Assembly: GCA_027065555.1 (NCBI GenBank)
Contig: JAMONS010000070.1
Location: 1-36,124 of the forward strand
Reading direction: 5' to 3'
Length of the DNA: 36,124 bases
From: Hyphomicrobiales bacterium
GTDB taxonomy: Bacteria; Pseudomonadota; Alphaproteobacteria; Rhizobiales; Devosiaceae
How positions within the stretch are numbered: position 1 is the first letter of the stretch; the number at the start of each line of letters is the position of its first letter. The notes under the pieces were generated by a model. The model searched no databases, was not told the DNA's origin, and saw only the letters and a list, made by a program, of their open reading frames with translations. Below are positions 1-36,124 of the stretch, one piece after another. A program made the position numbers and the translations under genes.

Positions 1-2382
1 TACATTTAGCGGATCAAAACCTAACTTGAGATCATTGCTTAACGCTCTTATAAGAGACGCATCTTTTAGTTTTTCCCCTCGTGGCGCACGAGCCAAAGCA
101 ACAATTAAATCACGCTCCAAATCACCCTTTGGGCTTTGTCCAAAAATATGTAAGCCATCACGAATTTGCGCTTCCTTTAATTCACAAAGATAATTATCAA
201 TTTCACCAAGCGCCTTTTCTTCGTCTTTTGGCAGCGCTAAATCCTTATCAAGATTATTATCCTTAGTGAAATCTAAAATGCGTTTTTTAAGCAGTTCAAT
301 CCGCCTAAAATCCAAACCCTGCGCTTGATAATATTCATCAAGCAACGCCTCAAGATGTTTTAATGGCCCATAGGTTTCTGCCCTAGTTAATGGTGGCACA
401 AGATGATCTATTATTACTGCGCCAGTACGCCTTTTAGCTTGCGTCCCCTCACCGGGGTCATTGACAATAAAGGGGTAAAAATGCGGTACTGCGCCCCAAA
501 GCGCCAATGGATAGCTGCTTACATCAAGGCCAGTGGCCTTACCGGGTAACCATTCTAAATTACCATGTTTACCATTATGAATAAGTGCATTGGCATTAAA
601 AATATGCTTTATCCATAGGTAACAAGCAATATAGATGTGCGGCGGCACAAGGTCAGGATCGTGATAATTTGCCTTTATATCCAAATCATAACCACGTGAG
701 GGTTGCAATAGAATTGCGACATTGCCAAAAATTAGCACAGGCAAATGAAAGCCATTCTGGCGCATAAATATATCGCTCTTTGCCTCGCCCCAGCGTTTAT
801 TTACTGCATTTTGGATTTCTTTTGGCAATTTCTCAAATAGAGCTTGATAGGTTTTTAGTGATAATATTGCGCTACCTGTGCCCCTTTTGGGATTAGCGTT
901 TGTTGGGCCTTTTTGCAATAATTCAATTAGCTGATTGCCGTTTTTAGGTAGCTCTATTTTCTTACCCCCACCCTGCCTGTCGGCATCCCTCCCCGCAAGG
1001 GGGAGGGAAGAAATAGCACAATCATTTTGCACTCCTTCAAATCCCCCTCCCCCTTGCGGGGAGGGGTTAGGGATGGGGGTATGGCATAAAGCGGTGGGGG
1101 TAAGAGAAACTTCTCCACCGCCCAAATCATACCCAGCACCTTCCAACGCCAACAAAATCTCAACGCTAGATTGCGGTGCATCATAACCAACCCCATTAGC
1201 AATACGCCCATCACGAATGGGGTAATTTGCCAGCACCATACAGATTTTACGGTTATTCTCAGCAGCTTTCCTCAAGACAATATAATTTTTGCATAACTCA
1301 ATCACCTGCCCAATGCCCTGCTCATTAGGCGCATAAAGCGATAATTGCACTTGCGTCCTTTTGTGCCAAAAATCTTTTTCCTTATGCCCAACAATCAAAC
1401 AACCAATGCGCCCATCCATTTCTGGTAAAGTTATTTGCATCGCCAAATCTTTAGCGCTCAGCCCCTGCTTACTTTCCTGCCAAATTTTCTTTGAAGCAGA
1501 GCTTTGTAAAAGCTGAACGATTGGCGCATCAATATTGCTAAAAGGGTTTTGCTTTGTTTCGATGCCATCAATATTAAGCGCAAACCCTGTTAGATTTAAT
1601 ATTATTTCAGGAGGAAAGTTCTTTAGCGCCTGCTTCACAAAACGAATACAAGCACCCTCTTTAAGGGTTGAAATAATAATTGGAATTGGCGTGATATCAG
1701 CTTTTTTTAATTCCTTAATTAACAACTCAAGCGTTGCCGTCCCTGCCCCCTCAAGCGCTGCTCGATAAAATAATATAGGTGCAAAATTAGTTGCATTTTT
1801 GCTTAGTGTCTTTAATTGCTCAAACTCAATAATGCCTTTCTGGGGAAGCCAAAAACCAAAGCGAGCAAATGGTTTTATTTCATCTCTCTCTATGTTTTTA
1901 TTGGCAGCCAAAGCACCAAAAGCCTTAAGCGCCAAATCCATATTTTGCGCCCCACCAGTAATAAAAAGCTGTTGCAAATATTTATAATCATCTAACGAAA
2001 TATTTGAATGCTCAAACAATATTGCATCAAAATTAGCGTCCCCCGATAAAAACGCCAGTTTGATATTTTTATTAGCCGCCAAAGCGCAAGTCTCATTGAA
2101 CCCATATTGCCAATAAGCGTTTGAACCAAGCAGACGAATTACAATGATTTTTGCGTGCTGAGCGGTTTTTTCAAGCCAAAGGTCAGTGGAACAATTATGG
2201 CTTAAGCTAGCAAGATTTGCTAAACGCATATCATCAAACCCTACCCTATCGCTTGCGCTGGCTAATGCTGCTAGTTCACTATCGGCAAAGGAAGCAAAAA
2301 TAATATCGCCCTTACTTTGCTCAAGATCAATTATTTCTCCCTCCTGCTGTATTTCAGCTGATGGAGCGCTTAATATATGCAT
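1..2382 (-). CDS. cobN: Cobaltochelatase subunit CobN (N-terminal 794 codons; 3' end outside window)
   Basis: This is the large subunit of the aerobic-pathway cobaltochelatase, which with CobS and CobT inserts cobalt into hydrogenobyrinic acid a,c-diamide at the cost of ATP. The frame is open from ATG 2382 to the left edge, exactly 794 codons; I translated it block by block and saw no stop. The start MHIL, the DLEQ stretch after it and the block HNGKHGNLEWLPGK (residues 602-615) are typical of CobN. Family members are about 1,250-1,280 residues, so roughly a third is missing here. AGGT sits just upstream of the ATG. The gene lies 134 bp downstream of a CbiM-type permease and shares its cobalamin riboswitch, so it is probably repressed when B12 is plentiful. 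Odd point: residues 427-474 are encoded by a GC-rich palindromic insertion. A magnesium-chelatase H homologue is the alternative, but the riboswitch and cobalt permease favour CobN. Confidence 0.93.
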   Translation of the reverse strand, partial: MHILSAPSAEIQQEGEIIDLEQSKGDIIFASFADSELAALASASDRVGFDDMRLANLASLSHNCSTDLWLEKTAQHAKIIVIRLLGSNAYWQYGFNETCALAANKNIKLAFLSGDANFDAILFEHSNISLDDYKYLQQLFITGGAQNMDLALKAFGALAANKNIERDEIKPFARFGFWLPQKGIIEFEQLKTLSKNATNFAPILFYRAALEGAGTATLELLIKELKKADITPIPIIISTLKEGACIRFVKQALKNFPPEIILNLTGFALNIDGIETKQNPFSNIDAPIVQLLQSSASKKIWQESKQGLSAKDLAMQITLPEMDGRIGCLIVGHKEKDFWHKRTQVQLSLYAPNEQGIGQVIELCKNYIVLRKAAENNRKICMVLANYPIRDGRIANGVGYDAPQSSVEILLALEGAGYDLGGGEVSLTPTALCHTPIPNPSPQGGGGFEGVQNDCAISSLPLAGRDADRQGGGKKIELPKNGNQLIELLQKGPTNANPKRGTGSAILSLKTYQALFEKLPKEIQNAVNKRWGEAKSDIFMRQNGFHLPVLIFGNVAILLQPSRGYDLDIKANYHDPDLVPPHIYIACYLWIKHIFNANALIHNGKHGNLEWLPGKATGLDVSSYPLALWGAVPHFYPFIVNDPGEGTQAKRRTGAVIIDHLVPPLTRAETYGPLKHLEALLDEYYQAQGLDFRRIELLKKRILDFTKDNNLDKDLALPKDEEKALGEIDNYLCELKEAQIRDGLHIFGQSPKGDLERDLIVALARAPRGEKLKDASLIRALSNDLKLGFDPLNV
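961..1104. repeat. 144-bp GC-rich palindromic element inserted in frame in cobN
   Basis: The element is bounded by a perfect 11-bp inverted repeat, CTTACCCCCAC at 961-971 and its complement at 1094-1104. Inside lies a second inverted pair of about 21 bp of the type CCCTCCCC-GCAA-GGGGGAGGG, separated by an AT-richer spacer near 1011-1050. It is far richer in G and C than the flanks. Its length is exactly 48 codons and its edges coincide with codon boundaries 427 and 474 of cobN, so the frame stays open. The encoded stretch is rich in Pro, Gly and Ser. Without it, the flanking peptides (YDLGG before, KIELPKNG after) read like an ordinary CobN linker. The 'CCCTCCCC...GGGGAGGG' look resembles palindromes I recall from intergenic regions of many proteobacteria. 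Confidence 0.85.
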
Positions 2383-2469
2383 GATATTTACCTATTATTG
2401 TTATGCTTTATGAAGAAGACGATGTGCTTTCTATTCGCATTTTCTAACACATGGCGCACAAACGTGATC

Positions 2470-2494
2470 TTACTGGCTCCCAAAAAGCCAGTAA
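2470..2494. other. Perfect 9-bp hairpin between cbiM-like gene and cobN
   Basis: The arms TTACTGGCT (2470-2478) and AGCCAGTAA (2486-2494) are exact complements around a 7-nt loop. It lies in the 134-bp gap of the minus-strand unit. On the minus strand no T-run follows the second arm, so it is not a standard intrinsic terminator. It may protect or process the transcript between the permease and cobN, or lower cobN expression relative to the permease; that is inference. Confidence 0.5.
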
Positions 2495-2516
2495 TAATCG
2501 TTGTTAGAATTTTCAT

Positions 2517-3170
2517 TTATTTTACTCTTAAAGCCTGTGCCATAGTTAGGCTTGAAAGAATATTATTCTTTGAGATTTTATGGGCGAAGCGCAAAACAAA
2601 ATAACTAAATATTGGCTCAAGAAAAATAATCGGCAAATAAGCAATAGCAAAAATTACCCAATTAGCAAAAGGCGTAGGCTCACTGCCAAGCATTAGCCAA
2701 AAGCCAACCATTGCAATAACTCCAGAATAATAAATTGCATCAAATTTAACAATAGAGCTCCATGAAACTTTTACCTGATTATCTTTTTTAAAAAATCTTT
2801 TGCCATAAAGCACATGGGCAGCAATTAACGGAATACCCAGCGAAAGCGTGTTAACTCCCAAATGCAACATATCCGCTGGCTCAAATATTAAAGCCTGTAA
2901 TAATAAGCCAAGCGCAAAACCAAACAGAGTTGGAATAAAACCAAATAATAAAAATATCGCACTAGCACCAATAAAATGTAATTCAGAAGCTCCAATAGGC
3001 ATATTAAAGGCCTGCATAAAACCACTAAAAAACACAGCAGCTAAGGCGGTTTTTATGATTAAATTAGGTTTGGCGATAAGTTTTTTTGAGTTAGTAACTA
3101 ATGTTGCAATTGCGCCAGCATTGGCAAAGGCAAGTTTTGTAGCGGCAATTAAGCCAAGTTCAATATGCAT
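2517..3170 (-). CDS. CbiM-type cobalt permease (ECF transporter substrate-binding membrane component)
   Basis: This is a 217-residue multi-spanning inner-membrane protein of the CbiM family, the substrate-specific component of cobalt/nickel energy-coupling-factor transporters. The start MHIELG keeps the N-terminal Met-His that supplies metal ligands in this family. About six hydrophobic segments follow, and the length fits CbiM. GGAAAA precedes ATG 3170. It is the first gene after a cobalamin riboswitch and is followed by cobN, which supports cobalt rather than nickel as substrate. No CbiN, CbiQ or CbiO gene is visible beside it, so the energising partners are elsewhere or it works alone. It is somewhat divergent, and the exact substrate is inferred from context. 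Confidence 0.8.
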   Translation of the reverse strand: MHIELGLIAATKLAFANAGAIATLVTNSKKLIAKPNLIIKTALAAVFFSGFMQAFNMPIGASELHFIGASAIFLLFGFIPTLFGFALGLLLQALIFEPADMLHLGVNTLSLGIPLIAAHVLYGKRFFKKDNQVKVSWSSIVKFDAIYYSGVIAMVGFWLMLGSEPTPFANWVIFAIAYLPIIFLEPIFSYFVLRFAHKISKNNILSSLTMAQALRVK

Positions 3171-3311
3171 GTTATTTTTCCATTTTTTAAAAAGAGATTA
3201 CATAAAAATTTGCTCCTAAACATAGAGGCAAGTCCAAAATAGAAAAACTAAATATCTGGTATTAACATGACCAACCCTTCCTTTCGTCCCACCGACGATT
3301 GAATAAAAATA

Positions 3312-3525
3312 AATTAGCTGGCAGGTCTCCTGACTTGTAAATCTAAACAAACAAAACTCTATTGCTTGTTTTCGCCCTTCTAACCTTCCCAGAAAAACCA
3401 GTGGTATATTAGAAAAACTCATCACTTACAGTTGCGGGGGCAGTCATGGAATTGAACCCCTTTTGGGTAATTCGCACCATATTCCCTATTACGCTTAAAA
3501 TCATTATGATTCTTAGCACCAACAA
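3312..3525 (-). promoter_or_regulatory. Cobalamin (B12) riboswitch controlling the CbiM-like gene and cobN
   Basis: Read on the minus strand, the region has the hallmark pieces of the AdoCbl/cobalamin aptamer in order. They are GGTGC near 3520, AGGGAA then TGGTGCGAA near 3470-3488, the B12 box CTGCCCCCGCAACTGTAAG (3425-3443), ACCACTGG with TGGGAAGG near 3385-3405, and the 3' block AGTCAGGAGACCTGCC (about 3320-3335). About 140 nt of leader then run to the permease ATG. No strong terminator hairpin with a T-run is obvious, so control may act at translation or through a structure I cannot fold by eye. The rest of the 3171-3656 gap holds this leader and the divergent mutS upstream region; no gene is visible there. 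Confidence 0.93.
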
Positions 3526-3656
3526 AAAATCCTTAGCACGCTAGCAAGGTAATTCAAATAGCAAAATATATTATCTTAAGCAGTTGAATAATTCTATTTT
3601 TGCAATAGTGTTATTATGAAATCCTAATCAACAATAATTGCACCAATAAACACACC

Positions 3657-6347
3657 ATGAAACAAGCACCCTATAAAGCTCCAGACACCAATAGCCCAAC
3701 CCCCATGATGGCGCAGTTTTTAGAAATTAAGGCAGTAAATCCGGGTTATTTATTATTCTATCGCATGGGTGATTTTTATGAATTGTTTTTTGAAGATGCT
3801 CAAATAGCATCACGGGCGCTTGGCATAGTTTTAACAAAACGAGGCAAGCATAAAGATAAAGATATTCCCATGTGCGGCGTGCCGGTTCATGCCTCAGATA
3901 ATTATCTAAAAAAACTAATTTCTCTTGGGCACAAAGTTGCGGTTTGCGAGCAAATGGAAAGCCCTATTGAAGCTAAAAAACGAGGCAGCAAATCAGTTGT
4001 GAAACGAGATGTGGTACGCCTTGTTAGTGCCGGCACAATTACCGAAGATGAATTATTACCAACCAACAGCAATAATTTTCTTTGCTCATTAGCAATTATC
4101 AGCCATGAAAAATCAGAAGTCGCTCTTGCATGGGCAGATATTTCAACAGGAGAGATTTTTCATACAAAAATAAAGGGTGAGCAATTATGTGACGAATTAT
4201 CACTCATAAACGCAACTGAAATAATAGTTTCGCAAAAAAGCCTTGATAAAATAAAACAACTCTCTTTCTTGCCAAATAATTTAGAAAATAAAATAACCAT
4301 TATTGAACATAGGTTTTTTGATAGCGAATTATCACTAAAAAAAATAAACCAGACATTTGAGAAATATGATGCATCTGCTCTTTCACGTACCATTCACTCA
4401 GCGCTTGGGGCGCTAATAAATTATATTGAAAATGCACAAAAAACTAATGAGCTGGCACTAAGAAATCCAATAGGCAAAGATTCTAACACAATAATGTCTA
4501 TTGACGTTGCAACAAGAAATTCCCTTGAACTAATAAGCACCAATCAAGGATTACAAAAAGGCTCACTAAGAGATGTAATAGACCTATGTTCAACCTCTGC
4601 CGGCTCAAGATTATTAACAAGGCGATTATTAGCTCCCCTTACAAATATAGAGGACATAAATAAACGTCTTGATATGGTTGAGATTTTGTTTTCTGACAAT
4701 ATTTTTCGTGATGAACTACAAAAAAATATCCGCTCCATTCCTGATATTTCCCGAGCCCTAACCCGCCTAACACTTGATCGTAGCGGCCCAAGAGATTTAG
4801 CAAATTTAGGCATAGCTATAGAAAAGGCCGTTTTATTAAGTGAGATAATATCTAAAAAATCACAATTACCTACTGGTATAAAGGATATTATTTCTACTCT
4901 TAATCTATTACCAAAAACCCTAGGGCAAAAGCTTGCACTAGCCTTTATTGATGAGCCGCCAATTCATAAAAAAGATGGTGGATTTATAGAGCAAAATTAT
5001 AATGAGGAACTTGATAAACAGCGCAAATTAACTACAAAAAGCCGTGCAATAATTAGCGCTCTCCAGTTGGATTTAAGCCAAGAAACAAAAATTAAAAATC
5101 TTAAAATTAAGCATAATAGAGTGCTTGGATATTTCATTGAAGTGCCGATAAGTCAGGGTGAAAAACTATTATCTAATGAGTTTAACTCAATTTTCATTCA
5201 TCGCCAGACAATGGCCAATGTTATGCGTTTTACAACCTCTGATCTGGCAAAACTTGAAAGCGAAATTTCTCTTGCACAAGCTAATTCGCTAAAAATTGAA
5301 CTTGATATTTTCAGCTCCTTAAGAAATGAAATTATTGCTAAAAGTAAAATCTTGCAAAAATCAGGCGATGCTTTAGCCAAATTAGACCTAAGCATTTCTC
5401 TTGCCAAATTAGCAGCACAAAGAAATTATTGTCGTCCCAAAATTGATAATTCTTTAGCCTTTAATATTATTGGCGCACGCCACCCAGTTGTTGAACAAAC
5501 ATTAAAAGAAAATAATGAGAATTTCATTATTAATGATTGCGACCTTTCAGGAGAAGGTGGGGCAAATGAGGAAGAAAATGGCGGGCAATTATGGTTAGTT
5601 ACTGGGCCTAATATGGGCGGCAAATCAACCTTTTTGCGACAAAATGCTCTGATTGCTATCCTAGCGCAAATCGGCTCTTTTGTCCCAGCAAATTCTGCAC
5701 ATATTGGCATAGTTGATAAGGTGTTTTCTAGGGTTGGTGCATCTGATGATATTGCAAAGGGACGCTCAACCTTCATGGTTGAAATGGTCGAAACTGCCGC
5801 CATCTTAAATTATGCAACTAAACGCTCGTTAGTTATTCTTGATGAAATTGGTCGAGGCACTTCAACATTTGATGGCCTCTCAATCGCCTGGGCAACTGCT
5901 GAAGCGCTAAATAAACGCAATCGTTCAAGAGCATTATTTGCAACTCATTTTCATGAATTAACATCATTAGCAAAAATATTAGATCGCACTTCAAATCACA
6001 CAATGAACGTTCGTGAATATAGAGGGGAATTAGTGTTTTTACATCAGGTAAGCAAAGGCACAAGCGATCGCTCTTATGGCATTCAAGTAGCAAAGCTTGC
6101 GGGGCTTCCTCAAGAAACCTTGCAACGTGCCAAAGAGGTTTTAAGCCTATTAGAAAAGCAGCCCCGCTCAAGCGCTAGTTTAATATTAGATGAATTGCCT
6201 TTATTTTCTCATTCAATCAATATTGAGAAAAATGAAATTAGCAAAATTGATGAAATGCTTGATAATTTGCGCCCAGACGAGTTAACTCCTCTTAAAGCAG
6301 TTGAATTGCTTTATGAATTAAAAAGAATATATGATGGCAACAAATAA
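3657..6347 (+). CDS. mutS: DNA mismatch repair ATPase MutS
   Basis: MutS recognises mismatches and small loops and starts methyl-directed or general mismatch repair with MutL. The 896 residues fit the alphaproteobacterial length. The mismatch-wedge motif GDFYELF places the Phe-X-Glu at F40 and E42. The Walker A motif GPNMGGKST is at 650-658, followed by the Walker B LVILDE with D729-E730 and the signature GRGTSTFDG. The start ATG 3657 gives MKQAPYKAP, just before the conserved MMAQFLEIK, and no better start is seen. The gene is divergent from the riboswitch unit and overlaps glnD by 17 bp, so it probably leads the mutS-glnD-murJ-trpS transcript. I found no convincing promoter by eye in the AT-rich upstream stretch. 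Nothing in the active-site motifs looks damaged. Confidence 0.98.
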   Translation: MKQAPYKAPDTNSPTPMMAQFLEIKAVNPGYLLFYRMGDFYELFFEDAQIASRALGIVLTKRGKHKDKDIPMCGVPVHASDNYLKKLISLGHKVAVCEQMESPIEAKKRGSKSVVKRDVVRLVSAGTITEDELLPTNSNNFLCSLAIISHEKSEVALAWADISTGEIFHTKIKGEQLCDELSLINATEIIVSQKSLDKIKQLSFLPNNLENKITIIEHRFFDSELSLKKINQTFEKYDASALSRTIHSALGALINYIENAQKTNELALRNPIGKDSNTIMSIDVATRNSLELISTNQGLQKGSLRDVIDLCSTSAGSRLLTRRLLAPLTNIEDINKRLDMVEILFSDNIFRDELQKNIRSIPDISRALTRLTLDRSGPRDLANLGIAIEKAVLLSEIISKKSQLPTGIKDIISTLNLLPKTLGQKLALAFIDEPPIHKKDGGFIEQNYNEELDKQRKLTTKSRAIISALQLDLSQETKIKNLKIKHNRVLGYFIEVPISQGEKLLSNEFNSIFIHRQTMANVMRFTTSDLAKLESEISLAQANSLKIELDIFSSLRNEIIAKSKILQKSGDALAKLDLSISLAKLAAQRNYCRPKIDNSLAFNIIGARHPVVEQTLKENNENFIINDCDLSGEGGANEEENGGQLWLVTGPNMGGKSTFLRQNALIAILAQIGSFVPANSAHIGIVDKVFSRVGASDDIAKGRSTFMVEMVETAAILNYATKRSLVILDEIGRGTSTFDGLSIAWATAEALNKRNRSRALFATHFHELTSLAKILDRTSNHTMNVREYRGELVFLHQVSKGTSDRSYGIQVAKLAGLPQETLQRAKEVLSLLEKQPRSSASLILDELPLFSHSINIEKNEISKIDEMLDNLRPDELTPLKAVELLYELKRIYDGNK

Positions 6348-9123
6348 TAAAGTAAAAAAAGCTGGCTTTAAAGCCGTTTTAGCAGATGATATAATCTCGC
6401 AAATGTTAAAAGAATTGGGCGCACAACCAGCCGCATCTTCAAATTCAAGAGCCATGTTTTTTAATCTAATAAAATCAACTCTTCTAAATGCGCATAAAGC
6501 AGCGCAAGACGAGCTTATTAAAACCCAAAAGGGTGAAAAATGTGCCAAAAATATCTGTCTAGCACAAGACGAAATTATTCGTGCAACCCATAATTTTGCC
6601 AACAATTATGTTTTCCCTCTTCTTGATGATAGCACAAAAAACAACTCTCTAAGCATAGCAGCAGTTGGTGGTTATGGACGTGCAACATTAGCCCCCGGAT
6701 CTGATATTGATCTATTATTCATATTACCTGAAAAACAAACAGATGAACAAGAAAAGCGTAATGAGCAAATAATTGAATATATACTTTATATGTTATGGGA
6801 TCTTGGGCAAAAAGTTGGCCATGCGGTGCGCTCTCTTGACGAATGTCTAAAAATGGCAAAAACTGATATGACCATTCGCACCGCAACACTTGAGGCTCGT
6901 TTTCTTTCTGGCAATGAGGCACTATTTGAAACTCTTGTTAAGCGCTTTGAAAAAGAAATTATGAGCAAAACTGGGCCTGAATTTATTGCCGCAAAACTAC
7001 ACGAGCGTGATTTGCGTCATGAGCGTATGGGCAATACCCGCTATGTTGTTGAGCCAAATATTAAAGAGGGCAAGGGTGGATTAAGAGATCTTAATACGCT
7101 TTTTTGGATTGGTAAATATTTTTATCAAGTAAAGAGCAATGCCGATTTGGTGAAAAAGGGCGTGTTTAGCGCCTCAGAGCTTAGGTTGTTCGAGCGCTCA
7201 GAAAATTTCCTTTGGGCGGTGCGTTGCCACCTTCATTTCCTCACCAATCGTGCAGATGAAACTCTTACTTTTGATGTGCAGCCAGAGCTTGCGCAACGTA
7301 TGGGGTTTTCTGATAGGGCAGGAATGTTAGGTGTTGAACGTTTCATGAAGCGATATTTTTTAGTGGCAAAAGATGTTGGTGATTTAACTCGTGTTTTTTG
7401 CTCGGTGCTTGAATTTTCTCACGCAAGTAAAACTAATATATTGAGTTTAGCGCTTGAGGGCTTACGCATAAAAAATAATAAGCAAATAAAAAGCGAGCCT
7501 GATTATATAATTGAGCGGGGGCGCATTAATGTTAAGGACACAGAGCTTTTTGCAAAAAAACCAATAAACCTAATTAAAATATTTTGGTTAGTTGAGCGGG
7601 AAAAATTATTATTTCACCCCGAAGCGTTTAAACATATCACCCGCTCATTAAAATATATAAATTCTGATTTACGTAACAATGAGCAAGCCAACAAATATTT
7701 TTTAGAAATTCTAACTTCATCAATTTCAGTTGAGCGCACTTTAAGACGTATGAATGAAAGCGGGGTGCTTGGGCGTTTTGTGCCAGAATTTGGCAAAATC
7801 GTCGCTCTTATGCAATTTAATATGTACCATCATTTCACAGTGGACGAACATCTTATCCGCTCAGTTGGCGTTATGGCTTCTATTGAAAATGGCGAACTAA
7901 AAAAAGAATTACCCCTAACGCACGAACTTTTGCCAACTCTTAATGATGTAAAACTATTATATATTGCGCTATTTTTGCACGATATTGCAAAGGGCAGAAA
8001 AGAAGACCACTCAATAGCTGGCGCTCGTATTGCAAAACGCTTTTGTAAAAGATTAGGATTAAGCGCCGCTGAAACTGAAACCGTTAGCTGGCTAATTAAA
8101 TATCATCTTTTAATGAGTGAAATAGCGCAATCTCGTGATATTCAAGACCCAACTACCGCCAAAAATTTTGCAAACATTGTGCAAAGCCCTGCACGCTTGG
8201 CACTACTTATGATTTTAACCGCATGTGATATTCGAGCCGTGGGGCCCGGAGTTTGGACTGGTTGGAAAGGCTCGCTTTTACGTGCGCTTTATTATGCAAC
8301 AGAGCCATTATTATCTGGTGGTCATTCACAAATTTCACAAAGCGATAGGGTTGAAAAAGCCAAACAAATACTTAGCGAACATTTAGATAGTTGGTCGTTA
8401 AGTGAAATTGAAAAATATCTTAACCGCCATTATAGCCCCTATTGGTTGCGCACCGATCTTGAATTACAACTAAAACACGCCAAAATGATAAGAAACGCTG
8501 ACCTAAAGAAACAAGCTTTTTCTGGAACTATTCACGTAAAATCATTTGAACAAATCACCGAAATTTCTTTTTATACCGCCGATCACCCTCGCCTCCTCAC
8601 TATGATTGCAGGAGCGTGCACTATGGCAGAAGCTTCAATAGTTGGTGCGCAAATTGTTTTAATGCGAGATGGACAAGCACTTGATACTTTGCAATTACGC
8701 AGAGCCTTTCAAAGCGATGAAGATGAAAATATTCGTGCCCATCGCATTGTCGAAACAGTAAGAGAATTATTAGAGGGCACACGATATCTTGATAAAAAGC
8801 CTGTTAAAAATACCCGTCTTAACCGCCGCCTAAAACCCTTCAAAGTACCAGGCGAGGTGCTTATATCAAATAATCTATCAAATAAATTCACGGTGCTTGA
8901 AGTTTCAGGGCTAGATAGAACAGGCCTATTGCGTGATTTAACAATGGAAATATCTGAACTTAATCTAACTATTGGCTCAGCCCATATTTCAACCTATGGC
9001 GAAAAAGCGGTTGATGTATTTTATGTAACCGATTTAACGGGAGCTAAAATTGAACAAGACAGGCGACAAGCTAAAATTCATGATAGATTATTGGAAATAT
9101 TGGAGCCAAATCGTAAATTATGA
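6331..9123 (+). CDS. glnD: PII uridylyltransferase / uridylyl-removing enzyme GlnD
   Basis: GlnD senses glutamine and adds or removes UMP from PII signalling proteins, setting nitrogen status. The 930-residue protein shows all four expected parts. The nucleotidyltransferase motif GGYGRATLAPGSDIDLL lies at 113-128 with acidic residues D125 and D127. A central helical region follows. The HD phosphohydrolase domain carries H550-D551 in LFLHDIAKGR. Two C-terminal ACT domains lie around residues 745-815 (TADHPRLL) and 855-925 (GLDRTGLL). Its start lies inside the end of mutS and its stop overlaps murJ in ATGA, implying translational coupling. A second ATG follows immediately at 6334. The glnD-murJ-trpS order is common in Rhizobiales. 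Confidence 0.97.
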   Translation: MMATNNKVKKAGFKAVLADDIISQMLKELGAQPAASSNSRAMFFNLIKSTLLNAHKAAQDELIKTQKGEKCAKNICLAQDEIIRATHNFANNYVFPLLDDSTKNNSLSIAAVGGYGRATLAPGSDIDLLFILPEKQTDEQEKRNEQIIEYILYMLWDLGQKVGHAVRSLDECLKMAKTDMTIRTATLEARFLSGNEALFETLVKRFEKEIMSKTGPEFIAAKLHERDLRHERMGNTRYVVEPNIKEGKGGLRDLNTLFWIGKYFYQVKSNADLVKKGVFSASELRLFERSENFLWAVRCHLHFLTNRADETLTFDVQPELAQRMGFSDRAGMLGVERFMKRYFLVAKDVGDLTRVFCSVLEFSHASKTNILSLALEGLRIKNNKQIKSEPDYIIERGRINVKDTELFAKKPINLIKIFWLVEREKLLFHPEAFKHITRSLKYINSDLRNNEQANKYFLEILTSSISVERTLRRMNESGVLGRFVPEFGKIVALMQFNMYHHFTVDEHLIRSVGVMASIENGELKKELPLTHELLPTLNDVKLLYIALFLHDIAKGRKEDHSIAGARIAKRFCKRLGLSAAETETVSWLIKYHLLMSEIAQSRDIQDPTTAKNFANIVQSPARLALLMILTACDIRAVGPGVWTGWKGSLLRALYYATEPLLSGGHSQISQSDRVEKAKQILSEHLDSWSLSEIEKYLNRHYSPYWLRTDLELQLKHAKMIRNADLKKQAFSGTIHVKSFEQITEISFYTADHPRLLTMIAGACTMAEASIVGAQIVLMRDGQALDTLQLRRAFQSDEDENIRAHRIVETVRELLEGTRYLDKKPVKNTRLNRRLKPFKVPGEVLISNNLSNKFTVLEVSGLDRTGLLRDLTMEISELNLTIGSAHISTYGEKAVDVFYVTDLTGAKIEQDRRQAKIHDRLLEILEPNRKL

Positions 9124-10685
9124 GCCTTTATAAGAATTTTTTCAACGTAAGCGCCATGACGCTTATCTCTCGTGTTTTGGGCTTTGTGCGTGATATACTC
9201 ATCGCCTTAGTGCTAGGTACGGGAATGGTGGCTGACGCTTTTTTTGCAGCATTTCGCTTCCCAAATCTATTTCGAAGACTATTTGCCGAAGGGGCATTTA
9301 ATTCAGCCTTTATTCCTTTATTTGCCTCTAAATTAGAACAAAAAACCAACGAAGAAGCACGTATATTTGCCTCACATATTATTTCTTGGCTAGCCGTGCT
9401 TTTACTCGTTATTACTATTTTAGCTGAAATCTTTATGCCGCAATTAATGGCGGTTTTTGTACCGGGGTTTGTCGCAGATAAAGAAAAATTTGAATTTACA
9501 GTTCTTTTAGCACGCATTTGCTTTCCCTATCTTGCCGCCATGTCTTTAATGGCAGCTTATGGCGGCATATTAAATGGTTTGGGCAAGTTTTTAGCCGCCG
9601 CATTTGCTCCTGTTTTATTAAATATTGTGCTAGTTATAGTTTTAATTTTTCTTGTGTTTAGTGTAGAAGCTGGCGCACAAATTGCGGGTATTTGGCTTGC
9701 GATAGGCATATTCGTTGGCGGCATTGCACAATTTATATTAGTATTTTGGGCAGTGAAGCGTACTGGATTTTTACCCAAATTCTCTCGCCCCAAAATAAAC
9801 CCCGATGTTCGCAAATTTTGGTTGCTAGCCGTACCTGCAATTTTCACTGGCGGCATAACACAAATAAATATTTTTATCGGCACAATAATCGCTTCAAGCG
9901 CTAGCTCCGCCCTTTCATATCTATATTTTGCCGATAGGCTTTATCAACTTCCGCTAGGGCTAATTGGCATTGCTATTGGCGTTGTGCTTTTGCCAGAACT
10001 TTCACGTCATATAAGTGGTGGGCGCAATGTTGAGGCTAAAAAAACTATGGATAATTCATTGCTATTTGCAATGATTTTAACTTTACCCGCAACTGCTGGG
10101 CTAATAACTCTAGCGCATCCAATTATTCGAACTTTATTTGAGCGTGGCGCATTTGATGCCATTGCTACCAGTAATACGGCAAATGCTTTAATTGCTTTTT
10201 CTTTTGGTTTGCCAGCCTTTGTGCTTATTAAACTTTTGCAGCCACAATTTTTTGCTCGAAAAAATACCAAAACTCCAACCATTTTTGCGGCAATTTCAGT
10301 CATTGTAAATATTGCAATTAGCCTATTATTATTCCCCTATATTCAACATATAGGCATCGCCATTGCTACCTCAGTTTCGGCTTGGATAAATGTTATAATG
10401 CTAACGTTTACCCTAAAAAGCCGCAATCATTTTGCTCTTTCCTTTGAGCAAATTAAACAACAAAGCTTTCTTTTATTAAGCGCTATAATAATGGGCGCTA
10501 CAATATTTGGGCTTTCTTTTTTATTAAACGCACCATTGCTTGGAAATTTCGGTTTCTTAATGCAAGTTCTCTCACTGTTTATAATTATTATTGCTGGCAT
10601 TTTTGTCTATTTTACTCTAATTGATTTCACAAATATTTTGCGCTCAAAAAATATACTTAGCTTTGTTAAAAGGCGTAACAAATAA
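9120..10685 (+). CDS. murJ: Lipid II flippase MurJ (MviN)
   Basis: MurJ moves lipid-linked peptidoglycan precursor across the inner membrane. The 521-residue protein is hydrophobic throughout, consistent with 14 membrane helices of the MOP exporter superfamily. The N-terminal block [13 protein letters not shown] and the following [20 protein letters not shown] are highly characteristic of MurJ, as is [14 protein letters not shown]. The start ATG overlaps the glnD stop by 4 bp (ATGA), so it is coupled to glnD. trpS follows after 14 bp. No anomalies were seen. Confidence 0.97.
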
Positions 10686-10699
10686 AGTTGGAAAATAAT

Positions 10700-11704
10700 A
10701 TGTCTTTTACTAATCGAGTTTTTTCAGGAATTAAACCCTCAGGTGATTTGCATTTAGGCAATTATCTTGGGGCAATAAAACGCTTTGTGCCATTGCAAGA
10801 AACTCACGAATGTATTTATTGCGTGGTCGATATGCACGCAATTACCGTATGGCAAGATCCCAAAATTTTAACACAATCAACCAGAGAAGTAGCAGCCGCT
10901 TACCTTGCAGCAGGAATTGAGCCTAAAAAACATATTATTTTTAACCAAAGCCAAGTTGCTGAACATGCAGAATTGGCGTGGATTTTTAATTGTGTGACAC
11001 GTATGGGCTGGATGCAGCGTATGACGCAATTCAAAGATAAAGCAGGTAAAAATGCGCAAAATGTTTCGCTTGGGCTATTTGCCTACCCCTCACTAATGGC
11101 GGCGGATATTTTATTATATAAAGCAACGCATGTACCAGTTGGTGAAGATCAAAAACAACATCTCGAATTAACTCGCGATATTGCAACAAAGTTTAACAAT
11201 GATTTTGAGAAAGATTTCTTTCCGCTTCCAGAGCCAATTATTACAGGAGCGGCAACAAGAGTTATGTCCCTAAGAGATGGTACAAAGAAAATGTCAAAAT
11301 CTGAAAGCTCAAGCCTTGCCACCATCTATATGCTAGACGACGAAGACGCTATTGCTAAGAAAATCAAAAAAGCCAGAACTGATCCAGAGCCATTGCCGCA
11401 AAATTTTGCCGATTTAGAAAATCGCTTAGAGGCAAAAAACTTAGTTTCAATTTATGCAGCTTTAGCTGATATATCCCCACAAGAAGTATTAAATCAATAT
11501 GGCGGTGAAGGCTTTGGTGTGTTTAAGCCAGCCCTTGCGCAATTAGCGGTTGAAAAGCTTGCACCAATGAATAAGGAAATGCGCCGCTATTTAGATGATC
11601 CTGTGCAAATTGATGAAATATTAAAAGATGGGGCAAACAGAGCAAGAGAAATAGCAAAGGTCACTATGAAACAGGTTAAAGATATTGTTGGTTTTATTAG
11701 TTAA
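10700..11704 (+). CDS. trpS: Tryptophanyl-tRNA synthetase
   Basis: This class I aminoacyl-tRNA synthetase charges tRNA-Trp. The PSGDLHLGN block (residues 13-21) is the HIGH-type signature and KMSKS is at 197-201. The 334 residues match the bacterial enzyme. I chose ATG 10700, which gives [10 protein letters not shown] and has GGAAA about 8 nt upstream. An in-frame TTG at 10688 would add four residues but overlaps that ribosome-binding site. It lies 14 bp after murJ and 15 bp before the solute-binding protein, so it is likely part of the same transcript. Confidence 0.97.
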
Positions 11705-11719
11705 AACATTAGGTAACAT

Positions 11720-12610
11720 ATGAAATTTCTAAGCAGATTATATTTAGCTCTAATATTTTTAGGCATTACTATTGTCGCTTCATTTTCTCAAAATGCTATA
11801 ATTGAGCGTGATAATATTACACCTTCAACATCGCTCCCTCTCCCCCTGCCCCTACCCCTACCCCTGCCTTATCATTTAGACCCAAATAGCAAAATAAAAG
11901 CTCCCAATCCTGCTTCAGTGCCAGCGATAAGATTTTTATCTAGCACAGATTTTTTTCCATTTAATTACCGTAATAGTTCAGGGAGTTTAGTTGGTTATAA
12001 TATTGATCTAAGCAATGAGATTTGTGCGCTATTAGATATTTCATGCACCATGCAAGCTTGGCCTTGGGAGCAAATTACAAACGCACTTAAAGATAATCAG
12101 GGCGATGCGCTTATTGCAGGACTTGCAATTAGCAATGAGAGCGCTAGTCAGTTTGATTTTTCAAATATCTATTTAATGCTACCTGCTCGCTTTATTATTC
12201 AAAAATCAAATAAAAATCTTTTTGATGCAAATAATTTAGAAAATAAAAAAATCGCAGTAATTGCAAATTCAGCACACGCAAAATATTTAAGTAAATATTT
12301 TATTTCTGTAGAGCAGGTAATTTTTGATAGTGAATTAGAGGCCTTAAATTCATTACAAAATGGCGAGACCTTTGCCTATTTTGGTGATGGAATGCGCACC
12401 TCATTTTGGTTAAATGAAAATATCAACTGTTGCGAATTTGCAGGGGAAGCATATTTTAGCTCCACCTATTTTGGAGAGGGAATGAGTATAGCTTTCCCAT
12501 TGGAGCGAGAGGCGGTGCGTAAAGCAATTAATTATTCGCTAGCACAGCTAAAGCGCAACGGCAAATTAGATGAATTATATTTAAGATGGTTTCCCATCAG
12601 TTTTTACTAA
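11720..12610 (+). CDS. Periplasmic amino-acid-type solute-binding protein (SBP family 3)
   Basis: This 296-residue protein begins with a signal peptide (MKFLSRLYLALIFLG..., hydrophobic to about residue 20). It continues with a bacterial extracellular solute-binding fold of family 3: LSSTDFFPFNYR, then GYNIDLSNEICALL, then the DALIAGLAISNES block typical of polar amino-acid binding. AGGT precedes ATG 11720. No ABC permease or ATPase gene is adjacent, so it is an orphan binding protein or a regulator-type homologue; the ligand cannot be told. A Leu-Pro repeat lies at residues 39-50, between the export signal and the folded domain. The last 30 bp overlap the convergent hydroxylase gene. It is lower in GC than the repeat it carries. 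Confidence 0.85.
   Translation: MKFLSRLYLALIFLGITIVASFSQNAIIERDNITPSTSLPLPLPLPLPLPYHLDPNSKIKAPNPASVPAIRFLSSTDFFPFNYRNSSGSLVGYNIDLSNEICALLDISCTMQAWPWEQITNALKDNQGDALIAGLAISNESASQFDFSNIYLMLPARFIIQKSNKNLFDANNLENKKIAVIANSAHAKYLSKYFISVEQVIFDSELEALNSLQNGETFAYFGDGMRTSFWLNENINCCEFAGEAYFSSTYFGEGMSIAFPLEREAVRKAINYSLAQLKRNGKLDELYLRWFPISFY
11834..11869 (+). repeat. Leu-Pro hexanucleotide run in the solute-binding protein gene
   Basis: Twelve codons alternate Leu (CTN) and Pro (CCN), six LP pairs in all, with near-identical CCCCTA/CCCCTG units in the middle. The 36-bp tract is pyrimidine-only apart from the wobble A and G, and stands out from AT-rich flanks. It encodes an extended linker right after the signal peptide. 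A 6-bp unit would change copy number without breaking the frame. Confidence 0.85.
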
Positions 12611-13441
12611 TTCGCTATTTTCTTTTTTAGTTGCTGGCGGATTGACAAAGGGAAGTTTCAAGCTCCAAAAAATCCTCGTTGAAGCTCCGTCCTGCCATTG
12701 CAACCCAATTTTCATTTTCTCATGCCCATCTTTTGGCTGAGCAATATAGGTTCTAAATATATGATCCCAAATTGATAGCGCAAAACCATAATTACTATCC
12801 GTTTCTTTATGATGAACTGAATGATGAATTCTGTGCATATCAGGCGTTACAATAAAGGTTCGCAATATCCTATCAAGCCAAAGCGGCAATTTATAATTTG
12901 CATGATTAAACATTGCCGAGCCATTGAGAATTATTTCAAATATCACAACTAAAATAACCGGTGCACCAAGCAAAATAACCACTAGTGCTTTTATAAATAT
13001 CGAAAGCACTATTTCTACGGGGTGGAAACGAAGCGCCGTTGAAGCATCAATTTCTTCGTCTGAATGATGCACACGATGTAAACGCCACAAAATTGGCACT
13101 TTATGAAACACTAAATGCTGCGTCCAAATGGTAAGATCTAGCGCCAAAAAGCCTAAAATATAAACTAGCCCTACTGGCATATTAATCAGATTAAACAGCC
13201 CAAACCCATTTTGTTGCGCCCAAATAGCGCTAAGAACTGCGGTTATTGGAACAATAAGACCAACTAAAAAAACTGCTAGGAAATTTGTAAAAATAATCGC
13301 AAAATTTGTTGTCCAGCGTTTTATGCGAGAAAAGCGGCGCTTACGACGAGGCAACCAAACCTCAAGCAATGCCATTATAACAAAAATACCAATAAAAAAA
13401 CTTAATCTAATTGCGCTTTCGCTAAAGCCAAGAAATTCCAT
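12581..13441 (-). CDS. Sterol desaturase / fatty acid hydroxylase family membrane protein
   Basis: This 286-residue membrane protein has the histidine-box pattern of the di-iron fatty acid hydroxylase superfamily. The first box is HLVFH, then HRVHHSD, and near the C terminus HRIHHSVHH with a nearby Asn-Tyr-Gly. Hydrophobic segments lie before the first box and between the boxes. The enzyme would use O2 at a non-haem di-iron centre in the membrane to hydroxylate or desaturate a lipid; the substrate cannot be deduced. AGGAT precedes ATG 13441. It is 73 bp downstream of the TerB-like gene on the same strand and converges with the solute-binding protein, overlapping its end by 30 bp. Confidence 0.88.
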   Translation of the reverse strand: MEFLGFSESAIRLSFFIGIFVIMALLEVWLPRRKRRFSRIKRWTTNFAIIFTNFLAVFLVGLIVPITAVLSAIWAQQNGFGLFNLINMPVGLVYILGFLALDLTIWTQHLVFHKVPILWRLHRVHHSDEEIDASTALRFHPVEIVLSIFIKALVVILLGAPVILVVIFEIILNGSAMFNHANYKLPLWLDRILRTFIVTPDMHRIHHSVHHKETDSNYGFALSIWDHIFRTYIAQPKDGHEKMKIGLQWQDGASTRIFWSLKLPFVNPPATKKENSELVKTDGKPS

Positions 13442-13514
13442 AATCTATCCTATATTAGTTTATTCTAATATATAAGCTAACTTGATTATTAAATAAAGAC
13501 AAATTTTTGTGATA

Positions 13515-13922
13515 CTATTCTTTACGCAATCGAGCGCGCGCCCCAACCTCAATCGCCGCAGTTGTTAGACGATCAATGCTCAATCTATCACGCACCATTT
13601 CAAGCCAACGCAATTCCTCTTGCTCAAGCTCAAGATCAACAGCAGCAATTTCAACACAAAGCGCATAGGCCGTATCATGTAATCTTGTCGGCAATGTTTT
13701 AAGCGCAATATCAAGCACTCTATTTAGATCATCAACCTCTCGCATTAAATCCAAACAATTACCCGCAACATCAGAAAGCTGCGCCCGAGAATAATTTTCA
13801 AATATTGGCAAACGATCAACCAAAACCCCTATTCGATCTAATTCAAGATCACTAAGCGAGCTATCAGCAGCAGCTGTTACGACCATTAAATATACCAAAC
13901 CATCTTGTGATGAAAATACCAT
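13515..13922 (-). CDS. TerB-like (tellurite-resistance TerB family) helical protein
   Basis: This 135-residue, largely helical acidic protein resembles the small TerB-family proteins of Rhizobiales. It has a repeated pattern of acidic pairs (DSSLSDLELDRI near the N terminus and EIAAVDLELEQEEL near the C terminus), as in TerB metal-binding helices. I chose ATG 13922 because AAGGGAAA lies just upstream; an in-frame start at 13976 would add 18 residues without a clear ribosome-binding site. It is divergent from lysK. Its cellular role is not established, and tellurite resistance is only a family name. No other ter genes are nearby. Confidence 0.7.
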   Translation of the reverse strand: MVFSSQDGLVYLMVVTAAADSSLSDLELDRIGVLVDRLPIFENYSRAQLSDVAGNCLDLMREVDDLNRVLDIALKTLPTRLHDTAYALCVEIAAVDLELEQEELRWLEMVRDRLSIDRLTTAAIEVGARARLRKE

Positions 13923-14069
13923 GAGTTTCCCTTTTATGTTTGAGCTTAAATCTAATAGTAATAATGAAATAAGCAAGAGTATAAGCCAGATTATATATAT
14001 ATGATGCTAAATATTGACTGAAAGCAAATTGGGTGCAACAAACCGCTTAAAATAAAGAAAGAAAACATT

Positions 14070-15764
14070 GTGTCCAAAAATAACTTAGTAGAACCAGCCC
14101 GCCCACATGAGGCAGTAAAACCAGCCCGCCAGCGTGAGGCAGTAAAACCAGCCCGCCGGCGTGAGGCAGTAAAAATCGACCCCTCATTTTTTGATGTAGC
14201 AAAGAGCGCCAAAGCATGGCCATTTGTTGAGGCGCAAAGGCTAGTAAATCGTCTTAAGAGAACAGGTGAAAATTCAGCTATTTTTCAAACTGGCTATGGC
14301 CCCTCTGGCTTACCCCATATTGGCACTTTTGGCGAAGTAATGCGCACCACAATGGTACGCACTGCTTTTCGCCTGCTAACCGATGATAAAATACCCACTA
14401 GGCTAATTTGTTTTTCCGACGATATGGACGGCTTAAGAAAAGTGCCACCAAATGTACCAAATCAAGAAATGATGCAAGCCTATCTAAATACACCGCTCTC
14501 ACGTATCCCAGACCCATTCTCTAACGAATATCCTTCATTCGGCGCAGCAAATAATGCACGTCTAATGGCATTCCTTGATGATTATGGTTTTGAATATGAA
14601 TTTATCTCAGCAACCGATTATTATACGTCTGGGCACTTTGATACAGCACTTATGCGAATGTTAGAAAAATATGATGAAGTGATGGATATTATCCTGCCAA
14701 CTTTGGGAGCAGAACGACAAAAAACCTATTCACCATTTTTGCCAGTTTGCCAGCGCACAGGAAAAGTATTGCAAGTACCAATGATTGCCAAAGATATTGA
14801 GAAAGGCACAATCACCTATATTGATCCTGAAACTGGCGATGAAGTTGAAACTAGCGTAAAGGGCGGTGCGGTTAAGTGCCAATGGAAGGCTGATTGGGCG
14901 TTGCGCTGGTTTGCGCTTAATGTAGATTATGAAATGGCTGGCAAGGATTTAATCGAAAGCGTGCGTCTTTCTTCTCGCATTGTAAAAGCGCTTGGCGGCA
15001 CACCTCCAGAGGGTTTTAATTTTGAATTATTCCTTGATGAAGAGGGACAAAAAATCTCTAAATCTAAGGGTAATGGGCTAACTATTGAAAACTGGCTTAA
15101 ATATGCCACCCCTGAAAGCATGGCGCTTTTTATGTTCCAAAAACCAAAAACTGCCAAGCGTCTATATTTTGATATTATTCCAAAAGCGGTTGATGAATAT
15201 TATCAATTTGTCAGCGCATATCATACTCAAGATAAAGCCAAGCAAATTGAAAACCCTGTCTTTCATATTCATTCTGGTGATCCAGGCAAACACGATATGC
15301 CGATAAGTTTTGCGCTTTTGCTTAATTTAGTATCTGCCGCCAATGCGCATGATAAAACAGTGCTTTGGGGCTTTATTTCAAATTATGTAAAAGGAGCAAC
15401 AGCAAAATCTCACCCCGAATTAGATAGGCTTGCAGGCTTTGCTATTGCCTATTTTGAAGATTTTATAAAACCAAATAAAAAATTTCGTGCCCCTAACGAA
15501 AAAGAGCGAACAGCACTTATAGCGCTTAGTGAGGGATTAGAAAAATTGGGTGATGAAAGCGATGCAACAATAATTCAAAGCCTAGTTTTTGAAATAGGTA
15601 AAGAAAATGAATTTGAGCCATTACGTAATTGGTTTAAGGCGCTTTATCAAATTCTATTAGGGCAAGATCAAGGGCCTCGTTTTGGCTCGTTCGTTGCACT
15701 TTATGGCATTGATGAAACCAAAAAATTGATAAAAGACGCACTTGATGGTAAATTAATAGCATGA
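14070..15764 (+). CDS. lysK: Class I lysyl-tRNA synthetase with repeat-bearing N-terminus
   Basis: This is the class I (archaeal-type) LysRS that replaces the usual class II enzyme in many alphaproteobacteria. The HIGH-type motif is PHIGT at residues 82-86 in the block [14 protein letters not shown], and the KMSKS-type motif is KISKS at 328-332. The body matches the family. The frame begins at GTG 14070 with AAAGAAAG upstream, and no ATG occurs before the conserved KAWPF block. Residues 9-35 are three 9-residue repeats (PAR..EAVK) encoded by a 27-bp tandem repeat, and so form an extension most LysRS proteins lack. If translation starts later, at an unusual codon, the repeat would be leader instead. 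The gene is single in this window and presumably essential. Confidence 0.95.
14094..14174 (+). repeat. 27-bp tandem repeat, three copies, at the start of lysK
   Basis: Three adjacent 27-bp units (14094-14120, 14121-14147, 14148-14174) share CCAGCCCGCC at the start and GAGGCAGTAAAA at the end, differing only at a few central positions. They encode [18 protein letters not shown] and PARRREAVK. The tract is much richer in GC than its surroundings. The unit length is divisible by three, so gain or loss of a copy keeps the frame. The encoded segment is Arg/Lys-rich and probably disordered. Confidence 0.93.
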
Positions 15765-15885
15765 TTTTTGTATATTTTAATCTAGATTATTCACAGCAAT
15801 AAATAATTATTCTTGCCCCAAACCCTTTGCAATGGCACGATAAAGCCAGAGGCAAGTACGAAGGACAAATAAAGGATAGATAATT

Positions 15886-16368
15886 TTGCAAAAAAATTCT
15901 CAAGAATATTGTCGCAAATTTCTTGTGGTAATTGATGATACAGATGAATGTGATCGTGCCGTAACTTTTGCAGCCTACCGTGTAAAACGCACAGGTGGCA
16001 CAGTTAAATTATTAGCCATCATTGAGCCAGACCAGTTTCAACATTGGTTAGGGGTTGAGCAAGTCATGCGTGCCGAAGCCTTAGAAAAAGCTAATGAATT
16101 ACTAGAATTACGCACAAAACGCATTAAATCTATTGGCAATATAGCGGTTGAAACAGTGGTGCGTGAAGGCAAAAAGGCCAATGAAGTTGAAAAGCTTATC
16201 AATGAAGATCAAGCTATCGCAATTCTTGTTTTAGCTTCTGGCACTTCCTCAGAAGGGCCCGGACCACTAGTTTCAGCCTTTGCCTCACGCTCAACCAACG
16301 CTTTACCAATTCCAGTTACTATCATTCCGGGTGGTTTAAGTGATGAAAAAATCATTGCACTTTGCTAA
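15886..16368 (+). CDS. Universal stress protein (UspA family)
   Basis: This is a 160-residue single-domain UspA-fold protein. It shows the N-terminal KFLVVIDDTDECDRA strand-loop and a later IAILVLASGTSSEGPGP segment, in the place of the ATP-binding glycine loop of the family. Function in the family is stress survival through ATP/AMP binding; no specific role can be read here. The start is an uncommon TTG at 15886, supported by AAAGGATAG just upstream and by the absence of an in-frame ATG before the conserved strand. In Rhizobiales a similar gene lies beside the Nfu gene, as here. It is preceded by a 121-bp gap in which I see no gene. Confidence 0.88.
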   Translation: MQKNSQEYCRKFLVVIDDTDECDRAVTFAAYRVKRTGGTVKLLAIIEPDQFQHWLGVEQVMRAEALEKANELLELRTKRIKSIGNIAVETVVREGKKANEVEKLINEDQAIAILVLASGTSSEGPGPLVSAFASRSTNALPIPVTIIPGGLSDEKIIALC

Positions 16369-16425
16369 ATATTAAGCCCATAAGTGATTAATTTCATCTT
16401 ACCCCTTCACTTCTTAGTAAGAAGA

Positions 16426-16446
16426 TACTATTTCTATAGAATAGTA
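16426..16446. promoter_or_regulatory. Inverted repeat just upstream of the nfu gene
   Basis: TACTATT (16426-16432) and AATAGTA (16440-16446) are perfect complements around a 7-nt centre that includes TCTATAG. It ends 21 bp before the Nfu ATG and is not followed by a T-run. A second palindromic stretch, CTTCTTAGTAAGAAG, sits just before it (16410-16424). The position fits an operator or leader hairpin for an iron-sulfur assembly gene, but I cannot assign a regulator. Confidence 0.35.
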
Positions 16447-16467
16447 ATTTAATCAAAGAGCAAAGAC

Positions 16468-17037
16468 ATGTTCATACAAACTCAAGCAACACCAAATCCA
16501 AACGCCCTCAAATTCTTACCCGGACGTGAAGTAGTTAGCGGTGAACCACATAATTTCACAACTAAAGAGGCGGCAAAAATTTCTCCTCTAGCTAGTGCGC
16601 TTTTTGAAATAGATGGCGTAAGCAGTGTATTTTTGGGCTCAGATTTTATTTCCATTACCAATGAAATATCTGATTGGAGCAACATAAAGCCAATTATTCT
16701 TGGCACAATAATGGATCATTTCCTTTCAGATACGCCAGTATTAAACATAGATCAAAACTCTAAACATAGCGCCCCTGAAGAAGAAGTTGAGTTTTTTGAT
16801 GAAAAAGATAGCGAAACTGTCGAAGTAATTAAAGAACTTTTAGATAGCCGTGTGCGCCCTGCCGTGGCTATGGATGGTGGCGATATTACCTTTAGAGGTT
16901 TTCGTGATGGCGTAGTTTTCTTAAGCATGAAAGGCGCATGCGCTGGTTGCCCATCATCTTCTGCTACCCTAAAAAGCGGAGTTGAAAACCTGTTACGTCA
17001 TTTCATTCCAAATATTGATTCAGTACAACAGATTTAA
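16468..17037 (+). CDS. Nfu-type iron-sulfur cluster carrier protein
   Basis: This 189-residue protein has the two-domain layout of the NFU1-like family. An N-terminal Nfu_N domain starts MFIQTQATPNPNALKFLPG. A C-terminal NifU-like domain carries the cluster-binding CAGC motif at C158-C161 (KGACAGCPSSSATL). It passes 4Fe-4S clusters from the assembly machinery to target enzymes. The ATG at 16468 is followed directly by the conserved N-terminus, and AAAGAG lies upstream. It follows the universal stress gene by 99 bp with an inverted repeat between them, so it may have its own promoter. The GC-rich repeat block begins after its stop. Confidence 0.95.
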   Translation: MFIQTQATPNPNALKFLPGREVVSGEPHNFTTKEAAKISPLASALFEIDGVSSVFLGSDFISITNEISDWSNIKPIILGTIMDHFLSDTPVLNIDQNSKHSAPEEEVEFFDEKDSETVEVIKELLDSRVRPAVAMDGGDITFRGFRDGVVFLSMKGACAGCPSSSATLKSGVENLLRHFIPNIDSVQQI

Positions 17038-17345
17038 ACACCATTAAATTAAACTATTGGTGCGCACTTCAAACCATCAGCGAGCTTCAATGCGAGCTGC
17101 GGCCAGCCTTAGCGGCCTAAGCGTAAAAGTGCCGCCGCGCCCCACCAGGCTACGCTCTTCGAGCTTCGGATCGGCAGGTCGGAGCATGCTCATAGGCGGA
17201 TATATAAGGAAGGCGGAGTCGGGCAGCTTTGAGTTGATAAGCATGGAAAAAGAATAACGGCGGAGGTGTCGGGGACGGGAGCGTAAGCGACCAACGGCGA
17301 CAAGAATAAAAGAAGCGAAGCCTGCGAGCGCCGTGAGATAAAAAA
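17038..17345. other. GC-rich non-coding block between nfu and tRNA-Arg
   Basis: This 308-bp stretch has no convincing gene. From about 17057 to 17340 it is much richer in GC than its neighbours. It contains several small inverted repeats, among them GAGCATGCTC (17182-17191) and GGCC flanking AGCCTTAGC near 17101-17117, and a copy of the dispersed roughly 70-nt repeat at 17241-17312. The shared piece GCGGAGTCGGGCAGC (17212-17226) recurs, with one change, at 29150-29164. The block ends directly at the 3' end of tRNA-Arg (minus strand). A 66-codon frame inside it has repeat-like composition and is not a credible gene. Confidence 0.75.
17241..17312 (+). repeat. Dispersed ~70-nt GC-rich repeat, copy A
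   Basis: The unit runs GCATGGAAAAAGAATAACGG, then a GGTGTCGGGG core, then GAGCGTAAGCGACC, then AACGGCGACAAGAATAAAAG. It matches two copies at 29036-29106 and 29228-29297 with only a few changes, and all three have the same orientation. It has no reading frame that all copies share. The A/T-rich ends and GC-rich core give it a recognisable mosaic look. Confidence 0.88.
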
Positions 17346-17422
17346 TGGTGATCCCGACGCGATTCGAACGCGTGACCCCCAGATTAGGAATCTGGTGCTC
17401 TATCCTGCTGAGCTACGGGACC
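17346..17422 (-). tRNA. tRNA-Arg (anticodon CCU)
   Basis: Read on the minus strand, this 77-nt sequence folds as a normal tRNA. The acceptor GGTCCCG pairs with CGGGATC (one G-U pair), the D-loop TAGCTCAGC-GGATAGAGCA is standard, the anticodon stem is CCAGA/TCTGG with loop TTCCTAA, and the T arm ACGCG-TTCGAAT-CGCGT is complete. Anticodon CCU reads AGG, Arg. The 3' CCA is encoded (17346-17348). Six T residues follow just after the CCA. It lies between the GC-rich block and the divergent SNase gene. Confidence 0.98.
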
Positions 17423-17466
17423 AAAGCCATATTTTTTCCATAATGCACACTAATAATATTAGCGCT

Positions 17467-18330
17467 ATGTATAAAATTAATAACATATCGCTCGGGGGCT
17501 TTTATTTGCTTAATCAATTTTTGTCCATTATTAAAATACCAACATTATTTCTTATTATGGCTTTAGCATTTTTGCAGCCAGCTTTGGGGTGTGAAACATT
17601 ACAAATGGGGTATTTTAGCAAAATCACGCAAATCACCGATGGTGATAGTGTAATTTTAGAGGACGGCACAAGAGTGCGCCTCATTGGCATTCAAGCACCA
17701 AAACTTTCTTTAGGACGAGAAGATTTTACCGATTGGCCATTAGCTAATGAGGCAAAACAAGCGTTATCCTCTATTGCTCTTAATAAAAGAGTGCGGCTTG
17801 ATTTTGGTTCTGAAACACAAGATAGACACGGCAGAATATTAGCGCATTTATTTATTATAAATGATGATAATAGTGAAATTTGGTTGCAAAAATATATGTT
17901 ACAAGAGGGCATGGCTAGGGTATATTCCTTCGCTGACAATCGCTTGTGCATATCAGATTTACTAAATTATGAAGCAAAGGCTCGCTCTAATAACAAGGGT
18001 GTTTGGAGCAATGATTATTACAAAATCCGCATCGCTGAAAAGCCAAATAGAATATTAGAATTAGATAATCGCTATGAACTAGTGGAGGGGCGAGTTATTA
18101 GCGCTACTAAAGTTGGCTCTCGTATCTATCTTAATTTTGGCAAAAATTATAAAGATGACTTCACTATTGTGATTGAAAAATATGGGCAAAAGATTTTTAA
18201 CAAAGCAAACATTAATCCCCTTACTTATGAAAATACTCTAATTAGAGTGCGTGGGTGGATTGAAATTAAAAATGGTCCTATAATAGAGGTTACTCACCCT
18301 GAGCAAATAGAGGTTTTAGCAATAAGATGA
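17467..18330 (+). CDS. SNase-fold (thermonuclease-like) protein with altered active site
   Basis: The protein has an N-terminal hydrophobic export segment (about residues 22-41 from ATG 17467) followed by a staphylococcal-nuclease fold. ITDGDSV (57-62) and DRHGR (119-123) keep family positions, as does R71. The motif that is normally R-L-x-x-x-D-x-P-E reads RLIGIQAPK, so the calcium ligand Asp is Gln76 and the catalytic Glu is Lys79. Nuclease activity is therefore doubtful; I recall the same GIQAPKL form in other alphaproteobacterial homologues. A C-terminal region of about 110 residues extends beyond the fold. ATG 17443 is an alternative start; neither has a clear ribosome-binding site. It overlaps the M48 gene by 4 bp (ATGA), suggesting a shared envelope role. 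Confidence 0.8.
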   Translation: MYKINNISLGGFYLLNQFLSIIKIPTLFLIMALAFLQPALGCETLQMGYFSKITQITDGDSVILEDGTRVRLIGIQAPKLSLGREDFTDWPLANEAKQALSSIALNKRVRLDFGSETQDRHGRILAHLFIINDDNSEIWLQKYMLQEGMARVYSFADNRLCISDLLNYEAKARSNNKGVWSNDYYKIRIAEKPNRILELDNRYELVEGRVISATKVGSRIYLNFGKNYKDDFTIVIEKYGQKIFNKANINPLTYENTLIRVRGWIEIKNGPIIEVTHPEQIEVLAIR

Positions 18331-19817
18331 TTGCAAAATTAAACATTAAAAAGCTGTTAGGATTTTTTTTAATTGCGCTTACTGCATTAAGCCTAGGCGC
18401 TTGCACACGCTTGATGGGCGAGCCAAATATTGGGGTTAGTAGAACTGGAGAACAAACGAGCTCTAGTGCCACGCCAAACACTTCAACTGCCTCAACCCCC
18501 TCAAGCAGTACTTCTCAAAGTGGGGAGCACCAAAGAATTATTAATTCTTATGGTGGCGTTTATAACAATAGAAAAGCACAAATTATGGTTGCTAATGTTT
18601 CTAGCAAACTTTTATTAGCTGCTAGACAAGGGAACTCTAAATTCACCGTAACAATTTTAGACAGCCCTGATGTCAACGCTTTTGCACTCCCCGGCGGCTT
18701 TATTTATGTCACACGTGGGCTCTTAGCTCTGGCGAATGATGAAAGTGAATTAGCCGCTGTTTTATCACATGAAATCGCCCATGTAATATTAAGACACGCC
18801 CGTGCCCGCTCTGATCGCACTCGCACATCACAAATAGTCGATAAAGTAATTAATAGCGTGCTTGGTGGCGATAGTGAAACAGATCAAACCGCCGCCCGAT
18901 CCCGCCTATCTTTAGCAGCTTTTTCGCAAAGCCAGGAACTTGCAGCTGATAAAGAGGGCATCTTAATCGCTGGACGTACTGGTTATGACCCACATGCCGC
19001 CGCTCGCTTGTTAAATTCTATGCAACGTCAAACAGTTCTTGCTTCTGGGCAACAAGAAAACCTTGATGATTTTTTAGCATCACACCCCTCAACTCCAGAT
19101 AGAATTGAGCGAGCAATTAAATCAGCCCGCTCATTTGGCGCACCAGGTATTGGCAAAGTTGGTAGGCGCTCTTATTTGAGCGCTATTTCAGGATTAAGAT
19201 TTGGCCCAAGCCCAAATCAGGGCGTAATTATTGGACAAAAATTTGTACAGCCAACCCTAAAATTTACTTTTAGCGTACCAAAAGAATATAAGTTACAATA
19301 CTCTCAATCAGCCATTGTTGCGGTTGCAAATAATGGTGCAGCACTACGCTTTGACAGTGCTAAAGTTCCAAAAACTATGTCGCTTGCAAATTATTTGCGC
19401 TCAGGATGGATTGCTGGATTAAAGCCAGAAACAGTACAAAAAGACAAGCAAGGCAATATTGAGATGGCGTATGGTGAAGCGCAAACTAGCCAGTGGGTAT
19501 TTAGGGTTTCAGTAGTTCGTTTTGAGGGTGAGGTCTATAGATTTATCTTTGCTGCAAAAAATGATAGTACTAAGTTTGAAAATGGAGCAAAAAACACATT
19601 ACAAAGCTTTAGACGAGCAGGAAATAAAGACATTGCGCAAATTAAAAATTCTTCCATTGCCCTTGTAACTGCAAAGTCAGGAGATAGAATTTCTAATCTG
19701 GTAAATAAAATGGCAAATATCAATAATGCTAATTCTGTTTTTTTGGTGCTTAATGACCTATATCAAGATGACCCACTAATTATTGGTCAACAATATAAAA
19801 TTATAAAAGTTGAATAA
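18327..19817 (+). CDS. M48-family metalloprotease lipoprotein (BepA/LoiP type)
   Basis: This 496-residue lipoprotein has a signal with lipobox LGAC (cysteine C26), so it is probably anchored in the envelope. The zinc site HEIAH is at 148-152, with the third ligand Glu204 in ELAAD. A C-terminal segment around residues 450-496 (SGDRISNLVNKM... to IIKVE) looks like the LysM-related tail found in BepA-like proteases. Family members degrade or help assemble outer-membrane proteins. It is translationally coupled to the SNase-like gene by ATGA. A Ser/Thr-rich linker follows the lipid-modified cysteine. The exact subgroup cannot be decided here. Confidence 0.9.
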   Translation: MIAKLNIKKLLGFFLIALTALSLGACTRLMGEPNIGVSRTGEQTSSSATPNTSTASTPSSSTSQSGEHQRIINSYGGVYNNRKAQIMVANVSSKLLLAARQGNSKFTVTILDSPDVNAFALPGGFIYVTRGLLALANDESELAAVLSHEIAHVILRHARARSDRTRTSQIVDKVINSVLGGDSETDQTAARSRLSLAAFSQSQELAADKEGILIAGRTGYDPHAAARLLNSMQRQTVLASGQQENLDDFLASHPSTPDRIERAIKSARSFGAPGIGKVGRRSYLSAISGLRFGPSPNQGVIIGQKFVQPTLKFTFSVPKEYKLQYSQSAIVAVANNGAALRFDSAKVPKTMSLANYLRSGWIAGLKPETVQKDKQGNIEMAYGEAQTSQWVFRVSVVRFEGEVYRFIFAAKNDSTKFENGAKNTLQSFRRAGNKDIAQIKNSSIALVTAKSGDRISNLVNKMANINNANSVFLVLNDLYQDDPLIIGQQYKIIKVE

Positions 19818-19841
19818 ATCAAATTCTAAAAGAAGAGAAAA

Positions 19842-20228
19842 ATGAATATAGGACAAGTATCAGAAAAATCTAAATTGCCTTCAAAAACTATCCGCTATTA
19901 TGAAGAAATTGAGCTGATAAAACCTGCCCGAGAAAGTAATAATTACCGCAATTATTCTGAAAAAGATTTACACCGATTAAAATTTTTACAACGAGCTCGT
20001 TCGCTTGGTTTTTCTATTGATGAATGCCGCCTTTTGCTCTCGCTTTATGAAGACGAACATAGAGCCAGTGCTGATGTAAAATCATTAGCATCAAAAAAAA
20101 TTACTGAAATTAATCACAAAATAAAAGAATTAAAATCACTAAAAACCACTTTAACAGCTTTAGCTGAAAATTGTCATGGAGATGACAAGCCAGATTGCCC
20201 AATTATTGATGATTTAGCAGGCAAATAA
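19842..20228 (+). CDS. cueR: CueR/HmrR-type Cu(I)-responsive MerR regulator
   Basis: This 128-residue MerR-family activator has an N-terminal winged helix (MNIGQVSEKSKLPSKTIRYY) followed by a dimerisation helix. Metal-site residues match CueR: C111 and C119 in CHGDDKPDCPIID, with S76 where divalent-metal sensors have Cys. It should bind Cu(I) and activate copper-resistance promoters. AAGAAGAG precedes the ATG. No copA or other copper-export gene and no CueR operator is visible in this window; the next gene, 24 bp on, is nnrS. Copper sensing is well supported, but its target here is inferred. Confidence 0.87.
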   Translation: MNIGQVSEKSKLPSKTIRYYEEIELIKPARESNNYRNYSEKDLHRLKFLQRARSLGFSIDECRLLLSLYEDEHRASADVKSLASKKITEINHKIKELKSLKTTLTALAENCHGDDKPDCPIIDDLAGK

Positions 20229-20252
20229 AAACTTTCAAAAAGCAAAATAAAA

Positions 20253-21422
20253 ATGTCAACTTCAAGCCAAAGACGCAAATATCAAGGGCCTGCAATATTT
20301 AGCAAAGCCTATCGTCCATTTTTTCTAGGGGCGACTTTATGGGCTGTAATTTCGTTAATATTATGGATATTAATGCTTAGCGGAACAGTCAGCTTACCAA
20401 GTGCCTTTTCAGCAAATGAATGGCACAAGCATGAATTACTATTTGGCTATACTGGCGCAGTAATCGCAGGTTTTTTATTAACTGCCATACCAAATTGGAC
20501 TGGGCGCTTACCAATTTCTGGTTTGCGATTATTTATATTAGTAAGTATTTGGCTATTAGCCAGAATAGTAATATTATTCTCTGCCAATATTAACCCAATT
20601 CTAGTAATGCTCATTGACCTTGCATTTCCGGCTTTACTTAGCTTGAGCATTTCCATTGAAATTATTGCTGGCAAAAATTGGCGCAATTTACGTGTGCTTA
20701 TAGTCTTATTTGCCTTTATGTTTGCCAATCTTTATTTCCACCTTGAAATTATAAATAAAGGATATTTGCAATATTCAGCCAATTTAGCCCTTGCAATAAT
20801 TATCATATTAATAATGCTTATCGGTGGGCGTATCATTCCAAGCTTTACCAGAAATTGGCTTGTTAAATCTAAACAAACAAATTTACCAACTCCATTTAAT
20901 AAGTTTGATGTTATCACAATGACAGTTTCAATAATTGCACTATTATCATTTGTGTTTCTTTCTAATCAAATGCTGGTAGCTGCTTTTATGTTATTTGCAG
21001 GCTTGCTTAATCTCATTAGACTATCTCGCTGGTCGGGGATTTATTGCATAAAACAGCCGATGATATTTATCTTACATATTGCATATTTATTCATACCATT
21101 AGGATTTCTTGCTTTAGCTATTTCTAAAATTGCGCCAAATTTAATAAATGAAACAGGGGCACTGCACCTGTTTAGTGCAGGAGCAATCGGCATCATGACT
21201 ATTGCAATGATGTGCAGAGTTAGCCTAGCGCATGGCGGACAAAAACCAGAGGCAGACAAAACAATATCACTGATTTTTATAGCAATAATTAGCAGTGTGA
21301 TTTTACGGTTTGTCGCTGATTTCTTCCCCTCAATCAACTTTATTATTCACATAAGTGCCAGCTTTTGGATTGTTGCATTTGCATTATTCATCATTCGCTA
21401 TTGGCGAATATTAACTACTTAA
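20253..21422 (+). CDS. nnrS: NnrS-family membrane protein
   Basis: This 389-residue integral membrane protein (about 12 hydrophobic helices) matches the haem- and copper-containing NnrS family. NnrS is linked to resistance to nitric oxide stress in denitrifiers and pathogens. Characteristic stretches are SKAYRPFFLGA near the N terminus and WHKHELLFGY followed by GFLLTAIPNWTGR, which carry candidate haem/copper His ligands. The mid-region HGGQKP block is also typical. It is 24 bp downstream of the CueR-type gene and probably co-transcribed with it. No nitrite or nitric oxide reductase is in the window. Its last 12 bp overlap the convergent plsC. Confidence 0.9.
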   Translation: MSTSSQRRKYQGPAIFSKAYRPFFLGATLWAVISLILWILMLSGTVSLPSAFSANEWHKHELLFGYTGAVIAGFLLTAIPNWTGRLPISGLRLFILVSIWLLARIVILFSANINPILVMLIDLAFPALLSLSISIEIIAGKNWRNLRVLIVLFAFMFANLYFHLEIINKGYLQYSANLALAIIIILIMLIGGRIIPSFTRNWLVKSKQTNLPTPFNKFDVITMTVSIIALLSFVFLSNQMLVAAFMLFAGLLNLIRLSRWSGIYCIKQPMIFILHIAYLFIPLGFLALAISKIAPNLINETGALHLFSAGAIGIMTIAMMCRVSLAHGGQKPEADKTISLIFIAIISSVILRFVADFFPSINFIIHISASFWIVAFALFIIRYWRILTT

Positions 21423-22217
21423 GTCTTGCTTTAATAAATCAAGTTTTTCTCTAAATTCTTTTGACATTGGGGCGCTAAGACCCTGTTTATCAGCTTCTAA
21501 AATTAACTCATTTGTGTGTTTTTCAATGGTTTCCTTTAACATTGCGTGCATTTCATCTGGCTCAAGGCCTCTGGGGATAGGGGGCAAAAATCTTGCCGTT
21601 GCAGTGCCAGGCCAAAGAACAAGTGCGTTGCGCGCCCAAAACAGACCAGAATTAAGCGCCACAGGAACAACAGGCACATCAAGCTCTTGATACATTTTTG
21701 CAATCCCATAACGATAGTCAGCCTCTGCTAATGGTGTTTTTCTTGTCCCTTCAGGAAAAATAATAATTTTGCAGCCATTTTTTATTGCTTCTTTTGCCTG
21801 CCTATTCATTTGTGGAATAGCTTTTGATTTCATTTTTCTATTAATAGAAATTGTATCAAAATCTCTCGCAGCCCAACCAAAAAACGGAATATCTAATAAT
21901 ATTTTTTTTGCAATAAAGGAAGGGCGTCCAACTTTTGGAAATATAGCAAAAATATCCCAATCTGATTGATGTTTAGAGCCAATAATGCAACCACCATCTG
22001 GGATATTTTCTTCTCCCAAAATACGAGTTTTAATCCCAACAATATAGCGCAAGAAAAATAAAGTTGAATAACCCCAATATTGCGCAATTACCCAACCAAA
22101 TCTATACCAGCCTCGTTTTTTGAACAACGACAATGTTCCTAATATAATAGCAGCGAGGGCTGTATTTAGGATAAAGAAAATATAAAATATTATTGAGCGA
22201 ATTGCCTGAATAATCAT
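21411..22217 (-). CDS. plsC: 1-acyl-sn-glycerol-3-phosphate acyltransferase
   Basis: PlsC adds the second acyl chain in phosphatidic acid synthesis. The catalytic HX4D is H83-D88 in KHQSDWD, and the glycerol-phosphate binding FPEGTR motif follows. An N-terminal hydrophobic segment should anchor it in the inner membrane. I chose ATG 22217 (268 residues) because AGG lies 8 nt upstream; a TTG at 22235 would add six residues. It is downstream of ftsE-ftsX, spaced by 43 bp, and likely in the same transcript. No anomalies were seen. Confidence 0.94.
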   Translation of the reverse strand: MIIQAIRSIIFYIFFILNTALAAIILGTLSLFKKRGWYRFGWVIAQYWGYSTLFFLRYIVGIKTRILGEENIPDGGCIIGSKHQSDWDIFAIFPKVGRPSFIAKKILLDIPFFGWAARDFDTISINRKMKSKAIPQMNRQAKEAIKNGCKIIIFPEGTRKTPLAEADYRYGIAKMYQELDVPVVPVALNSGLFWARNALVLWPGTATARFLPPIPRGLEPDEMHAMLKETIEKHTNELILEADKQGLSAPMSKEFREKLDLLKQDLSS

Positions 22218-22260
22218 AATCTGCCTATTTCCCAAACTTGTTCAACTACCAAATAATTTA

Positions 22261-23181
22261 CTACCAAGCGATTTGCGATAAAAATCTTCTCACTGTCATA
22301 CGAGAAGTAAAAGCCGTAAGTCCAGCAATTATCGGCACAAGCATTAATATCCAAAAAATACCAATGATCCCAAGTGAAAAAGTTCCAAATAATATAGATA
22401 CTTGCTCAGAAGAAGAATTGGGCAAAATATTTGAGCTAAGCGCACCCATTAAAACAAAGAATATAAGGGCAAATATTGCACCAATTAAAGCGCCACGAAA
22501 GCCAATTTTAAGAAACCTGCCCTGAAATTCTTTAGCCACAAACCTATTTGATGCGCCAATAAAATGTAATACATCAACAATTTCACGATTTGTAGCCATA
22601 GCCCCCCGAGTTGCAAAAACCGTTGCTAATAATGTAGCCAAAATTATTAAAACCAAGCCCAAAACTCCTGAGAAAACTATAGTCCCAGCCATAGAATTAA
22701 GCTGAGTGCGCCACACATCATGCCTATCAAGTGAAGCCCCCTTTATAATTTTAAGTTCATTTTCTAAAGTTTCAAGGTCAGCATTTGCTGGATCAGATAG
22801 ACGGACAATTATTAAACGAGGAATATTCAATTCGGTTAAATCAAGCCCCTCCCCAAGCCAAGGTTTAAGCAAATCTTCGCTTTCTTCAATGCTAAGCGCA
22901 CGAGCATTAGCAACACCCTTTGTTGCCTCAGCAATAGTTTCAGCTAAGCGCAAATTAGCGTCCATCAACTCGCCCTCAACAGGGCTAATTTGAATAGTTA
23001 CTTCACGACCCACATCTTGTGACCAAGCAAGGGCTGATTTTTGAATTAAAATAACACCGCCAAGCGTAACAGCACAAAGAAAAGTCATAATAGCAATCAA
23101 CAACATAAGAGTTCGACCCGATACGGATTTTTCAGGAACTATGGGGGTAGGTTTGCTATGTTGTTGTTTCAACTCAACCAT
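22261..23181 (-). CDS. ftsX: Cell division protein FtsX
   Basis: FtsX is the membrane partner of FtsE; the FtsEX complex regulates septal peptidoglycan hydrolases at division. The 306-residue protein has one N-terminal hydrophobic helix, a periplasmic region (about 55-160) and three C-terminal helices, the FtsX layout. The block DVLHFIGASNRFVAKEFQ is typical. It overlaps ftsE by 8 bp, so the two are coupled. No anomalies were seen. Confidence 0.92.
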   Translation of the reverse strand: MVELKQQHSKPTPIVPEKSVSGRTLMLLIAIMTFLCAVTLGGVILIQKSALAWSQDVGREVTIQISPVEGELMDANLRLAETIAEATKGVANARALSIEESEDLLKPWLGEGLDLTELNIPRLIIVRLSDPANADLETLENELKIIKGASLDRHDVWRTQLNSMAGTIVFSGVLGLVLIILATLLATVFATRGAMATNREIVDVLHFIGASNRFVAKEFQGRFLKIGFRGALIGAIFALIFFVLMGALSSNILPNSSSEQVSILFGTFSLGIIGIFWILMLVPIIAGLTAFTSRMTVRRFLSQIAW

Positions 23182-23833
23182 AATTTAATTCCCCATTTTC
23201 AGTTAATTGTAAGCACGGATAATCAAATTTCTTGAGCATATTTAATTCATGAGTTGCAACAATAATTGTTGTCCCCATACGGTTTAACTCAGCAAATAAA
23301 TGTAAAAGCCGCTCGGACAAAGCAGGGTCAACATTTCCCGTTGGCTCATCAGCAAGTAAAATTTCAGGGCGAGCAATAACCGCTCTAGCAATAGCTGCAC
23401 GTTGTTTTTCACCACCAGATAAAAGAGCAGGCTTTGCGTGCATTCTATCACCAAGCCCCACCCACTCTAGCAATTCTGTAACATTATCTTTGTAATTTTC
23501 TTCACTTTGGCCAAGCACACGTAACGGTAAAGCAACATTTTCAAATGTGCTTAAATGCTCTAACAATCGAAATTCTTGAAACACAATCCCAATATGACGG
23601 CGCAATTCAAGCAAGCGCTCTCTTTTTAGATTTGTAATATCTTCTCCAAACATCGACATAGTGCCGCTGCTGGGTTTTAGCGATAATAATAACAATCTTA
23701 ATAGCGAAGTTTTGCCAGATCCTGAAGGCCCTGTTAGAAAATGAAACGAGCCGGGCTCGATTGAAAAACTAACGTCTTTCAAGACTTCAGGGCCATCGCC
23801 ATATCTAAGTCCAACATTTTCAAATTCAATCAC
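23174..23833 (-). CDS. ftsE: Cell division ATP-binding protein FtsE
   Basis: This ABC-type ATPase drives FtsX. Walker A GPSGSGKT is at 35-42, the ABC signature is LSGGEKQRAAIARA, and Walker B is ILLADEPTGNVD. I chose the GTG at 23833, which gives MIEFENVGLRYG (the classical FtsE start) and has AAAGGA six nucleotides upstream. A GTG at 23857 would add eight residues but lacks a ribosome-binding site. It is divergent from the zinc-ribbon gene across about 180 bp, in which I found no certain promoter. Confidence 0.95.
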   Translation of the reverse strand: MIEFENVGLRYGDGPEVLKDVSFSIEPGSFHFLTGPSGSGKTSLLRLLLLSLKPSSGTMSMFGEDITNLKRERLLELRRHIGIVFQEFRLLEHLSTFENVALPLRVLGQSEENYKDNVTELLEWVGLGDRMHAKPALLSGGEKQRAAIARAVIARPEILLADEPTGNVDPALSERLLHLFAELNRMGTTIIVATHELNMLKKFDYPCLQLTENGELNYG

Positions 23834-24012
23834 TTCATGTCCTTTCGAATCAGTCACTTAAATCATCTTATCAGCGATAGTGTAAAAATGGGAGCTAGCT
23901 TAAGACAAAGCAATATAACTAACACTTATATTGAAATCAGACAAAATGTTTGAAGAGTTTTAACTACCTTTCATTAATATAGCCAAAACCCGATAATTAT
24001 TTATGGCCAAAT

Positions 24013-24858
24013 ATGCTTATTACATGCCCAAATTGCCAGACAAATTACCAAGTAGCGCAAAAAGCTATTGGCGCTTTAGGGCGAAAAGTTGTTTGCGCTA
24101 ATTGCCAACAACCATGGCAGGCAAAATTAGAACTGGCTCAAGAACCTATAATTAAGCCCAAAATAGTTGCTAATAATGATGCCTCACCTTCAAAGGAACA
24201 ACAAAATAGCGATGAAATATTCTCATCTATTGACGAAAAAAACCTTGATGACGAGTTTTCCAAGCAAGAACAAATAGAAAAACAGACAACAATCCAAAAA
24301 GAAGACAGCGAAAAAAAGCCAGCAAATAATAAAATAGACAATAATAATAAGCTTGATAAATCTCTCAAAAAGCAACAAAAAAAAGCTTTGCTTAAGCGCA
24401 AAGATAATATAACACAAAATATGCCGATTAGACGCATGATACAAAATGCTAGAATTTGGGTATTAATAATATTATTACTAATAAGCGCTGGCAGTGTGTT
24501 TTTTCGCAATAATATAGTTGATGTTTTCCCACAATTTGCTGGTTTTTACGAAAGCATAGGGCTTAAAGTAAATCTGGTTGGACTTGAATTTACTAATGTT
24601 AAAACACTAATTATCAAAGATAATGGCTTTGACAAATTATCCATCAGTGCAAATATTCATAATGTTACAAATAATAAAATATCAATTCCAGACATCATAG
24701 TTAGCCTAATGGATGAAAACGAAGAAATTCTAATGCAGTGGAGCATTGCCCCAAGAGTAAAGAGCCTTAGAGCGAGAGAAATATTAGATTTTGAAACTCA
24801 ACTTAAAGATGCACCCCCTGATGCTCAAACAGTAAAATTTAGCTTCGCAAGAGATTGA
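24013..24858 (+). CDS. MJ0042-type zinc-ribbon, single-span membrane protein
   Basis: This 281-residue protein has an N-terminal zinc ribbon with C5-C8 and C28-C31, the MJ0042 / zinc_ribbon_5 type. A long charged Lys/Glu/Asn-rich linker (about 45-135) follows, then one membrane helix at about 148-166 and a C-terminal beta-rich domain of about 100 residues. That tail resembles the domains that follow such ribbons in other alphaproteobacteria. The ribbon should lie in the cytoplasm and the tail in the periplasm. Its function is not established. It is divergent from ftsE and 40 bp upstream of the CpdR-like gene, an arrangement common in Rhizobiales, which hints at a cell-cycle or envelope role. 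Confidence 0.75.
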   Translation: MLITCPNCQTNYQVAQKAIGALGRKVVCANCQQPWQAKLELAQEPIIKPKIVANNDASPSKEQQNSDEIFSSIDEKNLDDEFSKQEQIEKQTTIQKEDSEKKPANNKIDNNNKLDKSLKKQQKKALLKRKDNITQNMPIRRMIQNARIWVLIILLLISAGSVFFRNNIVDVFPQFAGFYESIGLKVNLVGLEFTNVKTLIIKDNGFDKLSISANIHNVTNNKISIPDIIVSLMDENEEILMQWSIAPRVKSLRAREILDFETQLKDAPPDAQTVKFSFARD

Positions 24859-24898
24859 AGAACAATTAGGTAAATGAAAATACTATGAGAGAATTTAT

Positions 24899-25312
24899 AT
24901 GGCACGCATATTAGTAGCAGAAGATGACGATAATGTTCGCTCCTTTGTAGTTCGCGCATTAGAAATGAAGGGGCATGAGGTTTTAGAAGCTGAAGATGGC
25001 GGCTTGGCTCAAGAAGTTCTAAATCAACAAAATGGTCAATTTGACTTATTGCTTTCGGACATAAAAATGCCTGTCATGGACGGAATAGGCCTATCCTTAT
25101 TTGCTGGCGCACAATTTCCAAATATCACAATTTTGCTAATGACTGGTTTTGCAGATCAACGTGAAAGAGCTAGCGGGCTTGATAGTTTAATTTATGATGT
25201 AATAGCCAAACCATTTAACCTTGCATCATTATTAGAAACAGTTGAGAACGCCCTTAATAACAAGCCGATAGAAATCACCCCACTGGCGAAAAGCGGATTA
25301 AATCAAATCTAA
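24899..25312 (+). CDS. cpdR: CpdR-like single-domain response regulator
   Basis: This is a 137-residue receiver domain without an output domain. The acidic pocket is EDDD (8-11), the phospho-acceptor is D54 in LLSDIKMPVMDG, the conserved Thr is T82, and the Lys is K104 in IAKPF. The ADQRERA stretch and the VIAKPF C-terminus resemble CpdR, the adaptor that delivers substrates to ClpXP in the alphaproteobacterial cell cycle. About 20 residues follow the domain. It is 40 bp downstream of the zinc-ribbon gene. The receiver call is certain; the CpdR identity rests on similarity and context. It converges with rpsT, with only 17 bp between them. Confidence 0.72.
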   Translation: MARILVAEDDDNVRSFVVRALEMKGHEVLEAEDGGLAQEVLNQQNGQFDLLLSDIKMPVMDGIGLSLFAGAQFPNITILLMTGFADQRERASGLDSLIYDVIAKPFNLASLLETVENALNNKPIEITPLAKSGLNQI

Positions 25313-25329
25313 ACTCACAGTATTTCTGC

Positions 25330-25596
25330 TTATGAAGCTAGTGCATTAACTCGTTTAGCAAGACGAGAAACTTTGCGTGATGCAAGGTTGCGATGTATTA
25401 GATTATGAGTTGCCGCGCTTTGAATAATTGGCTGTGCTTCTTTAAGGGCAACTTGTGCTTCCTCTTTATTGCCACTAGCAATCGCTTCTTCAACTTTACG
25501 AAGATATGTACGCATACGAGTGCGACGTGCTTTATTTACTGCTGTGCGAGCAACGATTTTGCGAACAGCTTTTTTTGCTGAAGAGGTGTTAGCCAT
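25330..25596 (-). CDS. rpsT: Small ribosomal subunit protein bS20
   Basis: This 88-residue basic, helical protein binds 16S r[23 protein letters not shown] and the block [19 protein letters not shown] are typical of S20 in alphaproteobacteria. AAGGGAAATTC precedes the ATG. It has its own good promoter (25689-25717), giving an 80-90 nt leader. mutM lies upstream on the same strand. In many Rhizobiales dnaA sits next to rpsT; here the downstream neighbour is the convergent CpdR-like gene and no dnaA is in view. Confidence 0.97.
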
Positions 25597-25688
25597 GAAT
25601 TTCCCTTTAGGATATTTAATTAAAGACTTTGTTTGTTTGCAAAATCCAAAAACAGTTAAAGCGCCCCAATGAACGCAAATCTGGCTGG

Positions 25689-25717
25689 TTTATAATCGCC
25701 TAATACTAACTAGTCAA
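25689..25717 (-). promoter_or_regulatory. Sigma-70-type promoter of rpsT
   Basis: On the minus strand the -35 box TTGACT (25717-25712) and the -10 box TATAAA (25694-25689) are separated by exactly 17 bp. It is the best promoter match I found in the window. It would start the rpsT transcript about 85 nt before the ATG and separates rpsT from mutM, whose stop is 38 bp upstream of the -35 box. Confidence 0.72.
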
Positions 25718-25754
25718 TAGTTTTTCAAACATCAATTTTTCCAAAAGGCTTTCA

Positions 25755-26615
25755 TTAGGCTTTTTGACAGTTTGGACAGAAAAAACTTGAGCGTCCTGCC
25801 TGAGTAATTCGCTCTATTATTGCGGTACAATTTTGCGCATTACAAGGTTTGCCTTCTTTGCCATAAACATCAAATGAATGTTGGAAATACCCCTGTTGCC
25901 CTGTTGCTCCATGAAAATCATTTAATGTTGAGCCACCAGCCTTTATTGCCTTTTGTAAAATATTGCGCACCGCTTGCACTAATTTTTCTAGCCGTTCATC
26001 AGGGGTATTATTTTCATCAATCAATTTATTAACGGGAGTCCTTGGGTGAATTTTAGCTCGCCAAAGCGCTTCACACACATATATATTGCCAAGCCCTGCT
26101 ACGTTTTTTTGATCAAGAAGTGCTGATTTAATCGGGGTGCGCTTCTTTGCAAATATTTTTACCAAAGCAATAGCGTTAAAACCATTACCCAGCGGCTCTG
26201 GCCCTAAATCACAAAGAAACTTGCAATTCTCTTCACTGCTAAAAATATCCATAAAGCCAAATCGACGTGGATCAGTATATATTAATGTATGAGGTTCGCC
26301 ATTTTCAGCCAAAATACTAAATTCAACATGCAAGTGTTTTATACCACTCTTATCAGCCTTAGGATCTAAAATAGTGAAATTACCACTCATGCCAAGATGG
26401 CTAAGCAGGTTTGAACCATTACTAAGATTAAAAATCAGATATTTTGCACGCCTGTTCAGCGCAATAATTTGCTGCCCCTCAAGTTGCGAAATAAAACCCC
26501 TTGGAAAATCAAAGCGCAAATTTTTACGATTGAGCGTAACCTTTTTTATTGTTGCAGCTTTTAGATAAGGCTCAAGCCCCCTAAGTACGGTTTCAACTTC
26601 TGGTAATTCAGGCAT
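25755..26615 (-). CDS. mutM: Formamidopyrimidine-DNA glycosylase (Fpg)
   Basis: MutM excises 8-oxoguanine and related oxidised bases and nicks the strand. The N-terminus MPELPEVE supplies the catalytic P2 and E3. The C-terminal zinc finger is C258-C263 and C280-C283 (CX4C, CX2C), complete and at the expected place. The helix-two-turn-helix region with KTPIKSALLDQ-like sequence, ending in GLGNIY, is typical. The 286 residues are usual for the family. It is divergent from ubiE across 85 bp and upstream of rpsT. Confidence 0.96.
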   Translation of the reverse strand: MPELPEVETVLRGLEPYLKAATIKKVTLNRKNLRFDFPRGFISQLEGQQIIALNRRAKYLIFNLSNGSNLLSHLGMSGNFTILDPKADKSGIKHLHVEFSILAENGEPHTLIYTDPRRFGFMDIFSSEENCKFLCDLGPEPLGNGFNAIALVKIFAKKRTPIKSALLDQKNVAGLGNIYVCEALWRAKIHPRTPVNKLIDENNTPDERLEKLVQAVRNILQKAIKAGGSTLNDFHGATGQQGYFQHSFDVYGKEGKPCNAQNCTAIIERITQAGRSSFFCPNCQKA

Positions 26616-26700
26616 TTATTTTTCACTTTTAATATTTACGTTGGATATTATTATAACTCTAGTCTAACATATAAGAAATAAATTCAAAAAAAGCAGACAA

Positions 26701-27465
26701 ATGAATAATAATAGCGAATTAGGTAATTTTGGGCATAAAAAAGTGCCCCTGAATGACAAACAAGGCATGGTCAATAAAGTATTTGATAATGTCGCTTCAC
26801 GCTATGATCTAATGAATGATTTAATGAGCTTTGGCGTACATCGCCTTTGGAAAGACGCAATGATTGCTCGTCTTGCACCACCAAAAAACGGCTCTCGCCC
26901 CTATAGGGTTTTAGATATGGCTGGAGGCACAGGCGATATTGCTAAGCGCATTATTAACGCCTCTTATGGTTATGCCAATGTAATAGTTGCCGATATAAAT
27001 AAAGAAATGTTAGAGAACGGTAAAATAAATGCCAAAAAATGGCGCTATCCAGATCAGCTAAGTTTTGTTGAGGCAAATGCTGAAAAATTAGATTTTGAGA
27101 GCAACTATTTTGATGCCTACACAATTTCATTTGGTATTCGTAACGTACCCCGCATTGATAAAGCGCTAAGTGAAGCCTATCGAGTATTAAAGCGTGGCGG
27201 CAGGCTTTTAGTGTTAGAATTTTCAAGTGTAGATGTTGCAGGGCTTGATAAGATTTATGAGCTATTTTCTAACAAAATTATTCCTCCCTTAGGTGGCATG
27301 GTAACAGGTGATGCTAGCTCTTATAAATATTTAGTTGAAAGCATTGAGCAATTTCCAGAACCTGAAAAATTTTCAAATATGGTAAAACAAGCTGGTTTTT
27401 CAAAAGTAACTCATAGCGCCTTTAGCGGCAATATTGCTGCCCTTCATAGTGCTTGGAAGATTTAA
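26701..27465 (+). CDS. ubiE: Ubiquinone/menaquinone methyltransferase UbiE
   Basis: UbiE performs the SAM-dependent C-methylation in ubiquinone synthesis. The SAM-binding motif [11 protein letters not shown] is near residues 71-81. The [19 protein letters not shown] block and the later FGIRNV and RVLKRGGR motifs are typical. The 254 residues fit the family. It is followed after 2 bp by ubiB and divergent from mutM; the ubiE-ubiB pair is conserved in Rhizobiales. Confidence 0.96.
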
Positions 27466-27467
27466 CA

Positions 27468-29003
27468 ATGGCAATTATCTCTTATATGCGACTTTTGCGT
27501 GCTGGCTTTACCTTATCCCGAGAAGGTGCATTTTCGCTTATTCCAACACAAGGATTGCCAGCAAGTGCAAAATTTGCAATTTCCATTTTGCGCTTGGTTG
27601 AGCGCCGCTCAGTTAAAAAAACTGGACGGGTTGAGCGTCTAACTAAAGCTCTAAATAAACTAGGGCCAACCTATGTTAAATTTGGACAAATATTAGCAAC
27701 CAGACCAGATATTGTTGGCATTGAAATAGCTAAAGATCTTTCCCTATTACAAGATAGAATGGACCCGTTTGACGAAAAGCTAGTTCCAAAAATTTTAGAG
27801 AGAGAACTTGAGGGCAAAGAAAAAGAGATACTTGACCTCTCCCCCGCCATTGCCGCCGCTTCCATTGCGCAGGTGCATAAGGCAAAATTAATAGATAAAA
27901 ACGGCAACGAAGAAATAATTGCCGTTAAAATCTTGCGTCCAAATATTCGTGAGCAATTCAAAAAAGACATTAAAAGCTATTATGCTGGCGCAAGATTGCT
28001 TGAAAAAATAGTACCAATTATGAAGCGGCTTAACCCTGTTAAAGTTATTAAAATTCTTGATCATTCAGCAACTTTAGAGCTTGATTTGCGCTTTGAAGCG
28101 GCTAGCATTTCTGAATTTGAGGAAAATATAAAAAATGATGAGGGCTTTACGCTTCCTGAAGTTAAGTGGGATTATATTGCGCAAGATGTGTTAGTAACGT
28201 CGTTTATTGATGCAATTCCAATTAGAGATAGCAAAGCGATTGATAAAGCAGGGATTGATCGTAAAAAACTAGGCACTCATTTGATGCAAAGTTTTTTGCG
28301 CCATGCCATACGTGACGGGTTTTTTCATGCTGATATGCACCCCGGAAATCTTTTTGCAGACGCTAAAACGCACGGAATTATCGCAGTAGATTTTGGCATT
28401 ATGGGGCGCATCAAAAAACAAGAGCGCAAGTTTTTAGCCAATATTATTTATGGTTTTATCACTAGAGATTATCATAGAATAGCGCAAATGCATATTGATA
28501 TTGGCTATGTGCCAAAGAGCCAATCGGTCGATGATTTTGCACTAGCGTTACGCTCCATTGGCGAGCCAATTCAGGGGCAATTATCAAGTGAAATTTCTAT
28601 GGGCAAATTGCTAGGGCAATTATTAGCAATAACCGAAATTTTTGACATGCAAACCCGACCAGAATTAGTCCTATTACAAAAAACTATGGTACTAGTTGAA
28701 GGGGTAGCGCTTTCGCTTGATCCAAAACTTAATTTTTGGGAGGTTTCAAAACCCGTAGTTGAAAAATGGATTAAGGAGCAAGCAGGGCCAAAAGGAAAAA
28801 TCGAAGAAGCTAAAGAGGGTTTTGAAATATTACTAAAAACCGCAAAGCAAATTCCTGAACTTGTTGAGCGAGCTAATAATGTTCTTAATGAACATGAAAA
28901 ATTATTAGCAAAACAGAATAATGGTTCAGGCTGGCTTAAAAAGGGCGCAATTATTATGATGTTTCTCATTGGGCTTGGTCTTATCTATAAATTATTTAGT
29001 TAA
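27468..29003 (+). CDS. ubiB: Ubiquinone biosynthesis ABC1-kinase-like protein UbiB
   Basis: This 511-residue member of the atypical kinase family ABC1/ADCK supports ubiquinone biosynthesis. It shows the KFGQILATRPDI motif, the AAASIAQVHKA Ala-rich loop, and the catalytic HADMHPGN and AVDFGIMG motifs. A C-terminal membrane helix (about the last 25 residues) ends the protein. I chose ATG 27468, two bases after the ubiE stop, with GGAAGA upstream; a TTG at 27453 would overlap ubiE. The GC-rich repeat array begins 32 bp after its stop. Confidence 0.95.
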   Translation: MAIISYMRLLRAGFTLSREGAFSLIPTQGLPASAKFAISILRLVERRSVKKTGRVERLTKALNKLGPTYVKFGQILATRPDIVGIEIAKDLSLLQDRMDPFDEKLVPKILERELEGKEKEILDLSPAIAAASIAQVHKAKLIDKNGNEEIIAVKILRPNIREQFKKDIKSYYAGARLLEKIVPIMKRLNPVKVIKILDHSATLELDLRFEAASISEFEENIKNDEGFTLPEVKWDYIAQDVLVTSFIDAIPIRDSKAIDKAGIDRKKLGTHLMQSFLRHAIRDGFFHADMHPGNLFADAKTHGIIAVDFGIMGRIKKQERKFLANIIYGFITRDYHRIAQMHIDIGYVPKSQSVDDFALALRSIGEPIQGQLSSEISMGKLLGQLLAITEIFDMQTRPELVLLQKTMVLVEGVALSLDPKLNFWEVSKPVVEKWIKEQAGPKGKIEEAKEGFEILLKTAKQIPELVERANNVLNEHEKLLAKQNNGSGWLKKGAIIMMFLIGLGLIYKLFS

Positions 29004-29035
29004 CCTGCCAGCAAAAAGCAACCTAGCGAGATATA

Positions 29036-29106
29036 GCATGGGAAAAGAATAACGGCGGGGGTGTCGGGGTCAGGAGCGTAGCGACTAACGGCGACAAGTG
29101 TTAAAG
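29036..29106 (+). repeat. Dispersed ~70-nt GC-rich repeat, copy B
   Basis: It reads GCATGGGAAAAGAATAACGG, GGTGTCGGGG, GAGCGTAGCGACT and AACGGCGACAAG, the same order as copy A (17241-17312) with one base missing in the GCGTAAGCG part. It starts 32 bp after the ubiB stop. Confidence 0.88.
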
Positions 29107-29147
29107 GCGGGCGGGGGTGTTCCACCTACGCTAAAGCTACGGCGGAC

Positions 29148-29220
29148 AAGCGGGGTCGGGCAGCCTGAGTGGCGTGAACGCAAGAAAGAATGTAGCAACC
29201 AACGGCGACAAGAATAAAAG
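29148..29220 (+). repeat. Degenerate copy D of the dispersed repeat
   Basis: Its right half, AACGGCGACAAGAATAAAAG (29201-29220), is identical to the right end of copy A. The left half is replaced by GCGGGGTCGGGCAGC and a stretch with GAACGCAAGAAAGAATGTAGC. This mosaic suggests rearrangement or decay within the array. Confidence 0.65.
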
Positions 29221-29227
29221 TACGTAA

Positions 29228-29297
29228 GGAAAAAGAATAAACGGCGGGGGTGTCGGGGTCGGGAGCAAAGCGACCAACGGCGACAAGCATAAAAGAG
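29228..29297 (+). repeat. Dispersed ~70-nt GC-rich repeat, copy C
   Basis: It reads GGAAAAAGAATAAACGGCGG, GGTGTCGGGG, GGGAGCAAAGCGACC and AACGGCGACAAGCATAAAAG, matching copies A and B in order and orientation. It ends 8 bp before the dut start codon, so it overlaps the likely ribosome-binding region. Confidence 0.88.
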
Positions 29298-29304
29298 AAA
29301 ACCA

Positions 29305-29760
29305 ATGCGAGTTAAAATTAATTTCATCTGGCTTGAGCATGGCAAAGGCCTAGATATACCACGCCAGCAAAGTCAGGGTGCAGCGGGCTTAGATATTTGT
29401 GCGGCCATACAAGAGAATGAAATAATCACTCTTAGGCCACAAAAACGAGTAATTATACCAGCTGGATTTTCTATTGCTTTGCCATTAGGATATGAAGCAC
29501 AAATTCGCCCTCGCTCGGGCTTGGCAGCAAAATTTGGAGTTAGTGTGCTAAATGCTCCAGGAACGATTGATGCAGATTATCGTGGTGAAGTGAAAGTAAT
29601 TCTCATCAATCACGGTGAGGAAGATTTTTTGATAAAGCGTGGTGATAGAATTGCGCAAATGATAATTGCGCCTGTGAGTAAAGTTGAGTTTTCGCTTACT
29701 CAACAATTAGATGACACTATTCGTGGTGAGGGCGGGTTTGGTTCAACTGGAAAAAGGTGA
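29305..29760 (+). CDS. dut: dUTP diphosphatase
   Basis: Dut hydrolyses dUTP to dUMP and pyrophosphate, keeping uracil out of DNA and feeding thymidylate synthesis. The trimeric dUTPase motifs are present in order: the GLDI block, PRSGLAAKFGV, NAPGTIDADYRGE, RGDRIAQMI and the C-terminal GEGGFGSTG. The 151 residues are normal. The start ATG sits just after a GC-rich repeat copy that supplies the purine-rich upstream sequence. The DUF2259 gene follows almost at once. Confidence 0.96.
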   Translation: MRVKINFIWLEHGKGLDIPRQQSQGAAGLDICAAIQENEIITLRPQKRVIIPAGFSIALPLGYEAQIRPRSGLAAKFGVSVLNAPGTIDADYRGEVKVILINHGEEDFLIKRGDRIAQMIIAPVSKVEFSLTQQLDDTIRGEGGFGSTGKR

Positions 29761-29765
29761 GGAAT

Positions 29766-30539
29766 ATGGCTGTTAGGTTTTTTAATTGGGTTCTATCTGT
29801 TATTTTAATTGTAATAATAAGCCTATCGGCTTCTTTGCCAGCACGTGCAGGGGACGATGCAATACTTAATGTAATAGGCTATTCAAATGATGGACGTTAT
29901 TTTGCATTTGAGGAATATGGAATTCAAGATCCTTCTGGTTTTGCCTATTCTTCAATTTTTATTGTTGACCTAAATGATGATAGTTGGGTTATTGGCACAC
30001 CAATTCGGGTGATTGAAGAATATGATGAAGCAACCTATGAAGTTGAACCTATTGATTATGGTAAAAACATCCAAGCAGTGCGCGCTATTGCTCATGAAAA
30101 AGCAAAATTTCGCCTTGAGGGGTTAAATATTACAACACCTGCTATAGTTAATGCAATTAATGGCGATGGCATAATAGAAAATGATGCTTTAACGCTTCGT
30201 TTTGGAGTTCCTGGATATGGCAGGGGCATCAGAGGGGATTATAGGCTAAAATTAGAAGTTTTTGAAACCCAATCTGCGCTTTCTTGTGCTGAGTGGAGTG
30301 ATCAAGTGATTAAAGGATTTTTGTTAAAACTTGAGGACATTGGTGTTAATGAAATTGAAATCTATCGTGACAAGATCTTGCCACGCTCAAGAGGTTGCGG
30401 ATTAGACTATAAGATTAGCGGTGTTTTCACTCCATTCCTAGCCAAAGATATTTCTAGAGCAGTTGCACTAATATCTGTCTATTCGCTTGGTTATGAAGAT
30501 CCTGATAGGCGCTTTATTGCGGTATCAATAGGAAAATAG
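29766..30539 (+). CDS. Predicted secreted protein, DUF2259 family
   Basis: This 257-residue exported protein has a signal peptide ending near residue 28 (...SASLPARA before GDDA). The mature part reads GYSNDGRYFAFEEYGIQDPSG, then IFIVDLNDDSWV, the pattern of the DUF2259 family found in Rhizobiales. Its function is unknown. I chose ATG 29766 because AGGTGAGGA lies directly upstream; a GTG at 29757 would overlap dut by 4 bp (GTGA) and add three residues. Two Cys residues (in LSCAEW and SRGCGL) could form a disulfide. It is co-transcribed with dut by position and converges with the DUF1697 gene. Confidence 0.82.
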   Translation: MAVRFFNWVLSVILIVIISLSASLPARAGDDAILNVIGYSNDGRYFAFEEYGIQDPSGFAYSSIFIVDLNDDSWVIGTPIRVIEEYDEATYEVEPIDYGKNIQAVRAIAHEKAKFRLEGLNITTPAIVNAINGDGIIENDALTLRFGVPGYGRGIRGDYRLKLEVFETQSALSCAEWSDQVIKGFLLKLEDIGVNEIEIYRDKILPRSRGCGLDYKISGVFTPFLAKDISRAVALISVYSLGYEDPDRRFIAVSIGK

Positions 30540-30554
30540 TACATGACACTACCA

Positions 30555-30576
30555 ACAAAATTTTCTGAAATTTTGT
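30555..30576. terminator. Candidate bidirectional terminator hairpin (weak)
   Basis: ACAAAATTT (30555-30563) and AAATTTTGT (30568-30576) are perfect complements around the 4-nt loop TCTG, between the convergent DUF2259 and DUF1697 genes. The stem is AT-rich and no long T-run follows on either strand, so its strength as a terminator is doubtful. Confidence 0.4.
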
Positions 30577-30592
30577 ATAGAGCAAAAAAGCC

Positions 30593-31141
30593 TTAATTGT
30601 TTTTTACCAATTCAATTATTTTATTTATTGAACGCCAATTTCGAGCCGTACAATTTACCCCCAATAATTTCTCTGCCCTCATTGCTAATTTTGAACGTCC
30701 AAAGCCTTCTGGTGTATGAAGGTAAAATATTTTGCCTTTTAAGAGATAATTTTCGCTTGCTAATTTAATTTCGTCAACTCTCTTAAAATCAGGATTGGTT
30801 GGGAATTGCTCAAGAAAAAATAGATGCAACAAATTGGGTTGCTGCTGCGCTTTTTCAAACGGGTTATCTTTTGCAGCTTGCTCAATTTCATCAAGCGAAA
30901 GCACAAGTACATTTGGTGCAAAATTATATTGTTCAAAAATGAGTTGTTTAATTTTTTCACTCAAAACAAACTGGTCGGTTTGCTTGTTGCTAAGGATAAT
31001 ATTGCCAGATTGAATATAGGTTTTGACATTTCCAAAACCGCTAGCCTCAAGCAAAACAACAAGCTCTTTCATAGGTAATTTATTTTTGCCACCAACATTT
31101 ACACCACGTAAAAGAGCAATATATTTAGTCTTTTCATTCAT
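30593..31141 (-). CDS. DUF1697-family protein
   Basis: This 182-residue cytoplasmic protein starts with YIALLRGVNVGGKNKLPMK and then has TYIQSGNII, the signature of the DUF1697 family. Its molecular function is not established. The C-terminal ARNWRSINKI is also typical. It starts 3 bp after the fabB stop, so it is translated from the fabA-fabB transcript. No anomalies were seen. Confidence 0.88.
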   Translation of the reverse strand: MNEKTKYIALLRGVNVGGKNKLPMKELVVLLEASGFGNVKTYIQSGNIILSNKQTDQFVLSEKIKQLIFEQYNFAPNVLVLSLDEIEQAAKDNPFEKAQQQPNLLHLFFLEQFPTNPDFKRVDEIKLASENYLLKGKIFYLHTPEGFGRSKLAMRAEKLLGVNCTARNWRSINKIIELVKNN

Positions 31142-31144
31142 TAT

Positions 31145-32371
31145 TTAAGCGTCAGGGTGCTTAAACACCAAACTGGCATTTGTGCCACCAAAACCAAACG
31201 AATTGGAAAGAACCGCACCAAGCGAAGCATTATCCACTCTTTTGCGTAAAATAGGCATATCAGCAAAGTCAGGATCAAGTTCAAAAATATTGGCGCTTTC
31301 GCACATGAAATTATGGTTCATCATTAGGATTGAGAAAATACTCTCCCAAACCCCTGTTGCACCAAGCGAATGACCCGTAAGAGATTTAGTTGCAGATATT
31401 GGTGGGCATTTATCTTCATTGCCAAACACTTCTCTTAAAGCTTCAATTTCTTTAGTATCACCAATTGGCGTAGAAGTTCCATGTGGATTGATATAATCAA
31501 TAGGCATTTTCACGCTTGCAAGCGCTTGGCGCATACAACGCACTGCCCCCTCACCAGATGGCGCAACCATATCAGCGCCATCAGATGTTGCACCATAGCC
31601 AATTAGTTCAGCATATATTTTTGCGCCACGTGCTTTAGCATGTTCATATTCTTCAAGCACCAAAACCCCAGCACCACCAGCAATAACAAAACCATCACGA
31701 TTTTTATCATAGGTACGAGATGCAATCTTTGGCGTATCATTAAAATTTGAACTCATCGCCCCCATTGCATCAAAAATATTTGACATGCTCCAATGTAAAT
31801 CTTCAGATCCACCAGCAAACACAATATCTTGCTTGCCCATTTGGATTTGCTCATAAGCGTTACCAATGCAATGCTTTGAAGTAGCGCAAGCAGAAGAAAT
31901 AGAATAATTAACTCCATGAATGCCAAGCGGAGTGGCAAGAGTTGCCGAAGCGGTTGAACTCATGGCTTTTGGCACAACGGTTGGCCCAATGCGTTTTGGC
32001 CCTCTCTCAACAGTTATTTGCGCCGCCTCAACAACTGCCTTTGTTGAAGGTCCACCCGAGCCCATAATTATTCCAGTGCGAGGGTTGCCACGATAATCTT
32101 TTTCCTCAAGACCTGCATTTTTAATGGCCTCTAATATAGCAATATAATTCCAAGCTGAGCCTTTTGCCATAAAGCGAGTGGTACGGCGATCAAGCACTTC
32201 AAACGGATCAAGGTTTGGCTCGCCTTGAACTTGAGAGCGGAAACCATATTTTTCATAATCAATGGCCTTGGAAATACCAGACTTGGCCTGTTTTAAGCTT
32301 ATAAGAACTTCGTTCACATTATTACCGATTGAAGAAACAATCCCCATTCCGCTTACAACTACCCGTCTCAT
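31145..32371 (-). CDS. fabB: 3-oxoacyl-ACP synthase I (FabB)
   Basis: FabB elongates unsaturated acyl-ACP intermediates and, with FabA, makes unsaturated fatty acids without oxygen. The catalytic triad is complete: C162 in [10 protein letters not shown]297 in [11 protein letters not shown] and H334 in [13 protein letters not shown] chose ATG 32371 (408 residues) with GGAG 8 nt upstream; a TTG at 32383 would add four residues. It is 29 bp downstream of fabA and 3 bp upstream of the DUF1697 gene, forming an operon. Confidence 0.96.
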
Positions 32372-32400
32372 AACATTCTCCAACTTAAAAAATATCTAGC

Positions 32401-32913
32401 TTATTCTATCGGCAATAGCCCAACTTTAAGGTTTTTCGCTCTATATATTATCTCACCATCTGCCTTCATTATAGCATTAGCAACGCCAAATGGAAGCGGT
32501 TTACGCATGTGTTTTCTTATATCAACTTCGAATTCAAGCAATTTTTTGTCATTTGTTGCTTGACCAGTAAATTTTATTTCCCCGCCCAAGGCTCGCCCTC
32601 TTCCGGGTGAACCTGACCAACAAAGAAAAAACCCAACCAATTGCCACATAGCATCAAGCCCTAAACATCCGGGCATTACTGGATCGCCAATAAAATGACA
32701 TTTATAAAACCATAGGTCAGGATTGAGGTCTAATTCAGCCTTTATTTGTCCTCTACCAAATTCACCGCCCTCACCATCAATATGGGTAATACGATCAAAC
32801 ATCAACATTGGTGGCGCTGGAAGTCTAGCAAAGCCTTCACCAAAAAGCTCACCCCGCCCACTAGCTAATATTTCTTCGTAACTATAAGAATTTTTGCGAT
32901 CTATAATTGTCAT
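32401..32913 (-). CDS. fabA: 3-hydroxydecanoyl-ACP dehydratase/isomerase (FabA)
   Basis: FabA dehydrates 3-hydroxydecanoyl-ACP and isomerises the trans-2 to the cis-3 product, the branch point for unsaturated fatty acids. The catalytic pair is H73 ([13 protein letters not shown]) and D87 (LGLDAMWQL). I chose ATG 32913 (170 residues, the usual length), with AAGGGG just upstream; an upstream in-frame start at 32964 would add 17 residues that do not look conserved. A weak TTGACC/TACCAA pair lies in the 113-bp upstream gap, as does an inverted repeat (32979-32993). Confidence 0.97.
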
Positions 32914-32978
32914 AACAACCCCTTTTAATACTCTCTTGGTAAACGTACAAAGCATTAGGGTCAACTAAATGAAGTATA

Positions 32979-32993
32979 TTTGAAAGCTTCAAA
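32979..32993. promoter_or_regulatory. Small inverted repeat upstream of fabA
   Basis: TTTGAA (32979-32984) and TTCAAA (32988-32993) flank AGC, about 66 bp before the fabA ATG and just upstream of a weak -35-like TTGACC. The place suits an operator for a fatty-acid regulator, but the repeat is short and could be chance in AT-rich DNA. Confidence 0.25.
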
Positions 32994-33026
32994 CTGGTAA
33001 AACTTGAAATATTTCACAATTTTAGC

Positions 33027-33767
33027 CTATTTTACGCCATAGATCATTAATTCTTGCCCATTTTTTTTTAACCAACCTTTACCACGCTCCATATCAGGCA
33101 ATGTTTTTTCAACATTTTTCCAAAAAGCTGGCGAGTGATTCATTTCGAGCAAATGTGCAACTTCGTGCGCAACAACATAATCTAGCACAAAGGACGGAGC
33201 TAAAATAAGCCGCCAATTAAAATTTAAGCGAGCGGAACTAGAGCAAGATCCCCAACGGCTAGATTGTGAGCGGATAGAAATAGATTTGGCTTTAACTTCA
33301 AGATTTTGACAATGAATAATTACAGATTTTTCAACATCTATTCGTGTTTGTTTTTTTAGCCAATCCTCAAACCGACGTGCCATATGATGCTCACCTCCGG
33401 GAACTTGCAAAGCCAACTCATTTTCATTTGTGATTAATTCAACCTGCCCCCTTAAGCGATTATCCATTTTTATTTTATGCTCAATGCCCCTTAAAGGAAT
33501 TATTGCACCATCAATAAACGCAATATTTTTTGGTGCATGTTTTAAGCGAGTAATTAGCCATGATTTATGACGAAATAAAAATGCCTCCGCCTCCCCTATT
33601 TTGCCGTATGGGGGAATTGTTAAACAGGGAATACCACCTGTTAAAATTGTTAAGCGATAAGATTTTGAGCGCACATGCGTTTTTATTTTCACTGCAACTT
33701 CTTTACCCTCAAGATTGAGAGCCAAATAGGCAGGAAATCGTGATTTCTTTTTCTTAAATGAAAACAT
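33027..33767 (-). CDS. YgjP-type (DUF45) M48-like metallopeptidase
   Basis: This protein of about 246 residues carries the zinc motif HEVAHLLEMNHSPAFW, typical of the YgjP/DUF45 family of predicted metallopeptidases. The upstream block RSQSSRWGSCSSSARLNFNWRL also matches this family. Its physiological substrate is not known. I chose ATG 33767; a GTG at 33776 would add three residues and the ribosome-binding site is unclear for both. It lies between the YciI gene and fabA on the same strand, with short gaps. Confidence 0.9.
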   Translation of the reverse strand: MFSFKKKKSRFPAYLALNLEGKEVAVKIKTHVRSKSYRLTILTGGIPCLTIPPYGKIGEAEAFLFRHKSWLITRLKHAPKNIAFIDGAIIPLRGIEHKIKMDNRLRGQVELITNENELALQVPGGEHHMARRFEDWLKKQTRIDVEKSVIIHCQNLEVKAKSISIRSQSSRWGSCSSSARLNFNWRLILAPSFVLDYVVAHEVAHLLEMNHSPAFWKNVEKTLPDMERGKGWLKKNGQELMIYGVK

Positions 33768-33813
33768 CTCTAGCACTTTTCATAGCAGTTATTTAGCAAA
33801 TTTTACATTAGCC

Positions 33814-34104
33814 TCATAGGCCTTCAGGCTTGTTTATCGCCCAAAGCCAAGCACGAGTGCTCGAACTTTCAAACAATCCAGCTAATTGATAAGGATCATT
33901 TTTAGCAATTTCTTTTGCTTGTGCAATATTTTCAACTTTCACAACAATTAAAGAGCCACATGGTTTTTCATTTTCATCCAAAAAAGGCCCTGCCAACACT
34001 AATTTTTCACCCAAAGCGTCAAGATATTTTAGGTGTTCATCACGAGTTTTAAGGCGCAAATCTAGCGCTCCGTGCCTGTCTTTAGTTTCAATAATAAATA
34101 ACAT
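33814..34104 (-). CDS. YciI-family small protein
   Basis: This is a 96-residue YCII-related domain of dimeric ferredoxin-like fold. The conserved R-x-x-H (RDEHLKYL) and the following GPFLDENEKPCGSLIVV pattern are typical, and so is DPYQLAGLF near the C terminus. The His and Asp suggest a small catalytic role, but it is not defined. Its start overlaps the gpsA stop (TAATG), so it is coupled to gpsA, a pairing usual in Rhizobiales. Confidence 0.92.
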   Translation of the reverse strand: MLFIIETKDRHGALDLRLKTRDEHLKYLDALGEKLVLAGPFLDENEKPCGSLIVVKVENIAQAKEIAKNDPYQLAGLFESSSTRAWLWAINKPEGL

Positions 34105-35105
34105 TATTCCTCTTTCTTTAATGGGCGCAACATGAGTTGCTCAACAATTTGCTCAATATTGGCGCTATTATTGAGTATCATATTAGTAGCCGAAATTAGC
34201 GGCGCATCTATTTGATATTTATCAACTAATTCAAGCGCAACGGGCGCACTAATAACCCCTTCAGCCAATTTTGCACCCTCATTTAAAATTTGCTGCTTGT
34301 TTTTTCCTTGCCCCAATAATCTTCCAAACAAATAATTCCTAGATTGCTCAGAAGTACAACTAAGAGTGAGATCACCAATGCCAGCCAGTGACACCATGCT
34401 TTGCTTTGTGCCACCCATCTTAACAATAAGTCGCACCATTTCAGCGTAAGCTCTAGCGATTAACGCCGCACGAGCCGATAGGCCAAGCCCCGCTCCCTCA
34501 ACAGCACCACACGCTAATGCATAGACATTTTTTAGCGCTCCAGCCAATTCAATACCAATAATATCGTCATTGCTATAAAGCCGAAGATATTTACTAGAAA
34601 GGGTGCTGGCGATTTTATTGGTTAGTGCATTATTATTTTCTAACCCAGCTAATGTTACAGCCGTAGGCAAGCCAGAGGCCACATCTTTAGCAAAACTTGG
34701 GCCACTAAGAACTAAAGGAATAGCGCTTGGCACAATGGATCTTAAAATTTCACTTTGGCGCATAAGAGTTTTTTCTTCCAATCCCTTAGCACAAAGAATA
34801 ATTGGCTTGCTTGCCAATAGCACCTCATCTATTTCTTGCAACACAATACGAGTAACTTGCGCTGGTACGACCATTAAAATAATATCGCTATTTCTAAGTT
34901 CACCTTTATCGAAATGCGCTTCAATATTATTTGAGAGCTTTTGTTCACCCAAAAACCTTAGATTTTGTCTTGTTTGATTTATTTCTTTAGCGTGCGTCTC
35001 GTCTTGAGTAAAAAGCTTAACCTTATTACCAGCATTAGCGCTGGCTTGTGCCAAAGCAGTGCCCCACGCCCCAGCACCAATAATGCTTATATTTTCAAAG
35101 CTCAT
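34104..35105 (-). CDS. gpsA: NAD(P)-dependent glycerol-3-phosphate dehydrogenase
   Basis: GpsA reduces dihydroxyacetone phosphate to sn-glycerol-3-phosphate, the start of phospholipid synthesis. The nucleotide-binding GAGAWGTALA is at residues 10-19, and CAKGLE and the KNVYALACGAVEG block with the catalytic Lys follow. The 333 residues match the family. It overlaps the tsaD end by 11 bp and the YciI start by 1 bp, so the three genes are tightly coupled. Confidence 0.97.
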   Translation of the reverse strand: MSFENISIIGAGAWGTALAQASANAGNKVKLFTQDETHAKEINQTRQNLRFLGEQKLSNNIEAHFDKGELRNSDIILMVVPAQVTRIVLQEIDEVLLASKPIILCAKGLEEKTLMRQSEILRSIVPSAIPLVLSGPSFAKDVASGLPTAVTLAGLENNNALTNKIASTLSSKYLRLYSNDDIIGIELAGALKNVYALACGAVEGAGLGLSARAALIARAYAEMVRLIVKMGGTKQSMVSLAGIGDLTLSCTSEQSRNYLFGRLLGQGKNKQQILNEGAKLAEGVISAPVALELVDKYQIDAPLISATNMILNNSANIEQIVEQLMLRPLKKEE

Positions 35106-36124
35106 TTTTACGTACCTTCATATCTTCGCTATCTAACGGCCACCTTGGCTTGGCAACAAAATCTAAACCATCACTCGCACCAAGCGCCAACCGCTCAGCC
35201 CCAGCAAAAGCCACCATAGCACCATTATCGGTGCAAAGAGAAATCGGCGGAACTATTAAAGTTGCATTCTGTTGTAGCGCAATTTTATTTAGCGCTTTTG
35301 ATATTTCTTTATTTGCCGCCACTCCACCAGCAACAATAAGCTGACATTTTATATCTGGAAACTCTTGCTTAAACTTAATAATAGCATCGTTAGATCTAGC
35401 TGAAATAATATCAATCACTGCTTGTTGAAATGAAGCGCAAATATCACAAATATCTTGCTCATTAAGCGGCGCAATTTTTTCAGCCTGAAGGCGCACTGCC
35501 GTCTTGAGGCCTGAAAAAGAGAAATCAAGCCGCTTTTCATGTAACAATGGACGAGGAAACTTAAAGCGCTTATTATCCCCTTTTAGTGCCATCTTTTCAA
35601 CTTTTGGGCCCCCCGGCATTCCAAGCGAAAGCATTTTTGCAACCTTATCAAAACATTCACCCAAAGCATCATCAATCGTTGTGCCCCAAAGCTGATAATC
35701 ACCAATATTTTTTACCAATAAAAATTGCGAATGACCGCCAGAAACTAACAACATAAGATATGGAAAACTAACATCATCGCTAAGGCGCGCGCTAAGCGCA
35801 TGTGCCTCTAAATGATTTACTGCAATAAGCGGCTTATTAGTTGCAGCGCTAAGCCCTTTGGCAAATGTTAGTCCCACCAAAACGCCACCAATTAATCCCG
35901 GCCCTGCCGTTGCAGCAATTGCGTCGATTTCATCAAGCCCAATATTTGCCTCTTCAAGCGCTTTTTGTGTAATATTTTCAAGGTGTATAATATGCGATCG
36001 AGCGGCTAATTCTGGCACAACACCACCAAAATCTTTATGTTCTTTAAGTTGGGTTCGAACAATATTAGATAAGATTTCTCCTCTGCCCAAACCGTAATGC
36101 GCAACAACAGAAACCGCCGTTTCA
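35095..36124 (-). CDS. tsaD: tRNA N6-threonylcarbamoyladenosine transferase TsaD (5' end outside window)
   Basis: TsaD transfers the threonylcarbamoyl group to A37 of ANN-decoding tRNAs. The frame is open to the right edge, where it reads ETAVSVVAHYG, the stretch that follows the conserved N-terminal SCD of TsaD. So only about ten to fifteen residues are missing. The metal-binding HLEAH motif and the sugar-kinase-fold motifs GGHSQFLL and GLKTAVR follow, with CTDNGAMVA near the end. An in-frame TTG at 36090 is not the start. It leads a tsaD-gpsA-yciI unit typical of Rhizobiales. Confidence 0.96.
   Translation of the reverse strand, partial: ETAVSVVAHYGLGRGEILSNIVRTQLKEHKDFGGVVPELAARSHIIHLENITQKALEEANIGLDEIDAIAATAGPGLIGGVLVGLTFAKGLSAATNKPLIAVNHLEAHALSARLSDDVSFPYLMLLVSGGHSQFLLVKNIGDYQLWGTTIDDALGECFDKVAKMLSLGMPGGPKVEKMALKGDNKRFKFPRPLLHEKRLDFSFSGLKTAVRLQAEKIAPLNEQDICDICASFQQAVIDIISARSNDAIIKFKQEFPDIKCQLIVAGGVAANKEISKALNKIALQQNATLIVPPISLCTDNGAMVAFAGAERLALGASDGLDFVAKPRWPLDSEDMKVRKNEL

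Follow-up and report, generated by a model that had tools for sequence, protein, structure and literature searches.

A palindromic element in frame within cobN and its possible relation to DUF559 nucleases

Closest described systems

Palindromic mobile elements that lie in frame inside protein-coding genes are best known from Rickettsia, and we know of no mobilizer for such elements. The Rickettsia palindromic elements (RPEs), in the portions of PMC10969869 drawn on here, are about 150 bp long and palindromic and form several families, some of them in frame in genes. The element described below resembles them in being 144 bp long and palindromic, in occurring at 24 places in its genome and in lying in frame in cobN, and the likeness to RPEs drawn by an earlier sequence-only reading holds as a way of working. 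It differs in that its family is mainly intergenic in its own genome (G000), in that one gene, CobN, is struck repeatedly across the whole family f1 and in that relatives show its palindromes in association with a nuclease gene; the RPE DNA is expected to be unrelated, and we assign the element to no RPE family.

Three other systems are informative for comparison. The first is the REP/REPIN group, which shares small tailed palindromes, inverted pairs, many copies and a mostly extragenic location; its Y1 transposase, however, is absent from 15 of the 16 family genomes searched, and here a DUF559 protein occupies the place of RAYT. The second is the homing endonuclease family for which EDxHD is named as the signature in the consulted part of PMC3943268. 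Its member I-Bth0305I (3r3p) has a related catalytic fold and sequence, and one lineage recurrently occupying one gene site is a further likeness, but here the domain belongs to the CobN reading frame, neither an intron nor an intein being involved, it has palindrome borders and its cleavage activity is putative. Finally, the Caulobacter protein VsrA likewise has a DUF559 domain and is Vsr-like; the excerpted text of PMC12907096 treats it as a nuclease of mismatch repair that is linked with a solitary cytosine methyltransferase. The word stem "palindrom" is absent from that paper's text. Repeated segments with a transposase and DUF559 are described as recombination hot spots in Legionella (PMC12308824, in part). 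A full-text literature search, with most subscription journals outside its scope, found no report of a link between DUF559 and palindromes, and among the titles listed nothing relevant to a cobN with a mobile or in-frame insertion.

The palindromic element in cobN

The window, by which we mean the whole stretch of 36,124 nucleotides analyzed, is contig C70 of the draft genome G000 (2,062,225 bases in 139 contigs, 93% complete). It opens with a cobN gene that is cut by the contig end and comprises 794 codons. The features of this gene that concern us are the following.

1–2382, minus strand: cobN, large cobaltochelatase subunit (ORF; translation P0001; Pfam CobN-Mg_chel; solved relatives 9uk9 and 7c6o)
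961–1104, minus strand: palindromic element of 144 bp, cobN codons 427–474, two inverted hairpin units with tails, member of a dispersed family
961–972, no strand assigned: terminal inverted repeat CTTACCCCCACC, 12 bp, perfect
1093–1104, no strand assigned: terminal inverted repeat GGTGGGGGTAAG, 12 bp, perfect
987–1007, plus strand: inner hairpin unit 1, CCCTCCCCGCAAGGGGGAGGG, 21-bp arm, 100% complementary to unit 2
1045–1065, minus strand: inner hairpin unit 2, which repeats unit 1 in inverted orientation, 21-bp arm of the inverted repeat
1105–1122, minus strand: codons 421–426, extra inserted sequence adjoining the element, common to G004 and absent at the empty sites of G001 and G003

The sequence-only reading had placed a 144-bp GC-rich palindrome in frame as codons 427–474, and this is borne out: the element is exactly in phase with cobN, is free of stops across those codons and has a G+C content of 60%, compared with 39% in the window. 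Its terminal inverted repeats are perfect, as had been stated, but measure 12 rather than 11 bp, and the second, internal inverted repeat that had been proposed is present as the fully complementary 21-bp arms listed above. Both arms are small palindromes in their own right (CCCTCCCC-loop-GGGGAGGG), which makes the element two tailed hairpin units in inverted arrangement. Three of the six frames of the element are open, and in random sequence of the same composition a given frame is open 21% of the time; thus the open frame alone is weak evidence.

Folded as RNA with 20-base flanks, the element has a z-score of –6.7, and none of 200 shuffles is equally stable. So stable a hairpin in the message might suggest that the segment is spliced out or passed over, at the level of RNA or of translation (intron, intein or bypassing). 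But in the ORFs covering this site the insert retains the CobN frame and has no stop, which removal would not need, an Rfam scan at the element gave matches only below the family cut-offs, and Pfam finds no intein domain in it, so that we consider removal exceedingly improbable. The reading that we prefer is that the element would be translated as a disordered segment and its peptide kept in the mature protein. In the predicted structure of the window CobN (mean pLDDT 73.5), residues 423–473 have pLDDT below 50 and no secondary structure, and this unstructured segment sits between helices 402–415 and 482–490. Low model confidence is not peculiar to the insert, since nine other stretches of the same model are likewise below 50, and the missing structure in residues 423–473 agrees with a free loop there.

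A dispersed family within the genome

The sequence-only reading had supposed that the palindrome belongs to a family, and many further copies were indeed found. A BLAST search of the element against G000 returned 63 pieces with an E cut-off of 10 and, in the 21 stretches fetched around the pieces, 24 distinct places with a cut-off of 0.001. Many of these copies consist of a single unit and its tail. Of the 24, the cobN copy alone lies clearly within an identified gene (three other overlapping ORFs were examined with Pfam), so the family is mainly intergenic in G000; in-frame genic insertion, with this one clear case here, is very frequent in the CobN of relatives, CobN being the one gene surveyed there. 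The nearest full copy (85%; L120, 3938–4076) overlaps the 3′ end of a CbiD-domain ORF and contains its stop, and one unit lies near the start of a glutamine amidotransferase-domain open frame, before the domain and possibly upstream of the true start. The remaining places are outside ORFs of more than 80 codons or in short or uncharacterized ORFs. We also note that the CbiD-domain ORF is a second cobalamin gene touched by the palindrome family. On plasmids we found no relative covering 80% of the element; a single unit matches three plasmid records, one from Methylobacterium and two from Aminobacter.

Small tailed palindromes in inverted pairs and in many copies make up a REPIN-like anatomy, and they could be taken for REP/REPIN elements mobilized by RAYT, a Y1 transposase. 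The corresponding domain, Y1_Tnp (PF01797), was however found in just one of the 16 family genomes searched (G002), with no match in G000, nor in G010, a single-contig genome rich in the element. For this reason the palindromes are not filed here as RAYT-type REPINs, and mobilization by RAYT seems very improbable.

Insertion in CobN

Alignment of CobN homologs over residues 427–474 indicates that this segment is an insertion, as had been proposed. Two genomes of the same genus, G001 and G003, have empty sites that read GYDIKNLPKNGN and GYDLKKLPKNGN, respectively, where the window has GYDL, 58 residues and PKNGN. Codons 421–426 are also absent from G001 and G003 and are present in G004, so the insertion is longer than the 144-bp element and its edges are placed approximately. 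A third member of the genus, G002, has a shorter, unrelated insert at the site.

The CobN of G004 is 91% identical to that of the window and holds the element, in reversed orientation, at this very site, with 98 of 144 alignment columns matching the reverse complement versus 80 of 144 in the same sense; over the left flank, the additional inserted codons included, 84 of 96 positions match. Judged from the alignment, the reversal could be due either to a flip in place or to replacement by another copy, and both orientations keep the reading frame. In G015, which belongs to another genus, the element occupies the same CobN site in the window's sense. It is unlikely that the element arose as an assembly artifact in G000. 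Neither a target-site duplication nor a clean excision was seen in the close pairs compared.

Recurrent insertion at one site across the family

CobN stretches fetched from family f1 contain an ORF with an anchor beside the site (site B) in 100 of 102 genomes. For the CobN tree, rows shorter than 850 residues were excluded, the window's own among them, and 92 of the 96 remaining rows could be scored at site B: 34 are empty, 38 contain a C/T-rich palindrome core, 12 contain a DUF559 domain and eight have other inserts. With a narrower core pattern, site B and a second loop, site A, are each occupied in 42 of 100 genes; the palindrome core occurs 40 times in 219 kb downstream of site B and 234 times in 389 kb in total. 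In the ORFs covering site B, the inserts leave the CobN frame intact and introduce no stop. The same CobN loop is thus filled repeatedly within family f1, and we have very little doubt about either the insertion or its recurrence there. A single ancestral insertion inherited by all is disfavored by the mixed states within genera, by the scattered hosts and by non-sister nucleases (below).

Could tolerant CobN loops simply gather any sequence, palindromic repeats included, with no special mobility involved? Inserts with such sequences occur in CobN in two loops and at one place upstream, the eight of 92 site B loops with other inserts lack a palindrome core, and the loop is disordered in the predicted model, all of which would fit. 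But the inserted DNA is a dispersed repeat, and a single nuclease lineage recurs at site B, and we give this explanation only a small chance. Loop tolerance surely contributes, but it does not bring in the repeat, and we prefer to regard the loop as a favored site for a mobile element.

Two minor features of CobN genes in the family may be mentioned. At site A, the G003 cobN (L092) has a different kind of insert, also in frame (RGAQSAGVRQKEGRRSNPESFQQTLPFWIATPLSGVRNNARG), which may come from another repeat family, and the G023 cobN (L110) has one in-frame TAG in its N-terminal part, upstream of site B.

A DUF559 nuclease domain embedded in CobN

The CobN loop contains an in-frame DUF559 domain in 13 of 101 loci (in G125 the upstream side is cut off by the end of the contig), and all four proteins tried score above the Pfam cut-offs for both CobN and DUF559. 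Among the loci listed, the embedded domain is accompanied by units of the window's palindrome type. The 13 domains retain all ten residues that are invariant across 54 aligned DUF559 domains, including E59, D61, H65 and D74, which in our reading would correspond to the letters of EDxHD. Their dN/dS is 0.10–0.38 in the 14 pairs listed, with dS above 1 in 13 of the 14. A model of the domain (mean pLDDT 89.6) is nearest to the endonuclease-like 3hrl and to the homing endonuclease I-Bth0305I (3r3p) and matches Vsr (1vsr) more weakly; the DUF559 profile also finds 3r3p by sequence (E = 1.6e-5).

The 12 DUF559 rows are scattered over the CobN tree, with 11 changes versus 11.5 for shuffled labels. 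On the DUF559 tree, which is poorly resolved (6 of 91 branches starred), all 13 embedded domains lie on one side of a branch, with one change and an SH-aLRT of 85; in an 18-row tree the support for this branch is 94/93. The CobN proteins of G106 and G128, together with G082, form a supported group, but a sister relation between the G106 and G128 nucleases is rejected (p-AU 0.0002), evidence that is weakened by the long CobN branch of G128. The G092 nuclease, from another genus, is not securely placed within the embedded clade (p-AU 0.245). One nuclease lineage in scattered hosts appears to behave like a homing element, and some of this pattern could also be produced by losses after an earlier insertion.

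DUF559 (PF04480) has no match in G000 (93% complete, as noted), G001, G003, G004 or G015; in G002 a match adjoins a complete palindrome pair. The enzyme is thus missing from the very genome that contains the window element, which counts against DUF559 as the mobilizer. The window element itself must be either non-autonomous or a relic, and in G000 it may be a relic.

DUF559 genes bordered by palindromes

Beyond CobN, DUF559 genes are frequently bordered by GC-rich hairpins. We scored hairpins with a stem of at least 8, a loop of 2–7 and a G+C content of at least 60% within 300 bp of the DUF559 domain. The sample from family f1 comprised the 44 best-scoring of more than 150 matches, one short-flank locus being dropped, and here 41 of 43 loci have a hairpin on any side and 23 on both. 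Other families of the order give 6 of 6 on any side and 4 of 6 on both (two short flanks dropped), and class-wide loci give 25 and 13 of 30, with a few hairpins of another type. By comparison, regions 800–1100 bp out at the same loci give 9 of 74 on any side and none on both. Cold-shock genes, a control that is itself not low, give 10 of 29 on any side and two on both (Fisher p versus these genes, 2e-8 for the family and 2e-4 for the class).

A first, stricter scan (G+C 0.7, loops to 8, domain edges from locus ends), in which 19 of 27 DUF559 loci had hairpins, seven of them on both sides, versus 9 of 162 far windows, was superseded by the present one (G+C 0.6, loops to 7), the G+C threshold having been lowered after some palindromes were seen to be missed; with the stricter GC threshold, 169 of 1483 windows in CobN loci contain hairpins. 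Further DUF559 loci, counted after the seven weakest of 26 new loci were left out, have palindromes in 11 of 11 cases in the order or class and in 8 of 8 cases in other classes of the phylum, one of the latter at 40% G+C. Among named plasmids, hand-picked from 40 records, DUF559 is accompanied by a palindrome in six of eight, the misses being Picosynechococcus and one Azospirillum brasilense. In G246, from another family, the palindrome adjoining the DUF559 gene is matched 17 times across the genome, its own position being counted.

The type of palindrome also follows the phylogeny of the nuclease. With classes assigned by hand from the nearest hairpin (14 of 94 rows unclassed), the DUF559 tree implies 24 changes of palindrome class, against a mean of 45.8 for shuffled labels, and none of 200 shuffles is as low. 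Without the CobN rows the count is again 24, against 40.5 for shuffled labels (lowest of 200, 33).

These observations bear on whether the palindromes are independent, REP-like and moved by some other means, the DUF559 genes being passengers that prefer to land in or beside them. Palindromes are abundant in genomes without a DUF559 match, such as G000 and G004, and insertion sequences located in REPs are already known (from the part of PMC8450116 consulted). Against this explanation, palindrome class tracks the DUF559 phylogeny far better than shuffled labels do, and inverted units often flank the gene closely on both sides, which fits the ends of an element. We consider the passenger explanation unlikely, though it is the strongest of the rivals, and judge it somewhat better than an even bet that DUF559 is the mobilizer of the palindromes.

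We also observed similar neighborhoods at some DUF559 genes: in L267 and L279 the gene lies behind an ORF end reading SMP(V/K)KKHDNIPL, and in L273, L274 and L276, from three genomes, DUF559 precedes a similar gene that looks like one for a VOC-family protein.

A possible route of movement

Overall, the window element is probably a gene-less member, made of two inverted palindrome units, of a mobile palindrome-DUF559 family for which the tolerant CobN loop is a favored site. The DUF559 nuclease would cut or nick DNA at its own palindrome or at a preferred target, and repair would copy the palindrome in, with or without the DUF559 gene. A similar mode of action is proposed for homing endonucleases and for REP/RAYT pairs. 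The CobN loop between helices 402–415 and 482–490 is a recurrent landing site, in which only in-frame products would survive. Loss of the nuclease gene would leave palindrome pairs like the window element, and such pairs may flip or decay.

A broader interpretation can be put forward tentatively, at rather less than even chances: that DUF559 proteins are the mobilizing enzymes of a phylum-wide superfamily of C/T-rich palindromes (about CCYTCYCCC...GGGRGARGG), a second REP-type system in which a Vsr-like nuclease would replace the tyrosine transposase, and that in family f1 one lineage has become an exonic homing element in frame in CobN, without intron or intein, leaving palindrome scars like the window element. 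If DUF559 is the mobilizer, a large class of bacterial palindromes that lack an explanation would gain an enzyme, and a widespread domain of unknown function would gain a role. The one CobN loop, found empty, with palindromes, with a reversed palindrome or with palindromes and a nuclease, provides a natural series on the movement of such elements and on their absorption by a protein.

Other features of the window

A cobalamin riboswitch (RF00174, 99 bits) lies at 3303–3538 on the minus strand and precedes a CbiM-like gene (2517–3170) and cobN. Three 27-nt tandem repeats at 14087–14174 open the ORF at 14070–15764, which has a class I lysyl-tRNA synthetase domain, and would encode nine-residue repeats provided that its GTG start is correct. 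There is also a second GC-rich dispersed repeat, AACGGCGGGGGTGTCGGGGTCGGGAGC...GCGACCAACGGCGACAAG, with several copies in the window (17256–17312, 29051–29106, 29194–29220 and 29240–29295), and sequence resembling it adjoins palindrome copies elsewhere in G000 (flanks of L129, L132 and L134).
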